From positions 5,580,001 to 5,644,000 of the forward strand of contig AP024096.1 of the NCBI GenBank assembly GCA_015099395.1: 64,000 nt of DNA, written 5' to 3'. The DNA comes from Ktedonobacteria bacterium brp13. GTDB taxonomy: Bacteria > Chloroflexota > Ktedonobacteria > Ktedonobacterales > Ktedonobacteraceae. Positions 1 through 64,000 of the stretch are shown one piece after another. A program made the position numbers and the translations under genes. The first letter of the stretch is position 1; each line of letters starts with the position of its first letter. The notes under the pieces were generated by a model, which saw only the letters and a list, made by a program, of their open reading frames with translations, did no database searches and had not been told where the DNA came from.

Positions 1-1337
1 CCGCGATAAGTACCGAAGAAGATCCCAAAGAAGAGACGGAACATATAGAAAGCGGTCAGACCAGCCGTAATAATACCCACGAGCCAGAGCAGATAATAGC
101 CGATCCCTCCGGTTGCCTGAGCTTGCGCCAGCACCGAACCAAGGATCTCATCTTTACTCCAGAAACCCGCCAGAGGAAAAATACCACTAATCGCCAGCGC
201 CGCAATCAGGAATGTAATACCCGTCACGCGCAGGCGTCCCCACAGGCCACCCATCTTACGCATATCCTGCTCACCACCCAGAGCATGGATAATGGCACCC
301 GCGCCCAGGAAGAGCAGCGCTTTAAAGAAGGCATGTGTCACCAGGTGGAAGACACCACCATAGTAATTGTGGACACCCTCAGCCATAAACATATAGCCTA
401 ACTGGCTGATCGTCGAATAGGCCAGCACGCGCTTGATATCCAATTGAAAGAGCGCCATACTCGCCGCGAAGAGAGCAGTCAGGCCACCGATACCGGCCAC
501 CACCGCTAACGTCAACGCCGCCTGATCAAAGACCAGGTTCATACGTGCCACCAGATAGACACCGGCTGTCACCATCGTAGCGGCATGGATCAGCGCACTA
601 ACAGGGGTCGGACCTTCCATCGCATCCGGCAACCACATATAGAGCGGTAACTGAGCAGACTTGGCAGCACAGGCCAGGAAGAGCAGCAGCGTAATAGCAG
701 TCGCAGCCGTCCCAAAATTGTGACCAAGCACACTGTGATAATCGAGATGACCAGATTGCGCAAAGATCAAGAATATAGCGATCATCAGACCGAAGTCACC
801 GATGATATTAATCACAAACGCTTTCTGCGCGGCAGCCACCGCTGACGGACGCTGATACCAGAAACCGATCAGCAGGTACGACGCCAGGCCAACCAGACCC
901 CACCCGACCAGCAGGAAGAGCATATTGTTGGCGATCACCAGCATCACCATCGCAAAAATAAAGAAGTTCAGATAGGCGAAGAAGCGCCAGAAGGCGGGAT
1001 CATCATGCATGTAGCCCGCTGAATAGATATGAATCAGCAAGCCAACGCCCGTCACCACCAGCAGCATCACCATCGATAGTGGGTCCAGGTACAGCCCAAA
1101 GTTCAGCGAAAATGTCCCCGCAGTAATCCACGTAAAGACATTCAGATCACTCACTCGCTGAGCAACAGGAGTACCAAGCATCACTACAAAGTTGACAGCG
1201 GACAACACAAAGGCCAGTCCGCAGGCACCCCAGCCAACCGCAAGGATCGCGGCGTGCGAGAACTTCCTGCCAAACAGGCCCAGGATAATAAATCCGAGCA
1301 GGGGCAGCAGAAGTACCCAGAGACTCAGGTTTGTCAT
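1..1337 (-). CDS. nuoL: NADH-quinone oxidoreductase subunit L, 5' part (runs off left edge)
   Basis: This is the proton-pumping membrane subunit of complex I. About 445 N-terminal residues are visible by reading the minus strand from the ATG at 1337. It starts MTNLSLWVLLLPLLG and is a run of transmembrane helices. The antiporter-family signature is present (LPDAMEGPTPVSALIHAAT, then GVYLVAR), as are the conserved lysine region KSAQLPLYMWLPDA and HAFFKALLFLGAG. The reading frame is still open at base 1, so the C-terminal half, including the long lateral helix, lies outside the window. The gene begins 2 bp after nuoK ends, as expected within one transcript. nuoM and nuoN presumably follow beyond the edge. 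Confidence 0.96.
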   Translation of the reverse strand, partial: MTNLSLWVLLLPLLGFIILGLFGRKFSHAAILAVGWGACGLAFVLSAVNFVVMLGTPVAQRVSDLNVFTWITAGTFSLNFGLYLDPLSMVMLLVVTGVGLLIHIYSAGYMHDDPAFWRFFAYLNFFIFAMVMLVIANNMLFLLVGWGLVGLASYLLIGFWYQRPSAVAAAQKAFVINIIGDFGLMIAIFLIFAQSGHLDYHSVLGHNFGTAATAITLLLFLACAAKSAQLPLYMWLPDAMEGPTPVSALIHAATMVTAGVYLVARMNLVFDQAALTLAVVAGIGGLTALFAASMALFQLDIKRVLAYSTISQLGYMFMAEGVHNYYGGVFHLVTHAFFKALLFLGAGAIIHALGGEQDMRKMGGLWGRLRVTGITFLIAALAISGIFPLAGFWSKDEILGSVLAQAQATGGIGYYLLWLVGIITAGLTAFYMFRLFFGIFFGTYR

Positions 1338-1339
1338 AA

Positions 1340-1639
1340 CTAGCCTCGCAGTATGTTCATCTCGTCAATATCGATCTTGTGGCGCGAGCGGAAGATAGAG
1401 ACGATCAGAGCCAGACCTACCACCACCTCAGCAGCGGCAACCGTCAATACCAGAAAGACAAACATCTGTCCATCCGCAGAATCCAGAAAATGGGATAACG
1501 CCACAAACGATAAATTAACGGCATTCAGCATCAATTCAATTGACATAAAAATGATCAGCGGATTCCGCCTGATCAGCACCCCAACCGTGCCGATAGTGAA
1601 CAACACAGCGCTCATTATCAGATATGCAGATAACGGCAT
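1340..1639 (-). CDS. nuoK: NADH-quinone oxidoreductase subunit K
   Basis: Small membrane subunit of complex I, 99 aa, the usual length. Three hydrophobic helices are visible, and the conserved acidic residue sits in the second helix ([17 protein letters not shown]). It takes part in the proton path next to NuoJ. The ATG at 1639 is preceded by AGGAG at good spacing (AGGAGAGAACA). It lies between nuoJ and nuoL. The 84-bp gap from nuoJ is almost filled by a structured repeat, while only 2 bp separate it from nuoL. Confidence 0.97.
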
Positions 1640-1651
1640 TGTTCTCTCCTA

Positions 1652-1726
1652 CTTACTACTGATCCGAAAACCTGAGTGCAGAGCACTAGCGACGCCAGTC
1701 GCGTTGGTTTTCGGAATAAGATCTTA
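1652..1726 (-). repeat. 75-bp structured intercistronic repeat, copy A (after nuoJ)
   Basis: On the transcribed strand the element starts with the TAA stop codon of nuoJ inside the palindrome TAAGATCTTA. It then forms a 10-bp outer stem (TCCGAAAACC paired with GGTTTTCGGA). The outer stem encloses hairpin GCGAC-TGGC-GTCGC and a second small hairpin AGTGC-TCT-GCACT, giving a three-way junction. It is nearly identical to the copy after nuoE (7889-7964); differences fall in the second hairpin and one outer-stem pair, where C-G becomes U-G. There is no T-tract, so simple termination is unlikely. mRNA processing or stabilisation, or a REP-like mobile palindrome, are possible roles. Confidence 0.85.
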
Positions 1727-2257
1727 TGATGTACGGCGTCCAAATACAAGGGCACCGAGAATTGCAATCACAATCAGTAAGCTCGTCACCTCAAATGGGA
1801 ACAGATACCCATGGAAGAGGGCTAAGCCAAAGGCCTCAGTATTCCCCACACTGGCCACCTTAGCGGAAAGGCTTTCGGCACCAACCGTCTTAGCAGCGGC
1901 ACTCTGAGCACCATTAAAGAGGAGATAGCTCAAAGCACCAACCAGCACCACACCGAGCAATCCGCCAAGCAGACGTTGCCAGGGGAGATGATCCTCCTGT
2001 AAACTGGACTCATTCTGATCCGGGGCCAGCATCGTAACCACGAACAGGAAGAGCACCATAATCGCGCCAGCATAGATCAAGACCTGAACTGTCGCGATAA
2101 ACATGGCCTGTAGTTGCAGATAGAACAGCGCCAGAAACAGCAGAGTGAGGATCAGACTCAAGGCGCTATGAACGGCGTTCTTAAATGCAATTACGCCAAT
2201 TGCGGTAGCCGTCGTCGCTACCGCCAGCACGATAAACGACACAATCGAGATTGTCAT
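1724..2257 (-). CDS. nuoJ: NADH-quinone oxidoreductase subunit J
   Basis: Membrane subunit J of complex I, 177 aa with five predicted hydrophobic segments. The family region AFKNAVHSALSLILTLL and the conserved stretch VQVLIYAGAIMVLFLFVVTML are seen. It works in the membrane arm beside NuoK and NuoH. The start at 2257 follows GAGGAATATAAG. The stop codon TAA is the first three bases of a 75-bp structured repeat shared with the 3' end of nuoE. A 109-bp gap with a long imperfect hairpin separates it from nuoI. Confidence 0.96.
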   Translation of the reverse strand: MTISIVSFIVLAVATTATAIGVIAFKNAVHSALSLILTLLFLALFYLQLQAMFIATVQVLIYAGAIMVLFLFVVTMLAPDQNESSLQEDHLPWQRLLGGLLGVVLVGALSYLLFNGAQSAAAKTVGAESLSAKVASVGNTEAFGLALFHGYLFPFEVTSLLIVIAILGALVFGRRTS

Positions 2258-2285
2258 CTTATATTCCTCAGTCAGGAGCCCGTTA

Positions 2286-2350
2286 TCTCATGTAACTCTT
2301 GCCCGCGCTGCCCCTTTCAGAGCAGTCAGGGCAGAGAGAGGCACATGAGA
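2286..2350 (-). other. Imperfect long hairpin between nuoI and nuoJ
   Basis: TCTCATGT (2286-2293) and ACATGAGA (2343-2350) form an 8-bp outer stem. Inside it, CTCTTGCCC can pair imperfectly with GGGCAGAGAG, and CTGC with GCAG. The element lies in the 109-bp gap between nuoI and nuoJ and has no T-run. It differs in sequence from the repeats after nuoE and nuoJ, but it is likewise a folded spacer within the operon transcript. Confidence 0.5.
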
Positions 2351-2366
2351 CACCGTGCTCGTAACC

Positions 2367-2981
2367 CTATAGCTTTCTTCTATCCTCATCCTGATCCGGG
2401 TTTTCCAGCAGGATATCGCGCTCAACTTTCGTTTCACCCTGTCCCACAGCCGTCGCCGTAGCACGTGAGCCATCGAACACATGTGAAGCTTGCGGAACAG
2501 GCTGTTCCGCATCGGCAGGAGCAGGTTCTGCCCAGGTCTCATTCGAACCGATCGTTGCCTGACCCTCCGGCTCTAAGAGTTGCTCTTTATGATAGATGAG
2601 ATCTTCAGAATAGAATTGAGCCAGTTCGTAGTTCTTCTCCAGCGTAATCGCGCCGGTCGGACAGGCCTGCTGGCAATATCCACAAAAGATACAGCGCAAC
2701 ATATTGATATCAAAGACACGGGAGTAGCGCTCGCCAGGCGAGACCTGATTCTCCGCTGTATTCTCTTCCGCCTCGATATAGATAGCATCAGCCGGACAGG
2801 CACCCGCGCACAGGTAGCAACCGACACAACGCTCCATACCATTATCATAACGATGCAATACATGTCGTCCACGGAAACGTGGTGGCAGTTCGCGCTCTTC
2901 CTCTGGATAGGAGATCGTGGTTGGTTTACGCCGCATATTCTTGAGCGTCGTCGCCATACCCTTAATCATGTCCATTGACAT
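2367..2981 (-). CDS. nuoI: NADH-quinone oxidoreductase subunit I (2x[4Fe-4S] ferredoxin)
   Basis: Peripheral-arm iron-sulfur subunit that passes electrons through clusters N6a and N6b to NuoB. Two CxxCxxCxxxCP motifs are present: C52, C55, C58, C62 and C97, C100, C103, C107, counted from the chosen start. The start at 2981 was chosen because a GGAGGAGG ribosome site lies about 10 bases upstream, although an open frame extends to 3020. The protein has 204 residues, with an acidic, probably disordered tail of some 60 residues after the usual NuoI end. It sits 69 bp after nuoH. Confidence 0.96.
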   Translation of the reverse strand: MSMDMIKGMATTLKNMRRKPTTISYPEEERELPPRFRGRHVLHRYDNGMERCVGCYLCAGACPADAIYIEAEENTAENQVSPGERYSRVFDINMLRCIFCGYCQQACPTGAITLEKNYELAQFYSEDLIYHKEQLLEPEGQATIGSNETWAEPAPADAEQPVPQASHVFDGSRATATAVGQGETKVERDILLENPDQDEDRRKL

Positions 2982-3050
2982 AGCAGCTATTTCCTCCTCC
3001 GCCAGGGTACAAGAGAGCACTATACGCTAGAACCCTCTCCTCCCCGTGCG

Positions 3051-4319
3051 TTAAACCTGTACAGCGGTTGTATCTTGCGTGCCCTGAGATCCCTGTTTGT
3101 CTGCCGACTCCTCTGAAGAGACATCAGGAACGACACGCTCAAACTTCGCCAACCGTACCGACGACGGCAAGACAACCTCGCCATTTGACTCTTCACGGCG
3201 TACACCAGCCAGCAGTCCGCGTCGACGAATCGCGACAAACGCGATGACGATAACAGCCAGACCGATCACGCCACTCACCCACCAGCCCCAATTGAAGGTT
3301 ACAGCCACCGCCGTTACCAGCATATTCAGAACCGCCAGAGGGAGCAGCACCTGCCAGCCCAGGGTCATCAAACGATCATAACGGATACGTGGCAGGGTGG
3401 CACGCACCCAGATAAAGATGAACAGGAAGAACGCAACCTTGATCACATAGACCAGTAGCGAGAGCACAGGAACACTATCGGTCAGGCCAAAGAGGCTCCA
3501 GCCACCAAAGAATAACGATGCCGCAATCGAGCTCACCGTAAACATATTGATGTACTCGGACATCTGATACAGGCTCCAGCGCAGACCGCTATACTCTGTC
3601 AGATAGCCAGCCGTCAACTCTTGTTCAGCCTCTGGCAGATCGAACGGTGCACGGTTCACCTCAGCAAAGGCGGCGATCATATAGATCACAAAACCAAGCG
3701 GCTGTGCCACCACAAACCAACCATGTACCTGCTGATTCACGATCGAATGCAAACTCAGCGTACCCGCCCAGATCAACACACCACCCAGGGCCAGACCCAG
3801 ACTTGTCTCGTAAGAAACCATCTGTGCCGCACTACGCAGAGCACCCAGCAACGAATAGCGGTTTCCAGAAGACCAGCCACCCAGGACGATGCCATAGACA
3901 GCCAGCGACGAAAACGCCAATATATAGAGGATACCGACATTGATATCGCCAATCGAAGGGTCCCAGATACTCGGATGAGCAGCACTCCCACTCCAGTAGT
4001 TGCCAATCGGGATCACCGCGAATGCGCTGATCGCCACCACCACCGAGATCACCGGAGCGATCAGGTAGATCGCCTTGCTCGCCTGCGTTGGGATAATCTG
4101 CTCTTTAAAGGCCATCTTCACGGCATCAGCGAGTGGCTGGAAGAGACCCAGCGGACCGGCACGATTGGGTCCCAGGCGACCCTGGAAGAAGGCCAATATA
4201 CGCCGCTCGATCAACGTCATATAAGCAAAGGCAGTCAGCAAGATAACAATCAGGATAGCACCCTTGATAATCGTCGCGACGATCAGGGCTACCGTTGGAT
4301 TGTTCATAAAACTAAACAT
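3051..4319 (-). CDS. nuoH: NADH-quinone oxidoreductase subunit H
   Basis: Membrane subunit that forms most of the quinone cavity, 422 aa. Typical NuoH segments are visible: [18 protein letters not shown] near the N-terminus, then [20 protein letters not shown], then [12 protein letters not shown]. The start at 4319 is set by a perfect AGGAGG seven bases upstream. Its ATG lies inside the last codons of nuoG (8-bp overlap), indicating translational coupling. The protein carries a soluble C-terminal extension of about 60 residues rich in S, E, D and Q, which makes it longer than the usual 320-350 residues. The open frame upstream of 4319 is only the shadow of nuoG. Confidence 0.96.
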
Positions 4320-6483
4320 GCAAGACCTCCTGCTCACGCGTTGTGCGCACACCTTGCAGGCCGAGCTCCTCCCAATCGAGTCCCGCATAGAAAGGATTGT
4401 GCTCAGCAATCTCCAACAGAATCTCCTGCGGATCCGCATAGCTCCAATCCTGACCCAGGGCATTCGCGAGAGCGGTAAGGATCTGCCAATCAGCCTGCGC
4501 ACCCGGCAACAGACGCAAAGCACGCCGCACCGCCTGCACATGATGATCAACGTTAGTCATACTGCCATCTTTCTCCGCAAAGGAGACCGCCGGCAACACA
4601 ACATCGGCCTGCCGCACCGTCTCGGTCGGCAACAGTTCCTGCACGACCAGCAGTTCTAGTGCCGGCGAGAGTTGACCCTCAGCAAGATGCTGCACCGGAT
4701 TGGCACCCATCACAAAGAGCGCTTTGATCTGCTCACTGGCCAGGATCTCAGCATAGGATAGGCCAGGCTGCTCCACAGGTTGGTAACCAGGCAGAGCATC
4801 GGGCAACAGACCCATGTCACGCGCACCCAGCGAATTGGCATCTCTGAAAAGAGGCCCAACACCAGCGCCCGGACGATCGATCTGACCGCTCAACACAGCC
4901 AGAGCCTGTAGATCGGCAGCGAGATCCTCCGCCCCAGTTTCAAGGGTTGTCATCTCATCATACAGGATCACAGCAGCCTTCGCAGCGATGATCTCATCCG
5001 CCAGAGCCTGCAACTGCGTAGTGAGCCGTGCACCAAAGGTATCAACACCGGCGCGGATCACCTGATCCTCACGTTGAACCTTCGTACGCAACTCTTCGCG
5101 GCCCTCAAGATTCACCGCTGCATTCTCAAGAACCTGCTTGAGCATAAGCTTGGCAGCGACACCGGTCGTCTGCTCAGGGATCGTCAACTTCAGCGTCGAG
5201 AGACGATCAAGTTCAGTCTCAGCAGAGTTCACAATATAGATCTGTGCACCCTTCTTCAGGGCCTTCTTTATACGCAGATTGAGGATCGGCTGATGGAGAT
5301 AAGGATCACTGCCGATCAGCACAATATGCGAAGCCTGCTCGATCTCGGAGAGGCTATTGGTCATCATCCAGGGCTTGCCGGTCAAACGATCGCGAGCACC
5401 CGGGAATGTACCATGGTGATGATCGATATTCGCGGTTCCGATCACATCGCGCAACAGCTTCTGGAAGAGATAGGTCTCTTCATTGGTTGTGCGCGTCGAA
5501 CCGATACCAGCTACCGACTGAGCACCATTGCGAGCAACGATGTCTTTCACGCGGCTCGCGATATACGAGATCGCCTCCTGCCAGCTTGCAGGAGTCAACT
5601 TGCCATCGCGGCGGATCAGCGGAGTGCGCAGACGCTGGTCACTGTTCACATAATCGAAATCCCAACGACCACGATTACAGAGCCAACCATCATCAACCTC
5701 ATCGTTGTTACGCGACATCAGGCGTGTGATACGATCGACACGACTATCGATACGCGCATTACAGCCAACGCTACAGTTATTACAAATACTCGGCGTCTTC
5801 TTGAGCTCCCAGGGGCGAGCCTTGAAACGATAGGACTGCGCAGTCAGAGCACCGACCGGGCAGATCTCAACCGTGTTACCCGAGAAGACCGAATCAAAAG
5901 CATGGCCTGGCGCGGTCCCGATCTCAGAGCGGAAGCCGCGATTGATCACGACCAGACCATTATCCATCGCAATCTCAGAACTAAAGCGCGTACAGCGCTG
6001 ACAGAGTACACAGCGCTCACGATCCAGATTGATATCCTGGCTCATCGGGATCGGTTTTGGATAGTGGCGCTTATTCAGATCGAAGCGCGTGCTCCCCGGA
6101 CCATGGCGTAACGTGAAATCCTGCAGATCACACTCACCAGCCTTATCACAGATCGGACAGTCTAGCGGATGGTTGATCAACAGGAACTCCAGAGTACCGC
6201 GCCGGGCCTTCAAGACCTTCTCAGTCTTCGTATGCACCACCATACCCTCAGCGACCGGCGTCGTACACGAGGTCTGTGGAGGCTTCGGGATCTTCTCGAT
6301 CTCGACAAAGCACATACGGCAGGCACCCAGCGGAGGCATCTTCTCATGATAGCAATAGATCGGAATCTCTATGCCCGCCTGTTTAGCCGCCGCCCATACC
6401 AGTGTACCGGGAGGAACCGCGACCGGGATATCATCAATCGTCAAATGGACGAGACCGTCGTTTTTTTTCTCTTCTTCTGGCAT
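4312..6483 (-). CDS. nuoG: NADH-quinone oxidoreductase subunit G
   Basis: Large iron-sulfur subunit of the NADH module, 723 aa. The N-terminal [2Fe-2S] ferredoxin domain has C44, C55, C58 and C73. The His-Cys3 [4Fe-4S] motif has H105, C109, C112 and C118. Another cluster motif follows (C158, C161, C164, with CPVG later), then a CNNCSVGC motif that opens the molybdopterin-oxidoreductase-like domain. The start at 6483 was chosen because GAGGTAAC lies at suitable spacing and because it falls 16 bp after the nuoF stop. Upstream in-frame codons to 6525 overlap nuoF and lack a ribosome site. It overlaps nuoH by 8 bp. Confidence 0.97.
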   Translation of the reverse strand: MPEEEKKNDGLVHLTIDDIPVAVPPGTLVWAAAKQAGIEIPIYCYHEKMPPLGACRMCFVEIEKIPKPPQTSCTTPVAEGMVVHTKTEKVLKARRGTLEFLLINHPLDCPICDKAGECDLQDFTLRHGPGSTRFDLNKRHYPKPIPMSQDINLDRERCVLCQRCTRFSSEIAMDNGLVVINRGFRSEIGTAPGHAFDSVFSGNTVEICPVGALTAQSYRFKARPWELKKTPSICNNCSVGCNARIDSRVDRITRLMSRNNDEVDDGWLCNRGRWDFDYVNSDQRLRTPLIRRDGKLTPASWQEAISYIASRVKDIVARNGAQSVAGIGSTRTTNEETYLFQKLLRDVIGTANIDHHHGTFPGARDRLTGKPWMMTNSLSEIEQASHIVLIGSDPYLHQPILNLRIKKALKKGAQIYIVNSAETELDRLSTLKLTIPEQTTGVAAKLMLKQVLENAAVNLEGREELRTKVQREDQVIRAGVDTFGARLTTQLQALADEIIAAKAAVILYDEMTTLETGAEDLAADLQALAVLSGQIDRPGAGVGPLFRDANSLGARDMGLLPDALPGYQPVEQPGLSYAEILASEQIKALFVMGANPVQHLAEGQLSPALELLVVQELLPTETVRQADVVLPAVSFAEKDGSMTNVDHHVQAVRRALRLLPGAQADWQILTALANALGQDWSYADPQEILLEIAEHNPFYAGLDWEELGLQGVRTTREQEVLHV

Positions 6484-6499
6484 TTCGGAGTTACCTCTA

Positions 6500-7828
6500 C
6501 TAATGGGCCGCAGCGGGCTGAGCATCTAGCACCTCTACGTGCTGATGCTGCTGGCTTCCCGGACCAACCATACAATGTCCATGCGTGACATGATACTCGA
6601 ACTCCGCACGGAACTTACGAATGCTACTGCCGACCGGAGTCGTCGCAGCATCACCCAACGGACAGAAAGACTTGCCGGCGATATTATCGCAGATATCCAG
6701 CAACAGGTCGATATCTTTCATCTGCCCATGTCCATGCTCAAGGCGTTCAAGGATCTCAGTCATCCAGAATGTCCCCTCACGACAAGGGGTACATTTGCCG
6801 CACGACTCATCGCGATAGAACTCCGACATACGCAGGACCGCACCCACGATACAGGTATCCTCGTTCATCACGATCACGCCCCCCGAACCCAGCATCGAAC
6901 CGGCCGCCGCCACCGACTCATAGTCCAGCGGAGTATCGAGCGCATCAGGCGTCAGAATAAAGGTAGAGGAGCCACCAGGAATGATCGCCTTCACCTCTTT
7001 ATCGTCCAGGATACCGGCCCCATACTGCTCATCATACAGCAGCGTGCGTAGAGGTATCCCTAACGGCAACTCATAGGTTCCAGGCTTCTTCACATGACCA
7101 CTCAAGCTAAAAATACGCGTCCCTTTACTTTTCTCAGTACCGAAAGAGGCGTACCATTCGGCTCCATTCGCCACAATCGGCGGGATCGTCGCCAGCGTCT
7201 CACAGTTATTAATAACCGTAGGGCCACCATAGAGTCCGACCACCGCAGGGAACGGAGGCTTCAGACGTGGATAGCCACGGCGACCCTCCAGGGATTCCAT
7301 CAGTGCGCTCTCTTCACCACAGATATAGGCACCCGCGCCACGATGGACAATCACATCCAGGCTATAATCGCTACCCAGAATATTCTTGCCAATCAGGCCA
7401 GCGGCATAAGCATCCTGCACAGCCTGCTCAACCTGGCGTGCAGCCAGAGCAAGCTCACCACGAACATAGATAAAAGCCGTGGTCACATTACAGGCATAGC
7501 TCGTGATAATCACGCCCTCCACCAGACGATGGGGGATACGCTCCATAATCACGCGATCTTTACAGGTTCCCGGCTCACTCTCATCACTATTACAGCACAG
7601 GTAGCGCGGCATATTATTTTTCGCCAGAAAGCTCCATTTCATGCCAGTCGGGAAGCCCGCGCCACCACGACCGCGCAAGCCCGAAGCCTTCATCAGATCG
7701 ACCAATTGGTCCGGCTGATACTCATGCAGAGCCTTCGCCAGGGCCTCATAGCCGCCATACTGCCGGTACACATCAAGTTTATCAATACCAGGAACATCTA
7801 CATTCTGTGTCACAACCAGTTCAGGCAT
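6500..7828 (-). CDS. nuoF: NADH-quinone oxidoreductase subunit F (NADH/FMN binding)
   Basis: Subunit that binds NADH and FMN and passes electrons to cluster N3, 442 aa. The glycine-rich NADH site GRGGAGFPTG is at residues 53-62. The FMN region YICGEESALMESLEGRRG is present, and the [4Fe-4S] motif ESCGKCTPCREG lies near residues 340-352, with its fourth cysteine in SFCPLGD. AAGGATG precedes the ATG at 7828. Together with nuoE and nuoG it makes the NADH-oxidising module, so this complex can use NADH rather than ferredoxin or F420 donors. A 133-bp gap containing a structured repeat separates it from nuoE. Confidence 0.97.
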   Translation of the reverse strand: MPELVVTQNVDVPGIDKLDVYRQYGGYEALAKALHEYQPDQLVDLMKASGLRGRGGAGFPTGMKWSFLAKNNMPRYLCCNSDESEPGTCKDRVIMERIPHRLVEGVIITSYACNVTTAFIYVRGELALAARQVEQAVQDAYAAGLIGKNILGSDYSLDVIVHRGAGAYICGEESALMESLEGRRGYPRLKPPFPAVVGLYGGPTVINNCETLATIPPIVANGAEWYASFGTEKSKGTRIFSLSGHVKKPGTYELPLGIPLRTLLYDEQYGAGILDDKEVKAIIPGGSSTFILTPDALDTPLDYESVAAAGSMLGSGGVIVMNEDTCIVGAVLRMSEFYRDESCGKCTPCREGTFWMTEILERLEHGHGQMKDIDLLLDICDNIAGKSFCPLGDAATTPVGSSIRKFRAEFEYHVTHGHCMVGPGSQQHQHVEVLDAQPAAAH

Positions 7829-7888
7829 CTCTGTTCATCCTTTGTTGGGATACGTAATAGAAGCGAGACGAAGGTCTCAGCCCAATGT

Positions 7889-7964
7889 CTTACTACTGAT
7901 CCGAAAACTTGCGTGTGCGAGCACTAGCGACGCCAGTCGCGTTGGTTTTCGGAATAAGATCTTA
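7889..7964 (-). repeat. 76-bp structured intercistronic repeat, copy B (after nuoE)
   Basis: Second copy of the element at 1652-1726. Read on the transcribed strand it begins with the nuoE stop codon TAA within TAAGATCTTA. CCGAAAAC then pairs with GTTTTCGG, and the stem encloses the identical hairpin GCGAC-TGGC-GTCGC. The second hairpin differs (GTGC-TC-GCAC region) and is one base longer. Identity is uninterrupted over the promoter-distal third. The conserved placement at two stop codons in one operon is unlikely to be chance. Confidence 0.85.
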
Positions 7965-8477
7965 GCGCTGTGCACCCTCGGAATAGTTCTCGGAAGACTG
8001 CGCGTTCAGTTCACGATCCAGCTCATCGATAAGAGCATCGGCACTCGCGAACGTCACATTCTCAACGAACTCATCATTGACCTGTAAGGCCGGGGCAGAA
8101 CTACAAGCAGCGATGCACTCAACCCCCATCAACGTATAGCGACCATCGGACGTCGTCTCACCTGCTTTGATGCCCAGACGCTGCTCAATATGAGCCATCA
8201 ACGCATCGCAATTACGTAGATAACACGAGATACTGGTGCAAACCTTGATAACCTTCTTCCCCTTCGGATGAGGATAATACATCGTATAGAAGGATGCAAC
8301 GCTCTCTACATCATGTACCGTCAATCTGAGCACCTCAGCAACGGCCTGTAAGCCCTCGGCAGAGACATAGCCCTCGGCCTCCTGTGCAATATGCAATGAT
8401 GGCATAATCGCCGAGCGCGGAACCGGATAGCGTTCCGCCAGTTCACGCATACGCTGTTTCGCCTGTTCCGATATCAT
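7962..8477 (-). CDS. nuoE: NADH-quinone oxidoreductase subunit E ([2Fe-2S])
   Basis: 24-kDa-type thioredoxin-fold subunit that carries cluster N1a, 171 aa. The four cysteine ligands are seen in CTSISCYLRNC (first two positions) and in VECIAACSSAPAL. It stabilises NuoF in the NADH module. Its ATG overlaps the nuoD stop (ATGA), and GGGAGG lies just upstream inside nuoD, so translation is probably coupled. The stop codon forms the first bases of a structured repeat. Confidence 0.97.
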   Translation of the reverse strand: MISEQAKQRMRELAERYPVPRSAIMPSLHIAQEAEGYVSAEGLQAVAEVLRLTVHDVESVASFYTMYYPHPKGKKVIKVCTSISCYLRNCDALMAHIEQRLGIKAGETTSDGRYTLMGVECIAACSSAPALQVNDEFVENVTFASADALIDELDRELNAQSSENYSEGAQR

Positions 8478-9757
8478 CTATCCACCTCCCCTAGCACGAT
8501 ATCAATGCTACCGATCGCCGCCACAACATCCGAGAGGAAGTTCCCCTCAATCATGCGAGGCAGGACCTGCAAATTCGCAAAAGAACCGCCGCGCACATGC
8601 ATGCGGTACGGATTCGGGCCACCATCGCTGACGATATAGAATGCCAGCTCACCCTTAGGAGATTCAGTACGCACGTACGCCTCTCCCTTCGGCGGTCGAT
8701 AGCCTTCCGTATAGAGCTTGAAATGGTGGATCAGAGCCTCCATATTGCCCGTAATCTGCCACTTGGGCGGAGGCGCAACCTTATTATCGGTCACACGGAA
8801 ACGGCCAGCCGGCAGACCATCCACAGCCTGGCGGATAATCTTCAGGCTCTCCTCCATCTCCAGCATACGGACCAGATAGCGATCAAAGACATCACCATTG
8901 TTACCAACGGGTATATCAAAGTCGAACTGCTCGTAGCCAGAATAGGGGAAGGCCTTACGCGTATCCCAGACGAAGCCACTGCCACGCAGCGTCGGACCCG
9001 ACGCACCATAGGCGATGGCATCCTCTTTACTCAAAATACCAATACCCCTGGTACGCTCCAGCCAGAGCTGGTTATTCGTCAGCAGAGCATGATACTCCTG
9101 GAGACGAGGAGGGAAATACGCCAGGAAATCACGCACCATCTGCTCGAACTTCGGCGGCAGATCGGCCTGGAGTCCACCCGGACAGATATAACTGGTCATC
9201 ATACGAACGCCAGAGATATACTCAAAGATATCCAGAATCACTTCGCGTTCGCGGAAACAATACAGGAAGACACTTTGAGCACCCAGATCAAGCGCACTGG
9301 AACCCAGGAAGACCAGATGGCTAGCAATACGCTGAAGCTCAGCCAGGATCACACGCGTAAACTTGATCTTATCGTTGATCTGATCCTCAATGCCCAGCAA
9401 GCGTTCCACCGACAGAGCATACGCCAGATTATTATTCAGGCAGGCCAGATAATCCATGCGATCCGTCAGGACCACCGCCTGATGATACGACTTGGATTCA
9501 GCCGTCTTCTCGATGCCCGTATGCAGGTAACCAATATCAGGGATCGCCTTCACCACCGTCTCGCCCTCGATCGTCAGAATCAAGCGCAGAACGCCGTGCG
9601 TACTGGGGTGTTGCGGACCCATATTGATCGTCATCGTATCGGAGCGACGACCATCACCGAGTGGTCGGCTCTCCTCAATGGTATATACCTTCTCAATATC
9701 GATAGCATGCGGATCGATAGCATGCGGATCGATATTGTTTATCTCTTTCTGCTTCAT
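8474..9757 (-). CDS. nuoD: NADH-quinone oxidoreductase subunit D
   Basis: 49-kDa subunit that shares the quinone-binding site with NuoB, 427 aa. It carries the family start motif NMGPQHPSTHGVLRL and later ECPRGE-type contexts such as ESPKGELAFYIVSDGG. The N-terminus contains a small in-frame tandem duplication, DPHAIDPHAID, from two copies of a 15-bp unit around 9700-9735. This is probably a recent slip in a flexible segment. It is joined to nuoC upstream and nuoE downstream by ATGA overlaps. Confidence 0.97.
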   Translation of the reverse strand: MKQKEINNIDPHAIDPHAIDIEKVYTIEESRPLGDGRRSDTMTINMGPQHPSTHGVLRLILTIEGETVVKAIPDIGYLHTGIEKTAESKSYHQAVVLTDRMDYLACLNNNLAYALSVERLLGIEDQINDKIKFTRVILAELQRIASHLVFLGSSALDLGAQSVFLYCFREREVILDIFEYISGVRMMTSYICPGGLQADLPPKFEQMVRDFLAYFPPRLQEYHALLTNNQLWLERTRGIGILSKEDAIAYGASGPTLRGSGFVWDTRKAFPYSGYEQFDFDIPVGNNGDVFDRYLVRMLEMEESLKIIRQAVDGLPAGRFRVTDNKVAPPPKWQITGNMEALIHHFKLYTEGYRPPKGEAYVRTESPKGELAFYIVSDGGPNPYRMHVRGGSFANLQVLPRMIEGNFLSDVVAAIGSIDIVLGEVDR

Positions 9758-10407
9758 AGATTGTCCTTGTCTTCAGCAGGCAATGCAGGAGAAGTGCCAG
9801 GTTCCTGGCCGCTATTGATCTGGCTGCGATGCTCATTCAGACCGCGACTCTCAGAGGTACGCAGCGTCTGATTATAAAGCTCGCCGACACCTGGATCAAC
9901 AGTATAAGGGACCTGACCACCCCAATGCGGTTCTGGCAGATCGAAGCCCGAGAGAGGATAATCCTTACGCAAAGGATGGGTCGTCCAATCATGAGGCATA
10001 AGCAGACGGCGTAGATCAGGATGACCCTCAAAGATCAGACCAAAGAGATCATAGACCTCACGCTCATACCAGTTTGCCCCCGGCCAGACACCAGTCACAG
10101 AGGGGACAACAGGATACTTTTCTTTGCGCTGCCCCACTCGAACCTTAAGACGCAAAAAACACTGGTGAGGGATAGAAAGAAGTTGATAGACAACATCGAA
10201 ACGTGGAACCCGCTCCGGCCAATCGACCGCCGTAATAGTCTCCAGAAACGTATATTGCAGATCTTTTTGCAGAAACGAGCAAACCTCGACCAGACTGGCT
10301 GGCTCAAGAATAAGCGTCTGCTCGCCGCGAAAATCGATCGTCTCTACGATTGCCTGCGGGAACGTGTTGCGCACCGTCTCAACTGTCGATGCCGCTGTAA
10401 TGACCAT
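9754..10407 (-). CDS. nuoC: NADH-quinone oxidoreductase subunit C
   Basis: 30-kDa subunit of the peripheral arm, 217 aa from the chosen start. The family signature is seen around WYEREVYDLFGLIFEGHPDLRRLLMPHDW, followed by HPLRKDYPL. The start at 10407 (MVITAAS) was chosen because AAAGGA precedes it; the frame is open to 10509 but those codons look non-coding. It overlaps nuoD by 4 bp and lies 126 bp after nuoB. That gap has no recognisable gene. Confidence 0.95.
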   Translation of the reverse strand: MVITAASTVETVRNTFPQAIVETIDFRGEQTLILEPASLVEVCSFLQKDLQYTFLETITAVDWPERVPRFDVVYQLLSIPHQCFLRLKVRVGQRKEKYPVVPSVTGVWPGANWYEREVYDLFGLIFEGHPDLRRLLMPHDWTTHPLRKDYPLSGFDLPEPHWGGQVPYTVDPGVGELYNQTLRTSESRGLNEHRSQINSGQEPGTSPALPAEDKDNL

Positions 10408-10533
10408 AGTACGCAATCCTTTATGATATTTATCGCAAGAAGTGACCACATCGTCGCAGCGTGCACATACTATTGCAAAAACTCTTAAGCGAAATAGTAG
10501 CAAGCACAAGCAATAGATGAGGAGCCGCCCACT

Positions 10534-11145
10534 CTACCCTTCCTCTTCAGGGGCCGGGCCAAAGAGACGCAAGCCACTATCTTTGAGGGGATCAGGAGGA
10601 TTGGGGATACCTGCACGGATCTTACGCTGTAGTTCATTGAGTCCATAAAGAAACATCTCAGGAGTAGGAGGGCAACCGGGGACAAACACATCAACCGGCA
10701 CGATCTTATCAACGCCCTGCACAATGGCATAGTTGTTAAAGATACCACCACAGGAGGCACAGGCACCCATCGCCAACACCCATTTGGGCTCGGGCATCTG
10801 ATCATAGATCTGCCGCAAAACCGGAGCCATCTTTGTCGAACAACGACCAGCAACGATCATCAGATCTGCCTGACGCGGCGAAGCACGAAAGACTTCAGCG
10901 CCAAAACGCGCAATATCGAAGCGATCACTACTGGCTGCCATCATCTCAATCGCGCAACATGCGAGACCAAACGTCGCAGGCCAGATAGAATAGCTGCGTC
11001 CCAGATCGATCAACTTGTTGAGTTGAGCAGTAACAATACCGAAACCGCCATCTTTTTGATGAACAGGTAACTCGCCATGACGCTGACGTGGTGTCTGCGT
11101 ATTAGAGTATTGCTGTACTGGCTCCCAGGGATTTTTTAGTCCCAT
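10534..11145 (-). CDS. nuoB: NADH-quinone oxidoreductase subunit B
   Basis: PSST-type subunit that carries cluster N2, the final iron-sulfur centre before quinone, 203 aa. Cluster ligands are C63 and C64 ([11 protein letters not shown]), C129 (GACASCGG) and C158 (VPGCPPTPE). The N-terminal 30 residues are polar and variable. The last 10 bp of nuoA overlap its start, and GGGAG lies just before the ATG. Confidence 0.97.
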
Positions 11146-11489
11146 GTGAAAGCTCCCTTCCGCCAGACATAAATGTATCCCACCGCCAGTATCAGCAGAA
11201 AGACGACCAATTCAATCAGTCCGAATAATTTTAACTGGCGCAATAAAATGGCAAGGGGATAGAAAGAAACGATTTCAATATCGAACGCGATAAAAAGCAT
11301 GCCGATGAGCAAATACTTCACAGGGAAGCGTCGTGTCGGCGCACCAATCTCTTGAATACCGCATTCATAAGGGGCTAGCTTCTCCGGCGATGGTTTACGA
11401 GGCCCCAGAAAGGTTGTCACAACCATCACCAGCAATCCAAAAAGGATGGCCATAGCTACATAGATGAAAACTGGAAGTACTGTTCCCAT
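11136..11489 (-). CDS. nuoA: NADH-quinone oxidoreductase subunit A
   Basis: First gene of the complex I operon, 117 aa. It has three transmembrane helices and the conserved loop [32 protein letters not shown], which holds the cysteine exposed in the deactive enzyme. It lies in the membrane arm at the junction with the peripheral arm. The ATG at 11489 has a weak AGGG site. A promoter-like pair lies about 100 bp upstream. Confidence 0.96.
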
Positions 11490-11589
11490 AACGCGGGACC
11501 CTTCATTTCTCTATTCTATAAAAATACTGGAATGGTAACAAAGCGGACACACGCCTATGTAGTGTCCTGAGTACACTTCCTCATTTGGT

Positions 11590-11619
11590 ATCGTAGCATA
11601 GTGGAGGCGTTTACGTCAA
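11590..11619 (-). promoter_or_regulatory. Candidate promoter of the nuo operon
   Basis: On the minus strand TTGACG (11619-11614) and TACGAT (11595-11590) are separated by 18 bp, a good sigma-70-type match. They lie about 100 bp upstream of nuoA, with no gene in between. The 250-bp gap up to the next gene holds no other strong candidate. Confidence 0.55.
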
Positions 11620-11740
11620 ATTAAGAAGCGCAACAAAATACGCTGCAACACGATGGAGTTTGATACAGCCAGTGCGCAGCTTGCAGCATAGAATTCAGAT
11701 ATGAGTAGAAAAAAAGCTGAGTCAGTGAAAGCGAGCAATA

Positions 11741-12937
11741 CTATTGCAGATATTGCTGGTAGAAAGCATAATCGATTGCCTGTCGCAGGAGTGGCAGATC
11801 AGCGACCGTCCAGAGAGGGAGCGTATACCATTGATCCACGGTCCCGATACGCTTCAGTATCACCTCGCTCTCCCCCACGCCAAAACTAGCAATCTCCTCC
11901 CAGGGGACAAGTTCCAATTCATTAGACAGCCTAACACCATCTTTGCTCAGACTCAGCGCACCAAAGAAGAGCGTAAAACCGGCATCGTAGGCCGCGAATT
12001 GTGAGGGTCGCGCCGTCTGCTCGATCGCCACAGGTTCAGTGATAGGAATACGTAGATATTTGATAATATGTTCGGTCAGCCCCTTAAAGATCCAGAGATT
12101 CGGTATACCAGAGACACTCAGGGTCACCCAGGCCCAGCTATCATCGCGACGATAGATGCTCAACGTCGTATCATCGAGCACAACGCGCTCAAATTCGGAC
12201 CATGGCAGGCTACGAGTCGCAGACGCTTTAGCAGCCGCATCACTCATGTTCCCAGCCACCATATTACGCAACGTCAGACCACGAGCATCGACCAGTAAAG
12301 CCCCAAACGCTTGCGCCAGACCAGCCTCATACGTCGAGATTGCGCCCGGTAAGAGGTAACGTGCAATCTCGCGCTCCATAAAACCACCCAACCGATCGAG
12401 ATGTGGCAGATCACCATTCAACACAAAATGCTTCCCATCGTCACGCAACACAGTATAGTTAAGCAGTGGAGAGATCGGAGCATTGGAAGTCTTGGATGTC
12501 TTGGAAGCAGTTGAAGAGCTATGGTGCACAAGCTGATCGGAGGAACGTAGTTCTTTATAGAGCAGTGCAATCTGATCCCAGCGGATAACTTCCAGCTTGC
12601 CGCGTGAGTAGATCAGACCCTTTGGACACAGATAGATGCATAGATGTGGCGTCGTCAGCGGAGTAAGCAGTGTCCAGAGCCCAATCAGCAACCAGGCCAG
12701 ACCAATACTCAGCACAACCATATGCTGCCATGCTGGCCACCAACTAAAAACAAGAGCATAGTAGAACCAATAAAAGCCCAGAATCAAGCTTGCAACCACC
12801 ATAGCGAACGGTCCCACTACCAGGTAGAGACGCGACTCTTTATAGGGCTCATACATGATGCGCGGCACACCCAACCGATGTGCATGTGCACATGCCTGTA
12901 TCTTTAGCGGTATCTGTTTCTCCGAAGTCAGGCGCAT
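11741..12937 (-). CDS. Membrane-associated PH-like (DUF6585-type) protein
   Basis: 398 aa from the chosen start. Two transmembrane helices lie near residues 40-90, followed by repeated beta-rich PH-like segments. The signature phrase CIYLCPKGLIYSRGKLEVIRWDQI occurs once, and related versions follow (VDARGLTLRNMV ... LPWSEFERVVLDD and LSKDGVRLSNELELVPWEEIASFGV), so there are about three PH-like units. This resembles the DUF6585 family abundant in Ktedonobacteria; the family name is from memory. Function is unknown, perhaps membrane-linked scaffolding. The start at 12937 follows CGGAG at six bases; the frame is open to 12967. Confidence 0.8.
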   Translation of the reverse strand: MRLTSEKQIPLKIQACAHAHRLGVPRIMYEPYKESRLYLVVGPFAMVVASLILGFYWFYYALVFSWWPAWQHMVVLSIGLAWLLIGLWTLLTPLTTPHLCIYLCPKGLIYSRGKLEVIRWDQIALLYKELRSSDQLVHHSSSTASKTSKTSNAPISPLLNYTVLRDDGKHFVLNGDLPHLDRLGGFMEREIARYLLPGAISTYEAGLAQAFGALLVDARGLTLRNMVAGNMSDAAAKASATRSLPWSEFERVVLDDTTLSIYRRDDSWAWVTLSVSGIPNLWIFKGLTEHIIKYLRIPITEPVAIEQTARPSQFAAYDAGFTLFFGALSLSKDGVRLSNELELVPWEEIASFGVGESEVILKRIGTVDQWYTLPLWTVADLPLLRQAIDYAFYQQYLQ

Positions 12938-13151
12938 AGTAGCTCCGTTGCAGTCAATCTGCTGCACAATGAATTTAGATTGCTCACAGATTATTATAAC
13001 GCATAAAATGTCACTACTAACCGATGGAATCCAAAATGTTATGGTCTTATCAACGAGAAAGCGAGAAAATGCATCCTCTTTTTTCTATATCGCCCGCAGC
13101 TACACAGAACAATAGGCACATAGCGATAGATCGACTCGTACTGCTCCCAGA

Positions 13152-14858
13152 TTAATAGACGATGATTGTAGTATTCCAGCTAGTGACGCCATAGAGCCAG
13201 GCAGCCTCGTTCGTTGGCAGGTTGACGCAGCCGTGGCTACCATTGCCGGCGAATTGTTCGTCACCGGCCGGATCGAAGTGTGGGAATTGGGTGCCAGGAC
13301 CGTAGTTATCACGCCACCAGCTATCATGGAGAAAGTAGCCATCGGAGCGCATAAGCATAGCGTAATTGATATGGGTTGGCGGATACCAGTAAGGCGAATC
13401 GGGCGCTTCATTTGAGATAAATTGCGTCGGCGAGAGGCGGTCCAGTATCGTGTAGAAGCCAGGAGGAGAGGGACGCTCAGCCCGCCCGGTTGTCACAAGA
13501 AAGGCGCGCACAAGTTGACCGTCCTGATAAAGACGCAGTGCTTGCTGTGCAAGCGAAACGACGATGACCTGACCGCTTTGAGCATGATAATGCGCGAGGG
13601 CCAGCAGGTCAGTCCGATGGACGCGGTTATAAGGGGTGGGATCGGCGTAGTCACTTTCAAGGAGTTGATGGTTAAACTGCAAGGTTTGCGCGGTGACCAG
13701 CGCACTTTGGAGATCCTCGATACTATGTGCATCATGCACTAGATCGTCGGCATCATTGCCGAAATTGCTCGGCAGATAGCTGGTATCGATAGCGTATGCG
13801 TGGCCGTCATAACGATCATAATACATATGCCTGCCACTCCAGGCAGCTACGGCTCGATGAAACTGCTGGGAGATCGCCTTGATCTGCTGAGCAAGCACCG
13901 CGAACTGAATTTTGGATGTATCAGTGTCTACCTGCTGCAAGAACTGCTGCAATTGAGCAAAGCTCATGGCATTATGCGACACAACAAACTCACGATCGGC
14001 CTCTAAGTCCTGCTGGAAAGTGGGATCTGGTGTATAGCTAGCAGGAATTTGCTGTGCAATAGTCGCCAGGGTATGCAAGCGATTATTCGCAATTTGCGGG
14101 GCAGCCAGGACAGCAGTGACCAACGCTTGCTGATATTGCGCCAGAACTCGTGTCTGCAACTGTTCAGCCTGCGTGATACTTTTCACTTGTTTGAACATTG
14201 CCTGATCGGCCTGATAGCCACGTTTCAGCGTCGACGTATCCAGATGAGCATCCTGGAAGAGCGCGATGACGGAGTTCAGGCTGTCCAGACGAGCGGATGT
14301 AATAGGGAGAGCTTGCAAAGCAGTCTGAAGCGCCTGCGCAAACCGCTGGACGTAGAGATACTCCCCGGCGATCCTGGCGTGAAGCAATAGTGTCTGGAGT
14401 CGGCGCAGCTGGGGACGAAAATTATTGGTTGGCAGGGTTGGAGTGCTGAGTACTTTGAACGACGCCTGAGTTTGTTGCACTACAATTTGAGTTTGCGTGA
14501 TTATTTGTGCAGTCGGGGGCGACGTTAAGACTTGCAACTGGCGGGTGAGAGTAGCATAACCAGTATCGAGATGGTGATAGTAGTTTTCAAGAGGTTGATC
14601 ATTAAACACGCTGGTAGGTGGTTGCAGATCCTGCAACTGCCGAGCCTGTTGCAGAACCGCCTGTAAGACAAGATTGTTGAGACCGAGATGGCGAGCGTGC
14701 AGCAAAGAGTGTTGAAATTGCTGTTCGCTCGCCTCTGAATGGCGTCGTACCTGTGCATTGTCCTTGCAGGCGCTGGTTGTAAGGATCACTAAAAGTAATA
14801 CAAAGAAGAGTAGCGGTCGGAGTCGTAAACGAAAATGCACAGGATACGGCATAGGCAT
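13152..14858 (-). CDS. L,D-transpeptidase (YkuD) lipoprotein with long helical N-terminal region
   Basis: 568 aa. The N-terminus is a lipoprotein-like signal ending LTTSAC, so it is probably anchored on the outer face of the membrane. Residues 35-420 are helical and Gln-rich, with no domain I recognise. From about 428 a YkuD domain follows, with the active-site region HGCVNLP near residue 543 and an upstream conserved His in YFLHDSWW. The family cross-links peptidoglycan through 3-3 bonds or attaches proteins. It starts 6 bp after the end of ffh with its ribosome site inside ffh, so the two are probably co-transcribed. Confidence 0.85.
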   Translation of the reverse strand: MPMPYPVHFRLRLRPLLFFVLLLVILTTSACKDNAQVRRHSEASEQQFQHSLLHARHLGLNNLVLQAVLQQARQLQDLQPPTSVFNDQPLENYYHHLDTGYATLTRQLQVLTSPPTAQIITQTQIVVQQTQASFKVLSTPTLPTNNFRPQLRRLQTLLLHARIAGEYLYVQRFAQALQTALQALPITSARLDSLNSVIALFQDAHLDTSTLKRGYQADQAMFKQVKSITQAEQLQTRVLAQYQQALVTAVLAAPQIANNRLHTLATIAQQIPASYTPDPTFQQDLEADREFVVSHNAMSFAQLQQFLQQVDTDTSKIQFAVLAQQIKAISQQFHRAVAAWSGRHMYYDRYDGHAYAIDTSYLPSNFGNDADDLVHDAHSIEDLQSALVTAQTLQFNHQLLESDYADPTPYNRVHRTDLLALAHYHAQSGQVIVVSLAQQALRLYQDGQLVRAFLVTTGRAERPSPPGFYTILDRLSPTQFISNEAPDSPYWYPPTHINYAMLMRSDGYFLHDSWWRDNYGPGTQFPHFDPAGDEQFAGNGSHGCVNLPTNEAAWLYGVTSWNTTIIVY

Positions 14859-14864
14859 AGAGAG

Positions 14865-16358
14865 TTATCTCCTTCCGCCGCGCGCCTTCGTCTTCTGCTT
14901 CGTACGCTTCTCTTTGCGAGCGGCCTTTCCAGTCTTCTTACCACCATTAGATTTTCCCGCGCCTGGCAGTCCTGGCATAGACGGCATGCCAGGGATAGAA
15001 GGCATACCAGGGATACCATTGCGAGCCATCTGCGCCCAGGGACCTTTACCGGAACTGATCTGACGGATCATCGTGCGCATCTCGCCGAATTGATCGAGCA
15101 ACTGGTTGACTTCTTGCACCGTCGTACCGCTACCACGAGCGACACGTTTGCGGCGGCTCCCATTCATCACATCAGGATTACGACGCTCTTCTTTGGTCAT
15201 CGAAAGGATCATCGCCTCGATATATTTAAGTTGATCGCCTTCCAATGCCTCTTCCATCTCAGGCATAGACGTGAGCTTATTAAAGCCTGGCAGCATCTCC
15301 ATCACATTACGCAATGGACCCATACGCTTCAACTGACGCATCGAATTTAAGAAGTCTTCCAGATCGAACTTTCCCTGCTGAAGCTTCTGCTGGGTCTTCA
15401 GAGCCTCTTCCTCATCGATGCTCTCCTGAGCACGCTCGATCAGGGAGAGAACGTCACCCATTCCTAGTATACGCGAGGCCAAGCGATCTGGATAGAAAGG
15501 CTCTAATGCATCCGTCTTCTCACCGACGCCCATGAATTTTACCGGCACCCCGGTCACTGTCCGGATCGAGAGTGCGGCACCACCACGGGCATCACCATCC
15601 ATCTTTGTCAGGATCATACCAGTCAACGAGACTGCCTTATTAAAATCATCGGCAACTCTCACTGCTTCTTGACCTGTCATCGCATCAGCAACTAACAACA
15701 CCTCGCGTGGTTTTAGCTTCTGACGGATAGTGGTGACCTCTTGCATCATCTTCTCATCGATATTCAAGCGACCAGCAGTATCCAGAATAACGACCGAGGC
15801 CGCCTGCTCACGCGCAAAATCGATAGAATTGATACAGATATTGACCGGATCAGCGCCCGCTGGCTCTGAATAGACAGGGATCGTAAGCTGACGACCCAGC
15901 GCCTTCAACTGATTGACCGCGGCAGGTCGATACATATCAGCGGCAACCATGATTGGACGCTGTCCCTGCTTGCGCAGATAGTTCGCCAATTTTGCCGCCG
16001 ACGTTGTCTTACCAGAACCCTGCAAACCGACCAGCATAATAATAGTAGGTGGGGTACCACCGAGATCTAGCTTATTGCCACCATCCTCACCACCAAGGAC
16101 CTCAACCAATTCTTCATTGACGATAGAGAGCACCTGCTGGGCTGGAGAGAGGCTGCCCATTACATCGGCACCAATTGCCTTCTCCTTGACACGATCGACA
16201 AACTGACGGGCAACCTTTAAGTTGACATCAGCCTCGATGAGAGCCAATCTAACCTCACGCAGTGCTGCATTCACATCATCCTCGGTCAACTTTCCTTGCC
16301 CACCGAGATTGCTAAATATACCTTCTAAGCGTTTCGATAAGTTCTCAAACATTGCCAT
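14865..16358 (-). CDS. ffh: Signal recognition particle GTPase Ffh
   Basis: 497 aa, slightly longer than usual. It has the N-domain, then the GTPase G-domain with GLQGSGKTTSAAKLA, DTAGRL and TKMDGDARGG. The methionine-rich M-domain includes the SRP-RNA-binding GSRKRVARGSGT. It targets nascent membrane and secreted proteins to FtsY and the translocon. The tail has short GIPGMPSIPGMPSMPG repeats followed by a basic end. The start at 16358 (MAMFENLS) or 16352 (MFENLS) fits the family; the upstream frame to 16412 overlaps the -10 element and is not used. Confidence 0.96.
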   Translation of the reverse strand: MAMFENLSKRLEGIFSNLGGQGKLTEDDVNAALREVRLALIEADVNLKVARQFVDRVKEKAIGADVMGSLSPAQQVLSIVNEELVEVLGGEDGGNKLDLGGTPPTIIMLVGLQGSGKTTSAAKLANYLRKQGQRPIMVAADMYRPAAVNQLKALGRQLTIPVYSEPAGADPVNICINSIDFAREQAASVVILDTAGRLNIDEKMMQEVTTIRQKLKPREVLLVADAMTGQEAVRVADDFNKAVSLTGMILTKMDGDARGGAALSIRTVTGVPVKFMGVGEKTDALEPFYPDRLASRILGMGDVLSLIERAQESIDEEEALKTQQKLQQGKFDLEDFLNSMRQLKRMGPLRNVMEMLPGFNKLTSMPEMEEALEGDQLKYIEAMILSMTKEERRNPDVMNGSRRKRVARGSGTTVQEVNQLLDQFGEMRTMIRQISSGKGPWAQMARNGIPGMPSIPGMPSMPGLPGAGKSNGGKKTGKAARKEKRTKQKTKARGGRR

Positions 16359-16394
16359 AACGGTGCTCTTTCCCTCTCTCCGCCGAGCATAAAA

Positions 16395-16419
16395 TGCCAA
16401 TTTGGCACCCATTATACCA
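16395..16419 (-). promoter_or_regulatory. ffh: ffh promoter -10 with adjacent palindrome
   Basis: On the minus strand TGGTATAAT (16419-16411) is an extended -10 element. Immediately downstream, at about the transcription start, is the 13-bp palindrome TGCCAAATTGGCA (16407-16395), a plausible operator. No good -35 is visible, as is usual for extended -10 promoters. Confidence 0.5.
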
Positions 16420-16667
16420 CGTTGCTCGGTCAGCCGACATCATTTCTATAGGACATATAGTTACTGATGAAAAGACTGTTAGATACTTATCAGAGGGGAT
16501 TGAGAACAAGCAATACAGCCCTCCGAATACTATTTGAGGGTACCTTACATTATCCTTATCATAAACTTTGATAAATATACGCTCAAACTACTTGCAATGG
16601 AAAGCTCATATATGATATATTGAGGGTGAGAAACCGGGATAAGATGATCGCAAAACGGAGGGCGCGA
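16420..16667. other. Divergent intergenic region between ffh and clpB
   Basis: AT-rich DNA between two divergent genes. No CIRCE element (TTAGCACTC-N9-GAGTGCTAA) was found by eye. A weak promoter-like pair for clpB is TTGCAA with GATATA 16 bp later, ending near 16617. No RNA gene was recognised. Confidence 0.4.
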
Positions 16668-19277
16668 ATGAATATATTAGATAAGTTTACAGATAAAGCC
16701 TTAGATGCTGTTCGTGAAGCGTTGAATAGCGCGAAAGCACACAATAATGGTCAGGTAGAGACTGAACATATGCTGGATGCCCTCCTGAAACAAGAAGGCG
16801 GTGTGGCTCAGCAGATTGTGCAGAAGGCAGGTAGCGACGTAACAACGGCCCAGAGAATGGTAGAGAATGAGATTGGACGCTTACCACGGGTCTATGGAGC
16901 AAGCGATCCAGGGCTCTCTCCCCAGTTGCGAGCGGTCATCGAGCATGCACGCCAGGAGATGAGTAATTTTAAAGATGAGTATGTTAGCGTAGAGCATCTC
17001 CTATTGGGACTTTTTGCAGTCGAGAGTGCGGCACAACGTATCCTCAAAAACGTAGGGCTCACACGTGAGCTGATCATGCGCGCACTGAGTACGATTCGGG
17101 GAGCACAACATGTGACTGATCAGAATCCCGAAGGAAAGTATCAGGCCCTCGAAAAATATGGGCGTAACCTGACCGAACTGGCGCAACTGGGAAAGTTGGA
17201 CCCGGTAATCGGGCGCGACGAAGAGATCAGACGCGTCATCCAGGTTCTGAGCCGCCGTACCAAGAATAATCCAGTCTTGATAGGTGAACCAGGTGTAGGT
17301 AAGACGGCGATTGTTGAAGGGCTGGCGCAACGAATAGTACGTGGCGATGTACCAAAGACGTTGACCAACAAGCAGGTGGTCACGTTGGACCTGGGTGCGC
17401 TGGTAGCAGGCGCAAAGTTCCGTGGCGAATTCGAAGAGCGCTTGAAAGCGGTTCTGAAAGAGGTTACTGGCTCTGAAGGCGGTATCATTCTGTTTATCGA
17501 CGAACTGCATACGCTGGTCGGTGCCGGCGCTGCTGAGGGTGCGATGGATGCCTCCAATATGCTCAAACCAATGTTAGCCCGTGGAGAGCTCCACTGCATA
17601 GGCGCGACGACCCTGGATGAGTATCGCAAACATATAGAGAAGGATGCCGCCTTAGAGCGCCGCTTCCAGCCGGTGATCGTAGATCAACCAAACGTCGAGG
17701 ATACGATCAGTATTCTCCGTGGACTCAAATCCCGCTACGAAGTACACCATGGCGTACGCATTCAAGATAGCGCACTGGTCGCAGCTGCCTTGCTCTCCAA
17801 CCGCTATATTACCGACCGTTTCCTACCTGATAAAGCTATCGACCTGATAGATGAAGCGGCCAGCCATCGGCGCGTCGAGTTAGACAGTACACCAACCGAG
17901 ATCGACGCACTGGATCGTCGTATACGCCAGCTGCAGGTCGAGCAGGAGGCACTGAAGAAAGAGACCGATACAGCGAGTCGCGAGAGGCGCGAAAAAGTAG
18001 AGCGCGAGATAGCGAATCTCAGCGAGCAGTTACGTACGATGCGACTGGCGCTGGAGGGCGAGCGTGAACCGGTTGAACAGATGCGCAAGTTAAAACAACA
18101 ACTCGAAGAGGCCGAGGTCGCCTACGAGCAGGCAGAGCGCACCTACAACTATGAAGAGATGGCACGTCTACGCTACGGTACCATTCAAGAAATCGAGCAG
18201 CAAATCAAAGAGCAAGAAGCCAGGCTCGCACAACAGCAGAACGGGCGCATGCTCAAAGAAGAGGTTGATGCGGAGGATATCTCCGCCATTGTCTCGAAGT
18301 GGACACATATTCCACTCTCCAGACTGCTGGAGGGTGAAGTACAGAAGCTCTTACAGATGGAGGATCGGCTACGTGAACGCGTCGTTGGACAGGATAACGC
18401 ACTGGAAGTCGTCGCTGACGCCATACGCCGTTCGCGAGCAGGTTTACAGGACCCCAATCGTCCACTGGCAAGCTTCCTCTTTTTAGGACCAACCGGTGTA
18501 GGTAAGACCGAGCTAGCCCGTGCACTGGCCGAGTTCCTCTTCGACGACGAACAGGCCATGATACGCATCGACATGTCAGAGTACATGGAGAAGCATACCG
18601 TCTCGCGTCTGATCGGTGCCCCTCCCGGCTATATCGGCTACGACGAAGGTGGACAGCTGACAGAGGCGGTACGTCGTCATCCCTATAGTGTGATCTTGCT
18701 AGACGAGATCGAGAAAGCGGCCCCAGAGGTCTTCAATATCCTGCTGCAACTCCTGGACGATGGACGGCTGACCGATGGACAGGGACGCACAATCGACTTC
18801 AAGAATAGCGTCATCATCATGACCAGCAATATCGGAGATCGCTGGCTGCACGAATACACAAATGTGGACGAAGAAGAGATTCAGCGCGACATTCGTCAGC
18901 GGCTACGTGAAGAGGGTCTGCGGCCTGAGTTTGTAAACCGCATTGATGAGATCATCGTCTTCCATCAGATCGGACGAGAGAACGTCAAGAGCATCGTTGA
19001 TATCCAGGTCAACCGTATCCGTCCACGGCTTGCCGAGCGCCATGTCAGCCTGGAACTGACAGACGCTGCGAAAGAACTGCTAGCGAAGCAGGGCTACGAT
19101 CCACAGTTCGGTGCCCGTCCACTCAAACGCGTCATCCAACGCGAGGTAGAGAACCGCATCGCGCGTGCCATCCTGGAAGGGAAGATTCACGACGGTTCAC
19201 TGGTCACTATCGATGGCATCGATGACAAGCTCACATTGGATATAAAGCAAGAGGAGGAAGTAGTCGTAGCTGATTAA
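16668..19277 (+). CDS. clpB: ATP-dependent disaggregase ClpB
   Basis: 869 aa Hsp100 chaperone that resolubilises protein aggregates with DnaK. It has the N-terminal Clp repeat domain (residues about 1-145), AAA1 with Walker A GEPGVGKT and Walker B ILFIDELH, and the coiled-coil middle domain about 400-525. AAA2 has GPTGVGKTE and [10 protein letters not shown], then the C-terminal GARPLKR region. There is no ClpP-binding IGF loop, in keeping with ClpB rather than ClpA or ClpC. The start at 16668 follows GGAGG at six bases; TTG and ATG codons in frame upstream (from 16620) lack such a site. Confidence 0.97.
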
Positions 19278-19298
19278 GACGTAAAGCGAGCGAACAGT

Positions 19299-19342
19299 GA
19301 AGCAGGTGGAGAGCAGCCGAGCGGCGGCCCTCCACCTGCTTC
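19299..19342 (+). terminator. Bidirectional terminator after clpB
   Basis: Perfect 13-bp inverted repeat GAAGCAGGTGGAG (19299-19311) and CTCCACCTGCTTC (19330-19342) with an 18-nt GC-rich loop. It lies between clpB and a convergent minus-strand gene whose stop is at 19351. T-runs are short, so strength is uncertain. Confidence 0.7.
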
Positions 19343-19350
19343 TTGCGTTA

Positions 19351-21063
19351 TTACGAGCGGTCAAAGAACTCAATCCGGCTAGCGGGATCGGGTCGCTGCT
19401 CCAGTTGAATTGCAGAGAGATAGGGATCAGAAGAGGCCAGCAACTGGTTTGCTTCGTAGGCCAGGGCACGGTAGTTAATATGACCACCAGGGCGGACACG
19501 TTGGGAGGTAAAGTAGAGAGCCTGCTTGGGATCACCATGCATCCAGAGGTCTACTTGATGAGCCAGCGGCAACAGGTTCAGCACAAACGCATAGTCGAAG
19601 TCGGCACCGTAGCGTTGTGCGACACGATCAATAAAGCTCTGTAATCGCTGATAGTACATATGGAGATCCTGCGCGAAAGACGCTCCCAGAGCAGCAAAAG
19701 CTGGTACCTCTGAAAGGTAGAGTGGCAGGCCAAAACCACGCGCAAGGATCTGTTGGACGGTATCTTTATCGATACGCTGCCCAAAGACCAGAGGCAGATG
19801 AATGAAGCGACCCCAGGCGCGATGCCGGTTGAAGTCACGCAGCTCACCCAGGAAGCTCTCAACGGAGAGCGACATAGTAGTTGTACGCGCAAAGGCAGGC
19901 AGTTCCGCGTAGTTAGTATGCCCGGCAAAGATAATAGCGCTTATCTGCTGCTTTGTTGCCTCGTCACGGGTGTGTACCCAGTTCAGCAGTGCAGTGCGGT
20001 CGAGTCCGGGCCAGAGCAGCAAGAGATATTGCGCAACAAGCCGATCACTGGCCGAAGCCGCCGCAGCAAGCAGACGTACACGCTGAGTCACCAGCGCTGG
20101 CGCACCACGACGAATAGAGACACAGCGCAACAGATCGCTCTGCTGCTCTATGTAGGTGCGCAGAGCCTGTAGATTCTGGTTGGTTGTCAATAATGGATTG
20201 GTGTGGCGCACAAGACCAGGAGCCTCAGCGCGATAGGAGAGCACCGCCTCTTCTTCGCTCGAAGGCGAGAGGAGGTGCTCAATCTGCTCAGCCACCCGAT
20301 GATAGTAGGTGATAGGAGAAGCCTTGAGCTCAGCCAGGATGCGCGACCAGTCACGAGCCGAGGTCTCAAACGACATACCACTAAACTGACCGAGCAGCAA
20401 GAAATAGCGCACACAATCCAGTACACGCGAAGTCAGAGCACTTTTCTCTCCCGGACTGCTTGTATCGGCCTGATAGTAACGTGTAAAGGCAGCCAGCAAC
20501 TGCTCGCGCTGCTGCGCAAATAACGTGAGCGAGAGCGTCCCAAAGGCCTGGTACTCCTCTTCGAGAGCCGCAACCTCCTCCTGCGAGAGATCAGCAGGCA
20601 GATAATTGCGTATAGGATGCAGTATCGCTTTGCTGAAGCGTGGCTGATAGCGTGTCGATTTCTCCTGACCGGAGTTCAACGAACCCTCATTAAAGAGCGC
20701 CAGACAGAGGTGCATAGGGATACGACCCATATCGACCGCGACACGTGCCATATCGCCGACAGAGGCATGACCATAGCTCCGAAACATCTCATCGAGCTTC
20801 TGATCTGGATCGACCCCCTTCTCACCCATCTCACGCAGAATATCCCAGGGCATGCCAGCGGCACGCGACTGGCGAGCCCCCGCCCAGGCACGATGGGCAG
20901 CAGTACGACGCTCAGCATTCGCCACCGTCGTCGTCACAACGGCATCCGTTGCGCGATCCTCCAGGCAGATCAGACGTAGCCCGGTCACAGCAGGCGCATA
21001 CGTAAACCAACGGTATGCACCCGAAATATACTCTTGCTCGATAGCGGTCTCTATTTGTGTCAT
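19351..21063 (-). CDS. Tandem ThyX-like (FAD-dependent thymidylate synthase family) protein
   Basis: 570 aa with two ThyX-like halves. The first half has the YGHASVGDMARVAVDMGRIP region and a degenerate signature NEGSLNSGQEKSTRYQ (about residues 126-141). It ends in a segment like the ThyX C-terminus (VRYFLLLGQFSGMSFETSARDW). The second half has FNRHRAWGRF near 410-420, then ALYFTSQRVRPGGHINYRALAYEA near 510-535. Normal ThyX is about 220-250 aa with one RHRxxSxNExSxRY motif. Whether this fusion makes dTMP or is a divergent flavoprotein is open. The start at 21063 follows TGGAG; the frame opens at 21075. Confidence 0.8.
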   Translation of the reverse strand: MTQIETAIEQEYISGAYRWFTYAPAVTGLRLICLEDRATDAVVTTTVANAERRTAAHRAWAGARQSRAAGMPWDILREMGEKGVDPDQKLDEMFRSYGHASVGDMARVAVDMGRIPMHLCLALFNEGSLNSGQEKSTRYQPRFSKAILHPIRNYLPADLSQEEVAALEEEYQAFGTLSLTLFAQQREQLLAAFTRYYQADTSSPGEKSALTSRVLDCVRYFLLLGQFSGMSFETSARDWSRILAELKASPITYYHRVAEQIEHLLSPSSEEEAVLSYRAEAPGLVRHTNPLLTTNQNLQALRTYIEQQSDLLRCVSIRRGAPALVTQRVRLLAAAASASDRLVAQYLLLLWPGLDRTALLNWVHTRDEATKQQISAIIFAGHTNYAELPAFARTTTMSLSVESFLGELRDFNRHRAWGRFIHLPLVFGQRIDKDTVQQILARGFGLPLYLSEVPAFAALGASFAQDLHMYYQRLQSFIDRVAQRYGADFDYAFVLNLLPLAHQVDLWMHGDPKQALYFTSQRVRPGGHINYRALAYEANQLLASSDPYLSAIQLEQRPDPASRIEFFDRS

Positions 21064-21363
21064 AACACTCCACACAGCAAAGTACGGGCGGCACAGAAGA
21101 ATCCACGTCCTCGCGCCCTACCCCAATATATCAGACCAGTTGTAAATATTCAGACGTATAGTACCACGTTCAGGCGCACGTGAAAATAATCGTAGTAGCA
21201 TTGCTACCCCGCAGATAAGCTCAGGATGAGTTCCAGCACTTTCAAAAAGATCAAAATAGTCACATCTTTGTATTTGATGCCATGCATACACTGAAGGTAG
21301 AGACCTGTTTCCGTTTGCAAATGGCATTAAAGTTGTAGATAAAGTAAAAAGGAATAGAAGATT
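21064..21363. other. Divergent intergenic region
   Basis: About 300 bp between the ThyX-like gene (minus) and a secreted protein gene (plus). I saw no RNA gene or clear promoter pair. TTGCAA (21315-21320) and GATAAA (21338-21343) are 17 bp apart, but they lie too close to the ribosome site of the plus-strand gene to be convincing. Confidence 0.3.
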
Positions 21364-21876
21364 ATGAATATGAAACGTGTAGCACCGCAAGTGATCGCAC
21401 TCATTGTAGTCACCTTCATCTCATTGATAGCGAGCACACCCAGCTGGGCCGCGCGAGGAGAGAGCTTCGGATCACAAGCGATCATCATCAATTCCGGTTC
21501 AACAAATACTCTTGGCTATAGAATCTACGTCGCGCATGATGGTACTGCCACCTACGTTGTTGGCAACGGTACAAGATACGGTAGTACGAGATACGGTAGG
21601 CTCAGTCAGGAACTGACACTCCGCTTCTTCCACGATATCGCACTTGCACAGCCATTAAGCAGCCTGCCAGCTATCCAAACATGCGTCAAATCTATCTCCT
21701 TTGGTACCGATACCTATGTCCGCTTTGGAGGACAGACCAGTCCGGACCTCTCGTGTGCCGAAAATGAACAGGCGCAGCATCTGGCAGATGATGCCAATAG
21801 CATCAAAGCAGCGCTCAAAGTAGATAATACCATCAAAAAGCACACTGGTGAACTACCTATCATGCAGCACCCATAA
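21364..21876 (+). CDS. Secreted hypothetical protein
   Basis: 170 aa. A Sec-type signal peptide is clear: MNMKRVAP, then a hydrophobic core, then the cleavage site SWA before ARGES at about residue 30. The mature part has two cysteines that could pair (in IQTCVKSI and PDLSCAENE), suggesting an exported disulfide-bonded domain. The sequence YRIYVAHDGTATYVVGNG looks like a beta-rich fold. I do not recognise a family. AAAGGA lies 10 bases before the ATG. A strong hairpin follows the stop, so this is a monocistronic unit. Confidence 0.75.
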   Translation: MNMKRVAPQVIALIVVTFISLIASTPSWAARGESFGSQAIIINSGSTNTLGYRIYVAHDGTATYVVGNGTRYGSTRYGRLSQELTLRFFHDIALAQPLSSLPAIQTCVKSISFGTDTYVRFGGQTSPDLSCAENEQAQHLADDANSIKAALKVDNTIKKHTGELPIMQHP

Positions 21877-21898
21877 CGAGCACTTTTTCATCACAATC

Positions 21899-21921
21899 AG
21901 GGTCGTTATTGTAACGACCCT
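21899..21921 (+). terminator. Hairpin after the secreted protein gene
   Basis: Perfect 10-bp stem AGGGTCGTTA / TAACGACCCT with a TTG loop, 22 bp after the stop codon. No long T-run follows, so termination is probable but not certain. The rest of the gap to 22190 is AT-rich and shows only a lone TATAAT (22113-22118). Confidence 0.6.
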
Positions 21922-22190
21922 GTCAACGTCTGATTGTTGCCCTCCATTTCAAATCACACATTAGCTTCTTCACTTGAGCAGTTCAGATGACAACCATTTT
22001 TTATTCATCTCAAAGCCAGAAAATAGCACGAGTCTGGCAAGTATAAGAACTGTCGGCATACCAAAGATTCATTTGTTAAAAAAATTACTAAACAGGCTGT
22101 AACCTCTCACCGTATAATTAAATGTTTGGTAGATAAAACTTTCAAAGTGGAAAAAATGTGTGATTTAAGATAGAACAGTGAGGTTGTATT

Positions 22191-22583
22191 ATGAAAAGCA
22201 TGAGTCAATCATACATTCCTGTAAGTGAAGGTCCTATAGAAGGAAGTATTATAGCACTTACCATTATTACAGCCATCGTCCATCTTCTTCTTGCGTTTGG
22301 CGATGGTATGATACCTATGAGGACTCTCCCCATACTGTGGTTGTTGAATGGTATTGGCTACCTTGCTTTATTAACGGCACTCTACCTGCCATCTTTTGCC
22401 GCCATCCAACCTTTGGTACGCTGGGTTCTCATTGCCTATACTGCGCTTACTTTCATCGCATGGATCATTGTCACGCATGCGGCCTATGATCCCTTCGACT
22501 ACACGGATAAACTAATAGAGATCGTTATAATCTTGCTTCTCATTATTGAGGCTTTTAGCATTAAAAGGCCAAGTAAAGCATAA
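22191..22583 (+). CDS. Small four-helix membrane protein, unknown function
   Basis: 130 aa with four hydrophobic segments (about residues 18-37, 47-67, 73-95 and 105-123) and short polar loops. There is an N-terminal cytoplasm-like segment and a basic end IKRPSKA. I do not recognise a family. GAGG lies seven bases before the ATG. A 9-bp inverted repeat (22578-22586 with 22604-22612) overlaps the stop codon. Confidence 0.7.
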   Translation: MKSMSQSYIPVSEGPIEGSIIALTIITAIVHLLLAFGDGMIPMRTLPILWLLNGIGYLALLTALYLPSFAAIQPLVRWVLIAYTALTFIAWIIVTHAAYDPFDYTDKLIEIVIILLLIIEAFSIKRPSKA

Positions 22584-22712
22584 AGCCTGCTGGAAAATTA
22601 AGTGCTTTATGCGTATGTTGCCATGAAGTATATTTTCAACGCCATTGACATAGGAGATATCCTGGACGATCGGGGTATCTCCACCTACTAAATTTAGCAT
22701 GCATTCCTCCGT

Positions 22713-22760
22713 AAAACCTCTCCACAAAACCTCTCCACAAAACCTCCCCACAAAACCTCC
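22713..22760. repeat. 13-bp tandem direct repeats upstream of the BTAD gene
   Basis: AAAACCTCTCCAC repeats at 22713, 22726 and 22739 (one base changed), with a partial fourth copy at 22752. The array is flanked on both sides by GCATTCCTC. It lies about 105 bp before a BTAD/SARP-type gene. Regulators of this class bind direct repeats, so an operator role is possible but unproven. Confidence 0.6.
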
Positions 22761-22865
22761 CGCATTCCTCACAACACAAAAAGAGCACTATGTTATTATT
22801 ATGGAGTAAACACAATTCCAATAGAAAACATGTGGGGAAGGTAGGAAAGAAGGGAGGAATCACAC

Positions 22866-23831
22866 ATGAATTATATAAATTATCGGGAGTATCAAACGAC
22901 AACAGAGTCAACTTACCCACAGATCAAAATCTATACTTTTGGAGAGTTCAGGCTGGAGCGAAGGAGTAGCGGAGCGGAGCGACCACCAGCCTATCAAGCA
23001 GTAGCACACGCCCGACTGGCACAACGTAGTAGTGCACTGATCATGCTCAAAGTCTTACTCTGCCAACCACGCAGGCGTATTGCCAGGACCGCCTTAGCCG
23101 CGCTCATGTGGCCAGGACAGGCAAACAGCCACTATATTACCCATACAATCGATACAGCAGCATCATTGCTACGGCGACACGTACTCAACGCAGCTGAGCA
23201 GGATAGCCTGCTTTTGACGCAACGTCTGGATGGCGAGACCGTCTTCACACTAGCAGAGCAAGCCAGACTCTGGATCGATGCCGACGAACTACTTTCTCTG
23301 GCACATCAGGCAGTGCAGCGCGAAAGCGAGGGAGAAGACGCACGCCCTGCTCTCAACGCCGCTCACGCACTTGCACAGGGAGAGTTTCTCGAAGAAGAGC
23401 TTACCGTAAACTGGACACAGCCGCTGCGACAGACGATCGACGGAGCGCGCAGACGTGTCCTCCACCATCTCGTCGATATATATACGCAGTCTCACCAGTA
23501 TAGACATGCCGAAGAACTACTCTTCAGCTATCTGCAAGAGTATCCCACCGACCAGGATGCACTCTATCGGCTCATGAATCTACTCAACCAGCAGCAACGA
23601 CGCCAGGAAGCGCTCCACATCTTTCACTACTGCTCTGTGATCATCAACGATCATCAGCAGCAGGCAGACGACGCCACCCACGCACTGGCAGCCAAAATAC
23701 AACACAACTGTAATCTGCATGAAGCGGCCCAATACTACAGTGCGCGTGTCAGATGCGGTGTATCTGACAATTGCAGTGTCAGATACACCGCAATCTACCC
23801 AATAGGGTATCTAACAAGAGCAATCGCATAA
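22866..23831 (+). CDS. BTAD/SARP-type transcriptional regulator
   Basis: 321 aa. Residues 15-110 resemble an OmpR-like winged-helix DNA-binding domain: IKIYTFGEFRLER, then a region equivalent to L-x-x-L-L. Residues about 125-270 form a bacterial transcriptional activator domain of TPR-like helices (FLEEELTVNWTQPLRQTIDGARRR ... YRHAEELLFSYLQEYPTDQDALYRLM). No ATPase or receiver domain follows, so it is a short SARP-like protein. The last 25 codons run through a 15-bp inverted repeat and may not be conserved. GGGAGG lies eight bases before the ATG. Confidence 0.78.
   Translation: MNYINYREYQTTTESTYPQIKIYTFGEFRLERRSSGAERPPAYQAVAHARLAQRSSALIMLKVLLCQPRRRIARTALAALMWPGQANSHYITHTIDTAASLLRRHVLNAAEQDSLLLTQRLDGETVFTLAEQARLWIDADELLSLAHQAVQRESEGEDARPALNAAHALAQGEFLEEELTVNWTQPLRQTIDGARRRVLHHLVDIYTQSHQYRHAEELLFSYLQEYPTDQDALYRLMNLLNQQQRRQEALHIFHYCSVIINDHQQQADDATHALAAKIQHNCNLHEAAQYYSARVRCGVSDNCSVRYTAIYPIGYLTRAIA
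23755..23791. repeat. 15-bp inverted repeat inside the 3' end of the BTAD gene
   Basis: GCGGTGTATCTGACA (23755-23769) and TGTCAGATACACCGC (23777-23791) are perfect complements with a 7-nt loop. An overlapping copy of TGTCAGAT just upstream (23747-23754) can also pair. No T-run follows. It may be a small inserted palindrome that changed the C-terminus of the protein. Confidence 0.7.
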
Positions 23832-23892
23832 AACTATAGCAATATACGACACAGCAATATCGGTCATAATAAAGAGGAAGGTGGTAAGGGAT

Positions 23893-26481
23893 ATGTATAT
23901 AGAAATGTATACCTTCAAAGTGGGCAATTTTAAATTTACTGTCGAGCTGGACACAGGCGCAGAGGTTGGTGAGCATCAACTTATCCTCTGGTACAGTGAA
24001 AAAAAAGATATCACGACTATTCCGTTGAAAGAGATTGAGAGTACATTGCTGCTCAAAGCCCTCAAGGAACCTTATTATTCACAGTTCACCTATACCCTCA
24101 AGGAGATGAAGAGCAACCAGGCTCTGGTAGTCGAACGTGATATCTACGAGCTACAGCGGCCATTTCTGGGTAGCAGCGAACAGAAAGCATGCAAGCTACC
24201 GGCCGACGTCAAACGACAGATCAAACAGCTACGTCAGCATCTCCAGAGTACCATTAAACAGATCGAGCGCCACGCTCTACGCGACGAGCTACTAACACTG
24301 GAACGCGACGGCTTTGTGCTAGAGCGTATCGCACAAGAATGTAAGATCTACCATGAGGCACGCTTCCTACGTGACTTCTTCTTTGAGGAAGCTACCGAAA
24401 AACATATTCAGAACTTTTGTCAGCAATTCGCACACGATCCCACCTATCGCCAGCAAGTATTACATGGAGAGACGCACTGGTACAAACGTAATGCGCTCTT
24501 CTTACGCAACCTGAACACGGTCCTGGGCGAGTATACCCTGCTAGCAGACGATGGAAGTGCCATGCGCAAGGCTCGCGAATTTTTTCGCTGGCTTGATAGA
24601 CATACCGAAGAGATCCTGGCATTGCCAGCGTATCAGCGTCTCGTAGCACTCGACGGCAACGATCCAGAGCAGCCCTGTCGCCCAGATGCACAGATCGGGC
24701 CAGCCATCGACCTGCTATTGCAGCTACCAGGTACCAGTATTAACCATTCCTGTCAGGGTGTCTCCGGCAAGGTAGCCTTCCAGGAACAGGAGCAGGGCTA
24801 TACATTGCTCACCATCACACACCATGCCGAATACGCCAACGTCACCTTCAAAACGCTGAGCCTGTTTACCCACGACATCATCCTGGCACGCCTCAAAGAG
24901 TATCCCAGCATCACCATCGAACGCATCCCTTGCAACTTCGCCCAGGACTTTGTACTGCGCTCAACCGGCGACAATCTGCGCTTTCGTGAAGAACTGCTAG
25001 CACTGGCACGCAACATACAAGCCAGCATACGAGAGAGCGAGGGTCGAATAGGGCCAGCAGGACCAGTAAAGACCGTCAGTAGATGGATCCACACTGCCCA
25101 TCCAGAAAGTTGTCCAGAGACTGCAGAGCCAGGTGGCATGCTCGCAATACGGCGACAATGGCTCTGTCAGGGGCAGCAGCTCGAACACACACTCCAGCTA
25201 CTCTATCATCTCAATCATTGGGCCAAAGCCTCAGACCAGTTATTTTACATAGATCGGCAAGGGCTCTACAGCATAAAGTCCGCGCTGCTACAAGAATGCT
25301 ACAGACAAGGCAGCATACAGATCAGCGGCTATATCGAAGGGGTGCACCTGTTTGTCCAGAGCATGACATGCCAGATTGCCGCAGATCTTGCCAGCGAGAC
25401 CGTCCTCTGTCGACTATCAGAGATAGAGCAAGAAACCCAGGACGAAGAAGAGCTCTGGGCATTGGCACTCTATCAGCAGGCCACAGGCAATGACTATCTC
25501 GCACAGATACAAAACCGGGAGAGTGAGGACTACGAGGAGAACAAGGAGGCAATAAAAGAGGGGGAGACAGCACAGCTTGAAAGCTACATTTATAGCACGC
25601 TCGTAAAACTACTGGAGTTGGCAGAACAGACGCGCCAACCCATCTCAATCGGTGCCTTGAGCGAGCTCTGCATCTATCCAACCGATCTACTGAATATCCA
25701 CTATTCACGATCGCGTTACATCAACACCTGGCATGATCTTGATGAAAGTGATCTACGCAAACTCGATCCAGAGGGTTGGAGCCTGATCAGTTTTCATTAT
25801 ACAAACGAGCTTACACAGTACACATTCCACCTGCCATACCGCATCGCAGAAAGCTTCCTGGACACAGCAGAACTTGAACGGCTACGGAAGGAGCCAGTAA
25901 AAAGTAGAGAAGAGGGCCTGCTCTATGGCAGAGTGATCAGCGAGCAAGAGAGCGAGCAATTCCCGATCGCCAGCATCCTGGATGCATTACAGGTCAACAT
26001 CACACATATCTGCCCAAAAGCGTTGGAACGGAAGACAGAACAGTACAGCAATAGCTGGCATGGCTGCACTGAAGATCTGGATGATGACGACGATAACGAA
26101 GAGGATGACTGGAGTCCTGAAGACTATCAAGACGATGGATTACCGAAAAAGAGTCACAGTAGAAATAAGCACACGTGCAGTCAGGCAGAGCGCCTGGAAA
26201 AAGGCTGTCCACGCTGCCAGCAAAAGATCGCAGAGTTTGGCCTGGCGCGGGTTGAGCACTGGCAACAGATGCATAAAGACGAAGACCTCACGTATCGTAA
26301 AGTGCTCTGGATCTTAGGCATGAACGAACACGAGTTTAAGCAACTGCACATTACACCAGACTATCGCCAGGACGATAAGCCCGACGGCACACGCTACTGG
26401 AAGATCTGCACACTAGCAAAGGTCGTAGAGCTGCTTGGTGACAAAAACAAAAACGAACAGGTGGAACACAATGCCGTCTAG
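23893..26481 (+). CDS. Large protein of unknown function with C-terminal CxxC and putative HTH-like tail
   Basis: 862 aa from the ATG at 23893; a GTG at 23881 is an alternative, and both have purine-rich upstream DNA. The middle (around residue 285) has LPGTSINHSCQGVSG followed by a beta-rich segment ending HHAEYANVTF, faintly like the 'SC-GH' domain of phage and plasmid proteins. A long acidic run DLDDDDDNEEDDW lies near residue 725. It is followed by a single CPRC pair and a helical tail (YRKVLWILGMNEHEFKQL ... RYWKICTLAKVVELL) that could bind DNA. I do not recognise the family. The gene is 61 bp after the BTAD gene and may be co-transcribed. Confidence 0.72.
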   Translation: MYIEMYTFKVGNFKFTVELDTGAEVGEHQLILWYSEKKDITTIPLKEIESTLLLKALKEPYYSQFTYTLKEMKSNQALVVERDIYELQRPFLGSSEQKACKLPADVKRQIKQLRQHLQSTIKQIERHALRDELLTLERDGFVLERIAQECKIYHEARFLRDFFFEEATEKHIQNFCQQFAHDPTYRQQVLHGETHWYKRNALFLRNLNTVLGEYTLLADDGSAMRKAREFFRWLDRHTEEILALPAYQRLVALDGNDPEQPCRPDAQIGPAIDLLLQLPGTSINHSCQGVSGKVAFQEQEQGYTLLTITHHAEYANVTFKTLSLFTHDIILARLKEYPSITIERIPCNFAQDFVLRSTGDNLRFREELLALARNIQASIRESEGRIGPAGPVKTVSRWIHTAHPESCPETAEPGGMLAIRRQWLCQGQQLEHTLQLLYHLNHWAKASDQLFYIDRQGLYSIKSALLQECYRQGSIQISGYIEGVHLFVQSMTCQIAADLASETVLCRLSEIEQETQDEEELWALALYQQATGNDYLAQIQNRESEDYEENKEAIKEGETAQLESYIYSTLVKLLELAEQTRQPISIGALSELCIYPTDLLNIHYSRSRYINTWHDLDESDLRKLDPEGWSLISFHYTNELTQYTFHLPYRIAESFLDTAELERLRKEPVKSREEGLLYGRVISEQESEQFPIASILDALQVNITHICPKALERKTEQYSNSWHGCTEDLDDDDDNEEDDWSPEDYQDDGLPKKSHSRNKHTCSQAERLEKGCPRCQQKIAEFGLARVEHWQQMHKDEDLTYRKVLWILGMNEHEFKQLHITPDYRQDDKPDGTRYWKICTLAKVVELLGDKNKNEQVEHNAV

Positions 26482-26500
26482 TAAATAGCAGGATCACGAG

Positions 26501-26545
26501 AAGCAGAGAGGACACACTGGATAGGTCCAGGTGTCCTCTCTGCTT
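26501..26545 (+). terminator. Bidirectional terminator between the unknown gene and gyrB
   Basis: Perfect 15-bp inverted repeat AAGCAGAGAGGACAC (26501-26515) and GTGTCCTCTCTGCTT (26531-26545) with a 15-nt loop, followed by TT. It lies between convergent stops at 26481 (plus) and 26567 (minus). Confidence 0.8.
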
Positions 26546-26566
26546 TTGTCATGCTTACGCCGTTTT

Positions 26567-29585
<3,019 letters not shown>

Positions 29586-30185
29586 TTAAAATCGATTGCC
29601 ACTGACAGGCAAGCCAGGATTGCCAGGAAGTGAACCATTGGGCGGCACACCCTGCATAGACGACGGCATACCTGCGACATTCCCAGGCATAGCAGCGCTA
29701 CCAACGTTACTCGCACAGTATGGGCAGTAGGTCCAGCGTAGTTCCAGCAAGCGCTCACACTTGGGGCAGGAACGTTTCAACTTCTGACCACAGGATGGGC
29801 AGACCTGGAAATCAGACTCCACACGCGCATGACAATTGGTACATGTTTGACGCTCAGTCATCTCAGCCAGCAGAGACTCTTCTTCAAGCTGACGCTCGTA
29901 GATCTCAGCCAGAGTCTGGTGAGGACGAAGAATCAAATAGATAAATAAGCCACCGACATTAAAGACCAGAACCAGAGCCGTCGCAAGGATCTGTGACCAG
30001 AAATCCTGCGTACGCGAACGAATATCGCGGAACGTCCAGAAGACAAGACTCAAGGAGAAAATGATAAAAAACGCAATGAGACACCCGATCAAGGGTCCCA
30101 AAAAGCCTTGAAGAGTAGTTAGTATATCAGTCGAGGAGGTAGTAGGTGTAGTACCAAGCAGCGACAATAAAATTATCCCATTCAC
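29586..30185 (-). CDS. Membrane protein with double zinc ribbon
   Basis: 199 aa. Two transmembrane helices lie at about residues 27-50 and 66-86. A soluble helix follows, then four CxxC knuckles: CTNC, CPSC, CPKC and CPYC (residues about 114-158). This is the DZANK-type double zinc ribbon. The tail is Gly/Pro/Met-rich. Such proteins are common in Ktedonobacteria and may act in membrane-linked protein interaction; the function is not known. The ribosome site is weak (AAGGGG, rather far away), so the start is less certain than the gene. Confidence 0.78.
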   Translation of the reverse strand: MNGIILLSLLGTTPTTSSTDILTTLQGFLGPLIGCLIAFFIIFSLSLVFWTFRDIRSRTQDFWSQILATALVLVFNVGGLFIYLILRPHQTLAEIYERQLEEESLLAEMTERQTCTNCHARVESDFQVCPSCGQKLKRSCPKCERLLELRWTYCPYCASNVGSAAMPGNVAGMPSSMQGVPPNGSLPGNPGLPVSGNRF

Positions 30186-31173
30186 AGGACAAACGCCCCT
30201 TTCAGCATAGATATTTCAGCAACTTTCTCAATTGCAGTCAGAAACGCTGCCCTCTTGCTCACAAGCCAACTCGACCGCAGTTCTTCATATTCTATATGCA
30301 ACACGATCAATAGTCAGACAAGATTTAGCCAGCGCTTCCATCTGCCAACACTACGATTAGCGATAGAGATCACATATCGGTAAGCAGATAGAAGAGGGCC
30401 AGAGAAGAAGCCGGACAGAACAACAGAGCTAGCAAAAAAGGATCTTCGTTGCATAGGCACTGCATTCATCTGACTGAATGGCATTACTCATGAATCGAGC
30501 ACAACTATCTGTGCTCACCTTATATTTAGATTACATTACACTGCAATTAACAACGTTCTACGATACACTGGGATGACAGTGTAGGACTATAGCATAGGAC
30601 TTTGATCCAAGAACCCAAGCACCGCAATAACGAGACAACAGATAGAAAGTTTTTCCCATCAGCACAACAGTCCCACTAAGAGTATATACGATTGCCTCAC
30701 CTTGTGTGAATACTTACGCATACCTGGCCTATTTATTTCTATCGACAAGAAGGCACGATTTTTGTAAAAAATCAAGGATATTCGTTTTATGAATAAGAGG
30801 GCAAAAACAAAAATGGTATATATGGCATTAAAATTATCAGGATACGAAAGTCTGAATACACCTCCTTTTATCAGTAAACACTATTATTGACACTTTCATC
30901 TTTAAAATTCTAATCAAGATCGTAGAATTAGGACTTTTTTCTTATACTTTAGAGGCTTTTGCAGTGGTATGATACTTTGTAGCTAGCTGTATTTCGATGC
31001 GTCAAGTTGCATCGGAAGCCGACTGATCAGGCAGATCATGCCAGATGGGGGCAGATCCGAGTAGATGGAGACAACTTAGGGCGGATCAGTACCAATCGGG
31101 TCCGACAGGGATTTTGAGTGTATGGTATAGTATTAGAACAAAGGTTCTTACTACTCTGAAGGAGGGCATATAC
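30186..31173. other. About 1 kb of AT-rich intergenic DNA
   Basis: No gene, RNA or mobile element was recognised between the divergent zinc-ribbon and glucosaminidase genes. The stretch 30720-30970 is strongly AT-rich and contains GATTTTT-GT-AAAAAATC, a weak hairpin. Closer to the plus-strand gene, TATAGT at about 31126 could be a -10, but no -35 matches. Confidence 0.35.
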
Positions 31174-32433
31174 ATGGCGAGTGGAAACTACGCCAAAAAA
31201 GTCGTGCAACCAGCGCACCAGGATGAGATTACCTCACCGAGGACGTTGCGCGCGCAACGGACCAGGACATCAATAGAGGATTATGGTCCTGATTCAGAAG
31301 AGATCACCTTCAAGGAGAGTCCAAACCAGATTCCAGTCTCGAATCAACCAATCACTCGTCCCAAGCCCACGTCAACGACCCAGACCGTTCGTACAGCAAC
31401 GACTCAAAACACGCGTGCAACAACAACTCAGAGCATGCGTGCAAAAAAAGTGGACCCTACAACCGATACGATTATGTTCGCGGATAGAACAATGACGACA
31501 GGTGCAAGGACAAGAAAACCGACGCGCAACCTGGCAGAGGATAGTATGGATACGGGAGTGGGCCCAGGTATCGGCGCCGGTATGATAACGTCCAGCGCCA
31601 TTGCTGCAGGGATAGCGCCAACGACTAGAAGCAATCCATTAACAGCACAAAATCAAAGGGTCGCGCGCCTCAAGAGCGTGCGAGAGGTAAATGCAGACCG
31701 TGCCATCACGGCTGATGCCGTCGTCCTCCAACCATCATCGGTCTTAGGGCATAACGGACCCTGGTTACGTCCCTGGCTCCTCTGCACATTTTTTATAACC
31801 ATCGCCTTGCTCGTCTTGATAACAGCGGGCATCTACCAGCGCAACGACACCATCATGAACTACGGTGGAGGGCAGTCTTACGCCGTTCAGGTCAGTTCAG
31901 GCACATGGGCCAAAAGCACGCAACCGGCACCGATCCAGAAACCAATTCCCAGCCATCCTGGTCCGTATGCTGTACTGGGCAAGCCTACCATCAGCGCAGC
32001 CTTCATCAATCAAGTACTGCAAGCCAATCATTCGCCAGCAGCAGGTAAAGGGCAGGCACTCTATGATCTAGGCGTCAGGTACGACATTGATCCAGCCTTC
32101 GCCCTGGCCTTCTTTATGCATGAGAGTAGCTTTGGCACCCAGGGCGAAGCACAGACTACCCTCTCTCTGGGCAACCTGCGCTGCTATACTGGAGCCACCT
32201 GTATTGATCAGGACAGAGGTGGCTATGCACAATATGCCACCTGGGAAGATGGTTTCCAGGCGTGGTATCAGCTCATACACAACTTCTATGTTGCGCAACT
32301 AGGGGAAGTCACCATTGATCAGATTATCCCCACGTACGCACCGAATGCGGACCATAATGATGAAGCCGCCTATATTAGTTCCCTCAAAACTGCCATCAAC
32401 ACATGGCACGCCAATCAAATTTACGTAAACTAA
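31174..32433 (+). CDS. Membrane-anchored glucosaminidase-domain protein
   Basis: 419 aa. The N-terminal 195 residues are polar and Thr/Arg-rich (probably cytoplasmic and disordered), followed by one transmembrane helix at about 197-219. A Pro-rich spacer follows. From about 275 a lysozyme-like glucosaminidase domain begins (INQVLQANHSPAAGKGQALYDLGVRYDIDPAFALAFFMHESSFG), where the Glu of HESSFG is the likely catalytic acid. It probably cleaves peptidoglycan outside the membrane. The start at 31174 follows a perfect AAGGAGG; the upstream frame to 31045 is not needed. It converges on the next gene with a 19-bp gap. Confidence 0.82.
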   Translation: MASGNYAKKVVQPAHQDEITSPRTLRAQRTRTSIEDYGPDSEEITFKESPNQIPVSNQPITRPKPTSTTQTVRTATTQNTRATTTQSMRAKKVDPTTDTIMFADRTMTTGARTRKPTRNLAEDSMDTGVGPGIGAGMITSSAIAAGIAPTTRSNPLTAQNQRVARLKSVREVNADRAITADAVVLQPSSVLGHNGPWLRPWLLCTFFITIALLVLITAGIYQRNDTIMNYGGGQSYAVQVSSGTWAKSTQPAPIQKPIPSHPGPYAVLGKPTISAAFINQVLQANHSPAAGKGQALYDLGVRYDIDPAFALAFFMHESSFGTQGEAQTTLSLGNLRCYTGATCIDQDRGGYAQYATWEDGFQAWYQLIHNFYVAQLGEVTIDQIIPTYAPNADHNDEAAYISSLKTAINTWHANQIYVN

Positions 32434-32452
32434 TCAAACATTGGAGCAGGGA

Positions 32453-34057
32453 TCAAGAAGTCGTCACCAATCCTTGCTCCAATGCTTTGCGTAACGCCTC
32501 TGTCCGCCCCGAGACCTGTAGCTTCTGGTAGATATTCGCAAGATGGAAATTGACCGTACGCTCACTAACACTTAAACGACTCGCAATCTCTTTGTTGCGC
32601 AAACCACGGGCAAGCAGGCGTAGCACCTCAAGCTCACGTGTCGTCAGCGTATCATAGCCCGCACCGCGCCTGCCCCGACGACCATAGTTTGAGAGGAGAC
32701 GTCCAGCAAGCTGTGGCTGAATCAAGACCTCTCCACGCGCCACAGCCCTGACAGCAAGCGCCAGATCATCAGGAGCGATATCTTTTAGCATGTAACCATC
32801 TGCACCGGCCCGCAGCGCCTCGTAGAGATACTCCTCGCGGTCCTGTATCGCCAGGACCAGGACCCTCGTATTCAAATTCAATTGCTTGATCTGACGCAAG
32901 ACCTCCAGGCTCTGCCCCTCAACTAACTGCGCATCCAATAGAACGACCTGCGGGCCAAGTTCTATCGTCTCGCTGACCGCCTGCAAGCTATCGGCAGCCT
33001 CACCGATCACAACAAGACCAGGATAGCTTTCAAGTAGGCGATGCAGACCAGCCCGCGTCACCGCCTGACCATCAACAATCAGAATACGAACCGGCTCATT
33101 GCTCTGGGTAGCCGAAGTGGGCGTGGTGGACACGGCAGATGTAGCGGACACGGCAGATGTAGCGGACATGTCAGAAGGAACGATAGAGGCTGGCACGTCG
33201 GTAGTAGCGACCGTCGTAGCATCAAGAGCAGTGTCAGGATGAGTATAGGGTAGTTGTAACTGGACACGTGTACCATTCTCGGAGGAATATATCTCCAGAG
33301 ATCCTCCCAGTTGCGCGAAGCGCTGCCGCAGATCATCAAGTAGAACAAACGCATTACCGATAGGATAGTCCAGCGCAGGCTGCCCGAAAGTAACGATCGG
33401 CTCAGCGGATGGCATAGTGAAAAATGACAATGGCGGCACTGGAGGAGAGATTGACAGATCGTCCAATGTTCCAGCACCTTCAGCGTCCTCAGAGCCCTCA
33501 TCGTCTTCAGATTGCCGGGTAGCGCTATTTTGCAGCGGATATGTCGGATATGTTGGATCTGGTAGACCATCGTCCTCCAGGCTTAACTGAACACGATCCT
33601 GACCATAGTTCAACGAGAAGCGAATACGATGGACCTGAGAATGACGCTCAACATGGTAGAGGGCCTCACGCGTCGCCAGATAGAGTAAGCAGCGAGCCGA
33701 GGCAGAGAGACGAGCCTCCAGAGCGAGCTCATCACTCCCAGAGAACGCAAGACGGCTCGCAATACCCATACGTTCAGCGGTCTCCTCAACCATATTTGAG
33801 AGGAGATCATTCAAGCGTACAGTTGTCAGTTCAGAGGGAACACATTCCGCGAAGTCGATACGAAGCGTAGAGAGAGTCTCAGAGACCTGCTCCTGGAGAT
33901 CCTGTAAGCCAGCACGCAGCGCTGTAAGATCAACAGTCGTAGTCGCAGTGGTAGCATCAGCAGGCGACACAAGTGCCTGCAAAGCCCGTATCTCAACCAT
34001 GAACGTACTCAGCATCTGCAACAGACGCTCGTACGGAAATGGAGTTGTTGTATTCAT
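32453..34057 (-). CDS. Fused kinase-type ATPase, receiver and LuxR-type HTH regulator
   Basis: 534 aa. Residues about 70-270 resemble the HATPase_c domain of NarX/DegS-type histidine kinases (CLLYLATREALYHVERHS as N-box; VQLSLEDDG as G1), but there is no phospho-accepting His box. A low-complexity SATSAV linker follows. A receiver domain (about 320-440) has the phosphorylation Asp in VVLLDAQLV and Lys in YMLKD; one of the usual paired acids is Gly (VDGQAV). It ends in a LuxR/FixJ HTH (TTRELEVLRLLARGLRNKEIASRLSVSERTVNFHL, in parts). It reads as a one-piece signalling regulator. It is divergent from padR. Confidence 0.85.
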   Translation of the reverse strand: MNTTTPFPYERLLQMLSTFMVEIRALQALVSPADATTATTTVDLTALRAGLQDLQEQVSETLSTLRIDFAECVPSELTTVRLNDLLSNMVEETAERMGIASRLAFSGSDELALEARLSASARCLLYLATREALYHVERHSQVHRIRFSLNYGQDRVQLSLEDDGLPDPTYPTYPLQNSATRQSEDDEGSEDAEGAGTLDDLSISPPVPPLSFFTMPSAEPIVTFGQPALDYPIGNAFVLLDDLRQRFAQLGGSLEIYSSENGTRVQLQLPYTHPDTALDATTVATTDVPASIVPSDMSATSAVSATSAVSTTPTSATQSNEPVRILIVDGQAVTRAGLHRLLESYPGLVVIGEAADSLQAVSETIELGPQVVLLDAQLVEGQSLEVLRQIKQLNLNTRVLVLAIQDREEYLYEALRAGADGYMLKDIAPDDLALAVRAVARGEVLIQPQLAGRLLSNYGRRGRRGAGYDTLTTRELEVLRLLARGLRNKEIASRLSVSERTVNFHLANIYQKLQVSGRTEALRKALEQGLVTTS

Positions 34058-34064
34058 ATGGCAA

Positions 34065-34109
34065 TTGCCTCAACATAGCCAGGTACATTATAATGACGTT
34101 GGTTCCAAC
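34065..34109 (+). promoter_or_regulatory. padR promoter with overlapping operator-like palindrome
   Basis: TTGCCT (34065-34070) and TATAAT (34089-34094) are 18 bp apart. Just after the -10 lies GTTGG-TT-CCAAC (34098-34109), at the expected transcription start. This is a common place for an autoregulatory operator. The region also serves the divergent regulator gene that starts at 34057. Confidence 0.6.
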
Positions 34110-34130
34110 AGTGAATGGGAGGGAAAAAGC

Positions 34131-34697
34131 ATGCATATCAGCGAACCAGCTGAATATGCCATCCTGGGACAGCTACACGAACGTTCCATGCATGGCTACG
34201 AGATGTACCAGCAATTTGAGAGCGGCATCCTGGGTCAGATCGTCCACCTTGAGATGAGTCAGATGTATGCTTTTCTGAAAAAACTAGAACGGCTACAATA
34301 TATAGCCGCGGAGATAGCACCGCAAGGGACACGCCCACCGAGAAAAATATTCCACCTGACCACAGCAGGGCAGGTCGTCTTTCAAGAGTGGTTGCTACAA
34401 CCGACAGAGAAACCACGTGACATCCGCATCCTCTTTCTCATCAAACTCTATTTTGTAGAACGTTTTTTTCCGGCACAAACTTCCCAACTCTTGCAAGAAC
34501 AGATCGAGAGTTGTCAGCACTTCTTAGCGCATCTAGAAACGATACAGAGTACAACAGAACTCCAGAGCGAAGACGCCAGATTCTTTGACCAGGTCGTGCG
34601 AGGCAGCCGTGTGCATCAAACAATTGCATTACTAGAATGGTTGCACGACCTCCAGACACAGGAGAAGCAGAGAACGCAGGCAGCGCAAAGAGCGTAG
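34131..34697 (+). CDS. PadR-family transcriptional regulator
   Basis: 188 aa. The N-terminal winged helix has the PadR pattern (EYAILGQLHERSMHGYEMYQQFES, then HLEMSQMYAFLKKLERLQYI, then RKIFHLTTAGQVVFQEWL, in parts). A C-terminal helical dimerisation region follows. These repressors usually control neighbouring efflux or stress genes. Here the divergent partner is the fused HATPase-receiver-HTH gene. The start at 34131 follows GGGAGG at nine bases; the frame is open from 33948 but that part overlaps the divergent gene. Confidence 0.87.
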   Translation: MHISEPAEYAILGQLHERSMHGYEMYQQFESGILGQIVHLEMSQMYAFLKKLERLQYIAAEIAPQGTRPPRKIFHLTTAGQVVFQEWLLQPTEKPRDIRILFLIKLYFVERFFPAQTSQLLQEQIESCQHFLAHLETIQSTTELQSEDARFFDQVVRGSRVHQTIALLEWLHDLQTQEKQRTQAAQRA

Positions 34698-34717
34698 AGA
34701 GAGCGCAACTCTCGCTG

Positions 34718-35458
34718 CTACGATGAAGCACTATCAGTAGGACATTCTGCATCCTCAGCGAGTGGTAGCAGATAGAGATGATAGCGAGGATTATAGTCTT
34801 TATCGCAATGACTACAGGAGACAGCATGCGAGTAGCGTCGCGTACGAGGATACTGCTTACCACACTGCGGGCAGGCATAGAGGTAACGAATTGGACGCGA
34901 GGCTCGGCGCACCTGTTCACGATGCAAACTCTCCTCATGTAAGAGGGCTCGCAGGTCTGCCAGCGGGTAACCAGTGACAGCGGCTTCGTCGGTAGCGATG
35001 GCATCATGACCATGGTGTGTATGACGGCGAGGATTGCCCTGAACACGATCAGAGAGGTGGATCAGCTCATGAGCTATGGTCACCTCGATTGCCTTCTGTT
35101 GCATAGCGGGTTCAATAAAGATCAGGTGGCGATGTGGTGACGCAGGCAGAGAGAACGCGGTTTGTAGAGAATACGGTTTGCGGCGTGAGCGAGCCATCTC
35201 CGAAGGAGAAGGAATAAAGCAATAGCAACCGAGTGCCATAGAGTCTAAACGTTTGCCGGTCCAGCGTGCAAACTCGCGCCGCTCATCGGTCATAGCGAGT
35301 AAGACCAACTCTTCCTTAGGAATTTCAAGCTTGCGCCAGTAGAAGAGTAGCCAATGAGTCATAAGTTCTTGATTGCCGTGAATGATTGGTCCAGCCTGTA
35401 ACAAAGGTGGAGATGGTAGAGTTCTCTGCGTGCGAGATATTTTCCGCGAAACTGCCAT
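34718..35458 (-). CDS. SprT-like zinc metalloprotease domain protein
   Basis: 246 aa. The zinc protease motif HELIH (H130, E131, H134) is followed by a segment that could give the third ligand (HTHHGHD). A C-terminal zinc ribbon CPQC ... CSHC spans about residues 196-215. This domain order matches SprT/Spartan-like proteins. A role in DNA-protein crosslink handling is known for eukaryotic Spartan but is only an analogy here. It is convergent with padR (20-bp gap). The ribosome site (AAAGGA) is rather distant from the ATG. Confidence 0.8.
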   Translation of the reverse strand: MAVSRKISRTQRTLPSPPLLQAGPIIHGNQELMTHWLLFYWRKLEIPKEELVLLAMTDERREFARWTGKRLDSMALGCYCFIPSPSEMARSRRKPYSLQTAFSLPASPHRHLIFIEPAMQQKAIEVTIAHELIHLSDRVQGNPRRHTHHGHDAIATDEAAVTGYPLADLRALLHEESLHREQVRRASRPIRYLYACPQCGKQYPRTRRYSHAVSCSHCDKDYNPRYHLYLLPLAEDAECPTDSASS

Positions 35459-35615
35459 GAATTCTTTTTCTAATCCTTTTAGAAGAGTTGGGAATGCTTT
35501 TCTCTATGCACTCGTAGGAGTTGCAATACCAGTATATCAAGCGCCAACAATCTTCGCAAGAGGTAAGATAATATGCCAAACTTTTAGATTTTCCGCTATA
35601 CTCTAATGATATACC

Positions 35616-35644
35616 TTGACACCTCTACATAACAGGGGTAAGAT
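35616..35644 (+). promoter_or_regulatory. Strong candidate promoter for the small unknown gene
   Basis: TTGACA (35616-35621), 17 bp, then TAAGAT (35639-35644). It lies 50 bp before the ATG at 35695, with AAGGAGAGG just ahead of the start codon. Confidence 0.65.
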
Positions 35645-35694
35645 GAAGATTAGATTTTTACACAAACCTCCCGTACCCACAAGGAGAGGCCTAT

Positions 35695-36180
35695 ATGCCA
35701 TTTCAGATCTGTATCAAGACAGACAAAACATTACAGCAACTGGCTGCTGAGATACGCGACCTCTTTTCGTTGCCCCCATATACGCTTGATCCTCACACTG
35801 AAGAACCATATTGCCAATTTGAGATGCTTGGTATGCTGCTTTTTGTACGACGCTACGACGAAGAGAGCCGCGACCCCGAAGTTCAGGATTATGCCTACTG
35901 TCTTGATCTACAACTTGCCTTTACAGAGGGTGCTATTGATACAGATACAGTAGAGTATAGCCTCCAACCTTACTATGCGCAACTTCTCGCATTCCGCCTG
36001 GCAGTAGAGACAGCCAGTTACGAAAAGAAACGTATCGGCGAGCACTGGCAGATTCGCTATCACTACTACGCACGCAATGAGAGCTGGAATGCTGACCTTC
36101 TATTTGGCGAACCGGGTTATGCGCCAGCGATTAAAGAGAAAACACCTGGGCCCTGGCGTTCAATACATACATTTTTTTAG
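35695..36180 (+). CDS. Hypothetical protein
   Basis: 161 aa soluble protein with mixed alpha-beta character (MPFQICIKTDKTLQQLAAEI ... WQIRYHYYARNESW). No signal peptide, membrane segment or metal motif is seen, and I do not recognise the family. A near-consensus promoter and strong ribosome site (AAGGAGAGG) support expression. A hairpin terminator at 36251-36279 follows. Confidence 0.7.
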   Translation: MPFQICIKTDKTLQQLAAEIRDLFSLPPYTLDPHTEEPYCQFEMLGMLLFVRRYDEESRDPEVQDYAYCLDLQLAFTEGAIDTDTVEYSLQPYYAQLLAFRLAVETASYEKKRIGEHWQIRYHYYARNESWNADLLFGEPGYAPAIKEKTPGPWRSIHTFF

Positions 36181-36250
36181 ATCCAAAGAGAGAAGATTTT
36201 ATTTTACGGCATGGCAGAGAAACGGGAGAACAGGGAGAGTCTGGAGAGCA

Positions 36251-36279
36251 GGGAAAGCCTGTAACCAGGCTCTCCCTTT
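36251..36279. terminator. Hairpin between convergent genes
   Basis: GGGAAAGCCTG (36251-36261), loop TAAC, CAGGCTCTCCC (36266-36276), with one A-C mismatch, then TTTC. It is placed between the end of the small unknown gene and the end of the Rad50-like gene, so it may serve both. Confidence 0.65.
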
Positions 36280-36299
36280 CTATGAATTATGCGTTTCCA

Positions 36300-39200
36300 T
36301 TAGAGCTTTTCGAAGGGTAATTTGATGGCAGCGATAGCGACAGTAGTGTCTTCATCTTCATCGAAGCCATCTGGGAAGGGCGTCGCGGGCATACTGGGCT
36401 GACTGATCGGAGTAACAGAGAGTGTCGATTGGACGACTGGGAGGTTACTTTCGATAATGAGACCATTGTCCATGTAGAGATGGTACGGGAACATGGCAGG
36501 ATCAAAGGCTCCACTGTGTGAGAGCAAAATAATCTGCTCAAAGTGACGGCTCAGGACATCCCCTGTAACAACATCGACGAGCGCCTGCGCACGACCGCGA
36601 TCGAATGAGCTGAGTGGCTCATCGAGCAGAACAAAGCCAGGAGCGGAATTGAGGTCACGTGGCAGAGTCGCAATCGCGAAAGCCAGACGTGATGCCAACG
36701 AGAGCTGATCAGCAGCACCACCAGAGAGAGCCGAGGTCGGTAAGTATTCTCCAGCGGCAGCATCCCAGACCTGGATCTGGAAAGGTCCGCCACTGAGCGT
36801 CCCCTCTTCTGGCTCGGTGATCAGATGCACATCGTGATAACGGCCACCAGTCAACAAGGGTAGGATCTGCTGCATGTAGTATTCGGTGCGTGGTTGTACC
36901 TTGCGCAGCAGACGCTGCTCAACTTCTTGCAGGAGCAGATTACCGTGTTTCTTGATATCGTATAAACGCTCTTGCTCTGCCATGTCCTTGCGCGTCTCCT
37001 CCAGATCGAGCGGCTCCTCGCCGACGCCCAGTTGTTCACGCAAAGACAATTCCTGTTGCTTCAACTCATCCAACTCGTCCTGCAGCGTCTGCTGCTCATC
37101 CTCAAGATGTTGGCGATCCTCTGGCACATATTGACCAAGCAGGGGCCATGTCTGGATAAGATCATGGCGTCCATAACTTGTAATATTCAAGTGATCGCGC
37201 TGTACCAGCAAATCAGTGATCACATTCTGATCAGAGATAATCACCTCACCGCACAGCTGAATCTTCGCATTCGAGGCACCTTCCTGATTATGTAGCGCAT
37301 CCAGATCCTTGAGGATACCATCCTCATTGGCCTCAATGAGCTCGTTCTGGCAGCGGGTACGGAGCGCAACCAGCGCCTCAGCGAACGGGTTAAGCGGTAC
37401 AATCCAGCTCCCCAGTGAATTGCTAAACTTGGCCAATTGTTTGTAGTATTCAGAGAGCGCTTCCTGACGATCCTTCAAGACATCAGTAAAATGCTTCTGA
37501 CGTTCCTGAAGCATAATCTTATTGCCCAGCGTAATATGCAACTCTTCCAACTGCTTACGCGCCGTCAGTTCAGCACTACCAACAGAGGACTGACCATGGG
37601 TGATACCCAACGGCTGCACGCGCTGACGCAGTGAATCTTTCAGAGACTGTAGAGCACTACTCAGGCCAATCTGTTGCTCGCGAGCATTCTCAAGTAGCCG
37701 CTCTGGCTGCGTCTGTTGATACTGATCATCGCGCTCACGCAGTATCCTCTGGCGTTCAACCAACTGGTCCAGTGACTCCTGCTGGTTGCGCAACTGGTTA
37801 GCCAGATTAGAGGCCAGATCCAACTTGCCATCCAACGCAGCGACCTCATGTTCGGTTGCTTTAATCGTACTATCGACCAGAGCGCTCAGAGCCGGGATAC
37901 CACTGTGATCATCTACAACCTCGACGGGAGAGAGGGGATCAGACATAAACGATTGATCAACTGGAATCGGGCTTGCCTGGATACGAGCATTGATGCTAGC
38001 CATTGGCAGGCCTTCCTGACCGGCCAGCAAGATCAGCTCTTGATGCATCAGACCAATGGTATGCTCATCGTTACGTAGATCATTCTCAACGGAGTCCCAT
38101 TTTTCACGCTTGCGCAGATCTATCAGGCGAGTCTGCTCATTACGCAACGTCGAGAGCGACTCTTTAAGAGTATTAACCCGACTCTGCAAGCTATTCGCCT
38201 CGGTGTACTTACGCTGCATTTGCTGTTGCAGATCACCGGGCTCATTCTGATCACGGGTGCGATCCAGGAACTGGCGTGCCTCTTCGAGAGAGCGCGGACT
38301 ATTGCCACCCAGCGAACGGATCTCGTTTTCGACTTTGGCCAGTGCCTCAGCGCTACCCACCATACGCATAGCAGCTTCACGAGCAGTAACCATCGTCCCT
38401 ACATGGTTAATAGCTTCCTGCTCCTGAGCCTTCAGTATACTCTCCTGAGCACGTAGATTGCGATAGCGCTGGAGGAGCCAGAAACCCAGCCCGATAAGCG
38501 CCAGCATCAGCACCAACAGAACAATAGCAATGCCAATATTTGTAGCGAAGTTCACAATGGCAAAGATCAACAAAGCAAAGGCAGCCACCACACAGAGAGC
38601 CAGGAAGATCACATAGGGCGTCACCGCATTACGAACCTGGCCCCAGGCCTGGGTCAGTTCACCCTGGCGCTGCCGCGCCTGACTGACGTTTTGCTCAGCC
38701 TGTGCCAGTCCTTGCGCGATCCCTTTCAAACGGGACCACTCTTCAACCTGATGGCGAATATTAAACTGACGCCAGCTCGTCTCCAGAGTAGTAGCCTGCT
38801 GCCGGGCCTGCTGAGCATCACTCTCAGTCAGCTCAAGTTCCTGCTCAACATCTTGCAGATCACGTGACACCTTCAGCAACTGCTCAGAGCTTTCTTCGGC
38901 CTGAGAGCGGCTAGAGACACGATAGGTATAGCGTTGATCGAGTTGCTTCAACTCTAAGAGACGGTCAGCCAGGAAGTTCAGACGTTGCAGTCGGTCCTCA
39001 AGCAGTGGACGCGACGAACGGCGGCGCTCTTCAAGCTCCAACCATTGCTGCTGCGTCTGCTCCACACGTTCACGCGCCTGCTGTACCTGAGCATTCAGGG
39101 TCGTCAACTCTTGCTGCACCCCTGAATGTTCACGTAGTTGTTGCTCCAGCGAACGAATTGTATCGACAGCCGTCAACAGATCGTTCGCCATGCGCTCAAC

Positions 39201-40181
39201 CGTTCCATACGAACGTGCCAGATCAGCCAGATCAGCAACACGCTTCTCGATCTTCGGCAACTCCTCACGTTCGCGGCGCTCAAGATCAGCGATATCCTGT
39301 TCAAGGATCGGCAACTCGTGCCGGGCCTCAGCGATCTCATCGTAAGAAGAGATAATATCGGAGAGCGTCGCATCCGCACGTTTCAGCTGCTGAACCCGAC
39401 CTTGCCGGCTCTTGAGTTCCTGCCGATGCTGAGTGATATCCTCTAATGACTGCTCCAGCTCAGCGATCTCCGTCTCCTGTAGATCGATATCAGCCAGATA
39501 CTCATTAATCGAGACCGCAGCGAGCGCCGACTCAATCAGTGCCAGTTGATCATCGAGTTGAGGGATACGAGCCTGAATCTCAGCCAGGTGGAGCTGTTCA
39601 ACGCTCGCAGCAAGTTTCTCATCATCCTCTGGCTGGACCTGAAATTGCGAAGTCAGCGTAGCAAGCGACTCCATACCCAGCAACTTACGTACCGTCGCCT
39701 CACGAGCAGAGCCTGGGATAAGCTCCAGCCGAGTCAAACCCTTCTGCTCAATCAGTTCAGAATTGCGCAGCGTCTCCTTATCCATATTACCAAGTGCAGA
39801 GATGATATGAGCATTGACCTGCTCAAGATTGGTAATCGGCTCATCATCAGGTTGACCCAGATGCTGGAAGACCAGAGAGGCCTGCTGACTCCCACCGCGC
39901 TCAATAGTACGCGTAATAATCAGATCAGTCGCGCCCAGAGAGAGAGAAAGCATCACCGTCGCATTGTGCGCCCCATACAGGATCAGATCATCGAGAGAGC
40001 GATGATTGCGGCGAATTACCAGCGGCTCACCATAGAGCGCAAAATAGATACTCTCGATCAACGCAGACTTACCAGCCTCATTGGGCCCCTGAATCAGAAT
40101 ACTACCACGCTGTGGAAAGTGCAGATTCAGGGAGCGCAAGAGCCTGAACCGTTCAATTGTTAAATGCTTTAGGATAATCAT
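36300..40181 (-). CDS. Rad50/SbcC-like ATPase with an internal transmembrane hairpin (YhaN-like)
   Basis: 1293 aa. The N-terminal ATPase half has Walker A GPNEAGKS (residues 32-39). The C-terminal half has signature LSGGAADQLSLASRLAFAIA near 1146 and Walker B FVLLDEPLSSFD near 1180. Long coiled coils lie between. At about residues 517-568 there are two adjacent hydrophobic helices, and I find no CxxC zinc hook. This is like Bacillus YhaN, whose partner YhaO is Mre11-like; here too the Mre11-like gene lies directly upstream. The protein may tether DNA-end processing to the membrane. GGAG lies ten bases before the ATG. Confidence 0.85.
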   Translation of the reverse strand: MIILKHLTIERFRLLRSLNLHFPQRGSILIQGPNEAGKSALIESIYFALYGEPLVIRRNHRSLDDLILYGAHNATVMLSLSLGATDLIITRTIERGGSQQASLVFQHLGQPDDEPITNLEQVNAHIISALGNMDKETLRNSELIEQKGLTRLELIPGSAREATVRKLLGMESLATLTSQFQVQPEDDEKLAASVEQLHLAEIQARIPQLDDQLALIESALAAVSINEYLADIDLQETEIAELEQSLEDITQHRQELKSRQGRVQQLKRADATLSDIISSYDEIAEARHELPILEQDIADLERREREELPKIEKRVADLADLARSYGTVERMANDLLTAVDTIRSLEQQLREHSGVQQELTTLNAQVQQARERVEQTQQQWLELEERRRSSRPLLEDRLQRLNFLADRLLELKQLDQRYTYRVSSRSQAEESSEQLLKVSRDLQDVEQELELTESDAQQARQQATTLETSWRQFNIRHQVEEWSRLKGIAQGLAQAEQNVSQARQRQGELTQAWGQVRNAVTPYVIFLALCVVAAFALLIFAIVNFATNIGIAIVLLVLMLALIGLGFWLLQRYRNLRAQESILKAQEQEAINHVGTMVTAREAAMRMVGSAEALAKVENEIRSLGGNSPRSLEEARQFLDRTRDQNEPGDLQQQMQRKYTEANSLQSRVNTLKESLSTLRNEQTRLIDLRKREKWDSVENDLRNDEHTIGLMHQELILLAGQEGLPMASINARIQASPIPVDQSFMSDPLSPVEVVDDHSGIPALSALVDSTIKATEHEVAALDGKLDLASNLANQLRNQQESLDQLVERQRILRERDDQYQQTQPERLLENAREQQIGLSSALQSLKDSLRQRVQPLGITHGQSSVGSAELTARKQLEELHITLGNKIMLQERQKHFTDVLKDRQEALSEYYKQLAKFSNSLGSWIVPLNPFAEALVALRTRCQNELIEANEDGILKDLDALHNQEGASNAKIQLCGEVIISDQNVITDLLVQRDHLNITSYGRHDLIQTWPLLGQYVPEDRQHLEDEQQTLQDELDELKQQELSLREQLGVGEEPLDLEETRKDMAEQERLYDIKKHGNLLLQEVEQRLLRKVQPRTEYYMQQILPLLTGGRYHDVHLITEPEEGTLSGGPFQIQVWDAAAGEYLPTSALSGGAADQLSLASRLAFAIATLPRDLNSAPGFVLLDEPLSSFDRGRAQALVDVVTGDVLSRHFEQIILLSHSGAFDPAMFPYHLYMDNGLIIESNLPVVQSTLSVTPISQPSMPATPFPDGFDEDEDTTVAIAAIKLPFEKL

Positions 40182-40278
40182 GTCGGGTCTACTCCGTTTA
40201 CCAGATACCCCTCAGAGTTGGAGAGATACAGCCAGATACACATAGATAGCAGCAACAGCGAGCACCTCCCCACCAGAG

Positions 40279-41643
40279 TTACGCGTTTTTCGTATCATCA
40301 ATAGCCAGTAATAATTCCTCTTTCGTGAAGCGCAGAGCCTGCTGCTCATGTCCATCAGTAGCGGCTGCGATCAGCTCATCGGCTAGATTCGCCAGTTCCT
40401 CACGCAGAGAGAGGCGTTCACCAGTGTCAGGAGAGAGAGTCTCCTGTTGTTCTTCGGGTAGCAAAGAGAGAGCGCTATCATCGATAGCGAGCGCAAAACA
40501 ATGCTCCTCGCCATAACGGCGTATCTGGTTCAGATCGAGTTGATGATACGCACTACGCGTCAGTTCGCCCTCAAGACAGAGCTGAACCAGCGTACCATCG
40601 CTACAGAGAGGACTCAAACGTTCCAGGATCATCTCAGTAGGGTGAGCAGACGGCTCCGCAGATTGACCAGCCGGCCACAGCTCCGCAGTCTGAATAACCA
40701 GACGATGCATCGAGAGCGAATCAACGCTCACATGATTACACCAGCGGACCCCATCGGCAGCCAGGCCAAGAAAGACAAAGCCCGGAGCCTGATCAGGAGT
40801 ACCAGCATCGAGACTATTGAAGTCGAGGTTATTAAAATCGATATACTGAGTCGCGCCAGCCACAACGACATCCACCTGGCCAACGTGCGTATAACTATAA
40901 TTATGATGATAGCCAGCCAGAATATAGTGGAAGAAAGGCTGCTTGCGCATGCTATCACGCCGAGCCAGAGCTCGCGCATCGAGGAGCGAAGAGCCAGCAG
41001 TCAGCCCTTCAATTGGCGCATGCAGCACCAGAATAGGGATAGCCGCGCGCTCAATCTCCAGAGAGACATGCAGATCGAGATCCGCCAGAGGATCTCCATC
41101 CTGTCCAGCCAGGACACCCAGGCCACAGAGGCCAACGGTCGTTCCGCGCACATCTACAATCACCGGCTCCAACTGCTGAGAAGCATTCTGCAACACAGGA
41201 GGGAAATAATGGAGCGCACCCAGGCTCTCATAGCTTGCCTGAGGAGCAGGAGAAGAGACACCTGACAGCGACTGACTTGCAGCCGACATATTAGGAGTAT
41301 CGTGCACACCACCGAGAGCGAAAGCCTGGATGCCAGCCTGTTTTAATTGAGCCAGGCGAGACGCGACGAAACTGCGATCACGCTCATCCGGTGTCGTCGT
41401 ATCGAAGAGATCGCCCGCTTGAATAAACAGATCGACCCCCTGCGCAATCGCGAAATCAGTCGCTTGTTGAAAGGCATGGCGCAAGCGCTGCTGATGCTCC
41501 TCCCGTTTACGCGGGTGCTGCCCAAAGCCGGTATAGCCAAGATGATTATCCGCGGTCAAGACCACAGTCACCACACCATCTTGCTTCTTCTGCTCAGCAT
41601 TTGCTTCCGGTTCAAGATCATTATTCAAAATATTAACTCCCAT
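40279..41643 (-). CDS. Mre11/SbcD-like metallophosphoesterase (YhaO-like)
   Basis: 454 aa from the chosen start; AAGGAAG lies about ten bases before the ATG at 41643. Phosphoesterase motifs: D32-N-H34 (TADNHLGY), GDLFD (D78), then GGVHD (H114, D115), where the usual GNHD Asn is Val. Later come LHAP, then AGYHHNY in place of GHxH, so only the last His is kept. It is probably the nuclease partner of the adjacent Rad50-like ATPase (97-bp gap, same strand). The altered metal-site residues make full activity uncertain. Confidence 0.82.
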   Translation of the reverse strand: MGVNILNNDLEPEANAEQKKQDGVVTVVLTADNHLGYTGFGQHPRKREEHQQRLRHAFQQATDFAIAQGVDLFIQAGDLFDTTTPDERDRSFVASRLAQLKQAGIQAFALGGVHDTPNMSAASQSLSGVSSPAPQASYESLGALHYFPPVLQNASQQLEPVIVDVRGTTVGLCGLGVLAGQDGDPLADLDLHVSLEIERAAIPILVLHAPIEGLTAGSSLLDARALARRDSMRKQPFFHYILAGYHHNYSYTHVGQVDVVVAGATQYIDFNNLDFNSLDAGTPDQAPGFVFLGLAADGVRWCNHVSVDSLSMHRLVIQTAELWPAGQSAEPSAHPTEMILERLSPLCSDGTLVQLCLEGELTRSAYHQLDLNQIRRYGEEHCFALAIDDSALSLLPEEQQETLSPDTGERLSLREELANLADELIAAATDGHEQQALRFTKEELLLAIDDTKNA

Positions 41644-42104
41644 CGGGACCACTTCCTTGCCAGCGGACACAGAATCACCTGAAGGCACAGAAAAAATAGC
41701 GTCTATACATAAACTATCATGAAGCCGCGCAACGCGGCCAGCATCACACATACAAAATGATTACAGTTTCTCAAAGTGAGTCTATCATAAAAGCAGACGA
41801 TTAAAAACGAATCATCCTGGTAAGAAGGACTATTTGGGGAATAACAGGAGTAGTCCAAAGCAATACAAAAGTACCTGTTCGCAAGATCCCATAGACAGCA
41901 AGAAAATTGGCATATTAATATGGTAAACGATCCACCTGGCTACAAAGGAAGAGTACCAGTATTGACTACACGTATTTGTAAGATCGCAGCCAGACGTCCA
42001 ATAAAAGTAGCCCATTGGTATGAGTTAAAGAACAGAAGGAATAATAGAGAGCATTGATTCGTATTCTATAGTAGTAGCCTGAGATTTAACAGGTTTTAAC
42101 CGAT
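41644..42104. other. Divergent intergenic region
   Basis: 460 bp of moderately AT-rich DNA between the Mre11-like gene (minus) and the HD-GYP gene (plus). No gene, RNA or strong promoter pair was seen. An open frame at 41830-42015 (minus) has no coding character. Confidence 0.3.
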
Positions 42105-42806
42105 ATGTGGGAGAGCAGCGTGGTGGGAGTACAATATTTCACGCATATAGAGAAAGAGAAAGAGACCAGAAAGGTGCTCCTCTCTTTAGCACAAAGTATA
42201 CAAGAGCGAGACATCGTCACATACGAGCACTCGCGTCGTGTCGCTGTATACGCACAGCGTCTGGCGCTTTATCTTGGTTGGAGCAGGCACGAATCAAGAG
42301 ACCTGGCCCTCGCAGCCCTGGTACACGACCTCGGAAAGACATGGATCGGGAATGAAATCTTAAATAAATCGGAGGCCTTATCGGCAGAGGAGCGGCGTAA
42401 AATGGAGCGCCACCCAATTATTGGTGCGCGCATTCTCGTAGGTTACGAGGTTCACCCTTTTTACGTAGAGACCGTCTTACATCATCACGAGTCCTGGAAT
42501 GGGCATGGCTATCCGTCCGGTCTGAAAGGTACAGAGATTCCGCTCAGCGCTCGTGCACTGGCAGTGGCAGACGTCTATGATGTTATTACCTCACAGCGAC
42601 CGTATAAAGAGCCCCTTACGGCAATCGAAGCACGTGAACGTCTTATTGCCGGTTCCGGAACCAACTTCGACCCTGCGATTTTGCAGGCGTTTGTCAACCT
42701 GCTCGATAGCAACCCACATTTCACGCTCGCGCAGCATGTATGCGGGATGGCACTAAAAGATATGCAGCAACACACGTACTATAGTATGTTTGTCACAGGC
42801 AACTAA
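42105..42806 (+). CDS. HD-GYP domain phosphodiesterase-type protein
   Basis: 233 aa, a stand-alone HD-GYP domain. It has HSRRVA, the HD pair H74-D75 (VHDLGK), RHPIIGARIL, and the GYP region HHHESWNGHGYPSGLKG. ADVYDVITSQRPYK follows. The family hydrolyses cyclic di-GMP or related cyclic dinucleotides; here there is no receiver or sensor domain, so input must come from elsewhere. The ATG at 42105 has no good ribosome site, while GTG at 42120 follows GGGAG, so the true start may be 15 bp later. Confidence 0.87.
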   Translation: MWESSVVGVQYFTHIEKEKETRKVLLSLAQSIQERDIVTYEHSRRVAVYAQRLALYLGWSRHESRDLALAALVHDLGKTWIGNEILNKSEALSAEERRKMERHPIIGARILVGYEVHPFYVETVLHHHESWNGHGYPSGLKGTEIPLSARALAVADVYDVITSQRPYKEPLTAIEARERLIAGSGTNFDPAILQAFVNLLDSNPHFTLAQHVCGMALKDMQQHTYYSMFVTGN

Positions 42807-42848
42807 GCTCTTCCTGACCAATCAAACAGTAGCAGCAGCAGAGAGAAG

Positions 42849-43766
42849 TCAGGGCAGAGACGCGGACGAGGCAGTTATATCACCATTGGAGAGGCCCCAT
42901 TTCTCAATCAACGAGTGATACGTCCCGTCCGTCTGCAACTTCTTCAGGACACTTTGAAGAGCATTAAAAGTAGCGATATCTTCTTTCCGCACCGCAATGC
43001 CCTCGATCGCAGCATCGACAATAGGACCACCGGGAGCAAAGTCCTGTGAATAGATCTTCACAAAATAATCCGTCAACGTAGAATCTTGATAGATCGCACT
43101 CACCGTCCCCGAGCGCAACAACTGAAGAGCATCGCTAGTGAGAGGGACGATATGAGAAGTCACTGGTCGCTTATGAGCCTTCAAACAGTTATTGCTCATC
43201 TCCTGAAGTTCTTGCTGCTCAAACGTATTGCTAATCGCCGCAACCGAGCGACCACAAAGATCGCGCAACAAGTGAATAGCATCCGGGTTGCCCTTCATCA
43301 CCATCAGGGACTCACCACCACGAAAATAAGGGATAAAGTTCACCTGTTTCTGCAACTCCGGCGTTATAGCGACAGCAGAGATCACCACATCATAGCGATC
43401 CGCCAATAATTCAGGAGTAAGCAGTGAAAAGTTTGTAGAGATTACCTGAGTATGTAAATGTAAGCGACTGGCCAATGCATTAGCCAGATCGATATCAAAA
43501 CCGACGATATGACCTGTCTTCGGGTCCACGTACTCCTGAGGCATATAATTCGTAAAGCTACCAACAGTCAGCACATGTGGAGATACAAGCGCATTCAACA
43601 TTGGAATAGCCTGAGTAGGAGATGGAGTCACAGTCGAATGAGAAGAAAAGGACGAGCTACTACAGCCAGCACAGATAAAAGAGAACACACAAAAAAGCCA
43701 CAGGAATCTAGTAACCAATGCAAAAGGTAACCATCTTCGCAGTGCAGCGGGAAACATACTAAGCAA
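42849..43766 (-). CDS. Solute-binding lipoprotein, family 3 (amino-acid type)
   Basis: 305 aa. A lipoprotein signal ends at ICAGC (Cys at about residue 35). A Ser/Thr-rich spacer follows, then a type-2 periplasmic-binding fold with the family-3 motif VGFDIDLANALASRL and later ISAVAITPELQKQVNFIPYF. It is likely an extracellular receptor for polar amino acids or a similar small ligand. No permease or ATPase gene is adjacent, so it may serve a transporter elsewhere or a sensor. The start at 43766 is TTG with GAGGAG six bases upstream; ATG at 43757 is the alternative. Confidence 0.83.
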   Translation of the reverse strand: MLSMFPAALRRWLPFALVTRFLWLFCVFSFICAGCSSSSFSSHSTVTPSPTQAIPMLNALVSPHVLTVGSFTNYMPQEYVDPKTGHIVGFDIDLANALASRLHLHTQVISTNFSLLTPELLADRYDVVISAVAITPELQKQVNFIPYFRGGESLMVMKGNPDAIHLLRDLCGRSVAAISNTFEQQELQEMSNNCLKAHKRPVTSHIVPLTSDALQLLRSGTVSAIYQDSTLTDYFVKIYSQDFAPGGPIVDAAIEGIAVRKEDIATFNALQSVLKKLQTDGTYHSLIEKWGLSNGDITASSASLP

Positions 43767-44222
43767 TACAGACTCCTCTCAAATACCACAGCACCATGCA
43801 CATACAAATAGAGCACAGCAGTTCACTCCATCACATCACAAAAACAACAAGAGATGCCCGGAGAGGGTTTTCCATTCAACATAACTACGTCAACAAACTG
43901 CAACGTATCACAAAGCGTATAGAAGAGGAAATCATCACTAAAGGGAAGCGTTACAAACTATGAAGAGAGATTGTAACCTGTAAAACACAAGAACATTCAT
44001 CTCTTTTCTAATGCATAAGTCTCATATGTATATGCATATTATAAATATATTAAAAGTGATAGTATGTGTTTCACTTTTGAGAACAGGTTGTGATACACTA
44101 CTAAAGAAGGTAGGTAGGCAACGTCGCCTACAGTAAATGTCACCAACGATAGAAAAACAACCGTAGAAACACTGTCCGCTTGTAGTCGCGAAAATCACAT
44201 TGAGGGGCTTGGAGGGTCTTGT
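43767..44222. other. AT-rich divergent intergenic region with an inverted repeat
   Basis: 456 bp with no gene. AAAAGTGA (44052-44059) and TCACTTTT (44071-44078) form an 8-bp inverted repeat with an 11-bp gap about 145 bp before the debranching-enzyme gene. This is an operator-like arrangement. TTGAGA (about 44077) lies just beside it, with TACTAA 16 bp later as a weak promoter. Confidence 0.4.
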
Positions 44223-46814
44223 ATGACCATCAGCTTTGATCGCAACCTCTGCTGCGATCGCAACGAAACCATCTCTCGTGAATGGCTCGTGACAAATGGT
44301 CTGGGAGGATACGCAGCAGGGACAGTTGCAGGCGTGCTCACACGAATACAGCACGGATTACTTGTGGCTACTCCACCGAATGCAGTAACACCACAGCTTT
44401 TGCTCGCGAAAATAGACGAAGAGGTCACCTTTGATCAACGCACATATTACCTGGGAACCAACGAATATCGAGATGGCACCATTAGCCCATCCGGCTTTGT
44501 CCATCTTGAAACGTTTCGACTCGAAGCAGGTTTCCCAATCTTTACCTACCACCTGGGAGGTATCGATGGCATCGTTTTGGAGAAGCGGATCTGGATGGTC
44601 AATGGCTACAACACTACGTATATCCAGTACCGTGTCTTACCACAGCAGGCACCAGATAAGCCAATCTACAAGCGCGACGCAGGCGCAAGCATTACAACAT
44701 CGCACTCACATGGCCTGCTCAAACCAACAACAACGGATGATACGCGTTCAACAGTAGAGCTTACACTTTTGCCACTTACCGCGTACCGACCAGCCAATGT
44801 AGCACAACATGGTAGCAATGATTACCATTTCCATATCCACGTCCATGATACAGAGATGCGTAACGGAGCAGAGGAAAAGTCCTGGACAACGCACCTGCCA
44901 GCGGGAGTAGCAGGTTGCACAATCCAGGCACACACTCATGCCCATCCATATCATATGCTGGCAGTGGGAGTACCACGTAGCCAGGCGATATTTATTCCTA
45001 CTGGCGTCTGGTACTGGAACTTCTTACGGCGTTGCGACGCCAGAAGCAACCAGGAGCGTCAGCAGGCAACCGATGATCTTTACCTACCAGGCGTCATCCG
45101 TGCCACGCTATGGCCCGACGAAAATGTCGCACTCACCATCGTCGTCAGTACAGAAGAACTGGATAGCCGCCTCTATCACCGAGAACAGATAGCGCTTCTT
45201 TATAGAGAGAGTCAACACGATAAAGAAGCCCTGATCGCACAGACACTCTTACCAGAATGGGGAACCGCAAGCAGTGAAGATGAGCAGGAAATAAGGGATG
45301 AAGAGAGTGAGGCGGGAGATGAAGGTGAAGACGATGAAGACGATGAAGAGGACCAGGAACAAGCAATAGAGGCGAATGAGTTGTCATCGACGATCGGAAC
45401 AGAGACGGATACACAATATAAAGAGTATCTGCGCTATCTGCTCTACGCACGTGAACACTTTTTGGTACAGATGAAGGCACCGGAAACCAATAAAGCAGTG
45501 CGACGCGGTGCACACAATACACATATGTCTGCGGGTCTACCAGGAATTGCAAGAAGAGCGCGCGTAAACACCGGGTCACTCTTCAGTAATCTAGAGCCGG
45601 AACTTCTGATCCGCGCAGAATACTTTAGCCTGGAGAATCGCACACGCGATACCTTAATCGCATTACCTGGACTCTTGCTAGGGAGCGAGCGCTATGCAGA
45701 GGCTCGACACTACCTGAGCAGGCTAGCAGAATACATCATTGATGGCTTACTGCCTGAACGCATGCCAACGCCAGAGCACGCACTCACTGATGCAGACTAC
45801 CGTAGCGTCGATATACCACTCTGGTATTGTCACGCACTCGATCAGTATATCAATGTTACGCAGGACTACTACCTATTAGAAGAGGTCTTTCCAGCGCTCA
45901 AAGAATGGATACGCTGTTATATCCAGGGAATGCGGAAAGGCATCTATGTCGACAGCTACGATGGTCTCCTGTACGCCGAGAAGGATGGACAGGCATGTAC
46001 CTGGATGAATGCCTATAAGCACGGAGTACCGATCACCCCACGTGCAGGGAAACCTGTCGAGGTGAATGCACTCTGGTATCAGGCATTGCAACTGATGGCA
46101 GAATGGTCAGAGATGCTCGCGACCATGGGTCATGCTGAAAGAGAGAGCCATAGTTACCGCGAGCTAGCCGAAACCTGTCAGCAGCACTTTCAACGACGCT
46201 TCTGGAATGAGGAACGCGGCTACCTGTACGATGTGATAGATGGGCCGAGAGGCGACGATCCCACGTTACGAGTGAACCAGATCTTCACCCTCACACTACG
46301 GCATTCAGTGCTTGCAGCGGAGTATCGCCAGCGCATACTGGACGTTATCACACAGCACCTGGTCACACCCTATGGCTTGCGTACACTCGCACCAGAAGAG
46401 CCTGGCTATCATGGTTACCTGCTTGCACCACAGCAAGGACAGCAGGTACAGGAAGAGATCGAGCTAGAAGCACTGCACCAGGGAGCAGTCTGGACATGGC
46501 TCCTTGGCCCCTACATGGATGCAATCATAGCGCAAGAGCTGGATACACACGAACACAAGGACAGCAAACTGAGCCAGGAGTATCTCTGGCGCAAAGGAAT
46601 GCAGCTGCTGGAACCCCTGAAAGAACGTTTTCATGTTACATTGCTGGGGATGTGCGAAGGGATCTTCCCAGGTGACGTCTCAGAACAAGGAGCCACAAAG
46701 TATCAACCAGGCCAACAGCTCGCCTCACTCACCACAACAGCGGAATTGTTACGTCTCTACACACGTCTGACGAATATATATACAGAACAACCTGCAGGAG
46801 CACTATCCTATTAA
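44223..46814 (+). CDS. Glycogen-debranching (amylo-alpha-1,6-glucosidase)-type enzyme
   Basis: 863 aa. The N-terminal GDE domain begins EWLVTNGLGGYAAGTVAGV, and the C-terminal (alpha/alpha)6 domain has DIPLWYCHALDQYI and TPRAGKPVEVNALWYQAL. Family members remove alpha-1,6 branches of glycogen. Two oddities are seen. In the segment usually written TWMDA the Asp is Asn (residue 596, codon AAT at 46008-46010). Residues about 355-390 are an acidic insert rich in E and D. GGAGG lies six bases before the ATG. A strong terminator follows. Confidence 0.88.
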   Translation: MTISFDRNLCCDRNETISREWLVTNGLGGYAAGTVAGVLTRIQHGLLVATPPNAVTPQLLLAKIDEEVTFDQRTYYLGTNEYRDGTISPSGFVHLETFRLEAGFPIFTYHLGGIDGIVLEKRIWMVNGYNTTYIQYRVLPQQAPDKPIYKRDAGASITTSHSHGLLKPTTTDDTRSTVELTLLPLTAYRPANVAQHGSNDYHFHIHVHDTEMRNGAEEKSWTTHLPAGVAGCTIQAHTHAHPYHMLAVGVPRSQAIFIPTGVWYWNFLRRCDARSNQERQQATDDLYLPGVIRATLWPDENVALTIVVSTEELDSRLYHREQIALLYRESQHDKEALIAQTLLPEWGTASSEDEQEIRDEESEAGDEGEDDEDDEEDQEQAIEANELSSTIGTETDTQYKEYLRYLLYAREHFLVQMKAPETNKAVRRGAHNTHMSAGLPGIARRARVNTGSLFSNLEPELLIRAEYFSLENRTRDTLIALPGLLLGSERYAEARHYLSRLAEYIIDGLLPERMPTPEHALTDADYRSVDIPLWYCHALDQYINVTQDYYLLEEVFPALKEWIRCYIQGMRKGIYVDSYDGLLYAEKDGQACTWMNAYKHGVPITPRAGKPVEVNALWYQALQLMAEWSEMLATMGHAERESHSYRELAETCQQHFQRRFWNEERGYLYDVIDGPRGDDPTLRVNQIFTLTLRHSVLAAEYRQRILDVITQHLVTPYGLRTLAPEEPGYHGYLLAPQQGQQVQEEIELEALHQGAVWTWLLGPYMDAIIAQELDTHEHKDSKLSQEYLWRKGMQLLEPLKERFHVTLLGMCEGIFPGDVSEQGATKYQPGQQLASLTTTAELLRLYTRLTNIYTEQPAGALSY

Positions 46815-46840
46815 GAAGTAGCTCCCACTCATATCCAAAA

Positions 46841-46886
46841 TGAAGTACCCCCATTTCAAAAGTGAAACAGGGGGTGCTTCATTTTT
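46841..46886 (+). terminator. Terminator of the debranching-enzyme gene
   Basis: An 18-bp stem (TGAAGTACCCCCATTTCA against TGAAACAGGGGGTGCTTCA, with one G-U and one bulge), an AAAG loop, then TTTTT. Classic intrinsic terminator 27 bp after the stop codon. Confidence 0.88.
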
Positions 46887-46917
46887 GTAGGGGAAGAGAT
46901 CTGCATGTGTGCAGGTT

Positions 46918-47470
46918 ATGTAACACCTCCCCTGTTACATACATGAAGTAGGCCCATTACATATGTGAAAAGGCGGGGCTTCACGTATGTAATGGGCCTA
47001 CTTCACCTCTGTCGGGTAGTTCAAGGCGATAGGAATATTTGCGCTCTTAATCAGTGCCTTTGTGTACAAGGGGATCTGCATGTATGTAACACCCTCCCTG
47101 TTACATACATGAAATACCCTGATTGCATATATGAAGGGAGGGGACATCAAGAAGGTAACTGGCCTCTTTCATCTATGTAACACTACCCCTGTTGCATATG
47201 TGAAATACCCCCTCTTCACAGGTGATAATAGGGTATTTCAAGAAGGTAGTCGGCCTCCTTCATCTATGTAACACCTCCCCTGTTATATATGTGAAGTACC
47301 CTTATTACATAGATGAAGGAGGGGGTATTTCAAGCAGGTAACTGGCCCCTTTCATCTCAGTCGAGAGTACCACGGCAAAGGGATTATCTGGTACAACTAC
47401 CGGGTATGTTTGTGAAATGGGGGGGATCTACGCATGCGTAACAGGGGTGTTGCATAGATGAATGAGCCCT
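46918..47470. repeat. Tract of 91-bp tandem repeats and related palindromic motifs
   Basis: Units start with ATGTAACAC..CCCCTGTT at 47084, 47175 and 47266, exactly 91 bp apart. A related unit is at 46918 and a degenerate one near 47434. Each unit has an inverted repeat ATGTAACA ... TGTTACAT or variant, then TTRCATANRTGAA motifs (about nine in the tract), then GAAGGTARTYGGCCTC and TTCATCTATGTAAC. The unit at 46918 also contains a 26-bp inverted repeat (46944-46969 with 46980-47005, one mismatch). No gene is present, and none of the open frames is convincing. Confidence 0.8.
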
Positions 47471-47538
47471 GTTGCACTTATGAAGGTCACCACTCAGGTT
47501 AAGTCCGAGTACGTAGCCTGAGTGCCTGATAAATTGTG

Positions 47539-47603
47539 AAAAAAAGCATCCACCATCTCGTTCGCTGCCTGCCGAAGGCTACGAACAGGACGGTGGGTGC
47601 TTT
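47539..47603 (-). terminator. Terminator of the receptor kinase gene
   Basis: On the minus strand AAAGCACCCACC pairs with GGTGGATGCTTT (one wobble) around a loop of 37 bases, and the stem runs into TTTTTTT (47545-47539). It starts 33 bp after the kinase stop codon. Confidence 0.8.
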
Positions 47604-47635
47604 ATTGCTTGACCCCTTTAATCATGAGAGAATTA

Positions 47636-49918
47636 CTAGTCATGAAGAATAGTAAAAGCACCGGTTGTAGTAGTGGTAGTGCCAACGTCAACAGCCATTA
47701 CAGCTACACCACCTGAGCTGGCAGCGCTGTTGTTGACGCTAAACAGGTATGCTGAGTTGACATATACAGTGATCGTAGTTCCTTGTGCCACAATTGTTAC
47801 ATGATTGGATACGTTATTTCCGGTTTTGATGGCTGGGCTGGAGCCGTTTTCTAGAGTGGCGCTTGAGTCCACCAGATCGTACGTGCCATCAGTACCGATG
47901 CGCAAACGATAGATTGATCGGAATATGATGCCGCCGCCATTACCCTGAGTTGTGATAGCAACATCAATTTTGACATTGCTGACTGTGACACCAGGGATAA
48001 AATTTGCAGCCGCTGTGTTTGTCTGCGTTGCCTGGATGCTTATCCGACCCGTATAGATGGGTGCTGGTGGATTAGGTTTAGGCGTTGGCGTCAATGTTGG
48101 CATCGTTGTTGGCGTCAATGTTGGCGTCAATGTTGGCGTCAATGTTGGCGTCATTGTTGACGTCATTGTTGACGTCGTTGTTGGCGTCTTTGTGGGTGAA
48201 GGTCTTGCATTCACGTGAGCGAGACCCGTCGCTTTTACAAGAGGAATAACGATAGATGTCAGCGTTGGCTTTGGAGCATGTTGCGTATTACTGTTGTTAA
48301 AGGGATGAAAGAAGACGAAAAACAAACTGGAACCAACAATAAATATTAACGCAACAAGTGCAATAAGTATATTTGACAGATATTTGCGTGTTGCATTGGC
48401 AGGTGTTGCAGAAGTAGAATGCAGAACAGCCGATGATGAAAAATTATTTATTGCAGGTTGACCATTCTGTTTCTGAACAGAATTGCTGTCTATTGACGAG
48501 ACCGGAGGTAATAACGACACTCTACTATAAAAGGGAGACGGTGAAGGGGGAGGAGGAAGCACTTCGTGCTCCTCCATTTTGCCGGTGGTAACTTCAGGTT
48601 GTTGTAACTGTGTCGCAGGGGTGGAAAGGTCGAAGGATTGTTGGAGCGGTGTCGCAGGGGTGGAAAGGTCGAAGGGTTGTTGGAACTGTGTCGCAGGGGT
48701 GGAAAGGTCGAAGGATTGTTGGAGCGGTGTCGCAGGGGTGGAAAGGTCGAATGGTTGTTGGAACTGTGTCGCAGGGGTGGAAAGGTCGAAGGATTGTTGG
48801 AGCGGTGTCGCAGGGGTGGAAAGGTCGAAGGGTTGTTGGAACTGTGTCGCAGGGGCGGAAAGGTCGAAGGGTTGTTGGAACTGTGTCGCAGGAGCGGAAA
48901 GGTCGAAGGGTTGTTGGAGCGGTGTCGCAGGAGCGGAAAGGTCGAAGGGTTGTTGGAGCGGTGTCGCAGGGGCGGAAAGGTCGAAAGGCTGTTGTAACTG
49001 TGTCGCAGGGGTGGAAAGGTCGAAGGGTTGTTGTAACTGTGTCGCAGGGGTGGAAAGGTCAAAAGGCACCGTGTGCTGAGACTGTTCAAGCGCCTGAGCG
49101 AACGTCATAATATCTGCGAAGCGATTATGATAATCCTTAGAAAGAGCTTTGAATACAACTTGCTCAACAGCAAAAGGAATAGCAAGATTCGGCGTAGATA
49201 AAGGAGGAGGCAGGATACCCGTGATATGTTGACCGAAGACCTCCAAGAAGTTTCCATGGAAAGGAAGCGTACCAGACAACCATTCATAAACCATCACAGC
49301 TAATGAATATTGATCGTTCGCAAACCGCGCTTTGCCCTCAAACTGTTCTGGTGCCATATAGGGAAGCGTCCCAGAAACGTTTTTGCTGATGAATTCCGAA
49401 CTCTGTACGTTATCGTAGTAGGCACGAGCCAGACCAAAATCACTCACAAGCAACTTATTATTTTGATCAATAAGGATATTATCAGGTTTCAGATCCCGAT
49501 GAATGCATCGTCGCTCATGAGCATGTTGAAGAGCGCCAGCAATTTGCCTGACATATTCGATGACCGTTGCCAGAGGAACCGTAGTTGCAGCAGTTTGTCC
49601 TGCCTCATTAACAAAGGTATGGCGTTGGCGAAGTGATCCATTGGGAGCATAATCCATAATCAGAAACGCCATATTAAATTCAACGCCAAATTCTAAGATA
49701 CGAATAATATGCGGATGAGAGAGTTGAGCAAGAATACGAGCCTCTTGAATGAAGTTATTGTGATTATTATCACCGACCACCGTTGAATGGAGCAACTTAA
49801 TCGCAGCATAGCTCCCGAGATAGATATGCCTTCCAATATAGACATCTGCAAATCCACCACGACCAAGAATTCCTTGTATCTGATAATTGCTTATTCTCTG
49901 CCCAATAAGTTCGACCAT
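47636..49918 (-). CDS. Receptor-type Ser/Thr protein kinase with 13-residue repeats
   Basis: 760 aa. The kinase domain (residues about 10-280) has the Gly loop LGRGGFADVY, Lys in AAIKLL, catalytic HRDLKPDN, the DFG motif and APEQF, so it looks active. Residues about 286-440 are twelve copies of a 13-residue unit, consensus QPFDLSTPATQLQ. A transmembrane helix follows at about 512-540. A Thr/Pro stalk (TPTLTP repeats) and a C-terminal outer domain of beta type come last. The outer domain may be a carbohydrate-binding or sensor domain (GRISIQATQTNTAAANFIPG). The start is ATG at 49918. Confidence 0.9.
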   Translation of the reverse strand: MVELIGQRISNYQIQGILGRGGFADVYIGRHIYLGSYAAIKLLHSTVVGDNNHNNFIQEARILAQLSHPHIIRILEFGVEFNMAFLIMDYAPNGSLRQRHTFVNEAGQTAATTVPLATVIEYVRQIAGALQHAHERRCIHRDLKPDNILIDQNNKLLVSDFGLARAYYDNVQSSEFISKNVSGTLPYMAPEQFEGKARFANDQYSLAVMVYEWLSGTLPFHGNFLEVFGQHITGILPPPLSTPNLAIPFAVEQVVFKALSKDYHNRFADIMTFAQALEQSQHTVPFDLSTPATQLQQPFDLSTPATQLQQPFDLSAPATPLQQPFDLSAPATPLQQPFDLSAPATQFQQPFDLSAPATQFQQPFDLSTPATPLQQSFDLSTPATQFQQPFDLSTPATPLQQSFDLSTPATQFQQPFDLSTPATPLQQSFDLSTPATQLQQPEVTTGKMEEHEVLPPPPSPSPFYSRVSLLPPVSSIDSNSVQKQNGQPAINNFSSSAVLHSTSATPANATRKYLSNILIALVALIFIVGSSLFFVFFHPFNNSNTQHAPKPTLTSIVIPLVKATGLAHVNARPSPTKTPTTTSTMTSTMTPTLTPTLTPTLTPTTMPTLTPTPKPNPPAPIYTGRISIQATQTNTAAANFIPGVTVSNVKIDVAITTQGNGGGIIFRSIYRLRIGTDGTYDLVDSSATLENGSSPAIKTGNNVSNHVTIVAQGTTITVYVNSAYLFSVNNSAASSGGVAVMAVDVGTTTTTTGAFTILHD
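48596..49063 (-). repeat. Twelve 39-bp tandem repeats inside the kinase gene
   Basis: Each unit encodes 13 residues of the FDLS(T/A)PAT(Q/P)(L/F)Q type. The six copies nearest the 3' end alternate in pairs (PLQ-QS then QFQ-QP), giving a 78-bp higher-order repeat, so part of the array expanded recently. All units stay in frame. Opposite-strand frames across this array are artefacts of the repeat. Confidence 0.92.
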
Positions 49919-50154
49919 GTTTTTGCGATTCCAATTTTTTTGCTAAAAGATCCAAATGCGATACATACTTTCTAAGTATATACTAGCAGCAAAGACAAAC
50001 ATAGTAACTAGCAGGATATTCCTAATTGTAAATCCCAACATTAAACGGCTCATGGCGGTTATGTCAAAACTCAGACCTTATCCTGGTATAATGGTTCTCT
50101 TTCTGATATGCTCATATAAAAAGAACAACCAGATCTCATGAGGAGTAGGAACCA

Positions 50155-50429
50155 ATGAGCTGTCCCTATTGTACAGCACCCGCTCCCAAGAAGCGAACCA
50201 AGAAAACCAAGCTCGGCTCTGCAACATTTTTCTGCTCGTGGTTTTCTGGCGACTGCGCTACAAATTGAGTCTGCGCGATCTCGCAGAAATGTTGCTCGAA
50301 CGTGGTTTCACGTTTACGCATGAGGCGGCTCGCGACTGGAAAGCACGATTTGCTCCGTTGCTCGCGGATCAGTTGCGAACAAAACGGCAGTTACCTCTGC
50401 TTTCAGTTGCTACAGCATTAATATGGTAA
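50155..50429 (+). pseudogene. IS6-type transposase remnant
   Basis: The start MSCPYC, then KKRTKKTKLG, in frame from 50155 is like the zinc-finger N-terminus of IS6-family transposases, but it stops after about 36 codons. In another frame (from about 50225) WRLRYKLSLRDLAEMLLERGF and HEAARDWKARFAPLLADQLRTKR match the following helix-turn-helix and pre-DDE region. About 30 residues are missing between the two, with a frame change, and the DDE domain is absent. It is a decayed, truncated copy. No terminal inverted repeats were identified. Confidence 0.75.
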
Positions 50430-50460
50430 ACACTGATCGGTTGTACACATTTTCAATAAG

Positions 50461-51275
50461 TTTTCCACATTGTGTGTGGAAAACTCTGCGAGTTCTGTTC
50501 ATAACTCGTAGCTAAATAAGAATTCCAAACTTATAAAGAAACTCATTCAAACATACTTACAACTCGACATGTGCCTTCCTCACCAAAAGCATGTCTCGCA
50601 TCTCCTGGGATATGACTCATCAGAGGCTCCATGGAGTTTTCCACAACCATTGTGGAAAACTTTCTCTTCTACCCACATTGCTATAGCTAGCTATATCGCC
50701 AGCTATAGCTAAATAGACGAAAAAGAGCAGAGCATTCTTTTTCCACAATTACTGTGGAAAAGTTTTCCACAATATCCACATTCAATAGATGAAGATCACC
50801 ATAGTATAGCTATGTTATATTGCTAGCAATACTATATTGCTACAAATTGTCATTAGTACTGGCAAAGTTCTAGTTTTCCACATTGTGTGTGGAGAACTTT
50901 TCCACATTACCCACAATGGCGATAACTAGCTATATTGCTGGCTATGACAATAACTCACGGTGGATATATAGTGATCGATTTAACCGACTTTTCCACAAAT
51001 ATTGTGGAGAACTTTTCCACAGTATCCACAATGACCATAGCTGGTTATATAACTGGTTATTATTTTAGTTCAATACAGGTAAATATTTCCTACATTAGGC
51101 CGACTTTTCCACAATCATTGTGGAAAAGTCGGCCTAACATGCACAAAAAATGCTAATTTACCAATCGTACAAGTACTTTTTCCACAACCATTGTGGAAAA
51201 GTTGTCCACAACTGTGAGTTTGTCATTACATGTTATCCAATATTTCGCAGAGTTTTCCACAGTGATTGTGGAAAA
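50461..51275. repeat. Eight 23-bp palindromes TTTTCCACA-N5-TGTGGAAAA
   Basis: Palindromes start at 50461, 50637, 50739, 50874, 50989, 51104, 51179 and 51253. All have exactly five central bases that differ from copy to copy. Copies at 50874 and 50989 have TGTGGAGAA as the right arm. Extra single TTTTCCACA arms are at 50763, 50898 and 51013. TTTTCCACA is a DnaA-box variant (the form described for cyanobacteria). The intervals between copies 2 and 6 hold CCACA(A/T)TG and AT-rich AGCTATAT-type palindromes, so the tract is also a loose ~115-bp repeat. Confidence 0.9.
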
Positions 51276-51499
51276 CTTTTGTTGAAAAGTCTGAAAACTG
51301 CCTCGATTTGAACAACTTGCCTGCACATATCTATTTCATGCCTATGCAAATGAATCACTACCAGGCGACGAAAATGGTCTGGTCCTGAGAGAAGAGCAAT
51401 GTATGCAGTAAAGAGGAGGGATATTCACACATGCAAAAACAGTGAAACGGGGTTGGTTATTAGATAGTGCCAGAGAATTCAAAGCTGATAGAAAGGGAG

Positions 51500-51942
51500 T
51501 TATCCACAATTATCCACCTGTTCAGACTTATCCACATTTTGTGTGGAAAACTTATCCACATGCATAAAATTACTGTGGATAGCTGTGGATAACCAGGTAT
51601 CAGATGTGGACAAGTTGTGGATAAAATGTGGATAGACGGTGGATAACTATGAGCTTTTTTTTGGGGATTCGTAACCGGTGGATAAGTTATCCCCAGGCTA
51701 TCCACATAAATACCAAAAGTTATCCACCGTTTTTACCCTCTTTTTTGCCATGTGGATAACTTATGCACATAGGTGCGCAACGGCTCTACAGGCCTGCGGA
51801 TACCATGTGCATAAGCAAGGAGAAAGTGGTCAAATTCGAAAGTTATCCACTTTTCCACAGTCCCTACTACTACTAATTCATATTTTTTTTAAAAAAAAAT
51901 AAAGATCTAATAGTAGTCAGTGGTTGTGGATAATGTGGATAA
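51500..51942. other. oriC: Replication origin core: DnaA-box cluster, DnaA-trio and AT tract
   Basis: Exact TTATNCACA boxes (either strand) lie at 51500, 51528, 51552, 51584, 51616, 51751, 51761, 51806, 51925 and 51934, with about ten more one-mismatch boxes between. At 51843-51859 a near-box and TTTTCCACA abut. They are followed by TCC and then CTA-CTA-CTA-CTA (51864-51875), the DnaA-trio pattern that loads DnaA on one strand. A T8A9 tract (51883-51899) follows. This order, box-GC-trio-AT, matches the basal unwinding element of bacterial origins. No dnaA gene is adjacent; dnaG is 335 bp downstream. Confidence 0.88.
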
Positions 51943-52276
51943 GTTCTTAAGGCGAGATAATTTAGCGAGAATGAGTATCGTGGTTGTACAATACGAGGAC
52001 ACCAAGATGTCCTATTGAGTTCGATTGACGTTCGACTCGCTCGTTGCAAGTAGTACAATAAGTATAACCCTTGTAGCTTGCGTGGAAAGAACGCCGGGTG
52101 CCTATGAAGATGAATAAAGTCATCAGGCGCGCGACTTTCACTGCTATAGCTCGTTATATTGTTGAAATAGAGACCAGAGAAGGCAAGCAGCATAAGTAAA
52201 TCTTTCGGGTAGCTATTCAGAGCAATAGGAGGATACCATTGCTCCAGGCGTAGGCGATCTGGTTTAAGGAAGCAAT
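51943..52276. other. Leader region of dnaG
   Basis: 334 bp with no gene. A small hairpin GGACA-CCAAGA-TGTCC lies at about 51999-52014. TTGACG near 52026 and TACAAT near 52055 are promoter-like but spaced about 23 bp apart. I cannot place the dnaG promoter with confidence. Confidence 0.35.
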
Positions 52277-54457
52277 ATGTCATCGATTATCGAGACCATC
52301 AAAGCTAAGGTAGATATAGCAGATGAGGTAGGCATGGTGGTAGCTTTAGCGAAATCAGGCAAGTCACTCAAGGGGCTGTGTCCTTTTCACAACGAACGTT
52401 CGCCATCGTTTTATGTCTTCAAAGACACCCAGAGCTGGCATTGTTTTGGCTGCAACGAAGGTGGAGATATCTTTACCTTCGTGCAAAAGCAACAGAATCT
52501 CGATTTTCACGAGGCGCTCACCTATCTGGCCGAGAAAGCCGACATCTCACTAGAGGAGATGGGTGGAGAACGCACCGAAGAGGAGCGTGAGATTGGAGCC
52601 ACAAAAGAGCGTCTACGCAAACTGAATGAAGACGCACTGCTCTGGTTTCACCAGATGCTGCTACGATCGCGTGAGGGGAGCGAGGCACGGGCATATGTCC
52701 AGAGTCGAGGTATCACCTCCGATTCCGTCGTTGCGTTCAGCTTAGGCTATGCTGGTGAGCAATGGGAGGGTCTCACACGCTATCTACAAGGGCAGGGTTA
52801 TAGTGAGCAAGAACTTGTTACAGCTGGCCTGGCTCGTTGGCGTGAGAGCGAAGACCTGGGGGGTGAGCGACGAGGAGCCTACGACTACTTCCGTAATCGC
52901 TTGATCTTCCCGATTCGTGATATACGAGGTCGCGTCATCGGTTTTGGAGGGAGGGCGCTGGGAGAAAATAAGCCAAAGTACCTCAACACACCACAGACTG
53001 TCCTATTTGACAAGGGTAGCATCCTCTATGGCATGGATATGGCGAAAGATGCAATAAAGCAAATTGGGCAGGTTGTTATAGTAGAAGGGTACGTAGATGC
53101 TGTTATTGCTCAGCAGTATGGGACGAAGCAGACAGTAGCCTGTTGTGGAAGTGCCATTACTGAGAAGCACATACAGCAGCTGAAGAAGCTCACGAAGCAA
53201 GTAACGCTGGCACTTGATCCTGACGCCGCTGGAACAGCAGCGACCGAGCAAGGGATCAAAGAGGCTCTTAAAGGTTTTGATAAGACCTACGTTCCCGTCC
53301 CACTCGCGGGCGGGAACAATGCAGGGTTTGCGGGTTCCCGCAAAGGTCAACAGTCTCAACAAGGCTTTCAAAAGGGACCGAACAATCAAAGTAACCAGAA
53401 AAATGTGGAGCGTTATGCAAAAACGCAGGGTATTATTCGTCTAGAAGAACAGGTAGACGCAGAGATCAACGTTTTGCAACTACCAGCTGGTGAAGATCCC
53501 GACGAAGTCATACGGAGAGACTACTCAACCTGGTTATATGCAGTCACTCATCCCATTGCATTGATAGACTATTACTTTATCGTAAAGACCACCGACCTGA
53601 ACATGCAAGAACCGAGCGGCAAGACCGAAGCGGCGCGCAGACTTCTCCCGGTGATCGGAATGATCAGTGATCGCATCAAGCGGGATGCATATATTCGCAA
53701 GCTAGCGGGCCTTGTCAAAGTAGAGGAGCGAGCACTTTACGAAGAGCTGCAACGTGTCCTACGTGGGCAAAAGAGCAACATCATCACAGCAGACTTCAGT
53801 GGTAGAAGTAGACAAGACGCGCAAGGCCACCCACAGGAACAAGTAAGCAAGCAGGGACAGAGCGAAACGAAGCATAGGAAAGGAGAGATTGATGACGAAG
53901 ATCCCTTCGTCAGTCAGCCACAAAAAGATAGAAGCGTAGCAAACAAGCTGAGCAATGAAAAAAATGTCAGTTTCGGGCTTGACAGAAGAGAGAAGAGTAC
54001 GTTAAAATGGGAAGACTACCTTATTGGGCTACTCCTACAGAATTCAAGCTTATATCAATATGTTTGTGGTATAATTACCGAAGGTGACTTCGCTGGGACA
54101 GACACGCGTGAGTTGTACCACATACTCAACTCTACATATCAACGTGACTCTTCCCCTTCTAATCAATCCATTGAGCAATCCGTGCCTTCGGCTCTGGTGC
54201 CCACCGTTACCCGGGTGCTAGAGAGCGCCAGGGCGTTGTCTCCGCAAGACGTAGATGCGCTAGCAAAAGAAGCAGTCCAGTGCGCAATCCGTCTTAAGAA
54301 AACAAGACTCTTACAATTAAATACAGAATTAAAATTTCTTTTACAAGAAGCGGCCGCAACTGGCGATAAAACTGCCGAAAGACAATTTCTACAGCAGTTC
54401 GTAGAGATCCAGAGGCAGTTGCACACGTTAACCAGCGCAACCAAACTTCAGGGTTAG
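52277..54457 (+). CDS. dnaG: DNA primase
   Basis: 726 aa primase that lays RNA primers at the replication fork. The CHC2 zinc finger has C35, H38, C56 and C59. The RNA-polymerase core has FNRLIFP-type context (YFRNRLIFPIRDIRGRVIGFGGR) and the TOPRIM motifs VEGYVDA and LDPDAAG. A Gly/Gln/Asn-rich insert of about 35 residues (around 350-385) interrupts the core. The C-terminal helical part should bind DnaB. AAGGAAG precedes the ATG. It is followed by the primary sigma factor gene, as in classic macromolecular-synthesis operons. Confidence 0.96.
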   Translation: MSSIIETIKAKVDIADEVGMVVALAKSGKSLKGLCPFHNERSPSFYVFKDTQSWHCFGCNEGGDIFTFVQKQQNLDFHEALTYLAEKADISLEEMGGERTEEEREIGATKERLRKLNEDALLWFHQMLLRSREGSEARAYVQSRGITSDSVVAFSLGYAGEQWEGLTRYLQGQGYSEQELVTAGLARWRESEDLGGERRGAYDYFRNRLIFPIRDIRGRVIGFGGRALGENKPKYLNTPQTVLFDKGSILYGMDMAKDAIKQIGQVVIVEGYVDAVIAQQYGTKQTVACCGSAITEKHIQQLKKLTKQVTLALDPDAAGTAATEQGIKEALKGFDKTYVPVPLAGGNNAGFAGSRKGQQSQQGFQKGPNNQSNQKNVERYAKTQGIIRLEEQVDAEINVLQLPAGEDPDEVIRRDYSTWLYAVTHPIALIDYYFIVKTTDLNMQEPSGKTEAARRLLPVIGMISDRIKRDAYIRKLAGLVKVEERALYEELQRVLRGQKSNIITADFSGRSRQDAQGHPQEQVSKQGQSETKHRKGEIDDEDPFVSQPQKDRSVANKLSNEKNVSFGLDRREKSTLKWEDYLIGLLLQNSSLYQYVCGIITEGDFAGTDTRELYHILNSTYQRDSSPSNQSIEQSVPSALVPTVTRVLESARALSPQDVDALAKEAVQCAIRLKKTRLLQLNTELKFLLQEAAATGDKTAERQFLQQFVEIQRQLHTLTSATKLQG

Positions 54458-54562
54458 AGGCATGGGAGGTTTGCGGAGAGGTGGCTGGAACTGGATGAGG
54501 AAGGGCGCAAGGTTCTCCTCTCGGACGAGCGCCGTGTTTACGTAGATCTGAGGCGGCAATAA
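54458..54562 (+). other. In-frame open continuation after the dnaG stop
   Basis: After TAG (54455-54457) the same frame stays open for 34 codons to TAA at 54560-54562. It encodes a charged, coding-like peptide (RHGRFAERWLELDEEGRK ... RRVYVDLRRQ). It has no start codon of its own with a ribosome site. It may be a former C-terminus of DnaG, a remnant of another gene, or chance. Confidence 0.35.
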
Positions 54563-54653
54563 ATAAACATTTTACCAAAGCGGACCAGAGAGCAGGATTT
54601 GTATTATTCTTTGTTTATCTTGTTAGGCCTGTTTTCTGAAGGGGGATGTCAGA

Positions 54654-55988
54654 ATGGTGAATCGGGACCAAGAAGTAATGGATCGAATACAAAATAAACG
54701 TGGTGATGTGAATACAGTGAGTAAAGCGAGTGCAGTTGGCGCAGCAAGTGCTGTCAGTACAGGGACACTCCATGATGTGTTTGAGCACTTTACTGTAGAT
54801 AAAAACGATCCCATTATACATACTACTGATGATGTCTTTGCTATTGATATCGTCGGTCATCATGCTCACGTCCCAACTGAGATCCCGAAGGAGTCGGTTG
54901 GTGAAAGTGAGGAATTTGACCTGTTTAAGCTACAGGACGAAGAGCCTATGGAAGCCCTGGACTCAACCAAAGAGCCGCCAGCGGATTGGGAGCCCGGTCC
55001 CGAAGAAGTTGCTGAAGTGGATGTAGAAATTCTGGCAGATCCGAAATGGGATGATATCAACGATGGACTTGGCATAGTTGTTGCTGACCTCGAAGGTAGC
55101 CTGGATGATCCCGTCCGCATGTATCTGCGTGAAATCGGTCGTGTCCCGTTGTTGAACGCTGAAGAAGAGGTTCGCCTGGCACAATTGATGGAGCGCGGCA
55201 AACAGGAACGGTTACGGGCTGAGCATCTGCGAGTATCCGCGAATCGTAGAATTGTTGTCGATGGTGAGGAGGCGCAACGCCGTCTGACCGAAGCCAATCT
55301 GCGTCTCGTTGTAAGTGTAGCGAAGAAGTATATTGGTCGTGGCATGAACCTGCTGGACTTGATCCAGGAGGGCAATATTGGCTTGATTCGTGCGGTTGAG
55401 AAGTTTGATTATACCAAGGGCTATAAGTTTAGCACGTATGCCACCTGGTGGATTCGCCAGGCGATTACTCGTGCTATTGCTGACCAGGCTCGTACCATTC
55501 GTATCCCGGTCCACATGGTTGAGACAATCAATCGTTTGATTCGCATCAGTCGCCGGCTTCTGCAAGATCTGGGGCGAGAACCAACCTCTGAAGAGATAGC
55601 CGAGCAGATGGAGATCAGCGCCGAGAAAGTACGTGAGATCATCAAGGTGAGCCAGGAGCCCGTGAGCCTGGAGACACCGATCGGTGAAGAGGATGACAGC
55701 CACCTGGGCGACTTCCTGGAAGACCAGACAGCTCTGGCACCAGCCGAAGCCGCGAGTCATCAATTACTCAAAGAGCAGGTCGAAGATGTACTGGATAGCC
55801 TGACTGAGCGCGAACGTAAAGTATTGCAATTACGCTTTGGTCTTGACGACGGTCGTAGCCGCACGTTGGAAGAGGTCGGTAAAGAGTTTCATGTGACGCG
55901 TGAGCGTATCCGCCAGATTGAAGCAAAGGCTCTGCGTAAATTACGCCATCCGAGCCGCAGCCGTAAGCTGAAAGATTACCTGGATTAA
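54654..55988 (+). CDS. rpoD: Primary RNA polymerase sigma factor (RpoD/SigA)
   Basis: 444 aa. Region 1.2 has [21 protein letters not shown], and region 2 has [29 protein letters not shown]. The -10 reading region 2.4 is [22 protein letters not shown]. Region 3 follows. Region 4.2 is [30 protein letters not shown]. The N-terminal 140 residues are acidic and variable (region 1.1-like). AAGGGGG lies upstream of the ATG. It stands between two DnaA-box clusters and 196 bp after dnaG. A strong terminator follows at 56086-56126. Confidence 0.95.
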
Positions 55989-56037
55989 GCTATTCAAAAG
56001 TGTATGATCGCTGCTAGCGTTTAACCTATCCGGCAGT

Positions 56038-56386
56038 TGTGCATAACCGTGTGCAAATGTGGATAACTATTGTGTATAACTTTTGAGCGAAGAGTTTTCT
56101 TACTGAAAACCTTCGCTTTTCTTTTTGCCTTGCAGTCTCTTCACAGGCTGCTGCACGCGGTTTTATGATGAAAATAAAAAGTTGCGATAAGAGTTCTTCG
56201 CTCTGTTGTGTAAATGTGGATAACTTATCCACATGTCTCGTTCTACTACTCATACGGATATGGAAATGTCACTCTCTGGCTAGAACTGTATCGCACTACG
56301 CTTCTCAGCAAGAGTAACTAGAATTGTGGATAACAATGTGGATAAGTGGATGTTTATGTGGATAAGTTGTGGAAATCTGTGGATAA
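56038..56386. other. oriC: Second DnaA-box cluster downstream of rpoD
   Basis: Exact TGTGNATAA boxes are at 56038, 56058, 56071, 56215, 56325, 56337, 56357 and 56378 on one strand, and TTATCCACA at 56225 on the other. The cluster is AT-rich downstream (56400-56930) and includes the inverted repeat ATAGCTATTC-TGC-GAATAGCTAT (56658-56680). With the cluster at 51500-51942 it flanks dnaG-rpoD, suggesting a bipartite origin or a DnaA-titration site. Confidence 0.75.
56086..56126 (+). terminator. rpoD terminator
   Basis: AGCGAAG-A-GTTTTC (56086-56099), loop TTACT, GAAAAC-CTTCGCT (56105-56117), then TTTCTTTTT. Strong intrinsic terminator about 100 bp after the rpoD stop, sitting within the second DnaA-box cluster. 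Confidence 0.88.
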
Positions 56387-56399
56387 ATAGCGTCGGAAT

Positions 56400-56939
56400 G
56401 GGTGTGCAGGACTGAATGTAACAATGTTGTATTCACTATTCCTCAGAGTAAGGTTTTGGCTTACTGTTTTATAGCTGGAGGCCAACTTCAGAAAAACCTT
56501 CTTATTACTGAGAATCGAAGTTGAATTGAACTATATTCGCTGACTTTTTTCCTATAAACTTTCCAATAACAAATGCTGTAGACGATAATAAAATAGTACG
56601 AGAATTGATAACGTGTGATATTTAATGGTAATTCATTATCCTATTTAATTAGGAATAATAGCTATTCTGCGAATAGCTATAGATATAGCGAATGATATAC
56701 GTTACTTCATGTTTAACTTTAGCAGCTATATGGAGCGGCTATTACAATTTTTTATTGTTAAAACTTATCTGGTTGAATTACTTTTTGAGGTATGGTTCAA
56801 AATGAGTGCGAAGCATGCCTGAGCATCTTAACAATAAAAAATTGATCATACGTAGAAATAACAAGCAAACTCGTAAACTGTTGAACATGCATAATTATTT
56901 TAATTTCACTGAAGCCGTATTGCACGAAAGGGTAGCTTC
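56400..56939. other. AT-rich region with no gene
   Basis: 540 bp of very AT-rich DNA between the DnaA boxes and the next gene. It holds the inverted repeat at 56658-56680 and no supported coding frame. The frame at 56806-57042 overlaps the next gene and has no ribosome site. It could be a second unwinding region or the promoter zone of the membrane protein gene. Confidence 0.4.
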
Positions 56940-58823
56940 ATGTATTCTACAGATCTATCTACATACAATGAAAACACACAGAAGCATAGTATATCGCGAT
57001 GGATACAAGTACTCCGTTCGCCTCTATGGCTTTGCCTCTTAGTTGGTATCATTGTTCGTCTCTTCCTTATTTATCATGGTGATGCTTCTCTGCCTGGAGA
57101 TGAGGCCTTAACTGGCATTCAAGCCGAAAATATCTTACGAGGCCTTCATCCGATCTACTACTATAAGCAACCTTATTTAGGTAGCCTGGAAGCCTATATT
57201 CTCGCTGCATTCTTTGCTGTTGCTGGTCCTTCGGTATTTGTGCTACGCATTGGTATGACCTGCATCTCCCTTACTCTTGTGGTTCTTACCTGGTTTTTCT
57301 CAGCAGCGCTAGCTGATCAGGCAAAGCTAAAAGGCCCTGCAAAAAATATATTCATGATCGTCGCTACGCTTATTGCTGCACTGCCACCACTCTATGACGT
57401 TATTATTGAAATACGTTCCTGGGGTGGATATATCGAGGCAATGATTTGCATGGTCTGGATAATGTTGGTGGCACTTCGACTCACCCAACGTTGGCAAGCG
57501 CGTGCTTCCGTACGTGAACTTTCACTGCGCTGGCTCTGGCTCGGATTTGCGTTAGGATTTAGCCTCTGGATAGATCCCCTTGTTGTCTATGCAATCGGTG
57601 CGTCTGCACTCTGGATTGGTGGCATTATTCTTGTTGAGTTGATTCATCCTGCACCACGTCCACATGCCCGTCGTACAATTCTTCTCGAAACGCTGCTGGC
57701 CTTCGCCATTATTCCAAGTGCCATGATTGGTTTTCTTCCAGGTATTATTTATGGCATAAAAAATAACTGGTCCAATATCATATACATGGTAAACAATGGA
57801 GCCGGTAAATCATCAAGTCTACAATTAAAGCTGCAATTATTTAGCATATATAGCCATTGTACCGCTGCCCGTGTTATTGGTGGAGCGATTCCAACCGCAC
57901 CTGGTGTAAGACTTGGTCACTCAGGGGTTTTAACAACTGGCCTGTATATCAACGGTATCTGTATCGCAATCGCGATCATTGCTATCGCATGTTCGTTTTT
58001 CTGGCAGCATCCTTTAGTAGTCCGAACACGGCAATTAACGATTCTCCCTTTGATTTTTATGATCATCGTCTCAATAGTCTTCTGCTGTTCTTCTATAGTC
58101 GCACGGGAAACGTATATTACTGGTTGCATGCAGTTTGATCAGACTGGGCGTTATGTCGTACCGCTTACTGTCATACTTCCATTTTTTCTTGCCGCTATAG
58201 TGGCGCTTCTATGGCAAATACCTTTCCCTTCCTTCAGGCATAAAGAAAAACAACCAGATCAAGCAGCCCCCATATCGACGAAACTATCACGACCCAACAT
58301 TGCTACAAATAATTTGCGTTGGCTAGTCAGAATTTTACTTTTGATCATCCTGGTTGTTTATTTCTCAACGCAATTTCTGGCTTATGTAAAGTCAGATCCA
58401 CCTACAGTGTTTAAAAGTGCCTCTTGCTTAAAATTACTTCCTGACGAAACTGCTATCGATCAATATATGCTCCAAAATGGGATCCATTATGCCTTTGGTT
58501 CGGGTTGGATTGCAGATCCTATCACCTTTACTACTAATGGTGCGGTTACCGCTTCTGAGCCTCCTCCAGAAGGGCGTATTCTTACTGAAGGATTAAAAAT
58601 ATTGCACGCTAACAATTATGCGTACTTATTTTTTGTACGATCATCGGATAGCACGCCAGGCTTTCAGAAAATTTTGGATGAACATCATTTGCAATACACA
58701 GCAAAACGCTTTCCATCCCAACCAGGCTGGGATGTATTGATCATCAATCCAAAGCAGAAAATTCCGCTTCATGATCCAATTGTTGATCATTACTTAAGTA
58801 CCACGATTTATGGAGGTTGTTAA
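56940..58823 (+). CDS. GT-C type membrane glycosyltransferase-like protein
   Basis: 627 aa with about ten to twelve transmembrane helices. The first outer loop has DASLPGDEALTGIQAENILRG, with an Asp/Glu pattern as in the catalytic loop of family-39/ArnT-like transferases. A soluble C-terminal part of about 140 residues follows the last helix near 480. Such enzymes use polyprenyl-phosphate sugars to modify lipids or proteins at the outer face. The exact substrate is not visible. AAAGGG lies eight bases before the ATG. Codon use is more AT-rich than its neighbours, which could mean transfer. Confidence 0.75.
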   Translation: MYSTDLSTYNENTQKHSISRWIQVLRSPLWLCLLVGIIVRLFLIYHGDASLPGDEALTGIQAENILRGLHPIYYYKQPYLGSLEAYILAAFFAVAGPSVFVLRIGMTCISLTLVVLTWFFSAALADQAKLKGPAKNIFMIVATLIAALPPLYDVIIEIRSWGGYIEAMICMVWIMLVALRLTQRWQARASVRELSLRWLWLGFALGFSLWIDPLVVYAIGASALWIGGIILVELIHPAPRPHARRTILLETLLAFAIIPSAMIGFLPGIIYGIKNNWSNIIYMVNNGAGKSSSLQLKLQLFSIYSHCTAARVIGGAIPTAPGVRLGHSGVLTTGLYINGICIAIAIIAIACSFFWQHPLVVRTRQLTILPLIFMIIVSIVFCCSSIVARETYITGCMQFDQTGRYVVPLTVILPFFLAAIVALLWQIPFPSFRHKEKQPDQAAPISTKLSRPNIATNNLRWLVRILLLIILVVYFSTQFLAYVKSDPPTVFKSASCLKLLPDETAIDQYMLQNGIHYAFGSGWIADPITFTTNGAVTASEPPPEGRILTEGLKILHANNYAYLFFVRSSDSTPGFQKILDEHHLQYTAKRFPSQPGWDVLIINPKQKIPLHDPIVDHYLSTTIYGGC

Positions 58824-58848
58824 AGCAAGGGATCTCTGTATTGTAGCG

Positions 58849-58880
58849 AAAAGGCACCTATGTCAGGTGCCTTTTCTTTT
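58849..58880 (+). terminator. Terminator after the GT-C gene
   Basis: AAAAGGCACCT, loop ATGTC, AGGTGCCTTTT, then CTTTTT. The perfect 11-bp stem gives a strong intrinsic terminator. On the minus strand A/T runs also flank the stem, so it may terminate tpiA too. Confidence 0.9.
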
Positions 58881-58913
58881 TATATATTAGTGAGGCTGAT
58901 GTAATTTCTATCG

Positions 58914-59705
58914 TTACGCGTTAAACTTTGAGGCATTACGCAGTAACTCGATAAAATCGTGTTTGATACTTACTCCGCCAACGAGTGCACCATCGATATC
59001 AGGATGAGCGATAAATTCAGCTATATTTTCAGCATTGACACTACCACCATAGAGGATACGTACAGCATCGGCTGCCTTCTGACCATACATTTCGTGATAC
59101 TGGTGGCGGATATAATGAATGACATTGCCAGCGGCATGCGCATCAGAGGCTTGCCCGGAGCCGATAGCCCAGATAGGTTCATACGCGATGACTACCTGCG
59201 CTGCCTGCTCGGTGGTCAAGTTGGCAAGGCTCTGGCGGATCTGATCCTTAATGAGGTTCTGAGTCTCGCCATTTTCATATTGTTCGCGATTCTCACCAAC
59301 GCAGACGATTGGCACCAGAGCATGCTTAAAGGCAGCGAGTACCTTCTTATTAACGAGTTCGTTTGTTTCACCAAAGATAGTGCGGCGCTCCGAGTGACCA
59401 AGGATGACAAAATTACAGAGCTCTTTGACCATACCAGGAGCGATCTCACCAGTAAAGGCTCCCTTCTCTTCAAAATACATATTCTGAGCGCCTAACTCAA
59501 CATGTCGGACGGGAAGCGAATCCAACACTTCTTTGATTGCAGGCAGAGAGATCGCAGGGGGACAGAGGATACTCATTATATGAGGGTCTTTTGCAGTGAT
59601 CTGACCCAAAGATGGCAGTATCTCCAGAGCAAAGCTAGAGGCCTCCTTTGGCCCAAGGTTCATTTTCCAGTTACCAGCGATAATCGCAGTGCGTTCCATT
59701 GCCAT
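58914..59705 (-). CDS. tpiA: Triosephosphate isomerase
   Basis: 263 aa TIM barrel that interconverts dihydroxyacetone phosphate and glyceraldehyde 3-phosphate. The N-terminal NWKMN supplies Asn and Lys. The catalytic His is in GHSERR and the catalytic Glu in AYEPIWAIGSG. Phosphate binding is by ILYGGSVNAEN and GALVGGVS. Start at 59705 with AAGGAG six bases upstream. It is third in the gapA-pgk-tpiA series. A perfect parS site lies only 22 bp upstream of its start codon, within the leader. Confidence 0.97.
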   Translation of the reverse strand: MAMERTAIIAGNWKMNLGPKEASSFALEILPSLGQITAKDPHIMSILCPPAISLPAIKEVLDSLPVRHVELGAQNMYFEEKGAFTGEIAPGMVKELCNFVILGHSERRTIFGETNELVNKKVLAAFKHALVPIVCVGENREQYENGETQNLIKDQIRQSLANLTTEQAAQVVIAYEPIWAIGSGQASDAHAAGNVIHYIRHQYHEMYGQKAADAVRILYGGSVNAENIAEFIAHPDIDGALVGGVSIKHDFIELLRNASKFNA

Positions 59706-59727
59706 ACTGAGCTCCTTATTTTACCAG

Positions 59728-59743
59728 TGTTTCACGTGAAACA
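59728..59743. promoter_or_regulatory. parS: parS centromere site (ParB binding)
   Basis: TGTTTCACGTGAAACA, identical to the 16-bp consensus palindrome bound by ParB/Spo0J in many bacteria. A near half-site ATGTGAAACAG follows at once (59746-59756). parS sites cluster near the origin, which fits the DnaA-box clusters 3.3-8.2 kb away. parA and parB genes are not in the window. Confidence 0.93.
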
Positions 59744-59996
59744 TTATGTGAAACAGAAAATTGACCATCATGGTCACCTTACACAATTATGGAATAGCGT
59801 TTAAGGCTATTTCCATTATATGACTAAGCCTGACGCTAGCCAAACTCATGTATCCAGAACATGCACAACGGTAGTAGAGAGTGGAGATGGGAAATATGCA
59901 GTCGCGTACTAGAAAGAAAGCGAAGGCCGGAAGAAGTCCTCCTGGGCGGTAGAGAACGGGAGATAGGCGCAGAGACGTCCACCTCCCTGATATGCT
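59744..59996. other. Rest of the pgk-tpiA gap
   Basis: About 250 bp. It holds the palindrome GACCAT-C-ATGGTC (59763-59775) and an imperfect hairpin TGGAATAGC ... GGCTATTTCCA (59790-59815). On the minus strand TATAAT lies near 59817-59822, so tpiA may have its own promoter. No gene was seen. Confidence 0.45.
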
Positions 59997-61190
59997 TTAC
60001 TTATCTTGTAGTGCTGCCACACCTGGTAGTATGCGGCCCTCAAGGAACTCAAGAGAGGCACCACCGCCGGTAGAGACGTGACTCATCTTACTCGCAGCAC
60101 CGGCCTGTTCGACCGCAGCCGCAGAGTCACCACCACCAATAATCGTCGTCGCGCCTGCCTGTGTACGCTCAACGAGGTGTTGAATTGTCGCCTCTGTCCC
60201 TTTAGCAAATGCAGGCATCTCAGCGACACCGAGCGTACCATTCCAGACAATCGTCTGAGCCTTCGCGAGCACCGCATAGAAGTCTTGAATAGTAGCGGGA
60301 CCGATGTCGAGGATGCGCCAGCCCTGTGGAACCTCGGTTGCAGCCACAACCTTATGATTGGCATCGGCTGCAAAACGATCGGCGATCACCACATCGGTTG
60401 GTAGCACAAACTGCTTGCCTTGCTCTTTAGCCTTCGTGATCAGTTCACGTGCTACATCAACCTTTGACTCCTCAAGGAGAGAATCACCGATTTCGTAGCC
60501 CTGAGCCTTCAAGAAGGTATTCGCCATACCACCACCGATCAAGATTGAATCGGCCAGGCTGATCAGGCGCTCCAGCACTGCAATCTTATCAGAGACCTTG
60601 GCACCACCGACGATAGCCACAAAGGGGCGTTGCGGGTGCTCTAAAGCGCTCCCCAGGAAATTGATCTCCTTCTCAACGAGAAAGCCTGAGACACCTGGCA
60701 GCGTATGGGTTACCCCTTCTGTTGAGGCGTGTGCACGGTGAGCTGTACCAAAGGCATCATTTACATAGAGATCGCCGAGAGCAGCGAGCTGGCGTGCGAA
60801 CTCAGGATCATTCTTCTCTTCTTCTTTATGGAAGCGCAGGTTCTCAAGTAACAGGACCTGTCCTGCTTGCAGCGCTTTCGCCTTCTGCTCAGCCTCGGGT
60901 CCAATGCAGTCAGCGGTAGTCTCTACCGGCAACTTCAATAGCTCACTGAGCCGTATAGCGATCGGAGCCAGGCGCATTGCAGCGACTGGTTGACCCTTTG
61001 GGCGACCAAGGTGTGACATCAGAATGACCGCCGCACCATGGTCGAGCAGATATCTGATCGTAGGGAGTGCCGCAACGATACGCGTATCGTCTGTAATATG
61101 TTGTTGATCATCTAGCGGAACATTGAAATCGACACGTACCAGAACGCGCTTGCCTGAGACATCAATATCGCGAACGGTCTTTTTATTCAT
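59997..61190 (-). CDS. pgk: Phosphoglycerate kinase
   Basis: 397 aa. It transfers the 1-phosphate of 1,3-bisphosphoglycerate to ADP in lower glycolysis. The N-terminal signature [14 protein letters not shown] and the basic-patch regions SHLGRPKG and [14 protein letters not shown] are present. The C-terminal nucleotide-binding GGGDSAAA and [13 protein letters not shown] follow. GAGG lies six bases before the ATG at 61190. It follows gapA by 112 bp, and the pair is probably co-transcribed. Confidence 0.97.
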
Positions 61191-61302
61191 TCTACAACCT
61201 CAAAGGCGAGCAAGAAGCCCACGTAGAGCTTATTTAAAACATATAGAAAATGGCGCAGTTGCACATCAAAGATATGCAACATACGCCATTATAAAGTGTG
61301 AC

Positions 61303-62619
<1,317 letters not shown>

Positions 62620-64000
62620 TCAGGCACTGGTCTCTACGGGGATAACTCCGATGGAGAAGCGGATAAATTCGTCGCTATAGCCGAAGCCAGAGCCGGGAAC
62701 ACCCGCGATACCGGTCTTCTCGAAGATCGTAAAGGCGTCCTCGCCAGGGCATAAGCGGCTCCAATTATAGACGGTCGCATCATCGTCAGGATAGATCTCT
62801 GCGAAGACCTGTTGCTGCTCGTTGATACGCTGGAGTTGCGCAATCAGCCGACCACGGCGCAGATGATAGAACTGGCGTAGTTTCTGGCCCAGCCATGGGC
62901 GTTCTTGCAGGAGCTGATAGCAGGCCATATAGCGTAGCTGCCACTCACCGGGCATTGCCGCAGTACCATTAGACCAGCTGACAGCGATACGTGCCGCGAT
63001 ATCGGGATCGCCACAGGTGACATAGCCGAAGCGGTCGCCCGTCAGAGTATACGTCTTAGAGAAGCTACTGACAAAGATAGTATGTTGTAGGATATCGGGA
63101 GCGGCGAACGTCTCCATGCGCGCTTTATCTTCGGCTGGTTTGCCAGTACCGATATAGGCGAGATCGGCAATGATATAGATATGGCGTCCCTGCTCAATAC
63201 GGTAGCGGCGTAGAACCTCGTGTAATGCCTCCAGTTCGGCTGCTGAGTAAGCAAAGGCAGTTGGATTATTGGTGACGGTTAGATAGATAACGGTGATATC
63301 TGGTGTCTTTGCAAGGATCTGATCGAGTTGCTCGGCACTCAACTTGAAATGGTGCTCAGGCTGAGTGGAGAAGCGATGGATGGTATACCCATAGCTGAGT
63401 GCCTGCCATTCAGGAACGTTGAAGCCTGGCTCTGGGAAGAGGATACCCGGTGTGCCAGTATGCAGTACTCGTGCGATATGTGCCAGGCCACGCAGGGTCT
63501 TATCGATCCCATCCATTGCGCCGATACTGAGATGGACGTTGGCGGCGGTGACTGGAATACCCCAACGCTGCATGTCTTCGGCCAACCAGCCACGTAGAAT
63601 GATATTGCCGGTGCCGAAAATATCGTACATACGGAGATCGATGCCTTCTGTCAGCAGCATGCGCTCGTTCATTTGCATACGTTCACGCAGCCACAGATAG
63701 TTCTCACCGCTGGCAGTATAGCCATGCAACTCTTCACCTGGTAGCGCGATACCAAGATCATCAGCCAGGGTACGGTAATCCTCAGGGCCACCGGGTTCAC
63801 CTGTACACTCGACGATGCCACGCACATCGATATCACCAATCGTGCGATTTACAAGCTCCTCGTCGATGATCTCCTGCGCGATATCATGTTTGTGCGCTGC
63901 CTGTTGCAGTTCGTTCACGATACGTGCCATCACACGAATGGGGCCGGGACCTTCCTTGATATGCGGGCGATACTGCGCGATTGTTGCACTGCGTAGCTCT
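62620..64000 (-). CDS. Pyridoxal-phosphate aminotransferase (class I/II), start beyond right edge
   Basis: The frame is open to base 64000 with coding-like residues (RSATIAQYRPHIKEGPGPIR before VMARIV). The GTG at 63933 and ATG at 63930 lack a placed ribosome site, so the true start is probably outside the window. At least 459 residues are visible. The PLP fold is shown by the LTVTNNPTAFAYSAAEL segment, ADLAYIGTG, and the Schiff-base lysine in VSSFSKTYTLTGDRFGYV. The Arg near the end (FIRFSIGV) binds substrate carboxylate. The substrate is not clear; aspartate-aminotransferase-like enzymes are the closest general group. Confidence 0.87.
   Translation of the reverse strand, partial: ELRSATIAQYRPHIKEGPGPIRVMARIVNELQQAAHKHDIAQEIIDEELVNRTIGDIDVRGIVECTGEPGGPEDYRTLADDLGIALPGEELHGYTASGENYLWLRERMQMNERMLLTEGIDLRMYDIFGTGNIILRGWLAEDMQRWGIPVTAANVHLSIGAMDGIDKTLRGLAHIARVLHTGTPGILFPEPGFNVPEWQALSYGYTIHRFSTQPEHHFKLSAEQLDQILAKTPDITVIYLTVTNNPTAFAYSAAELEALHEVLRRYRIEQGRHIYIIADLAYIGTGKPAEDKARMETFAAPDILQHTIFVSSFSKTYTLTGDRFGYVTCGDPDIAARIAVSWSNGTAAMPGEWQLRYMACYQLLQERPWLGQKLRQFYHLRRGRLIAQLQRINEQQQVFAEIYPDDDATVYNWSRLCPGEDAFTIFEKTGIAGVPGSGFGYSDEFIRFSIGVIPVETSA

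Follow-up and report, generated by a model that had tools for sequence, protein, structure and literature searches.

A predicted chromosome origin beside dnaG-sigA in Ktedonobacteraceae carries two DnaA-box and DnaA-trio modules face to face

Introduction

A dense cluster of DnaA boxes in the chromosome of Ktedonobacteria bacterium brp13, at positions 51500-51942 of the 64,000-nucleotide stretch analyzed here (the window, positions 5580001-5644000 of a chromosome assembled as a single contig of 8,879,929 bases), is, taken by itself, almost certainly the chromosomal origin of replication (oriC). Very probably, the origin occupies the gap that separates dnaG-sigA from a divergent kinase gene, which places it just upstream of a primase-sigma gene pair. 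Its core comprises two modules of DnaA boxes and DnaA-trios that face each other across one AT-rich tract. As an explanation of the whole, we lean slightly towards an oriC in which the two opposed modules would work as a twin mechanism, and these mirrored halves may show how copying starts in both directions at once.

The loading of two helicases on opposite strands is described as not understood or unclear in the available portions of two publications (PMC10721633, PMC10201434). In the model outlined in the accessible text of PMC8287927 and PMC10201434, DnaA boxes direct DnaA to trios on a single strand, where the filament can then seat a helicase. The known unwinding module is one-sided, and the second strand needs a separate answer; a family with two opposed copies of the module in its origin would be a natural test of two-fork initiation. 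Origins apart from dnaA, the basal unwinding system (BUS) and a bipartite arrangement around dnaA are already known, and neither an opposed double BUS nor a dnaG-linked origin was found among the matches listed from the open-licence literature. The location also matters for origin-finding software, dnaA being the default indicator gene in Ori-Finder 2022 according to the part of its description available.

Completeness of the assembly is estimated at 92.3% and contamination at 7.65%. From coordinates shared with the Dictyobacter set, we infer that the genome belongs to the genus Dictyobacter.

Results

The gap is bounded on the left by a Ser/Thr protein kinase gene on the minus strand (47636-49918) and on the right by dnaG on the plus strand (52277-54457), which encodes a DNA primase of 726 amino acids scoring over the TIGR01391 cut-off. 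The gene for the primary sigma factor, sigA/rpoD (444 amino acids, over the TIGR02393 cut-off), follows on the same strand at 54654-55988. Within 51500-51942 we counted 22 boxes with at most one mismatch to TTATCCACA, including 10 exact copies of TTATNCACA, in agreement with a sequence-only reading of this DNA that had claimed ten exact boxes and many near matches. The whole window contains 20 exact copies; 100 dinucleotide shuffles averaged 2.1 and reached at most 6. The genome contains 304, about one per 29 kb (194 for the reversed-pattern control). Boxes with up to one mismatch to TTATCCACA number 66 in the 64 kb, 45 of them within 50461-51942 and 9 within 56038-56386.

Upstream of the dense cluster, an array at 50461-51275 comprises 23 boxes with one mismatch, among them many TTTTCCACA-N5-TGTGGAAAA palindromes that are followed at 10 and 9 bp by further boxes. 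The repeat units, palindromic boxes at 14, 10 and 9-11 bp from start to start, follow a rhythm common to relatives. Each of 19 genomes of the same family (f1, Ktedonobacteraceae) has 27-68 boxes with up to one mismatch within 2.6 kb upstream of dnaG, and among the 633 pairs of neighboring boxes no more than 40 bp apart, plus-to-minus at 14 bp and minus-to-plus at 10 bp occur 154 times each, and plus-to-plus occurs 63 times at 11 bp and 48 times at 9 bp. A second cluster, with 9 exact boxes, is located downstream of sigA at 56038-56386. It recurs in four relatives of the same genus and in Tengunoibacter, with 5-8 boxes, such that 6 of the 18 f1 genomes covered (five of genus g1 and Tengunoibacter) have 5-9 exact boxes there; in the remaining genomes, the region holds a single box (one genome) or none (11). 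Trios near 56225 in this second cluster were, by eye, not conserved in five relatives.

To place these counts against the rest of the chromosome, 120 stretches of 20 kb were scanned, some overlapping and one taken from the window outside the clusters. No more than 3 exact boxes occurred in any 500 bp; in 50 stretches there was at most one per 500 bp and in 69 there was none. Closely spaced direct box pairs were searched for genome-wide, and 9 of the 14 found are in the oriC and post-sigA clusters (control 0). Across these 120 stretches and the genome-wide pairs, a unique dense cluster of DnaA boxes, a hallmark by which oriC is recognized, was found at the dnaG-sigA locus. The densest site among the scanned stretches, with 3 exact boxes at genome positions 5867931-5867959, is about 236 kb from oriC and is possibly a DnaA-regulatory site.

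The left arm of the core starts with tandem boxes on the plus strand at 51843-51859, namely, TTATCCACT (51843-51851) and TTTTCCACA (51851-51859), which have one mismatch apiece and one base in common. The sequence-only reading had pointed out this pair and called it abutting; the pair is there, with the two boxes overlapping by one base. It had also given the spacer as TCC, which was incorrect: the 4-nt spacer is GTCC. The four CTA triplets that it placed next are present at 51864-51875 (3'-GAT-5' on the minus strand), as is the T8A9 tract, at 51883-51899, and the proposed basal unwinding order of box, spacer and trio agrees with the published BUS rule. The tract is part of a putative unwinding core at 51876-51907 that is shared by, and lies between, both arms. 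AT content reaches 91% in the segment 51876-51910, and no 40-mers in the entire window are lower in GC than those beginning at 51871-51876, on this core; the boxes are thus adjoined by an AT-rich element, another mark of oriC.

The earlier description of the core lacked a second, inverted arm. Read on the minus strand, 51942-51908 consists of TTATCCACA TTATCCACA, 8 nt, and then CTACTATTA, that is, tandem exact boxes at 51934-51942 and 51925-51933 (together 51925-51942), an 8-nt spacer, and inverted trios at 51916-51908. This right module and the left module (51843-51875, plus strand) face each other, and the 40 bp with the highest AT content in the window lie between them. Both arms conform to the BUS rule of a box with at most 2 mismatches, a spacer of 0-16 and at least 3 NAN trios. 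Under a similar rule, 2 Mb of the same genome yielded 16 single modules and no opposed pair.

Cumulative GC skew was computed over 100 stretches of 20 kb, spaced evenly; it is lowest in those that begin at 5.594 and 5.683 Mb, so that the sampled minimum of the 8.88-Mb contig brackets the box cluster. In a contiguous 464-kb segment, the minimum is at 5625253 for GC skew (window 45253) and at 5626869 for keto skew (window 46869), 6.2 and 4.6 kb, respectively, to the left of the cluster. A skew minimum, as expected of a bacterial oriC, therefore lies 4.6-6.2 kb from the boxes, at the dnaG-sigA site and away from either dnaA locus, which is the outcome anticipated by the skew check that the earlier reading had proposed. 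Elsewhere the curve is uneven, negative in the sampled stretches at 0.27-0.82 Mb and strongly positive at 0.89-1.44 Mb; this switch at 0.27-1.44 Mb perhaps reflects a large rearrangement towards the terminus.

For the genome search we used TGTTTCACGTGAAACA, which we take to be the parS motif. One copy is within the window, at 59728-59743, and the other six are just outside, at genome positions 5644261-5646506. All seven motifs of the genome are thus located 7.8-14.6 kb to the right of the box cluster (reversed-pattern control 0), and this clustering is independent support for an origin here, closeness to parS being a further property of oriC.

The distance from the cluster is 684 kb to one full-length dnaA gene, 880 kb to the other and 513 kb to the nearest of four dnaN-like genes, consistent with the earlier observation that the window contains neither gene. 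Adjacency to dnaA or dnaN, common among origins without being obligatory, is therefore not a property of this one. We rejected an origin at the dnaA/dnaN locus because only 0 and 1 exact boxes occur at the two dnaA loci, within about 1.5 kb on each side, and no close box pair was found near either dnaA gene in the genome-wide pair scan. The box pair nearest to any dnaN-like gene, a single pair at 6152492, is about 7 kb from the one at 6144627. All four genes for a dnaN-like sliding clamp score above the family cut-off; they are at 6144627, 6896274, 2403304 and 7527331.

The locus was compared within the class. Seven named relatives (loci L112-L118), four species of Dictyobacter and one each labeled Tengunoibacter, Ktedonosporobacter and Ktedonospora, have 22-40 exact boxes per 22-kb locus, with the highest density upstream of dnaG, and the alignment of their cores with that of the window has a mean column identity of 74%. 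They coincide with genomes G023, G026, G025, G024, G036, G035 and G031 of a class set of 47 genomes, 29 of which belong to f1. In this set, the single-module pattern TCCACA-N3-5-CTACTACT gave 25 matches in 22 genomes, 21 of them f1, and its reversed control gave 19 matches in 15 genomes, so the count is barely above the control. The weight of the pattern comes instead from position: 20 of the 25 matches share a contig with dnaG and lie about 0.3-0.8 kb upstream of it. The other five are in G001 (family f2), in G041 (on a contig without a dnaG match) and, as one extra each, in G033, G038 and G039.

A box-trio module is found about 0.3-0.8 kb upstream of dnaG in all 21 f1 genomes from which a core was extracted, 19 of these cores having been picked by their place relative to dnaG alone and two (G022, G029) by the pattern. 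Seven of the 29 f1 genomes (G019, G021, G030, G040, G044, G045 and G046) were left unscored, having no single-module match and a dnaG match that is partial, weak, absent or at a contig edge; G041 is represented through patterns alone. The recurrence of boxes and trio upstream of dnaG in f1 genomes, the outcome that the earlier reading had named as a check, adds to the skew minimum and the parS cluster in support of its proposal of a chromosome origin beside dnaG-sigA. In six f1 genomes (G000, G020, G023, G024, G025 and G026), one contig carries both parS and dnaG, about 8-19 kb apart, and Ktedonosporobacter has one parS 11 kb from dnaG. Other f1 genomes have up to 27 parS motifs each, and in drafts such as G021 and G027, parS and dnaG are on separate contigs.

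Beyond this family, no exact box was found in the 456-4000 bases covered upstream of dnaG at eight loci of families f2-f4, one of which has a single exact box downstream of the gene. We accordingly rejected the dnaG position as general for the order; the comparisons show the dnaG address of the predicted origin to be a trait of family f1. With respect to the dnaG position, the earlier suggestion of an unusual setting for Chloroflexota has been shown for the GTDB family Ktedonobacteraceae and not for the phylum generally, and origins remote from dnaA were already known.

The candidate origins of the sister-family genomes examined lie away from dnaG and dnaA alike. The f2 genome G001 has a box cluster and a single boxed module on contig C34, which carries 7 of its 18 parS motifs, the nearest at 38 kb; its dnaG is on C52, which also carries one parS and, some 67 kb from dnaG, three box pairs, and its dnaA genes are on C45 and C55. 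The candidate origin of G001 (C34, position 81020; locus L291) has one boxed module and an inverted trio-like CTTCTTCTATTA with no facing box, and is flanked by what, judged by eye, are a signal-peptidase-like gene and a kinase gene. In the f4 genome G018, parS is at 2.54 Mb and box pairs are at 2.58 and 2.65 Mb; dnaG is 0.8-0.9 Mb distant from these sites, and dnaA about 0.25 Mb or more. The two f4 candidate origins, L301 and L302, have boxes and no CTA-type module.

The arms were scored in the 21 f1 cores by a rule drawn up after inspection of the cores: a box with at most 2 mismatches, a spacer of 0-16, and CTA followed by CTA or TTA, with a third NTN added in the strict version. The left arm is present in 21 of 21 genomes, and the right arm in 14 by the strict and 17 by the relaxed rule. 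Shuffled right flanks passed the right-arm rule in 20 of 6600 cases (0.3%, strict) or 66 of 6600 (1%, relaxed), and genomic 113-mers in 3 or 10 of 17600. Three of the misses (G020, G028 and G029) have TTA-CTA with inverted box pairs, by eye, and score as misses since the rule demands CTA first; the right flank of G043 has no inverted box. Of the 17 genomes in which both arms were scored, 15 have fewer trios in the right arm than in the left. A distance of 50-58 bases separates the first trio of one arm from that of the other.

When 400 genomes of the phylum, sampled evenly from a larger group, were searched with a strict double-element pattern, drawn from the f1 cores and hence liable to miss variants, 18 of them matched, at one place each and all in f1; the split is 18/29 in f1, 0/18 in other class genomes and 0/353 in the others, and the control gave 0. 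In G035, the pattern matches both strands at one place. Relative to dnaG, genus g11 (G037, G038, G039 and G042) has the single-module pattern on the other strand, which is what equivalent arms would lead one to expect; both of its arms are long, with 5 and 4 trios, and together they form a long near-perfect inverted repeat. The strand swap and the long arms look as if the arms were interchangeable.

The two full-length DnaA paralogs are encoded at genome positions 6315929-6317419 (L001) and 4749560-4751368 (L002). Both are over the TIGR00362 cut-off and have the DnaA ATPase and helix-turn-helix domains; the DnaA_N domain was recognized only in the protein encoded at 4.75 Mb, not in that at 6.32 Mb. 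The paralogs are 40% identical and fall into two separated clades of a tree of 31 rows, which includes one locus per genome except for the window's own and carries a long-branch warning. Among the 47 class genomes, 36 have two DnaA matches over the cut-off, 9 have one and 2 have none, many of those with fewer matches being drafts. The paralogs appear to have diverged anciently. An open frame at 5052844-5054811 (L003) encodes an AAA+ protein of the DnaC/DnaI/IstB type (PF01695 match, below the cut-offs of specific NCBIfam models), and a DnaD-domain match at 5052662-5052841 adjoins it. DnaD is over the cut-off in 45 of the 47 class genomes, and these genomes seem to possess a Bacillus-like pair of DnaD and a DnaC/DnaI-like protein. 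A domesticated dna[CI] gene is mentioned for Chloroflexi in the available part of PMC5109545.

Discussion

The geometry of the core suggests a course for initiation. DnaA would fill the box array, and each box pair would guide it onto its own trios, with a filament on the minus strand at the left arm and on the plus strand at the right arm. The shared AT tract would open between the two filaments as one bubble, and a loader of the DnaD and DnaC/DnaI type would place one helicase on each strand. Each helicase would run 5' to 3' towards the box pair of its own arm, the left arm giving rise to the leftward fork and the right arm to the rightward fork, so that the forks would diverge and DnaA would be cleared from both sides. 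The parS motifs 8-15 kb away would then segregate the copied origins. If this symmetric reading is true, bidirectional initiation is written into the DNA. A symmetric bacterial origin in this sense, with opposed unwinding modules around one AT tract and with DnaA filaments and a helicase of its own for each strand, seems to us an even proposition, and that both arms work is predicted with a probability from even to marginally above. In a bolder variant, the DnaA paralogs may be specialized for different arms or steps; use of each paralog on a particular arm we regard as unlikely.

What speaks against a twin mechanism is the right arm itself, with its fewer trios in 15/17 genomes, its failure under the strict rule in 7/21, and the lack of a right-arm box in G043 and in the sister-family genome G001. 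The drafting of the arm rule after inspection of the cores, the distance of 4.6-6.2 kb between the local skew minimum and the boxes, and the completeness and contamination figures of the assembly also weigh against the reading as a whole. The facts about the right arm, together with the left arm in 21/21 genomes and the single boxed arm of G001, favor a Bacillus-like origin in which the left arm would be the sole functional unwinding module, the right arm would aid binding, looping or stabilization, and DnaD would supply the second helicase. With DnaD in 45/47 class genomes, a second filament may not be needed; its absence would have favored the twin model and is refuted by this count. Sequential loading by DnaD, DnaB and DnaI has been proposed for Bacillus in the portion of PMC13326638 available, and, by analogy, loading of the DnaD type could be sequential here, with the right arm as an accessory. 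This reading nevertheless has to accommodate a right arm that retains the order, the spacing and trios far above shuffles, with a sequence unlike that of the left arm in most genomes, as well as the g11 origins, where both arms are long and the single-module pattern is on the other strand. We hold it to be a possibility of some substance, clearly short of even. The mirrored core might, by contrast, be a structural palindrome, such as a cruciform, a terminator or a protein-binding dyad, in which the right trio matches are incidental: the array is rich in palindromic box pairs (plus-to-minus at 14 bp), and the g11 arms form their near-perfect inverted repeat. Yet in most genomes the arms differ in spacer length and trio number while both keep the order of box, spacer and trio, and Rfam, at the gathering threshold, gave no match in window 49900-57000, a result by which we also rejected an RNA element at the locus. 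A purely structural role appears quite improbable.

A DnaA reservoir of the datA/DARS type is a cluster of boxes away from the origin. The boxes at dnaG-sigA could be such a titration or regulatory site, controlling dnaG-sigA, with the origin elsewhere; they flank this gene pair on both sides, and DnaA doubles as a transcription regulator (PMC11317965, in the part available). The skew minimum, the parS cluster and the trio-AT core are nevertheless all at dnaG-sigA, hence not away from the origin, and neither dnaA has a close box pair nearby, which makes this alternative extremely improbable. A regulatory role of the boxes besides their predicted role in the origin is possible.

The twin reading builds on the BUS of Bacillus subtilis, which, in the available text of PMC6669920 and PMC10721633, likewise comprises tandem DnaA boxes, a short spacer, GAT-type DnaA-trios and an adjoining AT-rich tract; there, the trios are on one strand and the locus is that of dnaA, whereas here two modules face each other at dnaG-sigA. 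Both arms of the window fit the search rule of a survey of 2070 bacterial origins, a screen that retains one candidate per origin and whose available text does not mention opposed modules (PMC8287927). The model of the DnaD recognition element (DRE) addresses the same step, helicase loading on both strands (PMC10201434, PMC13326638, both available in part), and DnaD and DnaC/DnaI-like genes are present here. It has trios on one strand and the DRE on the other (PMC10201434), unlike the trios on each strand in our case. The bipartite oriC of B. subtilis, in which oriC1 and oriC flank dnaA, also has two gene-separated box clusters with the unwinding region at one of them (PMC13220808, as far as its text was available). 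The genes between the clusters are dnaG and sigA here and dnaA there, and the second cluster here is confined to 6/18 of the f1 genomes covered.

Within Chloroflexota, a parallel in location is the chromosome of Thermomicrobium roseum, where the usual origin genes are dispersed too and the origin was for this reason placed by skew, near the gene for DNA polymerase III tau/gamma rather than at dnaG-sigA (PMC2615216, available in part). On the far side of the gap from dnaG in our genome, the kinase gene beside oriC contains a tandem repeat, at window 48490-49089, that encodes QPFDLSTPATxLQ-like units.
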